A DNA stretch of 64,000 nucleotides from Armatimonadetes bacterium DC (GTDB lineage: Bacteria > Armatimonadota > Fimbriimonadia > Fimbriimonadales > GBS-DC): positions 1 through 64,000 of the forward strand of contig LDYB01000019.1 in the NCBI GenBank assembly GCA_001442985.1. The letters are read 5' to 3'. Numbering within the stretch: the stretch's first letter is position 1; each line of letters begins with the position of its first letter. The position numbers were made by a program, and so were the translations under genes. Positions 1 through 64,000 of this stretch are shown piece after piece. Under the pieces are notes generated by a model that was not told where the DNA came from, did not search any database, and saw nothing but the letters and a program-made list of their open reading frames with translations.

Positions 1-807
1 TGGAGCGTAGTTTTGCGTGGTTGTTGGGGTGTCGTCGGTTGGGTCGTTGTTATGACCAGTTATGTGAGGTGGAGGCGGGTTGGATTGTGATTGCGTGTGT
101 GCGGTGGCTGGTGCGTCGGATTGCAAGGCGGAATTCCTAGATCGCTTCAAAAGGATGATGTTTTCGTAATTCGGCAACTGCAGCCATACCTCCCAGTAGG
201 GGTCTATGTGGCGTGTGACAACGGACTGGATGCTATCGAGGGGCACGAACACAAAGATTGGCGTCTCCTCTGCTATCCAGCTGCCCAGAATGCGCTGGCT
301 GAGGTCTATGCGCACTTCTGTGCCCTCGCGCAGGCGACTGTGAAGCTTCGCCAGACCGGGCACAAAGAGCAGCGGCACGCCCACAATCCAACCGATAAGC
401 AACGGAAGCACCTGCGCATAGAGAGAAGCCTCTAAGCGTGCATACAGGAAGGGGATTGCCGTCATCCCGAACCCCCACAGGTACGCCAGCGCGTTTGCTC
501 TGAGAATCGCACGCAGGTTTGCTTCGTCGCCCCTCCACAATAGTCGCATCGCCTCCCGATTGCCCAAGGGCATTTGCATGGAGAGACAGAACAAAGACAT
601 GGCGGTCAGCCCGCCGATATCAAACCAGTTAATCGCCTCCGTTCGCGGCGGGCGCTCAGCGAGGAGCCAAATCAGATTCACTGAGGACATCAGCGCACCG
701 AGCAGATAGTAGCGGAGCGTTCTGGGCGGGAGGGATGCCTTAGAAACCCTCACGCGCAGCCCGATCCAGCCTGCCCCCGAAATCGTTTCCACAGCGCCAC
801 GAACCAT
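1..807 (-). CDS. Polytopic membrane protein, apparently disrupted at its 3' end by the IS element
   Basis: The frame opens with ATG at 807 and runs left with no stop to the window edge. About the first 220 residues look native. They contain four hydrophobic segments, around residues 34-50, 62-78, 105-120 and 130-152, then a soluble part ending near 'WLQLPNYENIILLKRS'. From about position 140 leftwards the frame only reads the reverse complement of the transposase (low-complexity Pro/Thr/Asn), so the true C-terminus has been replaced by insertion. A TATAAT hexamer lies 7 nt upstream of the ATG. I do not recognise the family. The product is probably a non-functional or truncated integral membrane protein. 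Confidence 0.6.
   Translation of the reverse strand, partial: MVRGAVETISGAGWIGLRVRVSKASLPPRTLRYYLLGALMSSVNLIWLLAERPPRTEAINWFDIGGLTAMSLFCLSMQMPLGNREAMRLLWRGDEANLRAILRANALAYLWGFGMTAIPFLYARLEASLYAQVLPLLIGWIVGVPLLFVPGLAKLHSRLREGTEVRIDLSQRILGSWIAEETPIFVFVPLDSIQSVVTRHIDPYWEVWLQLPNYENIILLKRSRNSALQSDAPATAHTQSQSNPPPPHITGHNNDPTDDTPTTTQNYAP
3..140 (+). CDS. IS5-family transposase, C-terminal fragment cut by the window edge
   Basis: The open frame enters from the window edge and stops at 138-140. It reads 'ERSFAWLLGCRRLGRCYDQL' followed by a tail ending in RRIAR, which matches the C-terminal signature of IS5-family DDE transposases (ERTFAWL...RRLxxDYE...RLMLRRLA). The Glu of ERSFAW corresponds to the last catalytic acidic residue of that family. 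Only 45 residues are visible, so integrity of the element cannot be judged. The IS end must lie just past the stop, near 141-160, where the antisense reading frame of the neighbouring membrane protein begins to look native. Confidence 0.75.
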   Translation, partial: ERSFAWLLGCRRLGRCYDQLCEVEAGWIVIACVRWLVRRIARRNS

Positions 808-814
808 CGTGTTT

Positions 815-820
815 ATTATA
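815..820 (-). promoter_or_regulatory. -10-like TATAAT box, 7 nt before the ATG at 807
   Basis: The minus strand reads TAGTATAAT, then 7 nt, then ATG. No Shine-Dalgarno sequence fits between, so a leaderless transcript is likely. Confidence 0.45.
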
Positions 821-929
821 CTATACTACGCCAGTGCGCTCCTGGCGTCGTGCTGACGGACAGGGATGGCGCGTGGAACCTGAGCTTGTGTCAGGCGTGA
901 GCGCCAGCAGGGTTTGCGCCTTCACCCTC

Positions 930-1120
930 AAAAGTCGGGATGAAGAGCCATCCTCTGCAGCGGCGCCCAATACAGAGACTCGCCCCAACCATCCAGCAGA
1001 TACTATTCCCCCACCTGCCGATCCACGCCACCCAGCTGCTGCAACACCCCGCGTACCTGATCCACAAACGCACGCGCCTCCAGCTCCTCCACCGCACACC
1101 TCCTCCAACTCCGCGCATAC
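930..1120 (-). pseudogene. Degenerate copy of the sigma factor encoded at 3133-3822
   Basis: The minus strand at 996-1085 translates as 'ELEARAFVDQVRGVLQQLGG' and onward to VDRQVGE, a stop, then YLLDGW. This aligns with 'ELEARAFEGHVRELLSQLGG', VNQQVGEWYLLEGW in the intact sigma factor. The copy carries a 2-nt deletion just upstream (GGAGGTGTGC against GGATAGGTGTGC) and an in-frame TAG in place of the Trp codon of GEWYLL. Past DGW the region 4 helix-turn-helix is mostly deleted, leaving only LQRM. No intact start or N-terminal half is visible. It accounts for the otherwise gene-free stretch 808-1188. Confidence 0.8.
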
Positions 1121-1188
1121 CCTCCGGCTCCACATAAAGAGAGCCATTTGTCCTCATGACAGCATTCAGCTTTCCTGGATATTGAAGG

Positions 1189-1893
1189 CTAGCGACTAAA
1201 TTCATAGGTACATTTATCACACCATTGTACCGATAGCCGACGAATGCGGTATCCCCAAGGCGGTCTTTGATGAACAAGCGATGAAACCATGACAGGAAAG
1301 CCTCCCGCCTGTCTCAGCGCTTCTCGCGAAGGAATATAGTAAAGTTGCGCCGCATCTACCTTTCGAGTGGAAATAGGAAGGGTAATCAGCAGCTGATTAC
1401 CCCTCTCTACAACCTGCCCTTGGCACAGTACCTGGTGCTTGGTCCCGTCAAGTACCAGAGGCTGGGGCACAACCTCGTCCACCTCTTTGGGGTACAGGTG
1501 ATGCCCAAGCCAAACAACCTGTTCGTGATCATTGAGCCATATCTGAAACTCATAAGCTGCATCTCGTTTGACCTCCGACGATATGTTGTTTGACAGGGTG
1601 ATATTGATGAAAGTCGTGCCGCTTCGGCTTCGCCATTCCACTCGAATGATTTCAAAAGGTATTTCTATCTCTACAGGTTGTGCCTGGTCAAAGCCCTTGT
1701 CGACACGCAAATAGAAAGTCTTGCGAAAATGATCAAGAGAGGTGGCTGTAGCAGCTTCCAACCTTCCTGACCATTCTCTGAGCCAATGATGACGATAAAG
1801 TATATATCCTGCTGAAGCTATCACTAAGGCTAACAGCAGGGTTGCGAAGCGCCTTCGCCATCTCTCAACAAGCCTGTGAGTTTCCGTAACCAT
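1189..1893 (-). CDS. Membrane-anchored exported protein, paralogue of the next gene
   Basis: This is 234 aa from ATG 1893, chosen because GGAGGTAAGCTG precedes it; longer in-frame starts lack a ribosome site. An N-terminal membrane anchor (about residues 16-34, ATLLLALVIASAGYILY) leads an extracytoplasmic region. Its core resembles the 1898-3010 product: 'IPFEIIRVEWRSRSGTTFIN' here against 'VPFRVIGLRWFYHSNGSTEF' there, and YYIPSREALRQAGG against RYLPSARSELRARGG. The gene starts 4 nt after the upstream stop, so the two are translationally coupled and sit downstream of a sigma-factor gene. I do not recognise the family. Confidence 0.75.
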   Translation of the reverse strand: MVTETHRLVERWRRRFATLLLALVIASAGYILYRHHWLREWSGRLEAATATSLDHFRKTFYLRVDKGFDQAQPVEIEIPFEIIRVEWRSRSGTTFINITLSNNISSEVKRDAAYEFQIWLNDHEQVVWLGHHLYPKEVDEVVPQPLVLDGTKHQVLCQGQVVERGNQLLITLPISTRKVDAAQLYYIPSREALRQAGGFPVMVSSLVHQRPPWGYRIRRLSVQWCDKCTYEFSR

Positions 1894-1897
1894 CAGC

Positions 1898-3010
1898 TTA
1901 CCTCCACTGTCTTGGCGGGCCCTGATATACCGGTTCCGGTTTATTTGGTTCATAGATCTTTAAAAGATCTCTATTTGGATCGTAAATGTAATGCCTTAAA
2001 ATTTTTCCGTTCTTGTCATAATTAATCCAGTGAACATAGCCATCCTCATCGACATAAAAATCGTTATCTGCACCCCCCTCTCCGCATCTTCCAATAACCC
2101 CAGTCACTTCATCAGGTTGAAGTTTCCCATCTCTGTTTCTATCCTCTCCTATTAGACCAACCCAAGCATCTGTTCCATCATAGCCACCATATGGAAACCC
2201 ACCTTGTTCGAGACCCCAACCAACTAATTTCCCCCCGCCAATATCGAGACAAGGATCATCAGTTAGAGAAATATCCCTAGGCCAGATACCCGTGTCAGAA
2301 CCGCGAATGCGCTCACCTAATCTGGGAGAATCTGTCCCTGACGTAGGGACAGCCTCCTGCCGACCACGCTCCCAGCGTCTTTGCAGGAGAAAGCTAGGCC
2401 TCGGCCAAGGAGGAATAGCTCCATACACATTTCGCTTTATCCAGACATAACTGGCTATAGCACCGAAAAGCCCACCTCTTGCTCGTAGTTCACTCCGTGC
2501 AGAAGGGAGGTACCTCATCAAAACAACCCGTGGCGAATTGACTATAAAAGGAACTTTTATACAGATTTGATTCTCCTCAAACCAGATTGAACCTTCAGCC
2601 AGCATAGATGCATCCTCATAGCGAACCACCCCTACCTGATCCTCATGGAGCATGCCGGGGAATACATAGTTATGGCTATACGCCACCACCAAGTCACCGG
2701 GAACTCGTTCACCGCAGATAATCTCAATAGTATAAACCGCTTCATTTAATTCGGGCGAATTCAAATCACCTTCGATATCAATACGAAATTCAGTTGATCC
2801 ATTAGAATGATAAAACCATCGTAAACCTATAACGCGGAAGGGTACTCTATATTCTACCGCTAGATCTGTATCCCTATCTATGTAGAATCGCGTATCAGTA
2901 CCGTCCAGCAATTGAGCACTTGCTATTGCCCCTGTAAGTGCAACAATGGCCGCAGATATCACTACAATCCGTGTCGTGATACTTCTCCTGTCAGCTCTCA
3001 GAGTTTTCAT
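1898..3010 (-). CDS. Exported protein of unknown function, sharing a domain with its downstream neighbour
   Basis: This is 370 aa from ATG 3010, preceded by GGAGGAATGTGGCG. A signal peptide or anchor (about residues 14-32, ending ASAQ) is followed by about 190 residues homologous to the 1189-1893 protein. A C-terminal part follows with Asp/Gly-rich stretches: DRNRDGKLQPDE resembles an EF-hand/dockerin loop, and DEDGYVHWINYDKNG is similar. Base composition is lower in GC than the flanks, especially at 1950-3000, which hints at acquired DNA. Its position just downstream of the sigma factor suggests joint expression. The biochemical role is unknown. Confidence 0.75.
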   Translation of the reverse strand: MKTLRADRRSITTRIVVISAAIVALTGAIASAQLLDGTDTRFYIDRDTDLAVEYRVPFRVIGLRWFYHSNGSTEFRIDIEGDLNSPELNEAVYTIEIICGERVPGDLVVAYSHNYVFPGMLHEDQVGVVRYEDASMLAEGSIWFEENQICIKVPFIVNSPRVVLMRYLPSARSELRARGGLFGAIASYVWIKRNVYGAIPPWPRPSFLLQRRWERGRQEAVPTSGTDSPRLGERIRGSDTGIWPRDISLTDDPCLDIGGGKLVGWGLEQGGFPYGGYDGTDAWVGLIGEDRNRDGKLQPDEVTGVIGRCGEGGADNDFYVDEDGYVHWINYDKNGKILRHYIYDPNRDLLKIYEPNKPEPVYQGPPRQWR

Positions 3011-3132
3011 CGCCACATTCCTCCTCCATCGTTGTTGTCTGTCCGAAGGCGGATGGTTCACAACCCACATCCGCGCCCTCTGTTATATCATGTAGCCGCC
3101 TCTGCCAAAAAATACAACCACCTCCAACCCTT

Positions 3133-3822
3133 TCACCCCGATTCCTCGCCCGAATCGCCTCTCCGCTCACGCCTTACATCCACACCCAACCGCGACCGTA
3201 CATACGCCATCACCCTCTGCAATCGCTTGCTCACCGCCTGCTGGGAACAACCCAACCGCTCGGCTATCTCCCGCTCGCTCCAGCCCTCCAGCAGATACCA
3301 TTCCCCTACCTGCTGATTCACACCACCTAACTGACTCAAAAGCTCGCGTACATGACCCTCAAACGCACGCGCCTCCAGCTCCACCACCGCACACCTATCC
3401 TCCAACTCCACCTCCTCGCCCGTCTCCTCATCTCGCGGCCACTCACACTCGCAGCGCGCTGCCGCCCACACCCCATCGCAAAACCGTCGCAACCGCTGAC
3501 CAATCAGCAGCACGCCAAACTCGTATAGGTCGCCCTTGCTAGGGTCGTACTTTACCAGCGCTTCGCATGCGGCGCAGGCAGCTTCGTGATAGAGTTCTTC
3601 CCGCCAGTCGCTGGCATAGGGGCGCGGGCAGTGGTGAGGCTTGCAGGCAGCGACGCAGTGGTGAATGGCGCGCTGCAGCGGTTCGGGCAGTTCGCCCAAA
3701 AGGTCGTGGAAGTATCGGGCTTTGCGGCTCATAGTGCCCCCCCCGTGCAAGCGTAGGATTTGGACGCAAGCCCCATCGCGTGGGCGCTCCGCGACAATCC
3801 GAGCATCATATCGGGCAGACAT
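3133..3822 (-). CDS. ECF-like RNA polymerase sigma factor
   Basis: This is 229 aa. The C-terminal part, about residues 160-215 (EWYLLEGWSEREIAERLG, then CSQQAVSKRLQRVMAYVRSRL), is a clear sigma region 4 helix-turn-helix. Residues 60-110 (ELYHEAACAACEALVKYDPS, FGVLLIGQRLRRF) fit region 2. The start at 3822 is preceded by GGAGGCAACG; an internal ATG at 3732 is less well supported. No anti-sigma gene is adjacent unless one of the two downstream membrane-anchored proteins acts as such. A mutated second copy lies at 930-1120, so the locus has been duplicated. Confidence 0.8.
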   Translation of the reverse strand: MSARYDARIVAERPRDGACVQILRLHGGGTMSRKARYFHDLLGELPEPLQRAIHHCVAACKPHHCPRPYASDWREELYHEAACAACEALVKYDPSKGDLYEFGVLLIGQRLRRFCDGVWAAARCECEWPRDEETGEEVELEDRCAVVELEARAFEGHVRELLSQLGGVNQQVGEWYLLEGWSEREIAERLGCSQQAVSKRLQRVMAYVRSRLGVDVRRERRGDSGEESG

Positions 3823-4045
3823 CGTTGCCTCCTGCTGTAGATATAGATTCGATTATTACCAGAGGATTCCTGCTTTTTGAATCAAAAGTGTCCGTATGAA
3901 TTGCTGGGGTTTGAAATCGCCTGAACGGTTCCACGCTATCGTGCGCTATGGGCGGACACCTTGACGGCAGCCTTTCGCAAAATTTTGAAACGGCTGCTTG
4001 CGAAAGAGCGTCTAAACGGATAACCTTGAAGAGGAGGCAGACGCG

Positions 4046-4816
4046 ATGCGATACGCGATAAGAGCGGCGATAGCGCTGATGTGTGCGCTGCTGTGGGCAC
4101 AGGACGATGTGGCAGATGTGCCTTCCGAGCAATTGCGCGCCGACAACGACCCCAAAAAGACCTACTTCCTGATTGGTCCCTACAAAGATGCGCCCCGCCC
4201 TGAGAGCGGCTATCGGCTGCTGCTGATTCTGCCAGGTGGCAGCGGCAGCGCGGATTTCAACCCGTTCTGCAAGCGCATTTACAAGTATGCGCTCAGCTCC
4301 GACTACATCGTAGCGCAACTGGTTGCCCCGAAGTGGTCGGAAGACCAGTTCGAGAGCGTGGTCTGGCCGACGAAAAAATTTCCATGGCCGACGGCGAAGT
4401 TCACCACAGAAGAGTTCATCGAGGCGGTGATTGCCGCGGTGAAGAAACGATATCCCATCGATTCGCGCTACATCTTTGCGCTGGGCTGGTCTTCGGGCGG
4501 TCCGCCTGTTTATGCGATGGCGCTTCAGGAGAAGAGTCCCCTGCGTGGCGCGTTTGTGGCGATGTCGGTCTTCAAGCCTGACCAGTTGCCTCCGCTGGAG
4601 AACGCGAAAGGGCGCGCCTTCTACATCCTGCATTCGCCGCAGGATTGGATTCCGATTCGAATGGCGGAGCAGGCGGAGAAGCAGTTGAGTGAGCGCGGCG
4701 CGCGGGTCAAGCTGGCGACCTACGAGGGCGGGCACGGCTGGAAGGGCGATGTGTACGGCAACATCGCAGCAGGCATCCGCTGGCTGGAAGAACAGGCAGG
4801 CAAAATGAAGCCTTAG
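4046..4816 (+). CDS. Secreted alpha/beta hydrolase (PHB-depolymerase/feruloyl-esterase-like)
   Basis: This is 256 aa with a short signal peptide (residues 1-18). It shows an alpha/beta hydrolase layout: a YRLLLILPGGSGSA strand and oxyanion turn near residue 56, nucleophile elbow GWSSGG near residue 150, acid LHSPQDWIP near 195, and catalytic His in EGGHGW near 230. This arrangement is typical of polyhydroxybutyrate depolymerase and related esterases, but the substrate cannot be read from sequence. GAGGAGGC lies 8 nt before the ATG. It is monocistronic and divergent from the sigma factor; the 223 bp between them hold no gene I can support. Confidence 0.8.
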   Translation: MRYAIRAAIALMCALLWAQDDVADVPSEQLRADNDPKKTYFLIGPYKDAPRPESGYRLLLILPGGSGSADFNPFCKRIYKYALSSDYIVAQLVAPKWSEDQFESVVWPTKKFPWPTAKFTTEEFIEAVIAAVKKRYPIDSRYIFALGWSSGGPPVYAMALQEKSPLRGAFVAMSVFKPDQLPPLENAKGRAFYILHSPQDWIPIRMAEQAEKQLSERGARVKLATYEGGHGWKGDVYGNIAAGIRWLEEQAGKMKP

Positions 4817-4979
4817 GCGCGTTCCAGCAAGTCCTGCTCTGTTGCAAAGATGCCTTCCAACTCAAGATTCCCTCGCAAGCGAGAGGAACTGGACGGGGGT
4901 TTCGTGCGCTTACTCGCCCCAGCGCGTGGCGAGTTTCGGTTCCCTGAGGTTGCTGAGTTGGGTAGTAAGGACGATTGCT

Positions 4980-5198
4980 CTAAAGAGATTCCCATTCCTC
5001 ACGCGAAACCCCCGCCTGCTTCAGGATTCGCGCAAGGAGCTCCCTGCCTATGTCACCTTGGTGTGGATTTGGTAATCTGACTGTGCGGTCGCCGCGCCGC
5101 ATATACTGGTGCTTACCTCCCGAATACGGACCTTCAAAGCCCAGTTGGCGCAAATAGCGTATGAGGTCGGCTCGGCTAATCGGTCCAAAGACTGGCAT
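4980..5198 (-). CDS. hicA: HicA-type mRNA interferase toxin
   Basis: This is 72 aa, the usual size for HicA. The dsRBD-like fold is visible: LIRYLRQLGFEGPYSGGKHQ with the catalytic His in GGKHQYM, the RTVRLPNPHQGDIG strand-turn, and the C-terminal ILKQAGVSREEW helix typical of the YcfA/HicA family. Its ATG shares the A of the hicB stop (TGATG), so translation is coupled. The antitoxin-first gene order is a common variant. The 163 bp downstream, up to the hydrolase end, show no feature. Confidence 0.88.
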   Translation of the reverse strand: MPVFGPISRADLIRYLRQLGFEGPYSGGKHQYMRRGDRTVRLPNPHQGDIGRELLARILKQAGVSREEWESL

Positions 5199-5440
5199 CA
5201 GATTGGCTCTGGAACTTTAAGGGCAATGCCTTCAATCTGGGGCACGGGGAGGTGCATCGCCACCCGCATCAGAATCCATTCCTCCAGCACTTCCTGCAGT
5301 TCCGCGCGGCATGCTTCCAGGGTTGCCCCTGTCGCCCAAACGCCATCGAACCCCGGAATCTCCCCGTAGTAGCATCCTTCCTCAGGTAGGTGTTCAAAAG
5401 TCGCCCGCTCCATTGCCTTCTGGATGTACTTGGTCAGCAT
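5198..5440 (-). CDS. hicB: HicB-like antitoxin
   Basis: This is 80 aa from ATG 5440; longer in-frame starts have no ribosome site, whereas GGTGAAAG precedes this one. The partial RNase H-like HicB fold is visible in YYGEIPGFDGVWATGATLEA, the usual 'EIPGFPGVWATGxTxEEA' signature, followed by the LQEVLEEWILMRV helix. No added DNA-binding domain is present, so autoregulation may need the HicA-HicB complex. It is encoded with hicA downstream. Confidence 0.85.
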   Translation of the reverse strand: MLTKYIQKAMERATFEHLPEEGCYYGEIPGFDGVWATGATLEACRAELQEVLEEWILMRVAMHLPVPQIEGIALKVPEPI

Positions 5441-5456
5441 TCTTTCACCACGAGGG

Positions 5457-5462
5457 ATTATA
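5457..5462 (-). promoter_or_regulatory. -10 box (GGTATAAT) of the hicBA operon
   Basis: The minus strand shows GGTATAAT 16 nt upstream of the hicB ATG, leaving a short leader that contains GGTGAAAG. Confidence 0.5.
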
Positions 5463-5595
5463 CCACAACCGAAGGCGAGGGGCGTGGCAGTAGCATGACC
5501 TTCGCTGCTCTGGTACTGAGGCATACGGAGCGTTCGTGTAGCAGTCTGAAAGTGCCTGAGGTAGCCAAAACGCCTCGCTCACATCCATACAATTG

Positions 5596-6126
5596 ATGAG
5601 CAAGTATCGGCGGCGTTTGAGCTACGACTGGATTGCGGAGGAGCTGGCGCAGGCGTTCCAGCTGCCGTTGCTGAGCGTACCCGTGCAGCTGGGCGCGCAG
5701 GCGTTTTCGCGGCTGGCGCACCATCAGCAGCAGAAGCGCACGCGCCCACGCCACCTGCCCCCACACCTCTGGCACGCCGCGCGACAGGAAGCCTGCAGTT
5801 TCTGCATTCAGACTCTGGCGCGCCTGATGAAGGTAACCGAATCCCCCGAAAGCCTCTCCGACGAGCAGGTGCAACTTTATGAGGAGTTCCTCAAGACGGT
5901 GCGTGAGTATTTAGAGACGCCCCCGCCTCAGCTCAGCGAGCCGATGCCCACGCTCTCGCCTTCCGAGCAGATGCGCTACGAGCAACAGCTCTGGCGCCAT
6001 GCCCGCGAGGCGCTGGAGTTATGTGAACGCTGGCGCAAGGCGCTCTCACAACACAAAGTGCCAGAAAACGGCGCCTGTGGTGCGTCGGGGGGTAATCTCC
6101 GCGCCCGCCGAAAAGCCCAACCGTAA
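5596..6126 (+). CDS. Hypothetical protein, helical, cytoplasmic
   Basis: This is 176 aa from ATG 5596 (a TTG at 5593 is in frame directly before it). No signal peptide or membrane segment is seen. The protein looks mainly alpha-helical with a His/Arg/Gln-rich patch near residues 40-60 (AHHQQQKRTRPRHLPPHLWH). It overlaps the convergent hydrolase gene at 6046-7248 by 81 bp, so the last 25 residues (Gly/Ala/Arg-rich) may be an artefact of reading the opposite gene. I do not recognise the family. Codon use across the first 150 residues supports a real gene. Confidence 0.55.
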   Translation: MSKYRRRLSYDWIAEELAQAFQLPLLSVPVQLGAQAFSRLAHHQQQKRTRPRHLPPHLWHAARQEACSFCIQTLARLMKVTESPESLSDEQVQLYEEFLKTVREYLETPPPQLSEPMPTLSPSEQMRYEQQLWRHAREALELCERWRKALSQHKVPENGACGASGGNLRARRKAQP

Positions 6127-7248
6127 ACGCACCCCAGCAAACAGCGAGCTGCCCTTCGGCGTCAAAACCCCCGACACAAACAGCGTGCCTTGCTTATCGG
6201 AGCGCCAGAAATCCACGCCCAGCGCCAGCCGAAAGTCGCGTTCGGGGCTGTAAATCGCGCCGATTCGCAGAGTCGGCACGAGCAGATTGGGTTCGTTTGG
6301 GCTTACCTGCTGACCCGAAAAGCGCGCCTCCAGATAGCGTCGTATCATCCGAAACAGGGGGCGTTGCACCAGCCCGCCGCCGAAGTGCCCCGTGTTGAGC
6401 CAGAACACTTTCGGGTTGCCCAGCGCCCGCACGAGTTTTTCGGTGTCTTCGGTGGGCACGACGATATCGAAGCGCGCGCCAATCACGAAAGTTTTGGCAC
6501 CCAGCTCTGGTGAGAGCAGGTTCATCGGCTCCACAGGCGCGAGCGCCTCGCGCAGGCTGGCGAGCGTATAGCCCTGCGCCCGCAGGTTCAGCCGCGCCCG
6601 AATGCCCAGCACCGAGTGCCACAACACATGCGCCAGGTCCACGCCCCCCAGAATCAGCACCGCCGTATGAATGCGCGGCTCCACCCCCAGCACCACTGAA
6701 CCCAGAATTGCGCCCAGACTGATGCCCACCAGCCCAATCCGTTCGGGGTCAATTTCGGGGCGGCGCTGGAGCCAGTCTATCGCGCGTTTTGTGTCCCACA
6801 CTGCCTGCACCACTACCTCGCGCAAAATCTCCACATCGCCCTGCAACAGCAAATCGCCGCTGCCCGTGTTTGGCGGTGTACGCTCCATATGGTAGGGAAG
6901 AGTTAAAATCAACACACTGATGCCGTGTTTGACCAGTTCCCGCGCCAGCCCCATCTCCAGCTCAGGACGACGAATGCCCAGGCTGTGAAGCATCACGACG
7001 GCAGGCACGCGCCCCTGAAGCCCATCTGGAACCAGCCACCAGCCAACAACGCGATTGTTGGCGGGGTAGCGGCTCTCGTAGGCACTTGGGAACACGAGGC
7101 GATATTCGGTGTAGCCCTCGTAAGGGCGCACGCTCAAATAAGCGGAGGCGAACACGGGGTCTAACGGGGCAAACAGGCGCTCATCAGGCTGGGCAGAAAG
7201 GCTCCCCAGAAGCATCATTACTCCCAGCGCCCACACGGCTCTTCTCAT
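6046..7248 (-). CDS. Secreted alpha/beta hydrolase (dienelactone-hydrolase/acyl-esterase-like)
   Basis: This is 400 aa from ATG 7248, whose ATGA overlaps the stop of the small upstream gene. Signal peptide residues 1-20 end LSAQ. The hydrolase core shows VPAVVMLHSLG near residue 80, nucleophile elbow GISLGA near 175, acid in IGARFDIVVP near 260 and His in NTGHFGGG near 290. After about residue 320 a beta-rich tail follows (LLVPTLRIGAIYSPERDFRL, LFAGVRLRLGF) unusual for the family and reminiscent of an outer-membrane beta-barrel strand pair. The substrate is unknown. Confidence 0.75.
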   Translation of the reverse strand: MRRAVWALGVMMLLGSLSAQPDERLFAPLDPVFASAYLSVRPYEGYTEYRLVFPSAYESRYPANNRVVGWWLVPDGLQGRVPAVVMLHSLGIRRPELEMGLARELVKHGISVLILTLPYHMERTPPNTGSGDLLLQGDVEILREVVVQAVWDTKRAIDWLQRRPEIDPERIGLVGISLGAILGSVVLGVEPRIHTAVLILGGVDLAHVLWHSVLGIRARLNLRAQGYTLASLREALAPVEPMNLLSPELGAKTFVIGARFDIVVPTEDTEKLVRALGNPKVFWLNTGHFGGGLVQRPLFRMIRRYLEARFSGQQVSPNEPNLLVPTLRIGAIYSPERDFRLALGVDFWRSDKQGTLFVSGVLTPKGSSLFAGVRLRLGFSAGAEITPRRTTGAVFWHFVL

Positions 7249-7415
7249 GACGACCGCTCCCGCACCAGCGCCCATACGGTTAAGACCAGCAGGAGCGCGA
7301 ACAGGGCAGCGCCCGCTTTGTAGAGAGGGCTATCGGGCGTCAGCGTAACATCTGTGCCCAGCCAGCCCCCGTAGAGGGCTAAGCCAATCCAGCCGAGTGC
7401 GACGACGGTGCGCAT
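7245..7415 (-). CDS. Small two-helix membrane protein, 56 aa
   Basis: The gene starts inside the last 37 bases of aroKB (ATG 7415) and stops at 7245 with a TGA that overlaps the ATG of the following hydrolase. It encodes a first hydrophobic helix (MRTVVALGWIGLALYGGWLG), a short polar turn (TDVTLTPDSPLYKAG) and a second helix (LFALLLVLTVWAL) ending RERSS. Tight overlaps with both neighbours on the same strand and the clean two-helix pattern support translation. It may be a membrane microprotein; no function is suggested by sequence. Confidence 0.55.
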   Translation of the reverse strand: MRTVVALGWIGLALYGGWLGTDVTLTPDSPLYKAGAALFALLLVLTVWALVRERSS

Positions 7416-9022
7416 CGTCGGAGTGCCTCCAGAATCGCGTCAGCAGGGATATTCGGCACGAGTTCCGCCTCTCCCACCGCTTTCAGCAGAACGATATGGA
7501 ATTGCGCGCCGACGCGCTTTTTGTCGGCACGCATTGCTTCCAGCAGCGTTTCGGGAGCCACAGGGGGCAGGGCAACGGGCAGCCCCGCCTGCTGGAGGGT
7601 ATGCTTTAACTCGGCGAGGGTCTCCTCAGGAGTAATCCCCATCAGCACCCCAATCTGGGCTTCGGCGACCATGCCGGCGGCAATTGCCTCACCGTGCAGC
7701 CAGTCGCGATAGTTCAGGGCGCGTTCAATCGCGTGTCCAACCGTGTGCCCGAAGTTCAGCAGCGCCCGCAGCCCTTGTGTGTCGCGCTCGTCAGAGGAGA
7801 CCAGCTCGCTTTTAATCTGCACACAGCGTGCAATCGGCAGAAGCCAGCCGTCGGGCGTTTTACGCACACGGCGCGGCGTGAGCCAGCCTCCCGCCACCAT
7901 CGCTTTCAGCCGAAGCCATAGCCCCGAATGGAGCGCGATTCCGTACTTCAGCATCTCGGCAAAGCCGTTGCGCCAGTGTCGGGCAGGAAGCGTGGTCAGG
8001 ATTTCGGGGTCTATAAACACCGCTTGAGGCTGATAAAACGCGCCCACCAGATTCTTGCCTTCGGGCAAATCCACGCCCACCTTACCCCCAACGCTGGAAT
8101 CCACCTGCGCCAGCAGCGTGGTGGGAACCTGAAAGAACGGTATCCCGCGCATGTAGGTCGCCGCGACGAATCCGCCCATATCGCCCAGCACGCCGCCGCC
8201 CACCACAACCAGCCCGCTGTGGCGGTCTACCCCGCGCTGTGTCATCTCGCGATGAATCCGTTCCACCATGCGCAGGGTTTTGAATCGCTCGCCAGAGGGA
8301 ACATAGAGCGTGTGGGTGGGAATGCCCTGCTGATTCAGGGCGCTCGCAATTGGCTCCGCCCACTGCTGGAGAGGGGGATGGGAGAGAATCACAACTTGAG
8401 AGGGCTTTCCGAACTCGGCGAGGCGCTGGGGAAGGGCATGACGCAAACCACTCGCGAGGAACACGGTGTAAGCATGAGGTTGTCCTTCCAGCACGGGGAT
8501 AGTCAAGGGTGCATCGGGCGTGGGCTGGATAAGGCGAGCCAGCGGCTCGACAACCTGTTCAGGGGTTTTGCCGTCGGTGGGCAAAATCCAGTCCGCCTGC
8601 TGATAGAGTGCTTCACGCTGGGCGGCAATCGCCTGCAGTTTTTCAGCGGGGTCGGGCTGGAGCAGGGGGCGTGTGGTAGCGTCAGGAATCCGTGAAAGCA
8701 GGGTCTCTACAGAAGCTTTGAGATAAACAATCCAGCCGTGCTGGCGCATGACCTGACGGTTCGCTTCGCTCAGAATCGCGCCGCCACCGCAGGCAATCAC
8801 CGAAGGCGTGGGGTGGGCGGCAAGTTGCTTCAACAGATGCGCTTCCATCTCCCGAAATCGGGCTTCGCCTTCTTCGGCGAAAATCTGGGGAATGGTTTTA
8901 TGGGTTGTCTGCTCCACCACCAGATCCAGGTCAAAAAAAGGTCGCCCCAGCCTGCGGGCAAGCAGTGCGCCGACCGTGCTCTTGCCCGCGCCCATATTGC
9001 CCACCAGAAACAGATGCCTCAT
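7379..9022 (-). CDS. aroKB: Bifunctional shikimate kinase / 3-dehydroquinate synthase fusion
   Basis: This is 547 aa. Residues 1-170 are shikimate kinase: P-loop GNMGAGKST, DLDLVVE, FREME and CGGGA. Residues about 185-535 are 3-dehydroquinate synthase: NAD-binding GGGVLGDMGGF, substrate region VDSSVGGKVGVD, and metal ligands in GFAEMLKYGI, NFGHTVGHAIE and WLHGEAIAAGM. The two activities are steps 2 and 5 of the cytoplasmic shikimate pathway to chorismate. The fusion keeps all catalytic motifs. A terminator separates it from pilQ upstream, so it has its own promoter. Confidence 0.95.
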   Translation of the reverse strand: MRHLFLVGNMGAGKSTVGALLARRLGRPFFDLDLVVEQTTHKTIPQIFAEEGEARFREMEAHLLKQLAAHPTPSVIACGGGAILSEANRQVMRQHGWIVYLKASVETLLSRIPDATTRPLLQPDPAEKLQAIAAQREALYQQADWILPTDGKTPEQVVEPLARLIQPTPDAPLTIPVLEGQPHAYTVFLASGLRHALPQRLAEFGKPSQVVILSHPPLQQWAEPIASALNQQGIPTHTLYVPSGERFKTLRMVERIHREMTQRGVDRHSGLVVVGGGVLGDMGGFVAATYMRGIPFFQVPTTLLAQVDSSVGGKVGVDLPEGKNLVGAFYQPQAVFIDPEILTTLPARHWRNGFAEMLKYGIALHSGLWLRLKAMVAGGWLTPRRVRKTPDGWLLPIARCVQIKSELVSSDERDTQGLRALLNFGHTVGHAIERALNYRDWLHGEAIAAGMVAEAQIGVLMGITPEETLAELKHTLQQAGLPVALPPVAPETLLEAMRADKKRVGAQFHIVLLKAVGEAELVPNIPADAILEALRRCAPSSHSAGLA

Positions 9023-9030
9023 CGGGAATC

Positions 9031-9061
9031 AAAACTGCAGGGGCATTCTCTGCCCCTGCAG
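9031..9061 (-). terminator. Intrinsic terminator after pilQ
   Basis: An 11-bp perfect stem (CTGCAGGGGCA / TGCCCCTGCAG, 9035-9045 with 9051-9061) with a 5-nt loop is followed on the minus strand by TTTTG. It lies between the end of pilQ (9090) and the start of aroKB (9022), closing the pilus operon. Confidence 0.85.
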
Positions 9062-9089
9062 CGATCTGGTATCACGAACAGGGTGGATG

Positions 9090-10709
9090 TCAGGGCGCCA
9101 GCCCTGTGCCTGTGGAATCGTCCTCAATCACGGTCGCCGTCACGAAGATAAGCAGTTCGCTCTCCACCAGCGAACGGTCTTTCTTGCGGAAGAATTGCCC
9201 AATTAAGGGCAGGTCCGCCAGAATGGGGATGCGCACCTGCTGGGAGTCTTCCTGACGGGCGACCAGACCGCCCAGTACGATAGTCTCACCGTTTTTCACA
9301 CGGCGCACGGTCAGCACGGTCTGGAAGGTAGAGCGTGGCAGGTCTTGAGTCCCCACGCGCACGCGCTCGGTGGTGGTGAGCGTCGGGATGAGGCTCAGGG
9401 TGATGGTGCCATCGGCGTTCACGCGCGGAACCACGCTCAGGAACGAAGGAATTAGAATCGGGAACGGCTGCGAGAAGGTGGTTGGCTGACCCTGCGCGTT
9501 GAACACGACGAACTCCTGCAGAATCCAGTCCTGCACGGTGATGCTGACCGAGGCGGGCATGTTGTTCTGCGTGGTGATGATGGGAGCGTTAATCACGCGC
9601 CCGCGCCCGCGGGTCAGCTGGGAGCGCATGTTCGCCACGAGGTTGCCCGAAGCGTAGTTGACGAACACAGGCGCCGCCCGGTCTGCCAGCCCCGAAGCGC
9701 CCGCGGTCAGGTTCACCCGCGCCAGATTCCAGTCAATACCGAACTTGTCGATTTCGTTGCGGCTGACGGTCACGAACTCGGCGCGAATCAGCACCTGTTT
9801 CGGGGCGATATCCAGGAAGCGCAGGATCTGGCGGATATATTCAATCGCTTCGGGGCGCCCACGCACGATGATGGAGTTATCGATATCGTTGGCGACGATA
9901 CCGTCCAGTCCTTCGTGCTGGAAGATGCTCACCGCGCCGCCTGCGCCTGCTCCCGGCTGCCCGCCGCCACCGGGCTGTCCGCCGAAGCCGCCCGGCTGTC
10001 CCCCGAAACCGCCCGGTTGTCCGAAGCCGCCGAAGCCGCCGCGACCGCGCCCGCCGATGCCCTGTCCTTCGCCGCTATCCATCGGAGTGGCAGGGTTTAC
10101 AGGCGTTGCGGTGGGCACAGGCGCGCTGTTGTACGGCACGACGGTGCCGTTCTCGATGCGCAGCGGCACGCTGGGCTGGACGCCCGGCATCGTCGTCTGC
10201 AGTTGATGGCGTGCGGTGGTTTCCAGAAACTCACGCAGTTCGGCGAACGGGTCGGGCGTCATCATCTCGTTCTGGATGATGCGCACGATGTCCGACGCGC
10301 GGGAATACTTCAGCGGGATGCGCTCCACCACCACAACTGGTGGCGCAGGCGGCTGGGGGGCAGGCGCCGCCTGTGGGGCAGGCTTCTCTTCTGCAGGGCG
10401 CTGCGGACCGATGATGTAGACCCCTTTTTCTTTCCGATACGAGGCGCCTGCCGCCTGACAAATCAGACCGAGCGCTTCCTCAAAAGGGCGCTTCTCTATC
10501 TTGACGAAGCCGACACGCTTGTAGGGCTGATCGGTTGGCTCGAAGACGACCTCTGCATTCACCTGCTGGGCAATCATTTTGACCGCCGTAATCAGGTCAG
10601 CGTCCATCAGGTGAATGGTAACCTGATAGTCGTCGCTCGCCCAGACCATCGTCGCCAGTGTCAGTGTGGTCAGCGAGAAAATCAGTTTGCGTCCGATTCC
10701 TTTTCTCAT
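9090..10709 (-). CDS. pilQ: Type IV pilus secretin PilQ
   Basis: This is 539 aa from ATG 10709, preceded by GGAGGAACACACTG. A signal peptide (about 1-24) precedes a secretin/TonB N-terminal (STN) domain at about 28-100 (VTIHLMDADLITAVKMIAQQ). A short N1-like segment follows (PLKYSRASDIVRIIQNEM), then a Gly/Gln/Pro-rich linker at about 210-260 with GGFGGQPGG repeats. The C-terminal secretin beta-barrel at about 270-530 contains VLIRAEFVTVSRNEIDKFGI, the VPRVNADGTITLSLIPT gate region and GETIVLGGL. It should form the outer-membrane channel for the pilus. It is the last gene of pilM-N-O-P-STN-pilQ. Confidence 0.92.
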   Translation of the reverse strand: MRKGIGRKLIFSLTTLTLATMVWASDDYQVTIHLMDADLITAVKMIAQQVNAEVVFEPTDQPYKRVGFVKIEKRPFEEALGLICQAAGASYRKEKGVYIIGPQRPAEEKPAPQAAPAPQPPAPPVVVVERIPLKYSRASDIVRIIQNEMMTPDPFAELREFLETTARHQLQTTMPGVQPSVPLRIENGTVVPYNSAPVPTATPVNPATPMDSGEGQGIGGRGRGGFGGFGQPGGFGGQPGGFGGQPGGGGQPGAGAGGAVSIFQHEGLDGIVANDIDNSIIVRGRPEAIEYIRQILRFLDIAPKQVLIRAEFVTVSRNEIDKFGIDWNLARVNLTAGASGLADRAAPVFVNYASGNLVANMRSQLTRGRGRVINAPIITTQNNMPASVSITVQDWILQEFVVFNAQGQPTTFSQPFPILIPSFLSVVPRVNADGTITLSLIPTLTTTERVRVGTQDLPRSTFQTVLTVRRVKNGETIVLGGLVARQEDSQQVRIPILADLPLIGQFFRKKDRSLVESELLIFVTATVIEDDSTGTGLAP

Positions 10710-10792
10710 CAGTGTGTTCCTCCTCCGTGATACCAGAAATCTTAAAGGGAGGGGGTTGAGTGCCAACCCCCTTCAAAAGCGGGAGCAGGGGA

Positions 10793-11533
10793 TTAGCGCC
10801 CGAAGCCGCCTCCGAAGCCACCGCCTCCGAAGCCGCCACCGAGTCCGCCACCACCGAAGCCACCGCCGCGGAAGCCGCCGCCGAAGCCGCCAAAGCCGCC
10901 ACCGCCGAAGCCGCCGAAGCCGCCGTAGCCCCCGAAGCCACCAAAGCCGCCTCCGAGACCGCCGAATCCACCGAAGCCGCCGAAGCCGCCGTAGCCACCG
11001 AAGCCGCCAAAGCCACCAAAACCACCAAAGCCGCCGAAACCACCAAAGCCACCGAAGCCGCCCATCATCGACATTTCGTACTGGGCGTAGTTAATCTGGG
11101 TGGCGCCCAGCAGGGCAGCAATCAGGGCTGGATTGGCGTAGTTCAGCTGGATTTTCTCGGGGATATTGGTCGTTTGCGGCTGCTCCTCAGGTGTCTCGCC
11201 GCCCGTGGTGATAGGCGCCTCTTCAGGCTGGCGCACGGTAATGTAGTAGACCCCGCTCTCCACGCGGTAGGTCAGATTCTGCTGGCGCAGAATCGCGTCC
11301 AGCGCAACCGAGAAGGGCACATCGGTCAGCGAGACCGTGACCGTACCCTGCACATTCGGGTCCAGCGAGTAGTTCGCGCCGACGCTATCGAACAGCTGCT
11401 TCAGCACATAGCGGATGTCCGCCTGATCGTATTTGACCGTGACGCGCCGCTGGGAGATATCGTCTTGGGCGCTCGCCACGGCAAGGCTCAACAGAAGCCC
11501 GCAGACTATCAGCCATATCAGTTTCTTTACCAT
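10793..11533 (-). CDS. STN-domain protein with a long Gly-Phe repeat tail
   Basis: This is 246 aa with signal peptide 1-22 and GGAGGGAAAACGACG before the ATG. Residues 28-100 are an STN-like domain (VTVKYDQADIRYVLKQLFDS, VTVSLTDVPFSVALDAILRQ), homologous to the first domain of the PilQ encoded just downstream. A second short motif (IQLNYANPALIAALLGATQI) resembles a secretin N1 entry. The last 90 residues are almost only Gly-Gly-Phe repeats. There is no secretin barrel, so it cannot form a channel alone; it may be an accessory ring or plug of PilQ. I know no standard name. Confidence 0.8.
   Translation of the reverse strand: MVKKLIWLIVCGLLLSLAVASAQDDISQRRVTVKYDQADIRYVLKQLFDSVGANYSLDPNVQGTVTVSLTDVPFSVALDAILRQQNLTYRVESGVYYITVRQPEEAPITTGGETPEEQPQTTNIPEKIQLNYANPALIAALLGATQINYAQYEMSMMGGFGGFGGFGGFGGFGGFGGFGGYGGFGGFGGFGGLGGGFGGFGGYGGFGGFGGGGFGGFGGGFRGGGFGGGGLGGGFGGGGFGGGFGR
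10797..11064 (-). repeat. Tandem GGF/GGFGG-coding repeat
   Basis: About 270 bp of degenerate 9- to 15-bp units (CCGAAGCCG/CCACCGAAG on the plus strand) encode more than 25 GGF or GGY/GGL triplets in the tail of the STN-domain protein. Such repeats are prone to length change by slippage. Confidence 0.85.
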
Positions 11534-11581
11534 CGTCGTTTTCCCTCCACAGAATTATACGCTCAGGTACAGAAGGCGTTT

Positions 11582-12319
11582 CTAAATTCCGACACCTCCG
11601 CGTCCGCGCGGTCCGCCTCCGCCGGGTGCGCCGACGCCGGGTGCGCCCGGAGCGGTGGGCATCCCAGGAGCTCCCGGAGCGCTGGGCGCTCCGGGACCGA
11701 TTCCGCCGCGTCCACCGCCGGTGCCGCCGCCAGCGGGTGGCTCATAGGGCACGCGCACCTCGCGTGGGTTGCCTTTGGAACGGCGCAGGATGACGCCATC
11801 GGGGGTAATCGCAGCCACCCGGAATTCGCCGACCATATCCCCTGGCTGCACAATCATCGGGATTGGCTCGCCTTCTTGCTCGATAATCGCCGACACGGTG
11901 GAGCCGATGACAATTCCTGCCACACGGCGGCGCGGTTGCGGTTCGTATGGCTCAGGCAACTCCACTTTCGGCGGCGGGGTTGGCGATGCCAGCACAAAGT
12001 ACAGGTTCGGATTGAACGCATCGCCCTGCATCGCCTCTTCCTCTTCTGGCAGCGGCGCAAACGGGTCTTTGCGTGGCTTGAAAGCCACCCGTGCCGCGGT
12101 GTCGGGTGCAGGAGCGGATGGGGGTGGCGTGAACCCACCTGTGGGAGTGGTGGGTGGGGTGGGCGTTATCCCGTCGCTCGGGCCCGGTTGACTCACCACG
12201 GGAGGTTGCGCTGGGGGTGTTTCACCACCGCCGCCGGTCAGCATGAAAATTGCCACGACGGCTATCACCACCAGCAGAACGACCGCTATCGCTATCGCCA
12301 TCTGCGTTTCTTTCTTCAT
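11582..12319 (-). CDS. pilP: PilP-like pilus assembly protein
   Basis: This is 245 aa. One N-terminal membrane helix (residues 7-29) is followed by a Pro-rich linker, then the PilP-type motif FKPRKDPFAPL near residue 80 and a small beta domain (RRVAGIVIGSTVSAIIEQEG, IPMIVQPGDMVGEFRVAAI) at about 130-185 resembling the GspC/PilP homology region. The last 50 residues are Gly/Pro/Ala-rich (GAPSAPGAPGMPTAPGAPG). Canonical PilP is a lipoprotein; here a transmembrane anchor replaces the lipobox. It is expected to bridge PilNO and the secretin. The assignment rests on position and the KDPF motif. Confidence 0.72.
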   Translation of the reverse strand: MKKETQMAIAIAVVLLVVIAVVAIFMLTGGGGETPPAQPPVVSQPGPSDGITPTPPTTPTGGFTPPPSAPAPDTAARVAFKPRKDPFAPLPEEEEAMQGDAFNPNLYFVLASPTPPPKVELPEPYEPQPRRRVAGIVIGSTVSAIIEQEGEPIPMIVQPGDMVGEFRVAAITPDGVILRRSKGNPREVRVPYEPPAGGGTGGGRGGIGPGAPSAPGAPGMPTAPGAPGVGAPGGGGPRGRGGVGI

Positions 12320-12362
12320 CGTTCCTCACTTCCTTCTTCCACGCGGTTGCCGTTTTTCCTGC

Positions 12363-13115
12363 TTAAGGTCCGCTGGCGCCCGGACCGCCGCCAAAGCCCA
12401 TCGGGGCGCCCGGCATGGGTCCTGGCGGACCGCCGCCGAAACCGCCCGGCATGCCCATGCCGCCACCACCAGCGCCAGGCGTTGAGGGTACAGGCGGTCC
12501 TGCCTTATCCCCGTTGCGTGGGAACACAATCACCGTCATCGTGTAAGTACCGATCAGGTTCGGACTCATGCCCTGAATGCTCAGCCCGTCAACCAGCACC
12601 ACCAGATTCGGCACCTCGTTCCATTTTCGGACATGGTTGAGCAATCCTTCAAACGACGAGGCGCGCACCTGCACGGTTCCAATCGGGAACACCAGGGCGA
12701 TGTTATTGATGGCGTTCGGGTCGTTAGGCGGACCGGGCAGCGCGACGCCATAAAGGCGCTGTACCCCTGTCTTCTCGGGCCAGGCTTCCAGTTTCTTGCC
12801 GATTTCGCGCACCATGTCCTGCCAGCCCATCCACGCTTTCATGCGGTCGCTTAAGTCGATGGTGTTTTTGGGCATCTTGGTGCGGTCAATCACGGCGAGC
12901 CGCTGCTCGGCTTCTTTGACCTTCTGTTCGGCGCGCGCCACCAGCTGTTGCGCGCGGGGGATCATCGCGACCTTTTGCTCCAGCTGGCGGATATTCTCTT
13001 CGTGATAGGCGATATTCTGGAGCGTGGGGCGGATGCCGAGCAGAAAGATAGCTGCCGCGACATCAATGGTAAGCACCAGCCCGATTGCCACTTTCGCAAA
13101 CATTGACAGGTTCAT
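12363..13115 (-). CDS. pilO: PilO-like pilus alignment protein
   Basis: This is 250 aa from ATG 13115. The ATG at 13121 is only 1 nt from the GGAGG, whereas 13115 has a 7-nt spacing. One membrane helix (about 6-26) is followed by a coiled coil (residues 33-75, rich in EENIRQLEQKVAMIPRAQQL-type heptads) and a ferredoxin-like periplasmic domain (VRASSFEGLLNHVRKWNEVP, VDGLSIQGM). The final 45 residues are Gly/Pro/Met-rich. It lies between pilN and pilP as in the canonical pilMNOPQ order. It should pair with PilN in the inner-membrane alignment complex. Confidence 0.82.
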   Translation of the reverse strand: MNLSMFAKVAIGLVLTIDVAAAIFLLGIRPTLQNIAYHEENIRQLEQKVAMIPRAQQLVARAEQKVKEAEQRLAVIDRTKMPKNTIDLSDRMKAWMGWQDMVREIGKKLEAWPEKTGVQRLYGVALPGPPNDPNAINNIALVFPIGTVQVRASSFEGLLNHVRKWNEVPNLVVLVDGLSIQGMSPNLIGTYTMTVIVFPRNGDKAGPPVPSTPGAGGGGMGMPGGFGGGPPGPMPGAPMGFGGGPGASGP

Positions 13116-13127
13116 GCCCATACCTCC

Positions 13128-13961
13128 TTAGATCCCGATTCCGCGTCCGCCGAGTTGTGGGGGCGGTGCGCCGCCGCCGAAACCGCCTGGCATCCCGAAG
13201 CCGCCTCCCGTGCCGCCGCCGATGTTGAGGACGCTCGGCAGGGTGGGGGGAGCCATTGGCTCTTTAAGGGTAGCAACGACCTGGAAATTCATCAAGCCTG
13301 CCGGCGACCCTGCACTCTGGCCTGTGCCTCCGGTGCCGCCTGTGGGTGCCCCCAGGCCGAAGCCGCCGCCCGGTGGACCGCCGCCCGCCGCGGTTAAGCC
13401 TCCTGCCATGGGACCTGCTGGAGCGCCCCCTCCGAAAGCGCCAAGCCCTCCCGCTTGCCCACCGGTCGCGCCTGCCGGGTAGCCCGGCATTTGGGTGGTC
13501 AGGCTCACGGCGGTGAAGAGGGGACACCGATACATCGTTTGCAGGTAAAGCCCTATCTCGCGAATCCCTTTGGCGTAGGCGCTAATCTGAAGCTGGTTCC
13601 CCTGCTGAATCTGTAAGGATTCGTAACGCACTCGCGGCGAGGTATATTGGTTTAGTTTGCTATAGAATTCAGGGTACTTCAGATTATGCTGTTGAATGAT
13701 GCGCACGCCTTCCGATTTGGCAAGCGTAAGCGCCGCGGCGTTGATGAGCTGTTCGGCTTGCGAGTTGAGCGCATCCACCTGGCCCGCCTGCGCCTCCAGC
13801 TCGGCTTTACGGGCTTGCAGCTCGCCTAATTTCGCGCGTGCGCTCACCAGCCAGAACGCCATCGCCGCGTTCACCAGGAAAAACAGCACCACCAGCAGCG
13901 CGATAATCTGTTTGTTGACCTTCCGCTGGCGTACATAATCGGGTACAAGGTTCAGTTTCAT
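13128..13961 (-). CDS. pilN: PilN-like pilus assembly protein
   Basis: This is 277 aa. It begins MKLNLVPDYVRQRK, the conserved cytoplasmic PilN tail that binds PilM. A membrane helix (residues 19-42) and a coiled coil (about 43-75) follow, then a periplasmic domain (VRYESLQIQQGNQLQISAYA, IREIGLYLQTMYRCPLFTAV). About 90 C-terminal residues are Gly/Pro/Ala-rich, interrupted by one folded-looking strand (MNFQVVATLKEP). GAGGAGG precedes the start. It overlaps no neighbour but lies 16 nt after pilM. Confidence 0.85.
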   Translation of the reverse strand: MKLNLVPDYVRQRKVNKQIIALLVVLFFLVNAAMAFWLVSARAKLGELQARKAELEAQAGQVDALNSQAEQLINAAALTLAKSEGVRIIQQHNLKYPEFYSKLNQYTSPRVRYESLQIQQGNQLQISAYAKGIREIGLYLQTMYRCPLFTAVSLTTQMPGYPAGATGGQAGGLGAFGGGAPAGPMAGGLTAAGGGPPGGGFGLGAPTGGTGGTGQSAGSPAGLMNFQVVATLKEPMAPPTLPSVLNIGGGTGGGFGMPGGFGGGAPPPQLGGRGIGI

Positions 13962-13977
13962 CGTCGCTTTTGCCTCC

Positions 13978-15291
13978 TCAGAAGCTGGCGTGAAGCCCCA
14001 TCCCTATCGCCACCGCCAGTAAGTGGGCGTTATTGGCGACATATTCCGGACCGTGGCGCTTCACCTGCAGGGTGAGACCCCGCACAGGGTTCGCCACGGC
14101 AACGGGGATTCCTATCGAGTTGGCGAGAAACTGATCCAGATTCGGGATCACAGCCCCGCCGCCGCAGAGCAGAATCTGGGTGATTTCGATATCACCGTGT
14201 CGGCTGCGGAAGTATTCCACCGAACGCCGCACCTCGCTGACCAGCTCTTCCAGAAGCGGGTAGATGGCGCGGAAGACTTCAATTTTGCGGCTGTCGGCGG
14301 GCGATTGCGTCGGCAGGCTGGGTTCCGCGCTGGGCGGTTCAGGTTCTGCAAAAGGCGAAGGCGGCGCCTCGGCTTCTGGGGCAGGTGGCTCCTCGCCCAG
14401 TCCGGGCACGCTGAACGGCGAAGGCGCGGCAGGCGAGTACGGCGTCCCCGGCGTGTAGGTCGGCTCGGAACCAAAACCAGGTGTATAGAAGCCTCCCATC
14501 GGAGCGCCCGGCACGCCGAACGGCGAACCTCCCACGGGAATCTGATCCATCAGCACCTCTGCCAGTTGCACTTTGAGCTGTTCGGCTTCACTCTCGGAGA
14601 TCATGAGGCGCTCGGCAATCGCACGGGTTAGCATATCGCCCCCCGTGGGCAGGATACGCGGGAAGCTCAGCAAGCCGCGGTCGAAGATGTCGATGGAGGT
14701 CGCGCTCGCGCCCAGATTAATCACCGCCACTGCTTTGGTTTGCATGTCAGGCTGGGTCAGCAGCAGGCTCCGTCCCAGTGCCAGCGGCTCCACATCGATG
14801 GCATAAGGCTCCAGCCCCACCTTGTCCGCAACATCCACAAGACCGTTCACGGCATCCTGCTGGGCAACCGCCAGGATGACCTCCATATTGGGGTCGTTCG
14901 GGTCTTCGTTGGGGCGATGGATGACTTCGTAGGCAGACTGGACGCGCGTGTCGGCAAAGGGGATGTTGCGCTGAATCTCCCAGTCCATGTGCTGACGCAG
15001 CTCGGCAGGGTTCATGCGCGGCACTTCCAGAATCCGCACCACCACGGCGTTTTGCCCTGCCAGTGCGAACGCGCCATGTTTGGCGGAAATTCCCGTGTCG
15101 GCGAGCAGTCTTTTCAGGGTTGCGGCGACCGCGTTTTTGTCGATGATGCCTGCCGAGTCGACGGCGCCCTCAGGCGTGGGCGCAATCCCCACATTGGTCA
15201 ACACAGGGGGGCGCCCCGTCCGCACTTCCGCCACTTTGATGAAGCGGGTGCCGATGTCAATCCCGACTACGCTACCCGGTTGCTTTGCCAT
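13978..15291 (-). CDS. pilM: PilM actin-like ATPase
   Basis: This is 437 aa. Actin/FtsA-fold phosphate motifs are visible: VGIDIGTRFIKVAEV at the N-terminus, VINLGASATSIDIFD near residue 195 and LCGGGAVIPNLDQFLA near 385. Between about 245 and 330 a Pro/Gly/Glu-rich insertion (FYTPGFGSEPTYTPGTPYSP) separates subdomains and is absent from canonical PilM, which is about 350 aa. It is the cytoplasmic ring component that binds the PilN tail. It is the first gene of the pilus operon; AGGAG lies 9 nt before the ATG. Confidence 0.92.
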   Translation of the reverse strand: MAKQPGSVVGIDIGTRFIKVAEVRTGRPPVLTNVGIAPTPEGAVDSAGIIDKNAVAATLKRLLADTGISAKHGAFALAGQNAVVVRILEVPRMNPAELRQHMDWEIQRNIPFADTRVQSAYEVIHRPNEDPNDPNMEVILAVAQQDAVNGLVDVADKVGLEPYAIDVEPLALGRSLLLTQPDMQTKAVAVINLGASATSIDIFDRGLLSFPRILPTGGDMLTRAIAERLMISESEAEQLKVQLAEVLMDQIPVGGSPFGVPGAPMGGFYTPGFGSEPTYTPGTPYSPAAPSPFSVPGLGEEPPAPEAEAPPSPFAEPEPPSAEPSLPTQSPADSRKIEVFRAIYPLLEELVSEVRRSVEYFRSRHGDIEITQILLCGGGAVIPNLDQFLANSIGIPVAVANPVRGLTLQVKRHGPEYVANNAHLLAVAIGMGLHASF

Positions 15292-15342
15292 AGGCTTTTT
15301 CTCCTGTTTGTTTCTTCAAAACGGTTCGGCTTCCTGCCGGAA

Positions 15343-16341
15343 CTAAGAGTGTACCCCAAGCGGTTCGCCGTCGTCGAGAGGGTTCCTGCTATTTTGAGAC
15401 GGCGCAGGCGCAAAAAAGTCCCGATAAATCGCTTCGGTGCGCGCCACATCCTGCGCCATCTGTTGTTGTAATGCCTCCAGCGACTCAAAAGCCCCTTGTT
15501 CTCGCAGCTTCGCCAGAAATTCCAGCGTGAGGAGGCGCCCATAGAGCGGCTGGTCAGGAAAGCCTATCAGGTACGCCTCGACAATTGCCCGGGCGTTCGG
15601 GAACATCGGGGGCGTACCCACGCTGACCGCTGCAGGGTAGGGTTCTCCTGCGACCGTTGCCCGGCAGGCATAGACGCCGGGCGCAGGACACACCTGATTC
15701 ACCACAGGCGCCAGATTCGCTGTGGGGTAGCCCAGCGTGCGACCCCGCTGGTCGCCGCGCATCACCACGCCCTCCCAGTGGAACGGTTCCCCCAGCGCCT
15801 GATGCACGCAGTCCAGCACGCCACTCTGAACCCACTGGCGCACGCGCGTGGAAGAGAGGCGCTCCCCCTTCTCGTCCACCACGGGGGCGATCGCCAGCAC
15901 CTCAAAGCGACCGTCCTGCCGCAGAAACGCCACATCCCCAGAGCGCCCTGCGCCGAACTGGAAATCTTCCCCCACCACCACCACACGCGCTCCCAGCCCC
16001 TGAACCAGAACCGTCTCCACAAAATCTCCCGCTGAAAGCCTTGCAAAGGCTTCGGTGAACGGTTGGACAACGGTAAGGTCTATCCCGAACCCACGCAGTC
16101 GCTCAAGGCGGTGCCTCAGGGAACACAGGAGCGGCGGCGCGTGAGCAGGCGACAGCACTTGCAAGGGGTGGGGGTCAAAGGTGAGCGCGACGGCGGGCAG
16201 CCCCTGAGCGCGTGCATGCTGAACTGCCTTCTGAATCAGTGCCTGATGACCCCGATGCACGCCGTCAAAGACGCCTATCGCCACGACACAGCCTTCGGGG
16301 AACGCTCTGGTGAGCGACTCCACGCCAATCACCCAGCTCAT
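15343..16341 (-). CDS. ribF: Bifunctional riboflavin kinase / FAD synthetase
   Basis: This is 332 aa. Residues 15-180 form the FMN adenylyltransferase domain: IGVFDGVHRGHQALI with the HxGH-like nucleotide site, LTFDPHP, GEDFQFGAGRSGD and LSSTRVRQW. Residues 185-310 form the riboflavin kinase domain: GRTLGYPTANL, VYACRATV and EAYLIGFPDQPLYG. It converts riboflavin to FMN and then FAD in the cytoplasm. The start overlaps the truB stop (ATGA), giving a coupled nrnA-truB-ribF operon. Confidence 0.95.
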   Translation of the reverse strand: MSWVIGVESLTRAFPEGCVVAIGVFDGVHRGHQALIQKAVQHARAQGLPAVALTFDPHPLQVLSPAHAPPLLCSLRHRLERLRGFGIDLTVVQPFTEAFARLSAGDFVETVLVQGLGARVVVVGEDFQFGAGRSGDVAFLRQDGRFEVLAIAPVVDEKGERLSSTRVRQWVQSGVLDCVHQALGEPFHWEGVVMRGDQRGRTLGYPTANLAPVVNQVCPAPGVYACRATVAGEPYPAAVSVGTPPMFPNARAIVEAYLIGFPDQPLYGRLLTLEFLAKLREQGAFESLEALQQQMAQDVARTEAIYRDFFAPAPSQNSRNPLDDGEPLGVHS

Positions 16342-17219
16342 GCGCGAATCACCCGCACTGGTCGCAGGAGCGGCGGAAGCCAGCGCGCAATCAGGGCAAT
16401 CTTATCGTCGTCTTCGGTAACCACCACAAAACTGCCGGGAGTCCACAGGGGATGTTCTGCCTGCACGAAGTTGCCGTGGAGCAGGCGCTCCAGCGCGGCG
16501 GGCGCTGGCTTCCAGCGCGGCAGGTGGCGCACCGCCTCAATTGGGGGAATCAGGGCGTTCCGAACGGTTTCGGCGTCGGTGAAATGCTCCAGGGGCAGCG
16601 ACTCTTCCAGCCGAAAGTGTCCCACGGCGGTGCGCGTTAATTGAATCAGGTGCGCTCCTACGCCTGCAATCTGCCCCATGTCGTGGGCAATCGTACGCAC
16701 ATAGGTTCCCGACGAGCATTCAATTTCGAACCGTGCCGTTGGGAACTCGCCCGGTGTGAAGTCCAGAATCTCGAATCGGTACACGGTGATGGGGCGCGGC
16801 TTGCGCTCCAACTCTTTGCCCTCGCGAGCCAGCTCGTGCAGTTTGCGCCCCTCCACCCGCAACGCAGAATACATCGGCGGCACCTGCCAGATTCGCCCGA
16901 CAAACTGCTTCGCGATTTCACGCACCTGCTCCAAAGTGAGATGAGAAGCGGGCTTCACTTCCAGCACCTGTCCATCGGCGTCCTGCGTGTCGGTGGTCTT
17001 GCCGAACAGAATCGTGCCCCGATAGTGTTTGGTAAGCGGCTGGATGTAGGGCACCAATCGGGTGGCGCGTCCCAGACAGCACACCAGCACGCCTTCGGCT
17101 AAGGGGTCTAAAGTGCCTGCATGCCCAATCTCTTTTTGACCACTGGCTCGGCGCAGGTGGTCTATCACATCGTGCGAGGTGATTCCCGAGGGCTTATGGA
17201 CATTCAGCACTCCATCCAT
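16338..17219 (-). CDS. truB: tRNA pseudouridine-55 synthase
   Basis: This is 293 aa, the usual length. It shows GVLNVHKPSGITSHDV at the N-terminus, catalytic Asp in GHAGTLDPLAEGVL near residue 38, YRGTILFGKTTDTQDADG near 66 and the CSSGTYVRTIAHDMG motif near 170. It makes pseudouridine at position 55 in the T-loop of tRNAs. It overlaps nrnA by 16 nt upstream and ribF by 4 nt downstream. Confidence 0.95.
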   Translation of the reverse strand: MDGVLNVHKPSGITSHDVIDHLRRASGQKEIGHAGTLDPLAEGVLVCCLGRATRLVPYIQPLTKHYRGTILFGKTTDTQDADGQVLEVKPASHLTLEQVREIAKQFVGRIWQVPPMYSALRVEGRKLHELAREGKELERKPRPITVYRFEILDFTPGEFPTARFEIECSSGTYVRTIAHDMGQIAGVGAHLIQLTRTAVGHFRLEESLPLEHFTDAETVRNALIPPIEAVRHLPRWKPAPAALERLLHGNFVQAEHPLWTPGSFVVVTEDDDKIALIARWLPPLLRPVRVIRA

Positions 17220-18181
17220 CGTAGCACCTCGCGCACAAGGGTCTGGGCAGCCTCTTCAAGGCTCATCTCCAGCGTGCAGCCCGCGGCGTTTTCGTGTCCA
17301 CCACCGCCGAACTGGCTGGCAATCTGGGCGACATTGATGGCGCCGCGGCTCCGCAGGCTGACCCGTACTTTTTGATTGGGTGTTTCCCGCAACAGCATCG
17401 CCACCCGCACGCCCCGAATCGAGCGCACGAAGTTGACGATGCCCTCGGTTTCTTCGTCGCTTGCGCCTGCCTCTTCAAACATCTTCCGGGAGATGGCAAC
17501 CCATGCAATCGCCCCGTCCTCGGTGCGCTGGAGCGTGGAAAGCGCCAGCCCCAGCAGTTTGACCGACGAAAACGAGCGCGTCTCGAAAACCCGCTCGTTG
17601 ATGGCGCTGATGTCGGCGCCTGCTGCCTGCAGGTGGCTGGCGATGCGCAAAGTGCGCGGCGTGGTGTTGGGAAACTTAAAAGAAAAGGTATCCGTGACGA
17701 TCCCCGTCAGCAGGCAGGTGGCGATTTCGGGCGTCATGGGGCATTTCATGGCGCGGAGCAGGCGGTAGGCGACTTCGGCGGTCGCGGCGGCGGTGGTGTC
17801 TACCAGACGCACATCGGCGAACGGCTCTTGCGGCACATGGTGGTCTACCTGCAAAATCTGGCGTGCGCTGCGTACCAGCGGCTCGTGGCGCCCTGCCCGG
17901 CTCAACTGGCTCATATCACAGACAATCGCCACATCGTAGGTCGTGCGGGGCTGGAGCTCGGTCTGCACGCACTCACTGCCCGGCAGGAACTGGTAGATTT
18001 CGGGCACAGGGTCGTGGCAGACCACCTCCACAATCGGTTTCCCTTTCAGACGCAGGGCGAGCGCGAGTGCCAGCGCACTGCCCAGTGCATCGCCATCGGG
18101 ATGAAGATGGGGCACAACCAGAAACGATTCGGAGGTCTCTATCAGCCCGACTGCCTGCCGAAAGGGTAGTCTGCGTGCCAT
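17204..18181 (-). CDS. nrnA: DHH-family phosphoesterase, NrnA-like (oligoribonuclease/pAp phosphatase)
   Basis: This is 325 aa from ATG 18181; in-frame extensions upstream are non-conserved and cross the promoter box. DHH motifs: HLHPDGDALGSA (motif I), VAIVCDMS (II), QVDHHVPQ (III) and DTTAAATAEVAY (IV). The DHHA1 domain ends GGGGHENAAGCTL. The family degrades nano-RNAs and dephosphorylates pAp. The nrnA-truB-ribF arrangement is common in bacteria. Confidence 0.92.
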   Translation of the reverse strand: MARRLPFRQAVGLIETSESFLVVPHLHPDGDALGSALALALALRLKGKPIVEVVCHDPVPEIYQFLPGSECVQTELQPRTTYDVAIVCDMSQLSRAGRHEPLVRSARQILQVDHHVPQEPFADVRLVDTTAAATAEVAYRLLRAMKCPMTPEIATCLLTGIVTDTFSFKFPNTTPRTLRIASHLQAAGADISAINERVFETRSFSSVKLLGLALSTLQRTEDGAIAWVAISRKMFEEAGASDEETEGIVNFVRSIRGVRVAMLLRETPNQKVRVSLRSRGAINVAQIASQFGGGGHENAAGCTLEMSLEEAAQTLVREVLRWMEC

Positions 18182-18190
18182 TCTGCGCTT

Positions 18191-18196
18191 ATTGTA
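18191..18196 (-). promoter_or_regulatory. -10-like box (GGTACAAT), 9 nt before the nrnA ATG
   Basis: The minus strand reads GGGTACAAT, then 9 nt, then ATG with no Shine-Dalgarno sequence between: a leaderless arrangement for the nrnA-truB-ribF operon. Confidence 0.55.
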
Positions 18197-18265
18197 CCCG
18201 AAATCGGGGGAACTTAAAGGCGGGTTTCGCCGTCTATAAAAGTAGCAAGCAGCTACACACTTCTT

Positions 18266-18311
18266 GGGGACGGCAGGTTTTGCTCTCCTTTGCCTGTCGT
18301 TCCCCTTTTTT
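18266..18311 (+). terminator. Plus-strand intrinsic terminator with no associated gene
   Basis: GGGGACGGCAGG (18266-18277) pairs with CCTGTCGTTCCCC (18293-18305, one bulge and one G-U pair), followed by TTTTTT. No plus-strand gene ends upstream. A TATAAA hexamer at 18235-18240 and a GTAGC/GCTAC mini-hairpin at 18242-18256 could define a transcript of about 65 nt ending here. Confidence 0.6.
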
Positions 18312-18645
18312 ATTTTCCTCTTCTCTGGAGCTGTTTCGCCGCCATCAGGGTACTGCCAACGCCCAGGAACGGGTCCAGCACGGTCATGCCCTTTCTCGTA
18401 TAGCACTCAATCAGCCGGGCGGCGAGCGCGGAGGGAAACATCGCAGGATGTTTCAGGGCGACCTCTTCGCTGGTTTTGCGGAGATCGCTCCAGATAGAGA
18501 TGGAGTAGCGCGTCCATGTGGCGCCGTCCAGGTCGTTTGCCCGCTTGGCGGTGTAGGGAGCCGCCGCCTCCGCCACCTCATTCTCCTCGTAGAGTGTTTC
18601 AAGGTCTATGGGGAGCAGGGGTGGTGATTCATGCTCTCGGTTCAT
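18310..18645 (-). pseudogene. Truncated DNA methyltransferase (N-terminal fragment)
   Basis: This is 111 codons. The sequence TRYSISIWSDLRKTSEEVAL, KHPAMFP and then VLDPFLGVGSTLMAAKQLQR matches SAM-dependent DNA methyltransferases of the N4/N6 class at their 'SxWxDxxKT...HPAxFP...DPFxGxGST' region. The frame then stops (RRGK, stop) exactly where the SAM-binding domain should continue (RRGIGIE and the rest). The stop codon lies in the reverse complement of the U-tract of the plus-strand terminator, so the gene seems cut by an insertion or deletion. It is unlikely to be catalytic. Confidence 0.7.
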
Positions 18646-18755
18646 AAAGAGATTTTACCCTATCGTTCAACCACTCGGTCAGACCTGTCGTAGCGAGTGT
18701 TGTTATGGAACCTTTTTCCATGTCATCCGTCTTCAACACCGTTGGGGTGACACGG

Positions 18756-21290
18756 ATGCAAAGGCGAAAAGAAGCGCAGCGAGCTGCTGCTTGCTGGCTT
18801 GGGGTTCTGAGTCTGGTCAGCCTGTCTTCGGCGCAATTTGTGTGGATTCAGCACGCGCCCACTTTCACCGACGACCTGTATGGGGTGGCATTTCCGACAC
18901 CGACGCACGGCTTTGTGGTCGGCACACGCCTCCTGCTGAAGGAGACGCGGGATGGCGGGCAGAGCTGGCGCTCTCGCAGTGGCGTCGGTGCCACCACACC
19001 CAGTGTAGACCCCTTCTACACCGTTCTCTTTCATGACTCACAAAATGGGTGGATCACCGGGAATAACAACTACGCGTTTCGAACTACAGACGAAGGCGCC
19101 ACATGGAGCCGGATGACCACCGTACCCGCAGGGTCGTGGAGGCATATCGATTTTGTGTCGCCCACTATGGGTTTTATTGGTGCGAACGGCGCCTGCGCCT
19201 TCACCAGCGATGGGGGTCAAAACTGGCAGCTGCGCTCGGGCTATCCGGACTGCCCGATTATGTACGGCATGGATTTTCGGGATGCAAATCTGGGGCTGGT
19301 GGCGGGCGACCACCTTTCGCTGGGCACGGGCATCTACCGCACAACCGATGGCGGACGCACATGGAGTCGACGACTGACGGGCATTTTCAACGATGTGGTC
19401 TTTATGGACGCGAACACTGCGCTGGCAGCCGCCAATACCGGGGCGATTTATCGCTCCACCGACGCAGGCAACAGCTGGACGCAGATCGCTCCCGCTCGCC
19501 CCAATGGGTTGGGAGATCTGGAACGGGTGGACAGCACTACCGTGGTGGGCGTGTCCGTGTTGGGCGATCTCTGGCGCAGCGCGGATGGCGGATTCACATG
19601 GAACAAGGTGGGTGAAGACCTCGGCAGCTTGCCTGGCGTATGGAATGTTCATTTCCGCGACACGCAGAACGGCTGGGTGGTGGGTCCTAAAGGGATTCTG
19701 CTTGCCTCTTCTGATGGCGGTCTCACATGGCGCGTGGCAAGCAACGGCATCGTAGACAATATTACCGACATTAAGATGGTCTCCCGCGCTTTCGGTTATG
19801 CCGTCACGCGCAACGCCTATGTGCTGCGTACACGCGATGGGGGAGTGCGCTGGGACCTGCGCCACCTGAAGGTTACAGGTAATACCTTCGACCACCCGGA
19901 GGGCTTGCAGGCGATCGATGCGGTCGATGCCCAGTTCGCGGTTGTAGCGGGCATTGGTGGGATTGTGTTCAAGACGGAAGATGGCGGCGAGACCTGGCAG
20001 CCGATTGGCTATCCCACGCTACCAGGGCGTTTCGACATTTACGATGTGCGCTTCACCAGTCGCCAGACAGGCTGGGTCGTGGGGCGGGATAACGATCTGG
20101 GACACTACCGCAACATTTATCGCACGACGGATGGTGGTCTCGCCTGGCAACTGGTTGTGCCCGTACAGGCTGCGGTTCAATACGACGCTATTGATTTCGT
20201 GGGCAACAGCGGCTGGGTGGTGGGTCCCAGCGCCTTCCTGCTGCGCACGACGGACAGGGGCAATACATGGCAGCAGGTAAGCCTGCCTTACGGCAATGTA
20301 ACGAATCTGCAGTTCACCGATGTGGGCTTTGCAAATGAGCAGGTGGGCTGGATGATTGGCACGGTAGGCTATGTATTGCGCTCCACCAACGGCGGTCAGA
20401 GCTGGGTGCGCCAGAGCCTCAGTACCAGTGAGGACCTCATAGCGCTTTATGTGGTGAGCGCGGACGAGGCGTGGATTGCAGGCGCACTTGGCAGTGTATT
20501 CCACACCACCGACGGCGGTCAGAGCTGGCTCCGCGAGCCGACGGGCTACCCCTCCTCGCTGGGGCTGAGCGCATTGCACGGCACACCCGACGGGCATTTG
20601 GTCGGGGGTGGCTATGCGGGCTTTCTGGTGGTGCGCCATCCGGGTGAGCGGGCGACGGCGACCAGCTTCTCGGTGCCGTTCGGGCGAATGGCAGGCGGCA
20701 ATTTGACCGCCCTGCAGAACAGTGATGATACCTACCTGCTGCTGGAGAGCCGAGCGCCCACCCAGTCAGGCAATCCGTATGTGCAGGTAGTGGTTGAGGG
20801 CATGGCGGACTCGCGCCCCTGGGAGCAGCTCACCTTCCGCTTTGAAGGTAGGTCCAACGCCTCGCCCTTGACCGGAGTCAAGCAGGTGCTGGAACTGTTC
20901 AACTTCACGACCAACCAGTGGGAGGTTCGAGAGGAGCGATTGCCTGATCAATCCAACGATGGGGTATGCGAGACCTTCGTTCAGGATCCCTCGCCCTACA
21001 TTCAGGCGGGCACGGGGCGGATGCGCGCCCGCATGAGCTGGTACAAGGTAGGCGACCTCCTTGCAGACCCGTGGCATGTGTGGGTAGACTATGTGCAGTG
21101 GAGCCTGCTTCCGGCCGCGATTACGGGCGATGTGAACGGCGACGGCTGCGTGGATGATGCCGACCTGCTGACAGTGCTGTTCGCGTTCGGGCAGTCGGGT
21201 TCGGGCTTGCCCGGAGATGTAAACGGTGATGGTGTGGTGGACGACGCCGATTTGCTCACGGTGTTGTTCAACTTTGGGCAGGGATGTTAG
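18756..21290 (+). CDS. Secreted YCF48/BNR-type beta-propeller protein with dockerin-like C-terminus
   Basis: This is 844 aa from ATG 18756, which gives a proper signal peptide (ends LSSAQ) and has GGGGTGA ahead; ATGs at 18705 and 18720 are alternatives. About fourteen repeats of the form 'TTDGGxxWxR...F.D.xxGWVVG' (for example KETRDGGQSWRSR, RTTDGGRTWSRR) cover residues 25-640, typical of YCF48/Hcf136-like and BNR propellers. A beta domain follows, then two copies of GDVNGDGxVDDADLLTVLF at the C-terminus, resembling dockerin type I calcium loops. It is probably displayed on the cell surface. The ligand is unknown. Confidence 0.85.
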   Translation: MQRRKEAQRAAACWLGVLSLVSLSSAQFVWIQHAPTFTDDLYGVAFPTPTHGFVVGTRLLLKETRDGGQSWRSRSGVGATTPSVDPFYTVLFHDSQNGWITGNNNYAFRTTDEGATWSRMTTVPAGSWRHIDFVSPTMGFIGANGACAFTSDGGQNWQLRSGYPDCPIMYGMDFRDANLGLVAGDHLSLGTGIYRTTDGGRTWSRRLTGIFNDVVFMDANTALAAANTGAIYRSTDAGNSWTQIAPARPNGLGDLERVDSTTVVGVSVLGDLWRSADGGFTWNKVGEDLGSLPGVWNVHFRDTQNGWVVGPKGILLASSDGGLTWRVASNGIVDNITDIKMVSRAFGYAVTRNAYVLRTRDGGVRWDLRHLKVTGNTFDHPEGLQAIDAVDAQFAVVAGIGGIVFKTEDGGETWQPIGYPTLPGRFDIYDVRFTSRQTGWVVGRDNDLGHYRNIYRTTDGGLAWQLVVPVQAAVQYDAIDFVGNSGWVVGPSAFLLRTTDRGNTWQQVSLPYGNVTNLQFTDVGFANEQVGWMIGTVGYVLRSTNGGQSWVRQSLSTSEDLIALYVVSADEAWIAGALGSVFHTTDGGQSWLREPTGYPSSLGLSALHGTPDGHLVGGGYAGFLVVRHPGERATATSFSVPFGRMAGGNLTALQNSDDTYLLLESRAPTQSGNPYVQVVVEGMADSRPWEQLTFRFEGRSNASPLTGVKQVLELFNFTTNQWEVREERLPDQSNDGVCETFVQDPSPYIQAGTGRMRARMSWYKVGDLLADPWHVWVDYVQWSLLPAAITGDVNGDGCVDDADLLTVLFAFGQSGSGLPGDVNGDGVVDDADLLTVLFNFGQGC

Positions 21291-21302
21291 GCGGATTCGT
21301 GG

Positions 21303-21308
21303 TATAAT
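21303..21308 (+). promoter_or_regulatory. -10-like box (GGTATAAT), 6 nt before the GTG at 21315
   Basis: GGTATAATCCCTCC runs straight into GTG. The distance is right for transcription to begin at or near the start codon. Confidence 0.6.
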
Positions 21309-21314
21309 CCCTCC

Positions 21315-23192
21315 GTGAATCGCGAGCAGTTTCGGGCGCGTCTGGAGCAGGGGGTGCTGATTGCCGATGGCGCCATCGGCACGATGCTGGCATTGCGCGG
21401 GGTGCCAACCCCCTATGAACTTACGAACCTGCTTTATCCCGATACCGTGCGGGCGCTCCATCGGGAGTATTACGAGGCGGGCGCACGCCTGATAGAGACC
21501 AACACCTACACTGCCAATCGGGTACGCCTGTTTAATTTGCCTGAACGCGGCAGCGAAGCGCCCCCCACTTATAGCCTGCTGGAACAGTTCGGCTCGCCGG
21601 AAGAGCTGGTACGGCGCATCAATCAGGAGGCGGTGCGCCTGGCACGCGAGGCGGTGGGCGCAGACGCGCTCGTGTTCGGCTCGGTGGGACCTGTGGGCAA
21701 GCCGCTGGAACCCATCGGCGAAACCCGACTGGACGAAGCCGAGGGGGCGTTCCGCGAGCAGATGCAGGCGCTCCTTGAGGCGGGCGTGGACGGACTGATT
21801 CTGGAAACTTTCATAGACCCCCGCGAACTGGAGCTGGCGATTCGGGTCGCCCGCGAACTCGCCCCTGACCTGCCCCTGATTGCCTCCAAAGGCTTTGTGG
21901 AAGACGGCGAGACGCTCATGGAAGGGCTACCCGAACGCTTCGCGCACACCGTCAGCGCGCTGGGGGTGGACGCCGTCGGGGCGAACTGCGTGGTGGGACC
22001 TCAGCGCATGCTGGACATCGTGCGCATGATGGCAACGGGCACCGAACTGCCCCTTTCCTCGATGCCGACGCCCGGCTTGCCTCAACTGGTGCGCGGGCAG
22101 GTGGTGTACGACATTCACCCCGACTATTTCGGGCGGTATGCGGTGCGCCTTGTGGAGGCGGGCGCCCAGATTGTGGGCGGCTGCTGTGGTACGACGCCCG
22201 ACCATATCCGCGCGGTGGCGCAGGCAGTATCCCGAACGCCTGTCAAGCGCAGGGCAGGGGGCATCCGTGCAGTGGTGCGTGAGCGCAAGGAAGAAGAGCT
22301 GCCCCTTGCGGAGCCGTCGCGCCTCTCTCAGATACTGGGTAAAGAGCGCGTAATTGCAGTGGAATTAGACCTGCCCCGCGGCTTGAAAGTGCAGAAAGTG
22401 ATTGAGGGCGCACGCCTGCTGAAAGAGCATGGGGTGCATGTGATTGACATCTCTGACGGCGCGCGCGCCCGCCTGCGCATGAATGTGATTGCCATCTCTC
22501 ATCTGGTACAGCGCGAGGCGGGGATTGAGGTGATGATGCACTTCGCCTGTCGCGACCGCAACCTGCTGGCAATTCAGGCAGATTTGTTAGGCGCGCACGC
22601 CTTGGGCATCCGCAATGTGCTGGCAATCACGGGCGACCCCGCCCAGATTGGCGACTACCCCACTGCCACCAGCGTGTTCGATGTGGACGCAATCGGGCTG
22701 GTGCGCATCCTGCGACGGTTCAACGAGGGGCGCGACCTTGCAGGCAACACGATTGGCGTGCGGGCGAACTTCACGATTGCTGTCGCCTACAACCCGCTCG
22801 CGCCCGACCCCGAAACCGAGCGCGACCGCCTGCGCAAAAAGATAGAGGAGGGCGCACATCTGGTCTACACCCAGCCGATTTTTGAGATGCGCGTCGTGGA
22901 AGAGACCGCCGAGTTGATGAACCGACTCGGCGTGCCGTGGCTGGTGGGGGTGCTACCGCTGCGAAGCGCACGCCACGCCGAGTTTATGCATAATGAGGTG
23001 CCGGGCGTGTCCATTCCCGAGCCGATTTTGCGGCGGATGGCGGAGGCGCCCGAGGAGGACGCGCTCGCCGTGGGGCTGGAGATCGCCCGTCGATTCGTGG
23101 CTGAGGCGGCGCCCTATGCGCAGGGGGTCTACCTGATGCCACCCGCCGGCAGCGCCCAGATTGCCCTGCAGGTGATTGAGGCAATACAGTAA
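21315..23192 (+). CDS. Bifunctional homocysteine S-methyltransferase / 5,10-methylenetetrahydrofolate reductase
   Basis: This is 625 aa with GTG start. Residues 1-300 form the homocysteine-binding domain: LIADGAIGTMLALRG, IETNTYTANR, VGANCVVGP and the zinc ligand pair in VGGCCGTTPDHI. Residues about 335-625 form a MetF-type TIM barrel: VELDLPRGLKVQKVIEGA, VMMHFACRDRNLLAIQADLL, NVLAITGDPAQIGDYP and YTQPIFEM. The fusion, known in Gram-positive bacteria and some other phyla (YitJ type), couples methyl-THF supply to methionine synthesis. It is the only gene in its unit. Confidence 0.92.
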   Translation: MNREQFRARLEQGVLIADGAIGTMLALRGVPTPYELTNLLYPDTVRALHREYYEAGARLIETNTYTANRVRLFNLPERGSEAPPTYSLLEQFGSPEELVRRINQEAVRLAREAVGADALVFGSVGPVGKPLEPIGETRLDEAEGAFREQMQALLEAGVDGLILETFIDPRELELAIRVARELAPDLPLIASKGFVEDGETLMEGLPERFAHTVSALGVDAVGANCVVGPQRMLDIVRMMATGTELPLSSMPTPGLPQLVRGQVVYDIHPDYFGRYAVRLVEAGAQIVGGCCGTTPDHIRAVAQAVSRTPVKRRAGGIRAVVRERKEEELPLAEPSRLSQILGKERVIAVELDLPRGLKVQKVIEGARLLKEHGVHVIDISDGARARLRMNVIAISHLVQREAGIEVMMHFACRDRNLLAIQADLLGAHALGIRNVLAITGDPAQIGDYPTATSVFDVDAIGLVRILRRFNEGRDLAGNTIGVRANFTIAVAYNPLAPDPETERDRLRKKIEEGAHLVYTQPIFEMRVVEETAELMNRLGVPWLVGVLPLRSARHAEFMHNEVPGVSIPEPILRRMAEAPEEDALAVGLEIARRFVAEAAPYAQGVYLMPPAGSAQIALQVIEAIQ

Positions 23193-23199
23193 TCCCTTT

Positions 23200-23892
23200 T
23201 CACTGCTTCGGAGTCGCCACCGCTACTTCAGGCGCTTCCACCACGGCGCGATCCGTCGTCAGCGGGCGATAATAGGGGTTGCGCCATACCAGCTTCAGCG
23301 CACAGTTGAGCGACTCGTCGTCCCCCTCCAGATAGTCCACGACTCCGCCTTCGGGCATAAAGCTCAGCCCTTCGTAAAACACCTGATAGGGGTCATAAAG
23401 CAGATTGACATAAAGGTTCAGCAGGCGTTGCTTCTGTTCAGGGGTGAGCGTTTCGGGGTCGTAGCCCTGCTCGAGGACCCATTTGCGGAAGCGAGGGAGT
23501 CTGCCGTAGACGAGCGTCTGATACACATGAGAGCGAATGAACAGCCGCCGACTGGCGATGAACAGCGCCCGTGCCGCCTCCTGCTTTTGTGAGGCGATGC
23601 TCACGGCGTAAAGATATTCGCCCAGCGGGCTATGGCTGGCGCAAGTGCCCCCCGCTGTGTCGTGGTACCAGTTGTCGCGAATCTGGTGGCGATGGAGGTA
23701 AATCACCATGCTATAGGCGTAAATGCGCCCGTCGAACTCGGCGACCAGAAACCCCAGCGGATGGTTCTGCAGCCACGCCTCGAAGTAGTCGCGCGAAAGT
23801 GCGGCGTTGCCAAACAACTGATCCAGCTCCTCGACCCGCTCCAGATCACGCGCCTCTGCAGGGCGCACCTGGAATAGCCCTACCGTCATCAT
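23200..23892 (-). CDS. GNAT-family N-acetyltransferase
   Basis: This is 230 aa. The first 70 residues follow the RimI/GNAT pattern (FQVRPAEARDLERVEELDQL, LGFLVAEFDGRIYAYSMV). The acetyl-CoA segment is recognisable but loose: GGTCASHSPLGEYLYAVSIA, then ARALFIASRRLFIR, without the canonical R/QxxGxG/A. A longer C-terminal part than usual (VVDYLEGDDESLNCALKLVW) suggests a specialised subfamily. The start is one of two adjacent ATGs. The leader carries an early terminator-like hairpin (23937-23970). The substrate is unknown. Confidence 0.7.
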   Translation of the reverse strand: MMTVGLFQVRPAEARDLERVEELDQLFGNAALSRDYFEAWLQNHPLGFLVAEFDGRIYAYSMVIYLHRHQIRDNWYHDTAGGTCASHSPLGEYLYAVSIASQKQEAARALFIASRRLFIRSHVYQTLVYGRLPRFRKWVLEQGYDPETLTPEQKQRLLNLYVNLLYDPYQVFYEGLSFMPEGGVVDYLEGDDESLNCALKLVWRNPYYRPLTTDRAVVEAPEVAVATPKQ

Positions 23893-23936
23893 TGCTGTGC
23901 CTGCCTTTCCCTGGTTGGGAACGAGCCATAAGACGC

Positions 23937-23970
23937 AAAAACGGAGAGCCGACAGGGGTCAGCTCTCCGT
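23937..23970 (-). terminator. Terminator-like hairpin in the leader of the GNAT gene
   Basis: On the minus strand ACGGAGAGC pairs with GCTCTCCGT (9 bp; 23962-23970 with 23941-23949), followed by TTTTT. It sits about 22 nt downstream of a TATAAT box and 45 nt upstream of the GNAT start, so it would stop most transcripts early unless antiterminated. Confidence 0.65.
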
Positions 23971-23991
23971 CGCGAGTAATCTGTGGGCATA

Positions 23992-23997
23992 ATTATA
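23992..23997 (-). promoter_or_regulatory. -10 box (TGTATAAT) upstream of the GNAT leader
   Basis: The minus strand reads GGTGTATAATTATG, with a TG extension before the hexamer. It is back-to-back with the radA box at 24041-24046. Confidence 0.5.
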
Positions 23998-24040
23998 CAC
24001 CACCTTTGCGCAATTCCTGCTTCGCGGTTTCAGAAACAGG

Positions 24041-24046
24041 TATAAT
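24041..24046 (+). promoter_or_regulatory. -10-like box (GGTATAAT), 12 nt before the radA ATG
   Basis: GGTATAATTTCGTGAGGTCAATG: the GTG at 24050 is too close to the box to be transcribed as a start, so ATG 24059 is preferred. Confidence 0.5.
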
Positions 24047-24058
24047 TTCGTGAGGTCA

Positions 24059-25477
24059 ATGCCCAGAGTACGCACGCACTATGTTTGCTCTGTTTGCGGC
24101 TATACAACGCCGCGCTGGGTGGGGCGCTGCCCCGAATGTGGGGAGTGGAACACACTGCAAGAGGAAACGCAAAATGTCGTAAAACACGCGCCGAAGCGTG
24201 GCGGTAGCACGCAGGTGGTTGCTCCCGTACGCGCCTACACCATAGAAGACCTGCCCACCGAAACCGAAACGCGCTTGCCCACAGGAATCGCCGAGTTTGA
24301 CCGTGTGCTGGGGGGTGGCGTTGTGCCCGGCTCGCTGACGCTGATAGGGGGTGAGCCAGGCATCGGCAAAAGCACCCTCATGCTTCAGGTTGCGAATGCG
24401 CTCGCAAAGCACGGTACGGTGCTTTATATCACAGGCGAGGAATCGTTGCGGCAGGTGCGCATGCGTGCTGTGCGCCTGCATGCCACCCACCCGAACCTGA
24501 AGGTCGCCACAGGAGCCGAGCTGGAGCCGATACTCAGCCTGCTGGAAACGGAGCAACCCCTGTGCGCCATTATTGACTCCATCCAGACGCTTTACACTCC
24601 CCAGCTGGAAGGGATTGCGGGCACGGTCTCGCAAATCCGAACCTGTGCAGGCGCGTTGCAGCGCCTCGCCAAAGAGCATGAGATTGCGCTTTTTCTGATT
24701 GGGCATGTCACCAAAGAGGGCGCGCTGGCAGGACCCAAAGTGCTGGAACATCTCGTGGACACCGTGCTGTATTTTGAGGGCGACCCGCAGGGGCTGTTCC
24801 GAATCTTACGGGCAACCAAAAACCGTTTCGGCGCGACGGACGAGATTGGCGTGTTTGACATGCGCCCCGAAGGGCTGGTGGCGGTTCCCAATCCCTCGGA
24901 GAGGCTGCTGGCGGAGCGTGCGGAGGGTGCGCCCGGCTCGGTGGTGTTCCCCGCGCTGGAGGGCAGTCGCGCCCTGCTGATGGAGATTCAGGCGCTCACA
25001 ACCCCCTCGTTCCTCAACAACCCGCGCCGCGTGATTACGGGGCTATCTTACGAGCGCGTGAGCCTCGTGCTGGCGGTGATGGAGAAACGACTGGGCTTCC
25101 GAATGATCCAGCACGATGTGTTCGTGAATGTGGCAGGCGGGATGCGGGTGATGGAACCTGCTGCGGACCTGGCGATTCTGGTGGCGGTCGCTTCGGCGAT
25201 GCGCAATCAGCCCGTGCGTCCCGACCTGGTGCTGTTTGGCGAGGTGGGTTTGGGTGGGGAGGTGCGCGGCGTGCCCCATATGGAGGCGCGTCTGCAGGAG
25301 GCGGCGCGGCTGGGCTTTCGCTACGCCCTCGTGCCGCAGAGCAACCTTCAGCGCCCCCACGAGCGATTACCCCTCTCAACACTGCCCGTGCGCACTGCCC
25401 AGGAGGCGATTCGGATGGCGCTCCAGTCTCAGCCCGAAGCAGAGGAACCTGAAGAGGACGACTCGCCTTTCCGATAA
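24059..25477 (+). CDS. radA: DNA repair protein RadA (Sms)
   Basis: This is 472 aa. Residues 5-35 hold the four-Cys zinc finger (YVCSVCGY, GRCPECGEWNT). The RecA-like ATPase core has Walker A GEPGIGKST near residue 100 and the RadA-specific KNRFG motif near 255. A Lon-protease-like C-terminal domain (about 300-455) contains DLAILVAVASA and GEVGLGGEVR. RadA promotes branch migration during recombination. The next three genes run in the same direction with short gaps. Confidence 0.96.
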   Translation: MPRVRTHYVCSVCGYTTPRWVGRCPECGEWNTLQEETQNVVKHAPKRGGSTQVVAPVRAYTIEDLPTETETRLPTGIAEFDRVLGGGVVPGSLTLIGGEPGIGKSTLMLQVANALAKHGTVLYITGEESLRQVRMRAVRLHATHPNLKVATGAELEPILSLLETEQPLCAIIDSIQTLYTPQLEGIAGTVSQIRTCAGALQRLAKEHEIALFLIGHVTKEGALAGPKVLEHLVDTVLYFEGDPQGLFRILRATKNRFGATDEIGVFDMRPEGLVAVPNPSERLLAERAEGAPGSVVFPALEGSRALLMEIQALTTPSFLNNPRRVITGLSYERVSLVLAVMEKRLGFRMIQHDVFVNVAGGMRVMEPAADLAILVAVASAMRNQPVRPDLVLFGEVGLGGEVRGVPHMEARLQEAARLGFRYALVPQSNLQRPHERLPLSTLPVRTAQEAIRMALQSQPEAEEPEEDDSPFR

Positions 25478-25507
25478 GAGAGGTATACTATGCAAGCAGG
25501 TGGAGCC

Positions 25508-26098
25508 ATGCGAAACTTTCTGATTCTGTTCGGCTGTGTGGCGCTTCTGGGGCTGGCGACGGCGCAAACCAAGCCGCCGCAGGCGGTGCAACAAAAGCTC
25601 AACGCCATCCGCTCCCTGATTGATTACCGGCTGGTGCAACTGGCGGACGAATACTGGCACGACGGGCAGCACTACAAGACGATGGCGGTTCTGTTCGTGC
25701 TGATTGAATACGACCCGAAGGATGTGGAGACCTACTCCAATCTGGGCTGGATGCTGGATAGCTACGGCGAGACGGCGCGCGCATTCCAGATTTACGAGCG
25801 CGGGATTCGTGCCAACCCGAACCGCTACGACCTCTACTACGATGTCGGCTTCTGGTATCACCAGAAGGGCGAACTCACGCGCGCACGGGCTTATCTGGAA
25901 AAGGCGGTGCAGTTCCCGAATGTGCCTGCCTTTGTATGGAAAACGCTGGCGCACACCTACGAGAAGCTCGGTGAGTACGAGAAATGCCTGCGGGCGTGGG
26001 AAAAAGCCCGCCAGATAGACCCCAACGACGGCGCCGTGGAGCTGAATATGAGCCGCGTGCGGAAAAAACTGCAGGAGTCGCGCCCGAACTCCAGTTGA
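25508..26098 (+). CDS. Exported TPR-repeat protein
   Basis: This is 196 aa from ATG 25508, preceded by GGTGGAGCC; the ATG at 25490 abuts a TATACT -10 box (25484-25489) and would lie upstream of the transcript start. Signal peptide 1-20 ends LATAQ. About four tetratricopeptide repeats follow (VETYSNLGWMLDSYGETARA, YDLYYDVGFWYHQKGELTRA, AFVWKTLAHTYEKLGEYEKC). It is a probable periplasmic scaffold. It follows radA by 30 nt and precedes yggT by 12 nt. Confidence 0.8.
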   Translation: MRNFLILFGCVALLGLATAQTKPPQAVQQKLNAIRSLIDYRLVQLADEYWHDGQHYKTMAVLFVLIEYDPKDVETYSNLGWMLDSYGETARAFQIYERGIRANPNRYDLYYDVGFWYHQKGELTRARAYLEKAVQFPNVPAFVWKTLAHTYEKLGEYEKCLRAWEKARQIDPNDGAVELNMSRVRKKLQESRPNSS

Positions 26099-26110
26099 GG
26101 TGAACCGCCT

Positions 26111-26401
26111 ATGATGCATCCGATAGACCTGCTGATTCTGCTGCTACGCGGGCTGGTGATTATTATCGTTATTGATGTGGTGTTTTCGTGGATACGGATG
26201 GCGGGCGGGCGTGTGCCGCGCTACAATCCTGTTGTGCGCTTCATCGAGCGGATCAGTAATGCAGTGGTAGACCCCTTCCGCCAGCTGCAGAACCGCCTGC
26301 TCCGCTCGATGGGCGTCGGGTTTATGCCGCTGGACTTCTCGCCGCTGTTCGCGATTATTGCGATACAGTTCATTATCCACTTGCTGAATCAACTGCGATG
26401 A
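26111..26401 (+). CDS. YggT-family membrane protein
   Basis: This is 96 aa with two hydrophobic segments (residues 6-28 and 76-92) flanking the family signature VVRFIERISNAVVDPFRQLQ, matching 'ixxiTePvLxPirrl' of the YggT/YlmG family. YlmG-type genes sit next to divIVA in many bacteria and are linked to division or membrane organisation; here divIVA follows with a 4-nt overlap. Confidence 0.88.
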   Translation: MMHPIDLLILLLRGLVIIIVIDVVFSWIRMAGGRVPRYNPVVRFIERISNAVVDPFRQLQNRLLRSMGVGFMPLDFSPLFAIIAIQFIIHLLNQLR

Positions 26402-26907
26402 ACGACCCGAAACGGCTGACGGTACTGGAGATTGAGTCGAAGAAGTTTCGCAAGCGCCTGCGTGGGTATGACCCTGCGCAGGTGGATGCGTTTCTGCAGC
26501 TGGTGGCGGCGCACTACGAGGAGGTGCTGACCGAGAACCACCGGATGCGCGAGGAGCTGCTGGGCTTGCGCGAGGAAGCACAGCGCTACCGTGCGATGGA
26601 AAGCACGCTCAAAGAGGCGCTGGTGCTGGCGCAGAAGACCGCCGATGAGACTCGCGCGAACGCCCACAAAGAGGCGGAGCTGATTCTCCGCGAGGCACGC
26701 ATGCAGGCAGAGCGCATCCAGCAGGAGGCGCAGGCGCGGGTGGAACAGCTCCAGAAGGAGATTGAAACGCTGGAGGCACGCAAGCGCGCTACCGTGTTAG
26801 AGCTCCGCGCGCTACTGCTCAGCCATCTGCAGGCGCTGGAGATGCCCACACACGCCGTCGCGGAGGAGTCCGCCCCCACCGACGGCGCCCCTCTGGAAAC
26901 AGGCTAA
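26398..26907 (+). CDS. divIVA: DivIVA-domain protein
   Basis: This is 169 aa. Residues 6-40 carry the DivIVA N-terminal lipid-binding signature (LTVLEIESKKFRKRLRGYDP, AQVDAFLQLVAAHYEEV). A long coiled coil covers about 42-150 (ELLGLREEAQRYRAMESTLK, ARVEQLQKEIETLEAR). The C-terminal tail is short and acidic. It is a cytoplasmic protein expected to mark curved membranes at the pole or septum. Its start overlaps the yggT stop. Confidence 0.88.
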   Translation: MNDPKRLTVLEIESKKFRKRLRGYDPAQVDAFLQLVAAHYEEVLTENHRMREELLGLREEAQRYRAMESTLKEALVLAQKTADETRANAHKEAELILREARMQAERIQQEAQARVEQLQKEIETLEARKRATVLELRALLLSHLQALEMPTHAVAEESAPTDGAPLETG

Positions 26908-27441
26908 TCACGGTTTTGCGTGCGTGTAAGGCGAATCTTTGAGCCGCAGGCGCACCGTGCGCGCGTTGTGCGAAAGCGTGAACTCTACATCGGCGGGCTT
27001 GATATTTTCAGGGAGGCGGATGCGCCATCGGTTCGTGCCCGAACGCTCCACCTTGAGGTTGGTTTTCCCCGCACGCGCCTGAATTCGAGCGCCCTGCGGT
27101 GCGACCTCGCCTTCCAGTGCCCCCTGACTCTCGCGTGTCCACACCAGATACGGCTCACCCCGACTGATGGCGCGCATGTACGCCACCATCGGCGCTATCG
27201 CCTCTGAAGGCATGCCAATTGCGCCCGGCATGCTCTCCACCACCTCGGTCAACTCACGCTCCGTTTTGTATTTTTTCTCGAACTCCTTCTCAAATAGCGA
27301 GCCTTCCTTGCCATGACATGAGCTACATCGCTTTTCAAAGGTGGAGACGACCTCTATTTTGGCAGGGCGCGGGCTGGTGCCCGACAGCCCTATCAATACC
27401 AATCCAAGCACGCACGCGCTGACGCTAATCGCCTTTCGCAT
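26908..27441 (-). CDS. Periplasmic monohaem cytochrome c
   Basis: This is 177 aa from ATG 27441 (GGAGGCAAGAGTC before it), overlapping the dehydrogenase gene by 17 nt. The signal anchor is at residues 1-25. Haem-binding CSSCH is near residue 38 and the axial Met is probably in ESMPGAIGMP. After the cytochrome fold a beta-sandwich-like tail (about 105-177: EVAPQGARIQARAGKTNLKV) is unusual. It is the likely electron acceptor of the PQQ dehydrogenase encoded with it. Confidence 0.85.
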   Translation of the reverse strand: MRKAISVSACVLGLVLIGLSGTSPRPAKIEVVSTFEKRCSSCHGKEGSLFEKEFEKKYKTERELTEVVESMPGAIGMPSEAIAPMVAYMRAISRGEPYLVWTRESQGALEGEVAPQGARIQARAGKTNLKVERSGTNRWRIRLPENIKPADVEFTLSHNARTVRLRLKDSPYTHAKP

Positions 27442-28657
27442 GACTCTTGCCTCCAATCCATGAGATGCGGTAGATTCTACCCGTCGTATCGCAGGTGAAC
27501 AGCACGCTGCCGTCGGGCGCTTCGGCGCAATCCACTGGACGCGCCAGCACGCGCCCGTCTTCTGTGAGCGTCTTCACGATGGTGAGACTCCCGAACGGCT
27601 TGCCTGTTACATCATCGAACAGCACGCGCTCGATTCGATAGCCATCGGGCTTGGCACGGTTCCACGAGCCGCGACACGCCACGAACATATCGCCCTTGTG
27701 ATTGGGGAAGTGGTCTTTCGTGAGAAAGGTGAAGCTGTTGGCAGCCCAGTGCGCCCCGAAGCACCACGCGGGCGGCTCGGTTTTGTCCGCCAGCTCCACA
27801 ATATCGGGGCGTTTTTGATACTCAATACGGGGGAGCTTGTTGCCCGTGATAAACGGATGACCGTAGAATTTGCCTTCCTGATAGTGGTTCAGTTCATCGG
27901 GCGGGTTATAGTCAGTGATGGGCTGGAAGGTGCCCGGTCGCTCGCCGAGTGTGCGCCCGAACCAGTCGCTACCGTGGTCTATGCCCCAGATTTCGTTAGT
28001 ACCGGGGCGCAGGCGCAGTTTCTCGGTGTTGCGGATGCCACTGGCGAACAGCGTTTTGCCCGTGCCATCCTTGTTGAATCGCCAGATTTTCTGGCGCTCG
28101 GTTTCGGTCTCGTCGTTGATGTTGCCAGAATCGCCGATAGCAGTATAGATATAGCGGTCCGTAACCAGAATGGGACGCCACCAGTGTCCTCCGCCTCGGG
28201 GTAACTTGCCTTCGGGGATAACCGTGACCACCTCGTCGGCTTTGCCGTCGCCGTTAGTGTCGCGGGCTTTATGAATCGCGCCCGTCTGGGTGAACCAGAG
28301 CCAGCCGTCGGCGAAGTGCATTCCCTGCACCGTGCGGTAGCCCGACACGAAGGTGTTCACAATCTCGTAGCGTCCGTTGCGCCAGCGCAGGGTGAGGATG
28401 TCGCCTTTCTGGGGGCGGCTCAGGTAGAGCGTGCCCCTGTTATCAAACTCCATAAAACGGGCGTTCTCGATATTGTCTGCCACGAGGTCTACCCGATAGC
28501 CGGGTCGCACCCAGAATGGGGGTACGCCTGCGCCGCGCTGAGCTTGAGGCGCTGCGGGGGAGCGGTTTGGGGAACCGGGACGCTGGGCGGTCAAACAGCC
28601 TGCCACAAGAAGCGCCACAACACCTGTCGCAACAGTCGCAAAAACGGCGCGTTTCAT
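27425..28657 (-). CDS. PQQ-dependent sugar dehydrogenase-like lipoprotein
   Basis: This is 410 aa from ATG 28657. Lipobox LLVAGC at residues 16-21 predicts a lipid-anchored protein. The six-bladed propeller of the soluble glucose/aldose dehydrogenase family is recognised by WLWFTQTGAIHKARDTNGDG, YIYTAIGDSGNINDETETER, RNTEKLRLRPGTNEIWGIDH (active-site His region) and NHYQEGKFYGHPFITGNKLP. It probably oxidises a sugar and passes electrons to the cytochrome c encoded downstream. The substrate is not determined. Confidence 0.85.
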   Translation of the reverse strand: MKRAVFATVATGVVALLVAGCLTAQRPGSPNRSPAAPQAQRGAGVPPFWVRPGYRVDLVADNIENARFMEFDNRGTLYLSRPQKGDILTLRWRNGRYEIVNTFVSGYRTVQGMHFADGWLWFTQTGAIHKARDTNGDGKADEVVTVIPEGKLPRGGGHWWRPILVTDRYIYTAIGDSGNINDETETERQKIWRFNKDGTGKTLFASGIRNTEKLRLRPGTNEIWGIDHGSDWFGRTLGERPGTFQPITDYNPPDELNHYQEGKFYGHPFITGNKLPRIEYQKRPDIVELADKTEPPAWCFGAHWAANSFTFLTKDHFPNHKGDMFVACRGSWNRAKPDGYRIERVLFDDVTGKPFGSLTIVKTLTEDGRVLARPVDCAEAPDGSVLFTCDTTGRIYRISWIGGKSHAKGD

Positions 28658-28666
28658 AGCGGGGGA

Positions 28667-28672
28667 ATTGTA
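28667..28672 (-). promoter_or_regulatory. -10-like box (GGTACAAT), 9 nt before the PQQ dehydrogenase ATG
   Basis: The minus strand reads AAGGTACAATTCCCCCGCTATG: no Shine-Dalgarno sequence, leaderless layout. Confidence 0.55.
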
Positions 28673-28788
28673 CCTTGTTCGCTCGGTCAAGGAATGTGGG
28701 CTTGTATGACAGTGTAGGTACCGTTGCGCTTATGCTTCAGCGAGCAGAGGACGACCAGTAAGCCGTCAATCTGAAGATTGCCATAAGG

Positions 28789-29664
28789 TCATCGCTCCCT
28801 GTAGGTCATCTGGACATCGCGCAGCCATCCCTGACTGATCTCAGGGTCCCAGATAGCGTCCAGCTCGGGAGTAAATCGGTAGTAGTGGCGCCACGGAAGC
28901 ACGGAATCCGCCTCACGCCGCGCTTCCAGTCTATCGCGAATCAACTGGACATAGGCAGGGTCAATCTCAATTGCAACACAGTGGCGTCCCAGCTGCTCTG
29001 CTACCACCGCTGTCGTGCCTGTGCCTGCGAAGGGATCCAGAACCCAGTCGTCTGGCTTAGTGGAAGAGAGTAGAATCCGCAGCAACAGAGCGACAGGCGA
29101 CTGCTGTTTATGGAGGCGCTCTCCGCGTGCGCCCCTTAGCGCCTCATCCCCGGCAAAGTAGCCTGAGGTCAGCTCGCGAATATCGCTCCAGCAGTCAGTT
29201 ACGAACACTCCGTTTTCACGAGGATACCTGTGATAGGGTTCGGGAGGGAGGTCTATCCGCAGCCGATAGAACACGCGTGGGCGTCGTCCTTTCGTGGCAA
29301 AGGCAATAATCTGATACTGCTTACCAAAGCGACTGAAACCGGGCACTGCAGAGGTTTTTTTGAGCCAGATAATCAGGTTCTGGAGCGTCCAGCCTGTTTC
29401 GCGCAGAGTGCGTAGTACGAACTCCGCATTCTTCTCGCGCTGCATAAAATAGATTGCGCCTCCCTCTTCGGTACACTCGTAAACCTTCTGACACACCTGA
29501 CTCAGCCATTCCCAGTAGAGAGGCTCTGGTTGGTCGTCGTCAAAGTAGGCATAGTCTTTGCCCTGGTTGAAGGGTGGGTCTAAGAAGGTCAGGGCTATCG
29601 GGATGCCCTGCTCGCGTATCGTGTCCAGTGCCTGTAAGCAGTCGCCTTGAATCAGGTGAACCAT
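28789..29664 (-). CDS. Orphan DNA adenine/cytosine-N4 methyltransferase (beta class order)
   Basis: This is 291 aa. Motif IV TFLDPPFNQG is near residue 32 and motif I DPFAGTGTTAVVAEQLGRHC near residue 212; the order IV before I defines the beta class of amino-methyltransferases. IYFMQREKNAEFVLRTLRE lies between. No restriction gene is adjacent, so it may be a solitary regulator or the relic of a lost R-M system. After the TGA the same frame stays open for 33 more codons with protein-like content (28690-28788), so the C-terminus may have been shortened by mutation. Confidence 0.85.
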   Translation of the reverse strand: MVHLIQGDCLQALDTIREQGIPIALTFLDPPFNQGKDYAYFDDDQPEPLYWEWLSQVCQKVYECTEEGGAIYFMQREKNAEFVLRTLRETGWTLQNLIIWLKKTSAVPGFSRFGKQYQIIAFATKGRRPRVFYRLRIDLPPEPYHRYPRENGVFVTDCWSDIRELTSGYFAGDEALRGARGERLHKQQSPVALLLRILLSSTKPDDWVLDPFAGTGTTAVVAEQLGRHCVAIEIDPAYVQLIRDRLEARREADSVLPWRHYYRFTPELDAIWDPEISQGWLRDVQMTYRER

Positions 29665-29695
29665 CGCTGTAGTGCCTCTTATATGTTTGCTGGCA

Positions 29696-29701
29696 ATTGT
29701 A
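29696..29701 (-). promoter_or_regulatory. -10 box (GGTACAAT) of the orphan methyltransferase
   Basis: GGTACAAT lies 31 nt upstream of the ATG on the minus strand; the short leader contains AAGAGG as a possible ribosome site. Confidence 0.45.
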
Positions 29702-29715
29702 CCTCCTGCGCCCCG

Positions 29716-30342
29716 TTAGAGCATCAAAACCCGACGAACCGCCTCCACCAGCAGGTGGAAGCTCGTGCCCACCACAAACGCCAGCACCAGCGCAATCAGG
29801 TTGCCCGCCGCAAGGAAGTAGGCGTCATGGTTCATTAGCCCGATGCCGATGAGCAACACCCCCAGCGCAGGCAGGGTGTTCAGAAAGGGCAGGGGCGAGG
29901 AAAGCACAAGCGCCATAAAAATCACCAGCAGGGCGTGCCAGCGGAGCATGAAGCCGTTGCGCACCAGCCACCTGCCACGGGGACGGGAGATGCGCTCCAG
30001 CTGGCGCAGGATAGCAACCCCGCGCGTTTACAGTGCCATCACCGTTTGCGGCGCAAGCCGATGGCGCCGCCAGCGTGCGGGCAGCCAGGGCACCGCGCGC
30101 CCCCAGAGCATCTGCAACGCAATCAGGCTCATGAGAAGCCCCAGTATTGTGGAAGTGCCGGGCGGCAGCACCGGGATAAACGCCGGAATTGCGAGCAGGA
30201 TAAGCAGAAAACCGTACCCCCGGTCTCCAGCCCTCTGAAGTACCTCGTCTACGGAGACCGTGCCGTCGGCGTCGGTGTCCAGAACTCCGAGAAACAGCTC
30301 CGAGAGGCGTTCTTGGGAGGGCTTCATTCTGGGTCGCGCCAT
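29716..30342 (-). pseudogene. exoD-like membrane protein gene interrupted by an in-frame TAA
   Basis: From ATG 30342 the frame encodes an ExoD-family N-terminal half (RLSELFLGVLDTDADGTVSV, DRGYGFLLILLAIPAFIPVL), reaches TAA at 30028-30030 and continues in the same frame to 29716 with the second half (VAILRQLERISRPRGRWLV, then SPLPFLNTLPALGVLLIGIG). Both halves align with one roughly 200-aa ExoD protein, whose role in exopolysaccharide synthesis is poorly defined. A GTG at 29964 could restart the second half, but there is no sign of an adapted ribosome site. It overlaps the ispG end by 19 nt. Confidence 0.8.
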
Positions 30343-32345
30343 ACGCCGTCGGCTTTGAGCAGGGCGATTAACTCTTCCACGCCGCGCTCCGCAGGGATGT
30401 CGTTTTTGACCAGTTGCCCCTTGCGATAGAGCGCAATCTTCCCGCCGCCGCGCCCCACATAGCCATAATCAGCGTCTGCCATCTCACCCGGACCATTAAC
30501 GATGCAGTTATGCACCACACAGAGCGAACCTGTGTAGGTATGTGCGTGCGCCACCTCCAGATTATGAACCACTCCGCGATAGGGCAGGCGCCTCACCTCT
30601 ACAACGGGCAGGTAGAGGTAGTGCGAATCGAGGGCGAGTCGCCCCGTGCGCTGGCGGCTCTCAGGCACCTCCACTTTGAATCCGAGGCAGTCCGCAAACC
30701 GCCGTAGAGCATCACTGCTGGTGACGCTAATAATGTAAGTGCGCTGTCGGTTGGCAGGCTGCTTGACCGCCAGGGACGCTGGAATGCCCAGACGCAGCAG
30801 CATCTGGTGAACCGCAAACGCCAGAGCGGGGGAGACCGTTACATAAGTCGCTCGCGGGTAGCCACGAACGACTCCGCAATACCCATCACAGAGCCAGAGG
30901 GTGCGGAGGAATTCGGCTATGTGTTTTGGCTCGTCTGGAACGCGCTCTGGGAGCTGATTTGCCTGCAGAACAGGATAAAGCAGCACATGGTCGCGCGTGA
31001 TGGCTTCTGCCGCGTACCAGCGTGCTTCCTGCCAGCGGTTGGCGAGGTCTGCGACATTTTGCCAGCGCGTGCGTCCCCCTTTGACTATGCTGGAACGGGT
31101 GAGCGCCAGCACCGGATGATTGGGCGTCAGGCGCAGGGGTGGCGCCCCGCGTGGCACAATCTCTATGAGTTCACCTTCGAACGAATGCGTCTCTATCGCC
31201 GAAACGGGTTCCAGCGTGCCGCGTTCCGTTAGTACGCGCTCGCCAACCCGAACTGAGGCGATGGGCTTCAACCCCGATTCGGTCATCACGGGCTGGTCAG
31301 GAGGCAAGCAGCCCATCACCGCGATATCCAGTCCCACCAGGTGTTTGGTGGCTTCGCGGACCTGGTTCAGCACGGTGGGCAGGTCAAACTTGGTGCGCCC
31401 GCAGGAGGGGCAGGCGATGTATTCCACCTTTGTTTTGCGCAACCCAAGCGCCTGCAGAATGTCGTAGCAGACCTCAATTTCGTTCACGGGGTCTTCCGCC
31501 AGCGAGACGCGAATCGTGTCGCCAATTCCCTCCGCCAGCAGGGTTCCAATCCCGATTGCGCTTTTGATTCGCGCGTACATGCCATCGCCTGCCTCGGTTA
31601 CGCCCAGATGGAGCGGATAGTCCATCCCTTCCTCTTCCATGCGCTGTACCATCAGGCGGTTGGCGGAGAGCATAATCGGCACGCGGCTGGCTTTGAGCGA
31701 AATCACGAGGTCTTTGAAGCCGTGCGCCTCACAGATTTTGATGTATTCCATCGCCGACTCCACCATGCCCTGTGGGGAGTCGCCGTACATCACTTTAATG
31801 CGTTCGGAGAGGGAGCCGTGATTGACCCCGATGCGCATGGCGACACCGCGCTCTTTGCAGGCGCGAATCACAGGCAGGAGCGCCTTCTCGATCGCTTCCA
31901 GCTCCTGCTGAATCTCGCTGGGCGAATATTCTGTGCGGGTGGGATCAGGCTTGCGGAACACAAACAGCCCCGGGTTGATGCGTACCTTGTCTACATGCTT
32001 GGTGCATTCGAGGGCAATTTCCATGCCCTGGTGATGCACATCGGCGACGAGGGGGATGTGTCCGTAGCCGCGCCGTTTGAGTTCGGCACGGATTTCGCCG
32101 AGGTTTTGCGCTTCGCGCAGGTTGGGCGCCGTAACGCGCACAATCTCCGCCCCTGCCTCGTAGAGCTGGATAATCTGCTCCACCGCCGCAGGGGTGTTCA
32201 TCGTCTCGGCGGTAATCATCGATTGCACGCGAACGGGGTTGGAGCCACCAATCGCGGTGGAGCCCACCCGTACTTCGCGCGTGCGCCTTCGGGGCTTACT
32301 GAGAGGCAACTGCACTGCGCCCAGCGGAATGATGTTCTTCGCCAT
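30324..32345 (-). CDS. ispG: 4-hydroxy-3-methylbut-2-enyl diphosphate synthase precursor containing an intein
   Basis: This is 673 aa from ATG 32345; the frame extends upstream, but a GGTATAAT box 9 nt before this ATG sets the start. N-extein residues 1-345 and C-extein 60 residues make a 405-aa IspG (GcpE) of normal size. The TIM-barrel part shows [41 protein letters not shown] and [10 protein letters not shown]. The cluster domain has [12 protein letters not shown] and, across the intein, [19 protein letters not shown]. It catalyses the penultimate step of the MEP isoprenoid pathway with a [4Fe-4S] cluster. The enzyme is expected to be essential, so splicing should be needed. Confidence 0.95.
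30507..31310 (-). mobile_element. Intein (268 aa) inside IspG
   Basis: The intein begins at Cys after AVMG (block [21 protein letters not shown] with RVGERVL). Block B has [12 protein letters not shown] with the catalytic TxxH. The C-terminal blocks are [19 protein letters not shown] and final VVHN; the +1 residue is the extein Cys of CIVNGPGE. Removing it restores [12 protein letters not shown] exactly. The middle carries one degenerate LAGLIDADG-like stretch ([13 protein letters not shown]) plus [20 protein letters not shown], as in DOD homing endonucleases. No second motif is visible, so the nuclease is probably inactive. At 268 aa it is between a mini-intein and a full one. Confidence 0.95.
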
Positions 32346-32354
32346 CGCGATAGA

Positions 32355-32360
32355 ATTATA
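32355..32360 (-). promoter_or_regulatory. -10-like box (GGTATAAT), 9 nt before the ispG ATG
   Basis: The minus strand reads CAGGTATAATTCTATCGCGATGG. No ribosome site is present, suggesting a leaderless ispG mRNA. The box lies just past the end of the GHL10 gene (stop at 32375). Confidence 0.55.
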
Positions 32361-32374
32361 CCTGCGAGGCGCCT

Positions 32375-34024
32375 TCAGTACGGCGCTATCACCCCTCGCA
32401 GGCTTTTCAGCAGCGAGGGCAGCTGGTGGGGGGCAAGCGGGGTCTCGGCGCGGTCGGCACGCAGGGCGCGCCGAATCGGCTCCCACCAGTCCCAGCTCAC
32501 GATGTGGTAAGCGTCAAAAATCATCACGCCATTCGAGCTGAGACACGCGGCGCGGATGGCGCGTTCAAACCCCGCAGGGTCGCGACGGTAGTCCTCGGCA
32601 TAGACCCCCGCGTACACAAACATTTCGCCGTTTGTCCACTGCATCACGCGCCGCGCCATGCCTTCTACGGTGCGCACCTCGTCGCCGTCGTAGAGCGCCG
32701 CCTCGTTCATAAAGGGGATGTTGAAGTAAGTGCCTGGCATCAGGTAGTCCATATCGTACACATAGGAGGTGAAGCGGTATTCCTCGCCCACGAAGCCGTA
32801 AGGGCGCTCCAGCGCGTCGCTCGCCCAGTTGACCCCCAGCTCGTAATAGATCGGGTACCAGCTGCCCACATACGCGCCGATGGGCATCGGGCGAATCGAC
32901 TCAATGGTTTGCCGAATCTCGCGCAACAGGTCGCGAATCACGCGGGCGCGAAACTCGCTCCACTGTCCGAAGCGGGGTCCGCGCTCGAATCCGTCGCGGG
33001 GCAAAACGGGCGGGCGCAGGATGTCGTCGGGGAAGTTCTGCACGGGACCATAGAGCGCCTCAAAAGCGCGGCGCGTGCGCTCGGAAAAGTCGGTATAGAC
33101 ATTCGCCCAGCGCATTCGGTCCAGCACAAAGCCGTCTATCGGGTAGTTCGTGCAGATTTCGCGAATAATCGCCATCAGCCGCTGGCGCACCTCGGGATGG
33201 AGAGGATTCACAAATACCGCAATCCCTTCGGTGTCCGATTCGGCAATTGGCGTCAGCACGGGGTAGGTCTCCAGCCGTAGCTGCATGCCCAGTTCGGCAA
33301 GGCGCTCTAATTTCTCGCTTGCAGTGCCGTCAGCCACCAGCACCCAGCCGTTGGGCGGCGGCTGAATCGGCTGGTTCACGAACATGCCGTCAATTACGGC
33401 TTCCACGCGCAGGTCGTCGGTTAAAATCGCATACGCCCAGTTGCGCCCTGCGGGCGGCACAGGCGCGGGGTTGCGCCGATAGGCGGCAATCCCATTCGTG
33501 GGCGGGGTGGTATCAAAGCGGTTCAGCTCGTAGGGCGTGCCGTCGGGCAGGCTCAAAATCCGCCGACGCGAATACGCCACCATCTGCCAGTCCACATTCT
33601 CATAAGCAGGACCAGTCTGGAACATCTTGTGCCCTTCGGAAAGCACATTGATGTTGGCATGCACTTCCAGCCCGACGGCGTGCGCTTCCTCCAGAAACAC
33701 CTGCAGGATGTCCATCTCTTCGGGCACGCGCACGCCGCGCCACTCGGTGAGTTTAGGTGCAATCTTGCTGTGATACAGCACATGCCCACTGATGGGCTTC
33801 ACATCCAGCACAATCGTGTTGATGCCGACGGACTTGCAGTTTTGCACGAACTCCCGAATCTTTTCGCGGTCAATCAGCCAGAACAGGTTCGCGGTGGCGT
33901 CCACCCACATCACACGCCCTTCCAGACCCATCTGGCGGGTGAGCGCTACAGAAGGGGGCAACGGTTGAGGGCAGAGCACGCTGATCAGGGTTGTCAAGCC
34001 GAGAAGCACACCAAGCCGACGCAT
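32375..34024 (-). CDS. Secreted GHL10/family 10-like glycosyl hydrolase
   Basis: This is 549 aa from ATG 34024 with a signal peptide (about 1-22). The TIM-barrel features of the GHL10 (DUF187-like) group are present: [75 protein letters not shown] and [20 protein letters not shown]. The family acts on polysaccharides; in some members the target is peptidoglycan-related glycans. The acid pair probably includes the Asp of LDRMRW. It is transcribed toward ispG, with only a 29-bp gap. Confidence 0.8.
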
Positions 34025-34025
34025 C

Positions 34026-34046
34026 GTGGGGTATAGGATACCCCAC
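34026..34046. promoter_or_regulatory. Perfect 9-bp inverted repeat in the GHL10/hisG divergent promoter
   Basis: GTGGGGTAT-AGG-ATACCCCAC covers the minus-strand -10-like TATCCT (34035-34040), 10 nt before the GHL10 ATG. It may be an operator or an RNA hairpin at the very 5' end of that transcript. Confidence 0.4.
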
Positions 34047-34071
34047 GAGCCGTCCACCCACCCCCACAGGG

Positions 34072-34077
34072 TATCCT
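34072..34077 (+). promoter_or_regulatory. -10-like box (GGTATCCT), 10 nt before the hisG ATG
   Basis: GGGTATCCTAATTCGCGCTATG has no Shine-Dalgarno sequence. The same hexamer and spacing occur before the gene at 46045. Confidence 0.5.
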
Positions 34078-34087
34078 AATTCGCGCT

Positions 34088-52899: not shown

Positions 52900-53781
52900 A
52901 TGGCAAAGCGAGGTTTCTGGCTCTGGTGTGTGCTGTGTGTGTGGCTCCTGTCGGGCTGTGGCGGCGGGGGCGGCTTTGGCGGCGCCGTAATTCAGGGGCG
53001 TGTGGCGCTGGTCGGCACGGGCAACCCGCCGAACCCCGCGGCGACTGTGAGTGCAGGCGGCGCGTCCACACAAACCGACCTCCAGGAAGGCACCTTCACC
53101 CTGCGCGTGCCGCCCAGCACTACCCAGCTCACCGTGGAAGCGCCCGGCTATCCCACCTATACTTTCAACCTGCCACCTCTGCGAACCGACCAGGTGAACG
53201 ACCTCGGCGTGCTGTATGTGGGACCTCAGAAGGTGGCGGTGCAGGGGCGGATTGTGAACGCGCTCAACCAGCAGCCTGTGGGCGGCGCAGTGGTGACGCT
53301 GCTCGGACAGCGCACACTCAGCAACGAGACCGACGGCAAGTTCACCCTGAACGATATTCCCTTTGACCCCAACGGGATTTTGGACGCCGAGGGGCAGGTG
53401 GAGAAGACAGGCTTCGTGCCTCAGCGCTTTCTAATAGACAGGGGACCCGACAACAGCGGAGTGATTCTGCTGGACGACATCCTGCTGGCGCCCGAAAGTG
53501 ACGATAACCCGCCGCCTGCGCCGGGCAATGTGCGCGGCGTGGTGCAGTTGGCAGGTGGCGGCAATCCGATTGGAACGCTGATTCTCATCTATACCCCTCC
53601 TGACGCCAGCACGCCTGTGGAGACGGAGGTGGTTAATCAGTCTTCGGGTGCGTTCGCGCTCTGGCTGTTGCCGGGTAACTATCGGCTGGTGTTCTCGTTT
53701 TCGGGGCGCCAGGCGGAGCGGCAGGTCAGCGTGCAGAGCCTGAATACGGTGATTGACCTGGGTACGGTGGAGATACCGTAG
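52900..53781 (+). CDS. Lipoprotein with carboxypeptidase-regulatory-like domains
   Basis: This is 293 aa. Lipobox VWLLSGC followed by a Gly run. Three Ig/CarboxypepD-reg-like beta sandwiches are seen: VIQGRVALVGTGNPPNPAAT with TFTLRVPPSTTQLTVEAPGY; VAVQGRIVNALNQQPVGGAV with TDGKFTLNDIPF; and VRGVVQLAGGGNPIGTLILI with SSGAFALWLLPGNYRLVFSF. It is 8 nt downstream of the large secreted gene, repeating the 'large FlgD-tail protein + Gly-rich lipoprotein' pairing seen at 39008-46007. Confidence 0.8.
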   Translation: MAKRGFWLWCVLCVWLLSGCGGGGGFGGAVIQGRVALVGTGNPPNPAATVSAGGASTQTDLQEGTFTLRVPPSTTQLTVEAPGYPTYTFNLPPLRTDQVNDLGVLYVGPQKVAVQGRIVNALNQQPVGGAVVTLLGQRTLSNETDGKFTLNDIPFDPNGILDAEGQVEKTGFVPQRFLIDRGPDNSGVILLDDILLAPESDDNPPPAPGNVRGVVQLAGGGNPIGTLILIYTPPDASTPVETEVVNQSSGAFALWLLPGNYRLVFSFSGRQAERQVSVQSLNTVIDLGTVEIP

Positions 53782-53783
53782 GG

Positions 53784-53789
53784 TATCAT
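53784..53789 (+). promoter_or_regulatory. -10-like box (GGTATCAT), 11 nt before the ATG at 53801
   Basis: GGGTATCATTAAAGCAAGTTATG has no ribosome site. The box lies just after the lipoprotein stop and marks the start of the defence island. Confidence 0.45.
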
Positions 53790-53800
53790 TAAAGCAAGTT

Positions 53801-54472
53801 ATGGAGATTGTACCTGGGCTGGAGTACGGTGTCTATTCCTATGCAGAGGCGGCGCGCTTGTTGGGGATTACCCCTCAGCGTCTCAAGCGTTGGGCAGATG
53901 GGTACTTCTATGAGCGTCGGGACGGGCAGAGATACTCTGCGCCTGTGCTACGCGCACATGCCCACCGAGAGGGCGTTCTTACTTTCCCTGAGCTGATTGA
54001 ACTTTTCTTTGTGCGCGAGTTTGTCGCGCTGGGTGTCCCACTACCGCACATTCGTAAAACCGCCGATGCCCTGGAGCACGAGGTAGGCGAGTTCCCCTTC
54101 TCACGCAGGCAAGTACTGGTCGAGGGGCGCAGGCTGCTGGTGCGCGAAGCGGAAGGCTTGCTCAAGCGCCCCGACATCGGGCAGCTGGTGGCAGACTTCG
54201 CCGAGCAGTTTGCCCAGCATATCGAGTTTGACGGTGACCTCGCGACGCGCTATTACCCACAGGGCTACAATCGGCAGGTGTTTTTGGATCGTCGGATTCG
54301 CGGTGGCGAGCCAGTAGTCGCTGTCAATGGGCGCGCCATCCCGACGCGAATCATCTTCGCCCTGTGGCAACGCGAGAAGAATCCAGAGTCTGTGGCGGAC
54401 TATTTCGAGATTCCCCTGTCAGCAGTCTCTGCGGCTATTCGATATGAGGGCGAATGGCGTCTCAGCGCGTGA
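53801..54472 (+). CDS. DUF433-type antitoxin with MerR-like N-terminus
   Basis: This is 223 aa. The N-terminal HTH resembles MerR (YSYAEAARLLGITPQRLKRW). Residues about 60-165 form a helical linker. The C-terminal DUF433 domain reads FLDRRIRGGEPVVAVNGRAI, PTRIIFALWQREKNPESVAD, YFEIPLSAVSAAIRYE. DUF433 proteins pair with DUF5615 PIN-like toxins, exactly as here: the toxin gene overlaps by 19 nt. The protein probably represses its own promoter through the HTH. Confidence 0.85.
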   Translation: MEIVPGLEYGVYSYAEAARLLGITPQRLKRWADGYFYERRDGQRYSAPVLRAHAHREGVLTFPELIELFFVREFVALGVPLPHIRKTADALEHEVGEFPFSRRQVLVEGRRLLVREAEGLLKRPDIGQLVADFAEQFAQHIEFDGDLATRYYPQGYNRQVFLDRRIRGGEPVVAVNGRAIPTRIIFALWQREKNPESVADYFEIPLSAVSAAIRYEGEWRLSA

Positions 54473-54852
54473 AGTTGTTATTCGACGAGAATATCTCGAG
54501 GCGTCTGGTGGAGTTCGTCAATCGCGAATCGGCGCTGGCAGAGATGGCGCATCTGACTCAGCGTGGCTGGGGTGGACTTCCAGACCGCGATTGGATTGCC
54601 CGTGCCACTGAGCGCGGGTTTGTTATTGTATCAGGCGACCGCAACGAACGGACTCGAGGCTACACGGTTGCAGACTTGAAAGAGATGCAGGCGCGTGTTC
54701 TCCTGTTGGCACGCTTCTGGGATCACCTCAGTCGGTGGGAGCGTGCAAAATGGCTGGTTGCCCACATAGAGCGTCTTGTGGAAGTTGCTCAACAAATGCC
54801 GACTGGGAGCGTGTATCTGATTTACAAGAGGGGGCGCTGTAGGGTTCTCTGA
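54454..54852 (+). CDS. DUF5615 PIN-like toxin
   Basis: This is 132 aa. KLLFDENISRRLVEFVNRES carries the first acidic pair (DEN), GLPDRDWIARATERGFVIVS the second, and GDRNERTRGY the third, the spacing of the DUF5615/Mut7-C PIN-like nuclease family. Overlap with the DUF433 gene supports a type II toxin-antitoxin pair. Confidence 0.85.
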   Translation: MASQRVKLLFDENISRRLVEFVNRESALAEMAHLTQRGWGGLPDRDWIARATERGFVIVSGDRNERTRGYTVADLKEMQARVLLLARFWDHLSRWERAKWLVAHIERLVEVAQQMPTGSVYLIYKRGRCRVL

Positions 54853-54891
54853 GCAGGACACCCATTCTGTTTGCCGAATCTTCTCGGTGCT

Positions 54892-55413
54892 ATGCCAGAG
54901 GAGATTACCCGCGCGAAACACGGAGACCAGCCCGAAGACTTTCGTATGCCCGAAGACGCCGAACCCGAAACACTGGAAGCGTTGCCCGAACAGGAAGAGT
55001 TCTGGCGTCCGCCCGTGCGCTTTGGCTCCATCCCGGTGGAAAAGGAGCCGTTGGGGTGGGACCGCAAGAAGGGCTTCGAGAAACTCTTCCCGCGTGTCAA
55101 GCTACCCTTCCAGATTGTGGAGCGTGTCTCCTTCGGCAATCGCGAGCTGGAGCCAAACCGCCTCATCTGGGGCGACAACCTGCATGTGATGCGCCAGCTC
55201 CCCAGCGAGAGCATCGATTTGATTTACATTGACCCGCCCTTCTTTTCGGGCAGGCAGTATAACATCATCTTCGGCGACCAGAACGAGGTGCGCTCGTTTT
55301 CGGACATCTGGGAGGGCGGCATGCCAGGCTACCTCATCTGGCTGAACGCCCGCCTGTACGAAATGAAGCGCCTGCTCAAAAAGACGGGCAGCATCTATGT
55401 CCACTGCGACTGA
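54892..55413 (+). CDS. mod: Type III-like Mod methyltransferase, N-terminal part, ended by an in-frame TGA
   Basis: This is 173 aa from ATG 54892. It shows PNRLIWGDNLHVMRQLPSES and catalytic motif IV IDLIYIDPPFFSGRQYNI, as in beta-class N6-adenine Mod subunits. It ends ...GSIYVHCD-TGA, while the same frame continues HASHYIKVEMDKIFG. Family members read 'VHxDWHxSHYVK', so TGA replaces the conserved Trp codon. The N-terminal fragment lacks the SAM-binding motif. The gene is either a nonsense pseudogene or produces two chains; see the next entry. Confidence 0.8.
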   Translation: MPEEITRAKHGDQPEDFRMPEDAEPETLEALPEQEEFWRPPVRFGSIPVEKEPLGWDRKKGFEKLFPRVKLPFQIVERVSFGNRELEPNRLIWGDNLHVMRQLPSESIDLIYIDPPFFSGRQYNIIFGDQNEVRSFSDIWEGGMPGYLIWLNARLYEMKRLLKKTGSIYVHCD

Positions 55414-55434
55414 CACGCCAGCCACTACATCAAG

Positions 55435-56685
55435 GTGGAGATGGATAAGATTTTCGGGTATGAGAACTTAATTAATGAAGTAATATGGTACTATAGATCA
55501 GGTGGAGGCTCAAAACGACATTTTGGTAGGAAGCATGATACCCTGCTTTTCTATGCAAAGGATAAAAGTAGGTATCTCTTTTACCCCGATGCTGTACGCG
55601 TGCCTTATGACGCTGTGATTGCTGATTCGCGAAAGCACCTATTCAACGTGCAGGGCAAAGTTTCACCCGATGTCTGGGATATTTCGCGTCCTCCCAATCA
55701 CAGTAAAGAGTGGCTCGGATATCCTACGCAAAAACCTGAAGCGCTGATTGAGAGGGTTATCCAGAGTGCCACAAAAGAGGGCGATGTAGTCGCCGACTTT
55801 TTCTGTGGTGGGGGCACGACGCCTGCGGTGGCGCAGCGGCTGGGGCGGCGGTGGATTGCGTGCGACCAGTCGCGCGTGGCGGTCGCTGTTACCGCCGACC
55901 GGCTGATTCGCGGCGCCCAGCAGCTCACCACCGACCTGCAGATACCCGACTTCACCATTGAATACTGGGGCGTCTATGAAGCACGGAGGCTAACCCGTAT
56001 GCCCGCCGAGCAGTTTCGGGAGTTTATCCTGCGCTGTTTCGGGGCGCGCCCTTCAGAGGAGCATGCAAACATTCACGGCTACAAGGGCGTCGTGCCGGTG
56101 TGGGTGGGCAGTCCGCAAGCAGATCAGCCCGTGACGCCCCAGGAGGTGCTGGCGTTTGCGAACGCGGTGCGCCGCACGCCGCGCTACCAGCAGGGAAGCC
56201 TGCGCGAGGGGATTATGCTGGCGTGGGCGTTCAGCCCCGAAGCCCGCGACGCCGCCGAAAAACTGCGCTCGCAGGAGCAGGTGAATGTCAACTTCATTCG
56301 GCTGGATCTGATTCGCATCGACTCGCCCCAGTTTCGTCGCCATGTCGCCGAACTGTCCACCGATCACGCCGATTATGAAAACTTTCTGACCTTCGTGCAG
56401 CCGCCGCGCGTGGAGGTGGGCTACCAGCGGATTGCGCCGCTGACCTACAAGTTCGATGTGAGCGACACGGTGGTGGTCAACCCCAACGCAAAGATTCTGA
56501 ATGTGCAGTGGGACTTTGACTATGACGGGCGCCATTTTCGCAGCACGCAGGGCTACGCGCTCGCGAAAGCGTCGGAGCCTGTGGTCTACAAGTTCCCCCG
56601 CCCAGGCGTCTACACCATCGCCTGCAAAGTGCAGGATGATAAGGGTGGGGAAGGGGTGTGGGTTGGGGAGGTTAAGGTAGAATAA
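55435..56685 (+). CDS. mod: Type III-like Mod methyltransferase, C-terminal part after the in-frame stop
   Basis: This is 416 aa if started at GTG 55435 (ATG at 55441 also possible), 19-25 nt after the TGA and in the same frame. It includes EVIWYYRSGGGSKRHFGRKH, the TRD region, HSKEWLGYPTQKPEALIERV and SAM motif I DVVADFFCGGGTTPAVAQRL. The C-terminus has a PKD-like sandwich (VQWDFDYDGRHFRSTQGYAL, YKFPRPGVYTIACKVQDDKG). Reinitiation could give a split enzyme, motif IV on one chain and motif I on the other, but no ribosome site stands out. The intact remainder implies the stop is recent. Confidence 0.8.
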   Translation: MEMDKIFGYENLINEVIWYYRSGGGSKRHFGRKHDTLLFYAKDKSRYLFYPDAVRVPYDAVIADSRKHLFNVQGKVSPDVWDISRPPNHSKEWLGYPTQKPEALIERVIQSATKEGDVVADFFCGGGTTPAVAQRLGRRWIACDQSRVAVAVTADRLIRGAQQLTTDLQIPDFTIEYWGVYEARRLTRMPAEQFREFILRCFGARPSEEHANIHGYKGVVPVWVGSPQADQPVTPQEVLAFANAVRRTPRYQQGSLREGIMLAWAFSPEARDAAEKLRSQEQVNVNFIRLDLIRIDSPQFRRHVAELSTDHADYENFLTFVQPPRVEVGYQRIAPLTYKFDVSDTVVVNPNAKILNVQWDFDYDGRHFRSTQGYALAKASEPVVYKFPRPGVYTIACKVQDDKGGEGVWVGEVKVE

Positions 56686-56690
56686 AAGCG

Positions 56691-57476
56691 ATGCATATTC
56701 TGCGGGTGCGGATCGGCGAGACGGGACACCACCCAGACCTGCGAGCAGTGCAGCGGCTTGCGGAGCGTCTGCGCAGGGCGCTGAACGCGCTTCACGAAGA
56801 AATTACCGAATCCGATACCCGCCCAACTTTCGAGATCGTCGAGGCGTCCACAGGGAGTTTACAACTGGGGATTGTCCCCAGTGAGTCGGGAGTAGCACCT
56901 GTTCTATTTCGCCAGTTCAGGGAGGACCTGGAAATGCTCCGCAATGGGCAGTTTCGCCCCACGATGAGCAGTCAGACGCTGGCGGAGTATAGGGAGTTAT
57001 TCAAAGCGCCATCCCAAACCGTGCCTGTGTATTATGTGTATGGGGAGCAAGAAACCGTTATTGACGAGTTCGCACGCCGGCTGCTGGAAGAGAAGATTGT
57101 TCGCACACGCGCCTATGATGTCTCTTTTATCGGCACGATTGAGAGTATTAACATCCATCAGCGACCTTATTCATGTGCGCTCTTCACGAAGCTCGCGCCC
57201 CCGCAGCGTATCCCGTGCGTTTTCGAGGATGCCCTGATTGCGCCGATTGCCGAGGCACTGCGGAGCCGTCAGATTGTTGAGGTGGTCGGCGATGCCGAGT
57301 ACGGTCCTGTGGGCATCTACCCTCTCAAGCTCACTATCAAACATCCACCAAAGCTTGCCTTACCCAACAAAGAGTTTCTGAGACAGGTCATCCATAGCGT
57401 AGACATTTTGCCTGAAGGCTATACAATCGTTGAATATCTGGACGAGTTGAGGCAAAAGGATGAGGAAACGGCGTAG
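56691..57476 (+). CDS. Unknown protein coupled to a PIN-domain gene, candidate antitoxin
   Basis: This is 261 aa. No recognised domain. The N-terminal half is helical (LRAVQRLAERLRRALNALHE). The second half has strands such as TVPVYYVYGEQETVIDEFAR, AYDVSFIGTIESINIHQRPY and QIVEVVGDAEYGPVGIYPLK that suggest one compact alpha/beta or beta domain. It starts 5 nt after mod and its end overlaps the PIN gene by 17 nt. By position it could neutralise the PIN nuclease or belong to the restriction complex; the sequence does not decide. Confidence 0.7.
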   Translation: MHILRVRIGETGHHPDLRAVQRLAERLRRALNALHEEITESDTRPTFEIVEASTGSLQLGIVPSESGVAPVLFRQFREDLEMLRNGQFRPTMSSQTLAEYRELFKAPSQTVPVYYVYGEQETVIDEFARRLLEEKIVRTRAYDVSFIGTIESINIHQRPYSCALFTKLAPPQRIPCVFEDALIAPIAEALRSRQIVEVVGDAEYGPVGIYPLKLTIKHPPKLALPNKEFLRQVIHSVDILPEGYTIVEYLDELRQKDEETA

Positions 57477-57942
57477 GACGCGCCCGCGAATCTACTGGGA
57501 TACGAGCTGCTTTATTGCTCTGCTGGAACGCAAACCTACGGAAGACCCGCAGCTTGTCAGAGCGCTTGAGCAGAAGTATCACGAAATGCTATCGGGGCAG
57601 GTAGAAATCGTCTCTTGCTCTGTGTTGATTACGGAATTGTTAGGCGAGCCAGCGAAGCGTTTTCTGGACGAACTGCGCAAGTACCCCACTTTCGAGATGA
57701 TAGAAACGGTCAGCCCCGTCTATGAACTGGCGCGTTCTCTGCGGGAGCGATGTAAGCAGCAAGGTGTTCATAAGCTCAAGACGCCTGATGCGCTCCATCT
57801 GGCAGCGGGTATACTCAGTAAGTCCGACGAATTCTGGACCCTGGATAAGAGGCTTCTCAACGCTGGCTCGGTCATCACGGAGGTTAAGATATGTTTGCCA
57901 TACATAGAGCAGGCAACGCTTGATTTAGAATTTGAGCCATGA
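57460..57942 (+). CDS. PIN-domain (VapC-like) ribonuclease inside the R-M operon
   Basis: This is 160 aa. PIN acidic residues appear in order: IYWDTSCFIALL (Asp), CSVLITELLG (Glu), LKTPDALHLAAGI (Asp) and EFWTLDKRLL (Asp). It lies between an unknown gene (17-nt overlap upstream) and the res helicase (ATGA overlap downstream), so it is translated as part of the restriction operon. VapC-type PIN toxins cut tRNA or rRNA; the target here is unknown. Confidence 0.88.
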   Translation: MRKRRRTRPRIYWDTSCFIALLERKPTEDPQLVRALEQKYHEMLSGQVEIVSCSVLITELLGEPAKRFLDELRKYPTFEMIETVSPVYELARSLRERCKQQGVHKLKTPDALHLAAGILSKSDEFWTLDKRLLNAGSVITEVKICLPYIEQATLDLEFEP

Positions 57943-59990
57943 TTGCTGTGAGGGAGTCCAGTATGTTCAACCGCTTCATACCCTATGAGCAGGATTTTGA
58001 GATATGGCGGCGCAGTGGCTACCCTGGCGTCTCCGAGGAGACCTATCGCTACATCGACTTTTTGACTGACCCCAGCGACGACCAGTCGCCGCGCGAAGGC
58101 ACGCTCTGGCGACACCAGTGGGAGGCGTTCCTGCGGGTGATTTACTGCCACGAGGTGCTGGGCAAGGAGCAGATCGGCAAGCAGGGGCTGTTGCTGAACA
58201 TCGTGACAGGCGGCGGCAAAACCGCGCTGATGGCGGCGATTATCGCATGGCTCCGCGTTGCGCACGACGTCCATAAGTTCGTCGTGTTGTGTCCCAATCT
58301 GATTGTGCGCGACCGCCTGGAAGCCGATTTTGAAGGGGGCAGGATTTTTCGAGAGCGCCAGCTTATCCCCGACTGGGCGGACTGCAAACCCGAAGATTTC
58401 GTGCTGACCACGCTGGGCGGCGGCAAAGGGGGCGGCGGCTGGGCGAACCTGTTCAGCTCCAATATCATTCTGGGCAATATCCACCAGTTTTACACCAGCA
58501 ATAAGAGTGGGCAGAGCAACCTTTCCGCCCTGTTGAACGGACCCGACTTCGTGCTGTTCAACGATGAGGCGCATAATTCCCCAGCGCCTGAATGGGACGC
58601 CACGCTCCAGCGCCTGGCGTTCAAAACAAAGCTCCGAATTGACCTGACCGCCACGCCCGAACGCGCCGATGGACAGACGCCCGACAGCGACCTGATTTAC
58701 GAATACTCGATTCAGGACGCCCTCGCCGACGGGCTGGTCAAAACGCCTGTGGTCTATCAGCCCAGTATCCAGATGGTGGAGCTGACCTATACCGACGCCC
58801 GCACGGGCGAACGCCGCCGCGTGGAAGAGATTGACTGGGAAGAGGTGGATCGGCTGGGGCTGACGGCGACTCAGTGGGTCACGGACGACGAGCCGATGCG
58901 CCAGCAGATGGCGATTGCCCTCCAGCGTCTCAAGGAGCAGGAGCAACGCGCGAAGGGACGCTACCAGCCTATTCTGTTCGTGGTGGCGGTGTGTAAAGCA
59001 GACGCGGAAAAGGCGGCGCAAACATTAAATCACTATTTCAAAGTCAAAACGCTGCTGGTGACCGAAGACAGCGACGAAGAGGAGCGACGCAAAGCGCATG
59101 AGCTGGGCAAGGCGCTCCGTTCTGGCAACCCCTATAAGGCAGTGGTGAGCGTCCTGATGCTTCGTGAAGGATGGGATGTACCCGAAGTGGGGGTGATTCT
59201 GCTCCTGCGCAAGTTCAGCAGCAAAGTGTACGGGCAGCAGGTGATAGGGCGCGGGCTGCGGCGTGTGCGCCTGCCCAGCGTTGCGCCCGAAGAACCCCAG
59301 ATTTGCGCGATTGTGGATCACCCCAAGCTTGAGCATCAGTGGCTCTGGGACATCTTCAACGCCAAAAAGCGCGAGAATGTTTCTATAGACGACCTGTTTG
59401 ATGAGACTGAAGACCTGCCGCCGCCGCTGCCCAGGCAGGAACTGACCAAGCCGCACCTTGTGATTGCCATCCCGCCCGAACTGCCGTGCTACGAAGACGA
59501 GGAGTTTGTAGTAGAGGTTCAATCACGCACGGCGGAACCGCGCGCCGACTGGAAGCAGCTACTGGAGAGCATCGAGTATCACGACGAGGGCGTAGAGATT
59601 ACGCGCGTGGATATTCGAAGCGTTCAGGGACGCGAGCTGGGCGCCGAGAAATGGCGTTCCAGCCAGGCGCCGCCTGAAATCCACGAAAGCCCAACGCCTT
59701 ACACGCCACGCCCAACCGAAGACCAGCTGCGCGACATGATTAAAGCGCGCCTGCTGGAAATTGCCGAAGAGCTGGTCGACGAGGCAGGGTACGCGCCTAT
59801 TCTCTATAAAGATAAGGTCTACAGCGCGTTACTCCATCACATTCGCGCGAAGTTTCTTGGAGGGAAATCGCTGGGCATGTGCGAGCGCGAGGAGCTGGAA
59901 TATGCGTGGCGCATGCTTCCCCAGGTCAAAGAGCGAGTACGCAACATCCCTGGACTGATTGGAGGGATTGTGAAGTATGGCGATCAGTAA
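57939..59990 (+). CDS. res: Type III restriction-like Res subunit: superfamily 2 helicase without nuclease domain
   Basis: This is 683 aa; ATG 57939 overlaps the PIN stop, and ATG 57963 with GGGAG before it is equally plausible. Helicase motifs: LLLNIVTGGGKTALMAAIIA (Walker A), VLFNDEAHNSPAPEWD (DEAH), RIDLTATPERADGQ, VSVLMLREGWDVPEVGVILL and YGQQVIGRGLRRVRLP (motif VI). It ends in helices (YAWRMLPQVKERVRNIPGLI) where canonical Res proteins of roughly 900-1000 aa go on to a PD-(D/E)XK nuclease. Here that nuclease is the next gene. Confidence 0.9.
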   Translation: MIAVRESSMFNRFIPYEQDFEIWRRSGYPGVSEETYRYIDFLTDPSDDQSPREGTLWRHQWEAFLRVIYCHEVLGKEQIGKQGLLLNIVTGGGKTALMAAIIAWLRVAHDVHKFVVLCPNLIVRDRLEADFEGGRIFRERQLIPDWADCKPEDFVLTTLGGGKGGGGWANLFSSNIILGNIHQFYTSNKSGQSNLSALLNGPDFVLFNDEAHNSPAPEWDATLQRLAFKTKLRIDLTATPERADGQTPDSDLIYEYSIQDALADGLVKTPVVYQPSIQMVELTYTDARTGERRRVEEIDWEEVDRLGLTATQWVTDDEPMRQQMAIALQRLKEQEQRAKGRYQPILFVVAVCKADAEKAAQTLNHYFKVKTLLVTEDSDEEERRKAHELGKALRSGNPYKAVVSVLMLREGWDVPEVGVILLLRKFSSKVYGQQVIGRGLRRVRLPSVAPEEPQICAIVDHPKLEHQWLWDIFNAKKRENVSIDDLFDETEDLPPPLPRQELTKPHLVIAIPPELPCYEDEEFVVEVQSRTAEPRADWKQLLESIEYHDEGVEITRVDIRSVQGRELGAEKWRSSQAPPEIHESPTPYTPRPTEDQLRDMIKARLLEIAEELVDEAGYAPILYKDKVYSALLHHIRAKFLGGKSLGMCEREELEYAWRMLPQVKERVRNIPGLIGGIVKYGDQ

Positions 59991-60327
59991 GCGCGGAATC
60001 TTTCAGAACCCCACCAAAAGCCCCTGGAACTTCGAACGCTACGAGAGCGAGCTGGAGCGGCGCATGATGGAGCGCCTTGAGAAAGACCCTGCTGTCGCCA
60101 AATGGATGAAGCGCCACTCCATCAGCATCGCCTGGGTCGACTCGCAGAATCGACAGCGGCGCTATGTGCCCGACTTTCTGGTGGAATACACGGATGGTCA
60201 GATTGCGCTGATAGAGGTGAAAGACCCCAGCCGCATGGAGAGCGACGATGTGAAGCGCAAGCGCTCTGCTGCCGAACGATGGTGTAAACGGCGCGGGATG
60301 AAATATGTTCTCTACACGCTTGATTAG
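59977..60327 (+). CDS. Stand-alone PD-(D/E)XK nuclease (TnsA-like) of the restriction system
   Basis: This is 116 aa, overlapping res by 14 nt with GGAGGG before the ATG. KSPWNFERYESELERRMMER is followed by RRYVPDFLVEYTDGQIALIE and VKDPSRMESDD, giving the nuclease core E...PD...E-x-K seen in TnsA-type and type III Res nuclease domains. KRKRSAAERWCKRRGMKYVL provides the last helix and strand. It is likely the DNA-cutting partner of the helicase upstream. Confidence 0.87.
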   Translation: MAISKRGIFQNPTKSPWNFERYESELERRMMERLEKDPAVAKWMKRHSISIAWVDSQNRQRRYVPDFLVEYTDGQIALIEVKDPSRMESDDVKRKRSAAERWCKRRGMKYVLYTLD

Positions 60328-60366
60328 CGAGGCGCTGGAGCCAGCCCAGCTCCAGCACCCCTGAGT

Positions 60367-61119
60367 TCAGTTAGCGTCCGCCTCGCGCATGGGGTCGTAC
60401 CAGTCGCGGGAGGGGGGCTGACCGGGCGTCTGACGCCAGGTCTGCTCGAAGCGATGCCACCTGGCATGCCCGTCGACGAACACATAGTTCATCCCGCCAG
60501 CGTGGCGCGTAATCGCGAGTGTGGTCGGGATTCCGCGTGTTGCATCCCACAGGCGGTCGTTCATCATCATATCCATCACGGGCGGCGGGTTGCCCCAATA
60601 CATGGGCATAAAGTGGTCGCCCCGAATCAGCATGTTCGGGTACTTGCTGTTGCGCTCCGCCAGTTCTGTGGAGAAGACGCACTGCGCCGGGCGCACAATC
60701 CCCGCCAGACGGAACGGACGCGGATTCATAGGGTCTCCATACGGCGGGTGGAAGGGGTCTAAGTAGGCGTTAAAGCCGTAGGAAGTCATTCGTGGGTTTT
60801 GCGTATCGTTCCATGCGGGGCTGTTGTCGGAGGGGCATCGGCGCAGCAGGGTGTCCTTCACATAGGGCTGAATCTGGTCAAGCCAGCTCTGGGGTGTCGG
60901 GATCCCCTGCCACATCATGCGCACGGACGGAAGCGCCTCGTCGTAGTCCTGCACATACATCTGTACGGCAAGTCCCATCTGACGCGAGTTGGAAAGGCAC
61001 ATCGTCTGGCGCGCCTTCTCCCGCGTCTGGGCGAACACAGGAAACAGAATCGCCGCCAGTATCGCGATAATCGCAATCACCACCAGCAGTTCAATCAGCG
61101 TAAAGCCTTTGTTTCGCAT
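60367..61119 (-). CDS. DUF1559-family prepilin-like (pseudopilin) protein
   Basis: This is 250 aa from ATG 61119 (AAGGAGGTTCTT before it). The prepilin leader is [20 protein letters not shown], with the G-F cleavage site and Glu5. The DUF1559 body has [29 protein letters not shown] and C-terminal [20 protein letters not shown]. It should be processed by a prepilin peptidase and use the type IV pilus or a type II secretion-like assembly. Armatimonadota and Planctomycetes carry many such genes. Confidence 0.92.
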
Positions 61120-61227
61120 AAGAACCTCCTTCAGGTTGCTTTTGGCACGACATCGTTGCACGATGCCGAAGCAGAGAGTGTGGGTTGAGATACAAAGTGC
61201 CAGACGACTTCCGAAGTCGCCTGCGCC

Positions 61228-61602
61228 TCAGCCCAACGCAACCTGAAGGGAGCGCGGCGGCGGGTCTCGCGGTAAGACAGCACGAGAGACAGGAGAGAGT
61301 GAGAGGAGATGATAGCCTGCAAAACAGAGTCCGGGTAGCGTGATGAGGGCAACGGAAGCAGGCACGAGGCGAGGCAGAGCGCGCAGGGCTTTCTCATGCT
61401 GCTGGGCGCGGTCGCACTGAGTGAGGCTGAGAGCCTTTTCCAAGCCCTGTTCCGCAAGAACACAGCAACATTGGGCGCCCCCACCGCAGTCTTTGCAAAG
61501 ACATGCCGATGTAGCGCAGGCGTTGTGGCTCGCCTGTCTCTCTATAGGAGGCAAGCTGAGCGCAATCAACGCCACCGCAAGCACGCGCACCAGCCAGCGC
61601 AT
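61228..61602 (-). CDS. Exported Cys-rich small protein
   Basis: This is 124 aa. The N-terminal hydrophobic segment [17 protein letters not shown] is followed by eight cysteines within 25 residues (NACATSACLCKDCGGGAQCC and one more Cys), suggesting metal binding or dense disulfides. A second hydrophobic stretch lies at about 78-100. GAAGAGGCG precedes the ATG. The promoter has TATAAT (61652-61657) with a perfect palindrome GACCTATTAGGTC over the start site, so repression by a dimeric regulator, perhaps metal-responsive, is likely. The family is not recognised. Confidence 0.6.
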   Translation of the reverse strand: MRWLVRVLAVALIALSLPPIERQASHNACATSACLCKDCGGGAQCCCVLAEQGLEKALSLTQCDRAQQHEKALRALPRLVPASVALITLPGLCFAGYHLLSLSPVSRAVLPRDPPPRSLQVALG

Positions 61603-61632
61603 GGTTCGCCTCTTCCGCTACTTAACTGATTT

Positions 61633-61645
61633 GACCTATTAGGTC
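61633..61645. promoter_or_regulatory. Palindromic operator GACCTATTAGGTC
   Basis: A 13-bp perfect inverted repeat, 7 nt downstream of the -10 of the Cys-rich gene, where a repressor would block transcription start. The regulator is unknown. Confidence 0.5.
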
Positions 61646-61651
61646 GTCTCT

Positions 61652-61657
61652 ATTATA
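61652..61657 (-). promoter_or_regulatory. -10 box (GGTATAAT) of the Cys-rich protein gene
   Basis: The minus strand reads CGGGTATAATAGAGAC, followed at once by the palindrome. The leader to the ATG is about 49 nt including the operator. Confidence 0.55.
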
Positions 61658-61774
61658 CCCGATTGGAAAGGGTAAAATCAAGGGGCATGGCAAGCGAGGC
61701 GTTCCCCTGCAATACAGCTGTCTCATAGGGATTCGTGCCGCTGATGACGCCAGCGCCAGAGGAGGTCAGACCCG

Positions 61775-62500
61775 ATGGAACAACGCGATGAACTGCCCTA
61801 CCGCTACCCGATTGTGGAGGTGTTCGGTCCGACGGTGCAGGGCGAGGGGCTGCTGGTCGGACGGCTCAGCCTGTTTGTTCGTCTGGGGGGCTGCGACTAT
61901 CGCTGCTGTTGGTGTGATACGATGTATGCTGTTGATGCCAGGCAGTACGCCCACACATGGCAGCGCATGACTCTGGACGAGGTGGTAGCGGCAGTGCAGG
62001 CGTTGGCGTCCCCGCCCGTGCTGGTTACACTTTCAGGGGGCAATCCCGCTATTCATCCGCTGGCGCCGCTGGTGCGACGCTTGCGTTCGCTGGGTTACGC
62101 CGTGGCGTGCGAGACGCAGGGCAGTATCGCGTGCGAGTGGTTTCGGGAGCTGGATGTGCTGGTGCTTTCTCCCAAGCCGCCCAGCGCCGGGCAGATCACC
62201 CCTGTAGAAGCGGTGCGCGCCTGCGTGCAGGTGGCACCCGACGAAACCCATCTCAAAATCGTCGTGTTCGGGCGCGAAGACTATCTCTACGCACGCGCTA
62301 TGTTCGAAGCGTTCCCGCACCTGCCAGCGGTTATCCAGCTGGGCACGCCCACCGAGTTGCAGACTCCTCAGGAGCTGGTGCAACATTACCGCGACCTCAC
62401 TGCCTTGGTGCTTCGCTGGCTCCACGAGGATAGGCTCTATCGCGTGCGCCTGCTTCCGCAGCTGCATCGGGTGCTGTTTGAGGCGACGCAAGGGGTTTGA
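61775..62500 (+). CDS. queE: 7-carboxy-7-deazaguanine synthase
   Basis: This is 241 aa. Radical SAM protein with GCDYRCCWCDT, the Cx3Cx2C cluster motif, near residue 40, preceded by the QueE signature YPIVEVFGPTVQGEGLLVGR. GG(D/N)P-like VTLSGGNPAIHP is near 90 and ACETQGSIACEWFRELDVLV near 112. It converts carboxytetrahydropterin to 7-carboxy-7-deazaguanine in queuosine synthesis. GAGGAGGTCAGACCC lies before the ATG. No other que gene is in the window. Confidence 0.93.
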   Translation: MEQRDELPYRYPIVEVFGPTVQGEGLLVGRLSLFVRLGGCDYRCCWCDTMYAVDARQYAHTWQRMTLDEVVAAVQALASPPVLVTLSGGNPAIHPLAPLVRRLRSLGYAVACETQGSIACEWFRELDVLVLSPKPPSAGQITPVEAVRACVQVAPDETHLKIVVFGREDYLYARAMFEAFPHLPAVIQLGTPTELQTPQELVQHYRDLTALVLRWLHEDRLYRVRLLPQLHRVLFEATQGV

Positions 62501-62546
62501 TCATTCTGCTCTGTGTGGTACGGCTTTCGGGTGCTTGTTATGGGCA

Positions 62547-62579
62547 GCGCCGCGCCCTCTGGAGGTCGGAGCGCGGCGC
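62547..62579. terminator. GC-rich hairpin between convergent queE and the PEP-CTERM gene
   Basis: GCGCCGCGC pairs with GCGCGGCGC (9 bp, 15-nt loop). No T-tract is evident on either side, so this is a weak terminator call. Confidence 0.4.
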
Positions 62580-62608
62580 AGATTGACTCTCGCTGAACGG
62601 CTGTGTCC

Positions 62609-63652
62609 TCAGCGTTTGCGTGCGCGCCTGGCGTACAGCCCCACCAGCCCCACGCCTAACGCCAGGAGGCTGGCTGGCTCTGGCACGACTTGAAACTGCT
62701 GGGTGAGAGTCGCGGCAGTAACGGTGCTGGAACCCAGCACATAGTCGTTCCGGTACCATGCGTCGTGCTTGAAATACACCTGAACCTGCACGGTAACAGT
62801 CGTGCCTATCGCGTAGGAGCTGAGGTCAAGGTTATAGACATTCCCGGACGGACCGATACCGTAGGTTGTGGTGCTGTCGAAGGCGTTCCATGTGACGCCT
62901 GAGGACGCACTGGTCTGGACGCTGGTGCTGTCTATGAAAAGTTCACCCCACAGGAAGACGACATCTCTGTGAGGGGAAGCAAGCGTGTCATAGACATAGC
63001 TATTCAGCCCTACAACGCGCGGATTGTTGTAGATGCGGTCGCGGAAGGCGTTTGTGGAACCCGTTGTCCAGCTCAGGTTGATCGAGGGGTTCGCATACTT
63101 GTCAATCTGAATGCCGTTCGAAGCATCGGCGTCCGCGTCATACGCCGCCAGGTTCGTGTTCGGGGTAGGGGAACCCAGCAAGGTGGGCATCGGGGCGTTC
63201 GCCACATAGAGGCTAAGTTCAGCGCGGCGTGTTTGCCAAGAGAAGTATTGCTCGTTCCACAGCCGTCCGCGAAAGATATCGTTGCCGCTCCATGAGTCGC
63301 CCACCTTTGCGCCCACCTGTTGAGGACCGGATTTGTAGACATTCAGCAGCCAGTATTCGGCGCGGTCGCCCCCGTTGCCTTCCCATCCTGTCCAGTAGGT
63401 GGAGACCCGCCCATAGGCATCGCCTCCGTCCACCACCCAGATGGGAGTCAGGCGCGCGTGCCGGGCAGTACGAGGTTGAACGCTCTGGTCACCGCGCAGA
63501 CGGATATGAGAGGTTGGACCGGCGCCGTTGGGAAGAGACCAGCCTGAATCCAGCTGGGCAACCGTGCCCTGCACTCGCTGAGCATGCGCAAACAGCAGGG
63601 AGATGAACCCTGCACTCAAAGTTAACCCAAGCCTGAAAAGATACCGCGTCAT
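62609..63652 (-). CDS. PEP-CTERM sorting-domain exported protein
   Basis: This is 347 aa. Signal peptide 1-24 ends FAHAQ. The body is beta-rich (IWVVDGGDAYGRVSTYWTGW, INLSWTTGSTNAFRDRIYNN). It ends in a PEP-CTERM tail: VVPEPASLLALGVGLVGLY then RRARKR, i.e. VPEP motif, membrane helix and basic end. Such proteins are processed by an exosortase (EpsH-like), usually in organisms making exopolysaccharide. GAGGTG lies before the ATG. Confidence 0.9.
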   Translation of the reverse strand: MTRYLFRLGLTLSAGFISLLFAHAQRVQGTVAQLDSGWSLPNGAGPTSHIRLRGDQSVQPRTARHARLTPIWVVDGGDAYGRVSTYWTGWEGNGGDRAEYWLLNVYKSGPQQVGAKVGDSWSGNDIFRGRLWNEQYFSWQTRRAELSLYVANAPMPTLLGSPTPNTNLAAYDADADASNGIQIDKYANPSINLSWTTGSTNAFRDRIYNNPRVVGLNSYVYDTLASPHRDVVFLWGELFIDSTSVQTSASSGVTWNAFDSTTTYGIGPSGNVYNLDLSSYAIGTTVTVQVQVYFKHDAWYRNDYVLGSSTVTAATLTQQFQVVPEPASLLALGVGLVGLYARRARKR

Positions 63653-63768
63653 TCCGAAATCACCTCGCTCTACGGGATTTCCGTCTCCTTAAGACTCAAA
63701 ATCCGTCCAGAACCGGACAGGTGCGCCTAAGTAACTGAGAAATTTCGGGGGTGCCCCTCTGGTTCAGG

Positions 63769-63774
63769 TACAAT
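63769..63774 (+). promoter_or_regulatory. -10-like box (GGTACAAT), 8 nt before the ATG at 63783
   Basis: CAGGTACAATTTCCTCCGATG: leaderless layout, as in the other GGTAYMMT starts. Confidence 0.55.
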
Positions 63775-63782
63775 TTCCTCCG

Positions 63783-64000
63783 ATGGGTGCGATAGGCAAG
63801 ACGCTGATTCTGCTGGGCGTGGTGCTGGTGGGTGTGGGGTTGCTGTTTCTGGCGCTGGAGCGAGTTGGGGTTCGCCAGTGGCGCCTGCCCGGCGACATTG
63901 CAATAGAGCGCGATGGGTTCCATTTCTACTTCCCGCTGGGCACGAGCATTCTGATTAGCATCGTATTGAGCCTGATTCTGACCTTTCTCGCGTGGCTTGC
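63783..64000 (+). CDS. DUF2905-family membrane protein, 3' end beyond the window
   Basis: 72 codons are visible. A first membrane helix (TLILLGVVLVGVGLLFLAL) is followed by the family signature RLPGDIAIERDGFHFYFPLG and a second helix (SILISIVLSLILTFLAWL). DUF2905 proteins are about 70 aa two-helix membrane proteins of unknown role, so only a few codons are probably missing. Confidence 0.85.
   Translation, partial: MGAIGKTLILLGVVLVGVGLLFLALERVGVRQWRLPGDIAIERDGFHFYFPLGTSILISIVLSLILTFLAWL

Follow-up and report, generated by a model that had tools for sequence, protein, structure and literature searches.

Glycine-rich tails on five proteins of a type IV pilus-like machine in Armatimonadota

Type IV pilus machines have to keep their inner- and outer-membrane halves joined although the gap between them varies, and a pil operon in the 64,000 nt stretch of Armatimonadetes bacterium DC analysed here (the window) raises the question of whether low-complexity protein tails contribute to it. 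A sequence-only reading of this DNA had proposed that all six pilus-assembly proteins of the operon carry Gly/Pro-rich segments, that canonical homologues lack them and that the tails may act together. Gene calls confirmed the positions of the six genes and their segments (Table 1). PilN, PilO, PilP, the STN protein and PilQ proved Gly/Pro-rich as described, whilst the PilM segment, at a maximum of 40 % Gly+Pro, falls under our 50 % threshold and is of a different kind.

Table 1. Genes of the operon, their low-complexity segments and the conserved downstream neighbour (positions in the window)
Feature	Position	Strand	Description	Basis of assignment
pilM	13978–15291	−	437 aa, actin-like cytoplasmic platform protein	TIGR01175 212 bits (cut-off 133); PF11104
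PilM insertion	14299–14565	−	Residues 243–331, 89 aa, Pro/Ala/Ser/acidic, [NSD]PF motifs	
pilN	13128–13961	−	277 aa	N-terminus MKLNLVP; between pilM and pilO; PF05137 15.7 bits (cut-off 22.8)
PilN Gly/Pro/Ala region	13131–13514	−	Residues 150–277, 128 aa; brackets last beta strand, reaches C-terminus	
pilO-position gene	12363–13121	−	252 aa	Gene order and own profile across phylum
PilO C-terminal Gly/Pro tail	12366–12551	−	Residues 191–252, 62 aa	
pilP/GspC-type gene	11582–12319	−	245 aa, transmembrane-anchored	GspC_delta 18.1 bits, below cut-off
PilP N-terminal Pro/Gly linker	12074–12259	−	Residues 21–82, 62 aa	
PilP C-terminal Gly/Pro/Arg tail	11585–11803	−	Residues 173–245, 73 aa	
STN protein	10793–11533	−	246 aa; signal peptide, N0 and the beginning of N1	PF07660
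STN GGF tail	10796–11101	−	Residues 145–246, 102 aa, 61 % Gly, 21 % Phe; ends GGFGR	
pilQ-like secretin	9090–10709	−	539 aa from ATG at 10709	PF00263 96.9 bits (cut-off 27.5)
PilQ Gly-rich loop	9885–10127	−	Residues 195–275, 81 aa, within N1 (Secretin_N) domain	
aroK-aroB fusion	7379–9022	−	Downstream neighbour, conserved	

The operon probably encodes the alignment complex of a type IV pilus-like machine, of which the cell has several. With the type IVa PilMNOPQ systems of Pseudomonas, Myxococcus and Neisseria it shares the PilM and secretin domains and the gene order M-N-O-P-Q, with aroK-aroB next as in Pseudomonas; aroK/aroB lies no more than three genes from pilQ in 37 of 43 named loci. Unlike those systems, it has an extra STN gene, Gly-rich tails on N, O, P, STN and Q and an insertion in PilM, and its N, O and P proteins are too diverged for the Pfam cut-offs. 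Gene position is the main ground for assigning PilO and PilP: the pilO-position protein exceeded the cut-off of no Pfam family, Pfam and NCBIfam gave no PilO match for it or the relatives checked, and the PilP of the window had no Pfam match, a relative from the same order (L063) scoring 21.5 bits to T2SSC, below the cut-off of 27. The PilN N-termini of 12 members resemble MKLNLVP or MLRINLLP, and motifs of the MKLNLVP type are presumably PilM-binding. The secretin scored 140 bits against the PilQ-specific TIGR02515 (cut-off 284), and its best structural match in Foldseek was Vibrio cholerae PilQ (6w6m); translation from an alternative TTG at 10766 would lengthen it by 19 aa. Motor ATPase and PilC-type genes (T2SSE and T2SSF) are present in the genome, none of them inside the operon.

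A 40-residue stretch of at least 50 % Gly+Pro was found in only five of 453 called proteins (494 kb, 17 % of the genome, using a home-made caller that can miss or mis-start genes), these being PilN, PilO, PilP, STN and PilQ of the operon. The hypergeometric chance of all five falling within its six genes is 3.9 × 10−11, and 12 of 9060 residue shuffles reached the threshold. An organism-wide Gly bias was rejected, as every qualifying protein among the 453 lies in the operon; so was a wrong reading frame, since the N-terminal domains show homology and segments of like kind recur in an unchanged frame throughout the phylum. Because the 21 GGF triplets of STN are encoded by seven different 9-mers, the Gly tracts are not pure DNA repeats; Tandem Repeats Finder (TRF) identified degenerate tandem arrays of 9–42 bp at them.

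Judged by sequence profiles and structure models, STN is a copy of the PilQ N-terminus, cut at the start of the disordered PilQ loop. Its profile matched the PilQ N-terminus with hhalign (E-value 1.9 × 10−35), and Foldseek matched it to the N0 domain of PilQ 4av2 (E-value 3.2 × 10−6) as a stand-alone N0 domain. AlphaFold predicted disorder in the Gly-rich segments of both proteins, with pLDDT below 50 at STN residues 151–241 and a disordered PilQ stretch (173–263) between helix 156–172 and strand 268–274. Stand-alone N0 domains adjoining a secretin are also found amongst the N0-fold accessories BfpG, DotD and VirB7-like proteins (Foldseek 9u5s_R, 3ady and 3ov5; chain R of 9u5s is taken as BfpG from the entry title), whereas STN has a GGX tail at its end and can be aligned to the N-terminus of PilQ itself. 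FG nucleoporins, GGX silk and loricrin-type proteins are likewise low-complexity Gly proteins with regularly spaced hydrophobic residues, a likeness to the tails here at the sequence level. The hydrophobic 'stickers' of STN peak at a spacing of 3–5 residues (63 % of 1168 gaps), denser than in FG repeats, where they are sparser. The PilM insertion is different in kind from the Gly tails, being cytoplasmic, rich in Pro, Ala and acidic residues and marked by [NSD]PF motifs; it spans 50–223 aa in all 64 Gly-system PilMs versus 25–27 aa in 19 canonical PilMs, and may be a separate cytoplasmic docking loop.

The Gly-tailed machine is a lineage kept throughout Armatimonadota, a statement of presence within the phylum where relatives were sampled, with no exclusivity implied. 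A contig scan gave 141 stretches, with 113 relatives; the 80 listed are titled as Armatimonadota taxa or simply 'bacterium', except L170 (titled Methanoregulaceae) and L195 (Alicyclobacillus), both seemingly mislabelled. PilM was called in all but six of 94 fetched regions (L051, L069, L070, L083, L120 and L153), with 32–77 % identity to the window protein across the phylum. In the comparison across Armatimonadota that the earlier reading had suggested, in which relatives without tails would have counted against it, the tails were found to be kept: 284 of 358 complete N, O, P, STN and Q proteins carry a Gly-rich segment (omitting genes truncated at the edge of a region and PilQ proteins called at under 450 aa). 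The idea that canonical homologues lack tails was also borne out, in that the canonical operon of this genome (L054) and a third pilN-O-P-secretin set (L275) contain none at 50 % Gly+Pro, and a Gly-rich tail occurs in just 3 of 75 canonical N, O, P and Q proteins of order relatives (L238 cQ, L240 cP and L250 cP; one of 20 regions, L251, was not called). As such, a general trait of any pilN/O/P/Q was rejected. A literature search at the level of result listings returned no report of Gly-rich tails on these pilus proteins.

Within the lineage, the segments are C-terminal in 96 % of PilO, 95 % of STN, 73 % of PilN and 67 % of PilP proteins; segments placed in this way, as most are, do not link one folded domain to another, and any effect must come from binding or bulk. 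Tail sequence and length vary widely among relatives and the sequence itself is not conserved. Fewer than half of the PilN tails within the order (17 of 36) reach 50 % Gly+Pro, and L125 and L134 keep the genes yet have no called protein at this level. Arg or Lys occurs within the last four residues of 53 of 62 STN tails, versus a background of 2.7 %.

Using the 64 members in which PilM was called and five or more labelled genes were complete, we found that Gly-richness covaries between tails in partial phylogenetic contrasts (N-O 0.56, N-P 0.41, N-Q 0.55, O-P 0.56 and O-Q 0.56; all P ≤ 1.3 × 10−3). This covariation survived control for GC and core Gly, and the folded cores of the same five pairs showed none in phylogenetic contrasts. 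The P-Q pair gave P = 0.029, which fails correction for 15 tests, and 0.061 without tail-poor loci. According to PMC3724824, the Myxococcus interaction chain runs N-O, O-P and P-Q. In phylogenetic contrasts the STN tail covaried with none of N, O, P or Q, nor did the PilM insertion with other segments; sticker type (Phe/Tyr versus Met) in STN against N, O and P gave rho values of 0.27–0.37 uncorrected, which disappeared after phylogenetic correction. The covariation of the PilN, PilO, PilP and PilQ tails fits their acting together, and a joint function is probable; this part of the earlier proposal stands after phylogenetic correction, and its extension to PilM and STN does not.

The best reading, to which we give a probability of about 40 %, is that the tails form a Gly-rich matrix, both flexible and cohesive, through which the inner-membrane platform is coupled to the secretin. 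The Gly-rich segments would converge where the N/O/P platform meets the N-terminal rings of the secretin, beside which STN might add an extra ring. PilN, PilO and PilP would supply Gly/Pro/Ala chains, and STN and PilQ Gly with regularly spaced Phe, Tyr, Met or Leu stickers; adhering weakly to each other, these could produce a flexible, self-healing sleeve joining both halves across a variable gap and under retraction force. The tails may help to keep the two halves joined. Counting against this reading, the most sticker-rich tail, that of STN, is among the non-covarying segments, the P-Q contrast fails correction, sticker type does not covary once phylogeny is accounted for, some members fall below the Gly+Pro threshold and two of the proteins, PilO and PilP, are placed chiefly by gene order. 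Should the tails be cohesive, multivalent disordered contacts, so far described mostly for eukaryotic pores and cytoplasmic bodies, would be organising a machine of the bacterial envelope. A whole phylum bears low-complexity, probably disordered chains on nearly all periplasmic parts of one machine, and the sister machines encoded in the same genomes, which do without, offer a natural comparison. A more far-reaching version, in which a condensate-like mesh of tails from five proteins holds and also seals the periplasmic core as a bacterial counterpart of the nuclear-pore FG mesh, with STN as its dedicated mesh-carrying ring subunit, we regard as unlikely.

By analogy, the closest precedent is the Gly/Pro-rich PilW of Thermus thermophilus, which PMC13039148 describes as a flexible link from PilQ to PilMNO across a wide periplasm; the likeness is one of composition, and bridging is putative here. 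One Gly/Pro-rich protein is involved there versus five here, with hydrophobic-sticker tails. The main rival draws on the same proposal, treating the segments as plain elastic spacers, non-sticky flexible chains that span a wide or variable periplasm, and is possible though somewhat doubtful. The PilP N-terminal linker and the PilQ loop are internal, covariation would be expected if periplasm width varied and, in the same source, PilW truncation shifts inner-membrane density ∼7 nm towards PilQ; set against this, most tails are C-terminal and attached to nothing, and the dense, regular hydrophobic residues of STN are unlike an inert spacer. Neutral growth, with GC-rich codon tracts enlarging by slippage in the operon and being tolerated, would account for the degenerate tandem arrays, the wide variation in the tails and the few members below threshold. 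It is nevertheless improbable, given that composition is preserved across the phylum, synonymous codons are mixed, STN ends are conserved, neither pilM nor aroK alongside is Gly-rich, tails are largely absent from the canonical paralogues of these genomes and covariation persists after the GC and core-Gly control.

Two further possibilities seem still less probable than neutral growth. PilQ loops and STN tails could form an FG-nucleoporin-like gel in the secretin vestibule, sealing the pore whilst admitting the pilus, as the position of the loop within N1, the extra N0 copy with a tail starting at the same place and the Gly-rich composition with regular hydrophobic residues might suggest. Such a plug leaves the N, O and P tails unexplained, however, and STN and PilQ do not covary; additionally, a hand estimate of ∼5,700 tail residues (with a stoichiometry taken in part from PMC13039148 and assumed for the rest) would occupy most of a 10 × 10 nm cylinder, with no room for the pilus if all were luminal, which suggests that not all tails fit inside the pilus conduit. 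Alternatively, the tails might bind a ligand and so tether the machine, be it to peptidoglycan, to a surface polysaccharide or to the giant upstream propeller protein. The Arg-rich ends of the STN and PilP tails and the frequent presence of that protein are in keeping with such binding, but the tails yielded no ligand-binding domain and their sequence itself is not conserved.

A 2207 aa protein of the window (39008–45631) was considered as the equivalent of the giant protein of the relatives and rejected, as the two gave no match. In many relatives the gene for this giant secreted propeller protein (2100–2600 aa in complete copies) is found immediately upstream of pilM, and in 40 of 63 loci that position is taken by a gene on the same strand encoding at least 790 aa.

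Re-examination of the pilus-assembly operon (genome size 2.85 Mb, phylum Armatimonadota; nearest named relative HRbin15, with 76 % PilM identity) bore out both the Gly/Pro-rich segments that the sequence-only reading had described on all six proteins and their coordinates; PilO and PilP are probable assignments, made from gene order and weak matches. Across 494 kb of sequence from this organism's genome (17 % of the total), which yielded 453 called proteins, only PilN, PilO, PilP, STN and PilQ contained a 40-aa window of at least 50 % Gly+Pro, and the identical five were returned at a threshold of at least 35 % Gly; at 40 % Gly+Pro there were ten, including all six operon proteins and hence PilM. 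The operon's segments are neither chance nor a genome-wide habit. Two more pil sets exist in this genome, on contigs 23 and 19, and no protein of either reached the 50 % Gly+Pro threshold, with the pilN, pilO and pilP genes of the contig 19 set assigned by eye and position.

Location of the pil sets and associated genes (L-numbers denote DNA regions from relatives or the same genome)
Feature	Location	Strand	Remarks
pilM, pilN, pilO, pilP, STN gene, pilQ, in that order	window 15291 down to 9090	minus	followed by aroK-aroB fusion
PilM insertion	window 14299-14565		
pilP	window 11582-12319		
aroK-aroB fusion	window 7379-9022		
Canonical pilMNOPQ	contig 23, L054		PilN and PilO above Pfam cut-offs
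Third pil/T2SS-like set	contig 19, L275:7527-13591		PilN/O/P-sized genes, 445-aa secretin, pilB, pilC; without Gly tails
Second STN-type gene	L155:13052-13822		
Giant Golvesin_C/PQQ-propeller protein, relatives	L156:1619-7855, L157:882-7835, L179:894-7793		
Giant Golvesin_C/PQQ-propeller protein, own genome	contig 20, L273:7994-14335		away from pilM
DADLL-type motif proteins	window 18840-21290, 37389-38852		

PilM was present in 58 of 61 close-relative genomes (own included) and in 191 of 201 sampled over the phylum; 94 regions were fetched, and PilM was called in 88. Counting complete genes only, summed over three groups, a stretch of at least 50 % Gly+Pro was found in 59/83 PilN, 58/80 PilO, 56/71 PilP, 57/62 STN and 54/62 PilQ, but in only 2/87 PilM; for the canonical paralogous operon the figure was 3 of 75 PilN, PilO, PilP and PilQ proteins (19/20 regions). 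The sequence-only reading was to be abandoned if relatives lacked the tails; as they keep them, down to a PilM identity of ∼32 %, that objection falls away.

Its grouping of PilM with the other tailed proteins could not be maintained. With conserved positions 240 and 347 taken as its bounds, the PilM insertion spans 50-223 residues (median 105) in 64/64 operons of the Gly-rich system versus 25-27 in canonical ones (n=19), and is of low complexity, rich in Pro, Ala and acidic residues. PilM is a cytoplasmic protein, and the insertion is therefore placed in the cytoplasm. The motif [NSD]PF occurs 96 times in these insertions versus 9.3 ± 2.8 in shuffles (∼tenfold enrichment), in 42 of 64 members versus 8.6 expected; one relative's PilM (L114) carries an NPF-bearing unit in about seven repeats. 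The insertion resembles a loop on which a partner protein in the cytoplasm would dock.

The suggestion that the tails act together was upheld in part. Each protein in 64 operons was scored by its highest Gly fraction over any 40 aa, and the scores were correlated as phylogenetically independent contrasts on a PilM tree with control for regional GC and core Gly; PilN-PilO (0.56), PilN-PilP (0.41), PilN-PilQ (0.55), PilO-PilP (0.56) and PilO-PilQ (0.56) survived 15-test correction, which PilP-PilQ (0.30) did not. The surviving correlations persisted without four tail-poor loci and on ranks, and the folded cores of the same six pairs showed no covariation in the contrasts, although two other core pairs did (PilP-STN, 0.36, p 6.5e-3; STN-PilQ, 0.27, p 0.045). 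Neither STN nor PilM covaried with any of the four tails in the main analysis (PilO-STN on ranks, -0.27, p 0.036), and a match between tails in the type of regularly spaced Phe/Tyr/Met/Leu was lost under phylogenetic contrasts. The covarying proteins would be neighbours in the machine, given the PilN-PilO, PilO-PilP and PilP-PilQ yeast two-hybrid contacts of Myxococcus in the relevant passages of PMC3724824.

By phylum mean composition the tails are of two kinds: those of PilN, PilO and PilP (Gly ∼30 %, Pro 16 %, Ala 11-15 %), and those of STN (Gly 57 %, Phe+Tyr+Met+Leu ∼20 %, Pro 1.5 %) and PilQ (Gly 39 %, some Gln, Leu and Phe). Hydrophobic residues in STN tails lie 3-5 residues apart in 63 % of 1168 gaps, and 53/62 end with Arg or Lys within the last four residues, against an R+K share of 2.7 % in the tails overall. 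The segment reaches the C-terminus in 96 % of PilO, 95 % of STN, 73 % of PilN and 67 % of PilP in the phylum sample; that of PilQ is internal, a stretch (173-263) predicted to be disordered between the N1 domain halves (AlphaFold; 33 sequences, mean pLDDT 65.7). For STN, pLDDT is ∼97 over the N0 domain and <50 at 151-241. Since the profile alignment of its whole folded part to the PilQ N-terminus (E 1.9e-35) stops where the loop starts, and tblastn places it with an annotated PilQ (31 % identity), STN is, on sequence grounds, a partial PilQ copy cut at the loop. Precedents for a free-standing N0 protein adjoining a secretin are DotD and a BfpBG chain, both among the Foldseek matches.

With most of them C-terminal, the tails do not qualify as ordinary linkers; binding or sheer bulk would be their only means of action, which tells against plain spacers, in our view the strongest rival reading though a rather unlikely one. 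Thermus PilW, comparatively Gly/Pro-rich, bridges PilQ and PilNO, and its shortening brings the two halves ∼7 nm closer, according to the sections of PMC13039148 concerned; the Armatimonadota system resembles such a bridge spread over several proteins. If there are six PilN/O pairs, and PilP, STN and PilQ are present at 13 copies apiece (those sections are the source of the 6-fold and 13-fold values, the remainder is assumed), a hand estimate from the tail lengths gives ∼5,700 tail residues, enough to occupy the greater part of a cylinder 10 nm by 10 nm. That bulk would put most tails outside the pilus path and tells against a plug in the lumen, which is improbable; equally so is an anchor for a ligand. 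Neutral drift of the tails, set beside the covariation, is hardly more probable. C-terminal position and estimated bulk together lead us to prefer, at a probability of about 0.4, that the tails form a sleeve, which would surround the platform-secretin junction and lie mostly outside the pilus path.

In many relatives the gene immediately upstream of pilM encodes a secreted protein of 2100-2600 aa with Golvesin_C and PQQ-propeller matches, a candidate tip adhesin or substrate; among 63 loci with 3 kb of upstream sequence, 40 have a gene of 790 aa or more there on the strand of pilM. The PilPs of the window's family begin with a transmembrane-type start, and 22/61 phylum-set PilPs match a lipobox-like pattern. 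The aroK-aroB fusion is shared by the window and its near relatives (L154-L156), and the two genes stand apart in most of the order; L194 has one gene of the fusion's size, and in L155 aroKB is followed downstream by a second STN-type gene, whose product bears a Gly-rich tail. Finally, a DADLL-type motif, dockerin-like by eye, occurs in the last 60 aa of 18/453 own-genome proteins, including two in the window.

Follow-up and report, generated by a model that had tools for sequence, protein, structure and literature searches.

The window, the whole stretch of 64,000 nucleotides analysed here from Armatimonadetes bacterium DC, encodes a restriction-modification (R-M) operon in a run of seven co-oriented genes on the + strand. 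We lean, if narrowly, towards reading it as a three-subunit type III-like system (Mod, a helicase Res and a separate PD-(D/E)XK nuclease) in which the junction between mod and res is an exchangeable slot that holds defence modules. In the window this slot is occupied by a gene for a 261-aa protein and a gene for a PIN nuclease, which, judging by sequence and structure prediction, most likely form a self-contained VapBC-type toxin-antitoxin system serving as abortive backup or as retention cargo.

Table 1. Genes and features of the operon, with positions in the window.
Feature	Position	Strand	Basis
DUF433-HTH (COG2442-like), predicted antitoxin of the upstream pair	53799-54472	+	Pfam HTH_66 5.9e-9; DUF433 3.5e-4, under cut-off
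DUF5615/PIN_10, predicted toxin of the upstream pair	54454-54852	+	Pfam PIN_10 2.9e-9, DUF5615 2.1e-8
mod, beta-class N6/N4 DNA methyltransferase, nonsense-interrupted	54892-56685	+	Pfam N6_N4_Mtase 6.3e-33 in C part
In-frame TGA within mod	55411-55413	+	Translation and codon comparison with relatives
261-aa gene, proposed antitoxin	56691-57476	+	No Pfam/NCBIfam family; AlphaFold2 model
PIN nuclease gene (160 aa), proposed toxin	57460-57942	+	Pfam PIN 2.2e-8
res, ResIII/SF2 helicase without a nuclease domain of its own (683 aa)	57939-59990	+	Pfam ResIII 3.8e-18
Separate TnsA_N-like PD-(D/E)XK nuclease (116 aa)	59977-60327	+	Pfam Tn7_TnsA-like_N 2.1e-14

The genes are tightly packed. A gap of 5 nt separates mod from the 261-aa gene, and the genes that follow overlap by 17 nt (261-aa/PIN), 4 nt (PIN/res) and 14 nt (res/nuclease). 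The coordinates and Pfam matches bear out the gene order, the gaps and overlaps, and the DUF433/DUF5615 pair ahead of mod, all of which had been described in an earlier sequence-only reading of this DNA. The order stands, but mod is not one open frame, its in-frame TGA having been missed in that reading. A search of other genomes, which the same reading had proposed, found the order mod-261-PIN-res-nuclease again in an Armatimonadota genome of a different family (G089), and the arrangement is therefore more than chance.

Classical type III R-M systems consist of just mod and res. The earlier reading measured the operon against this rule, which is right for the classical systems and fails here, where the nuclease is a third core gene in every relative. 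We compared 11 further loci of the window's res family, 64-84% identical to the window res. Seven come from genomes of Armatimonadota, whether of the window's own family or of another (G267, G275, G277, G261, G268, G089 and G187), one is truncated (G263), and three are IMG/VR contigs (V029, V030 and V031, equal to L029, L030 and L031); most of the compared genomes are drafts, and no member of the family was found in plasmids. In all 11 loci a small nuclease gene follows res (the G261 sequence ends inside it), so a separate nuclease is the norm for this subfamily and not a peculiarity of the window.

The Walker A and DEAH motifs of res are invariant in 11 loci, its conserved start is the ATG at 57963 (relatives share an M(F/L/Y)N start), and mod ends in the same C-terminal motif wherever both mod and res are available. 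The nuclease matches the C-terminal part of the fused REase_III model (3.4e-10). The operon thus shares with type III R-M and BPTD_3080-like enzymes a beta-class Mod with a variable target recognition domain (TRD), a ResIII helicase and a PD-(D/E)XK nuclease. Unlike classical type III systems, in which the nuclease is fused to res, the window and all relatives tested have helicase and nuclease as separate, overlapping genes, the nuclease being a small protein of its own. Against the BPTD_3080 model (NF046055), res scores 98.4 bits and the nuclease 41.7 bits, where the cut-off is 800 bits.

The mod|res junction is empty in four relatives (G187, V029, V030 and V031), where the mod stop and the res start lie 3-5 nt apart. 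It is filled in seven loci, the window (G000) included, by four unrelated gene pairs. The 261-aa/PIN pair occupies it in the window and G089, and a DUF433/DUF5615 pair in G267 and G275. G261 has an HD domain protein and a DarG-C-like protein, the latter named for its match to the C-terminal domain of the DarG antitoxin; G268, whose junction runs into a contig edge, has the same DarG-like gene before res and the end of an HD-like frame. In G277 the slot holds TcmP/DUF5131, matching the PADLOC models PDC-M41A (2.6e-100) and PDC-M41B (2e-122). A toxin-antitoxin character seems likely for three of these modules (the two PIN pairs and the HD/DarG-C-like pair), and the fourth is a PADLOC defence candidate. 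All of the pairs are co-directional, and the ends of mod and res are intact. The res|nuclease boundary has no inserted pair in any locus where it is readable; pairs do sit immediately ahead of mod, namely DUF433/DUF5615 in the window and 261-aa/PIN in G261. Because the same spot is empty or holds unrelated defence pairs in relatives, it looks like a socket into which suicide or backup-defence modules can be plugged and exchanged; the known filled slots are all within one phylum.

The res phylogeny indicates how quickly the contents change. V029, with an empty slot, and G089, with 261-aa/PIN, are sisters (85% identical, support 100/100), and G268, with the DarG-C-like gene, is sister to the DUF433/DUF5615-bearing G267 and G275 (res 85% identical, 100/100). 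Since sister loci differ in slot content, the cassettes turn over faster than the operon that carries them. The 261-aa/PIN state alone requires at least two separate changes on the tree, the pair having entered at least twice. The exchange also speaks against an altogether different role for the two genes, as working restriction subunits that combine, for example, DNA sensing by an OB fold with an extra nuclease. The genes do lie within the operon, and the predicted OB fold of the 261-aa protein (below) resembles nucleic-acid binders of the SSB/PriB type; but close relatives of the mod-res-nuclease core have no such genes or have unrelated ones, and we regard this role as very improbable.

What, then, are the two proteins? 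The 261-aa protein belongs to no Pfam or NCBIfam family. From 16 family members AlphaFold2 gave a confident model of it (mean pLDDT 86.9), predicted to comprise an alpha/beta domain at the N terminus followed by an OB fold (residues ~139-226). SSB, PriB and proteins like them can be aligned to this OB fold at Z 8-9.6 (VIA re-ranking, with the N-terminal half barely covered), and a Foldseek search of the model against the PDB returned nothing at E <= 0.001. Such a fold is small and common and does not by itself reveal what the protein does. The PIN model (mean pLDDT 87.2) has its best matches among VapC toxins (6.3e-6), with 41 matches at <=1e-3, and residues D14, E59 and D110 are invariant in 13 aligned members. 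By its predicted structure, the slot PIN is VapC-like with its acidic residues intact. Its partner resembles none of the known antitoxins in sequence, is larger than a typical VapB and is not of the small DNA-binding VapB kind. Distant 261-like relatives match the PDC-M32A/B models weakly (2e-4 to 0.02, with PDC-M32A down to 2e-4), and the window's own 261-aa and PIN proteins match no PDC model of PADLOC.

A profile of the 261-aa family identified 25 places in 21 of 397 genomes. About 100 of the genomes searched are outside the phylum, and the only match there is a weak one (G323). A scan of genome contigs with a narrow pattern recovered just the known loci and carries no weight on whether the phylum is the limit. 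A weak-scoring match in a type I R-M locus with no PIN gene (G009) was excluded from the counts, and two of the 25 places stop at contig edges, leaving 23 that are testable. In every one of the 23 a PIN gene lies downstream of the 261-aa family gene, within a few bases or overlapping. No such pair was found in plasmids, phages or IMG/VR contigs. Methylation-based defence genes surround or adjoin seven of the 23, in operons of four kinds: at the mod-res operon (G000, G089 and G261), beside a methylase (G064, and G279 with a truncated methylase), beside HsdM and DUF1016 (G136), and, for the distant copy of G323, with a DUF1156 methylase on one side and a DUF499 ATPase on the other. The last locus, which also has helicase C-terminal and DUF1016 genes, resembles the Hma system. 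On its contig (L149, 5935-13929), the DUF1156 methylase carries an N-terminal NADAR domain and is followed by the 261-like/PIN pair and then the DUF499 ATPase, with DUF1016 upstream.

So, does the pair belong to restriction at all? The sequence-only reading had reasoned that a pair found mostly elsewhere, away from res, would be a chance insertion, and the outcome is mixed: set against the seven places inside or beside an R-M or Hma gene, the other 16 of the 23 neighbourhoods contain no such gene (translated flanks judged by reading, not by profile search). The link to R-M may therefore be opportunistic. Selfish toxin-antitoxin pairs could settle wherever a defence region tolerates them, mod|res being no more than one such site and functionally unrelated to its occupants, which would also suit the decay of several pair copies and the DUF433/DUF5615 homologues in G273 and G277 C18, with no mod in the stretch examined. 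However, such hitchhiking does not readily explain why one exact junction is repeatedly filled by four unrelated co-directional pairs that leave the ends of mod and res intact, why the PIN gene occurs twice in the window's own family (f1, 18 genomes) and both times at the mod-res operon, or why the seven defence-associated copies span four kinds of operon. We consider it possible but rather unlikely. Similarly tentative is a bolder proposal, that the 261-aa/PIN pair is an undescribed toxin-antitoxin family with a preference for defence operons built on methylation, be they type III-like, type I, methylase-nuclease or Hma, and that mod|res is a dedicated docking site where lineages exchange suicide modules as a backup of restriction against phage anti-restriction.

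The window mod itself is interrupted. Codon 55411-55413 is TGA in the window and TGG (Trp) in nine of the nine relatives compared; it falls inside HCD-W-HASHY, where the relatives read HC/LD-W-HA. It follows that the window mod is broken in this assembly or that the base is erroneous, the TGA possibly being an assembly error. The window genome probably has no working restriction from this operon. An alternative genetic code is unnecessary, given TGG in the relatives and the use of TGA to terminate the PIN and DUF433 genes of the same operon, and no repeat tract that would suggest phase variation via simple repeats is visible around the stop.

The organization of mod is that of a beta-class enzyme, with motif IV (DPPF) followed by the TRD and then motif I (FCGGG). 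Its TRD is hypervariable, with a mean pairwise identity of 36% compared to 87% before and 69% after it, as expected for a Mod with changing specificity. The TRD portion of mod (55440-55740) has a lower G+C content than the gene overall (0.435 and 0.579), suggesting an imported specificity. In the IMG/VR contig L030 (3413-7996) three genes, one of them transposase-like (read as IS1595-like), split the TRD region of mod, and the mod|res junction is still empty. A second, small N6/N4-type DNA methyltransferase (291 aa, with DPPF) is encoded 25 kb from mod on the - strand of the window (28789-29664) and is 27% identical to it. Near it, on the same strand (30324-32486), an IspG-like (4-hydroxy-3-methylbut-2-enyl diphosphate synthase) frame apparently has an intein-like insertion of ~280 aa between VMGC and [15 protein letters not shown]; the insertion starts [26 protein letters not shown] and ends VVHNC.

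The broken mod bears on how the PIN nuclease might be controlled. The sequence-only reading saw in the PIN pair either an abortive-infection arm or an addiction guard that kills the cell if restriction genes fail. A toxin-antitoxin-like arm in an R-M operon is favoured by the VapC-like PIN, the recurrence of the pair and the other pairs at the junction; the guard fits poorly, as mod has a nonsense codon and yet PIN is intact. Much the same applies to a PrrC-like guard, in which the Mod/Res complex would silence PIN and release it when phages inhibit restriction or an R-M gene is lost. A precedent is well established in PrrC, which lies within the hsd locus of EcoprrI (PMC3506569); R-M loci repeatedly contain toxins, and the pair is packed tightly between mod and res. 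But a strict guard should not survive beside a broken mod, so the intact PIN speaks against a guard with Mod as its sole brake. Moreover, PIN always has its own partner and is mostly found without any mod or res. A guard of this type appears improbable to us.

Patterns of decay point to the partner instead. In the G261 operon, mod (TAA) and PIN (TGA, codon 9) have nonsense codons, and the 261-like gene, res and the HD/DarG-C genes are open; on contig L054, mod is at 7629-9473 and PIN at 7135-7599. Elsewhere, PIN is truncated and its partner intact in G171, and both are broken in G067, PIN by truncation. The partner gene of G059 was considered as a further broken copy and rejected, its TGA being the natural stop. 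Among the family's places there is no case of a broken 261-aa partner beside an intact PIN. This one-sided decay, seen at the sequence level in three cases only, fits what a toxin-antitoxin system predicts.

We therefore favour, as the most likely reading, a VapBC-like pair with its own brake. In the working model, different two-gene modules would enter and leave the mod|res slot with mod and res undamaged, probably riding the operon transcript. In healthy cells of the window's organism, the 261-aa OB-fold protein, as proposed antitoxin, would restrain the VapC-like PIN RNase, the proposed toxin; Mod and Res would not be the inhibitor. Upon phage attack or loss of the operon, the level of the labile partner may drop, and the freed PIN could then cleave RNA and stop translation, either aborting the infection or killing cells that have lost the island. 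What the sequences show is the gene order, the slot and its swaps, the pairing, the predicted folds and the stop codon; toxin and antitoxin roles, transcription together with mod and res, the trigger and the abortive or retention function are inferred from there.

The pair ahead of mod recalls the PIN-COG2442 pairs, a prediction of 2009 since borne out for one pair, which works as a toxin-antitoxin (PMC2701414, PMC3834315). The window's PIN_10/DUF5615 protein is above the Pfam cut-off and has the DUF433 protein directly upstream, giving the PIN-COG2442 arrangement, with the DUF433 match at 20.8 bits against a cut-off of 23.6; the G267 homologue passes at 29.3 bits. The window's DUF5615 protein shares 72% identity with those in the slots of G267 and G275. 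The operon thus shares with VapBC and PIN-COG2442 systems (PMC2701414, PMC3834315) this upstream pair and the VapC-like predicted fold of the slot PIN. Unlike those systems, the slot pair's partner is a predicted alpha/beta and OB-fold protein, not a small DNA-binding VapB.

That toxin-antitoxins are embedded in R-M operons is already known from PrrC, DarTG2 and guilt-by-embedding. In the literature open to search we found no description of a fixed mod|res slot with four alternative modules or of the OB-fold partner family. The loci amount to a natural experiment, since close relatives combine the same conserved restriction core and the same fixed junction with any of four interchangeable modules or with none; it can thereby be tested directly if restriction benefits from an embedded toxin pair or the pair simply rides along. 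The 261-aa family, moreover, suggests that VapC-like toxins have a kind of partner not yet annotated.

A 2012 survey, which took PrrC as its model, described toxin genes in immunity loci, R-M of types I and III among them, and noted that such loci usually lack typical antitoxins (PMC3506569); each predicted toxin here is, in contrast, paired with a partner. Like PrrC in EcoprrI (PMC3506569), the PIN protein would be an RNA-cleaving suicide enzyme within an R-M locus, its cleavage being predicted. PrrC, however, is an ABC ATPase-HEPN anticodon nuclease that lacks an antitoxin gene and is kept silent by the R-M complex, whereas here a 160-aa PIN protein without an ATPase has its own partner. According to its citation in PMC12988326, a 2024 preprint by Payne obtained the HEC and PDC candidates of PADLOC through guilt-by-embedding; our loci share with them the nesting of defence genes in defence operons, TcmP/DUF5131 of G277 being PDC-M41. 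Similar again is the RptR-DarTG2-type I R-M island of EPEC, where a toxin-antitoxin pair lies between R-M subunit genes; the DarTG2 site between hsdS and hsdR was called a potential recombination hotspot, and other genomes have another gene pair there (PMC12255303). The EPEC site is a type I hsdS|hsdR junction with DarTG2, while the junction described here is type III-like mod|res with PIN pairs, and one of its cassettes includes a DarG-C-like protein.
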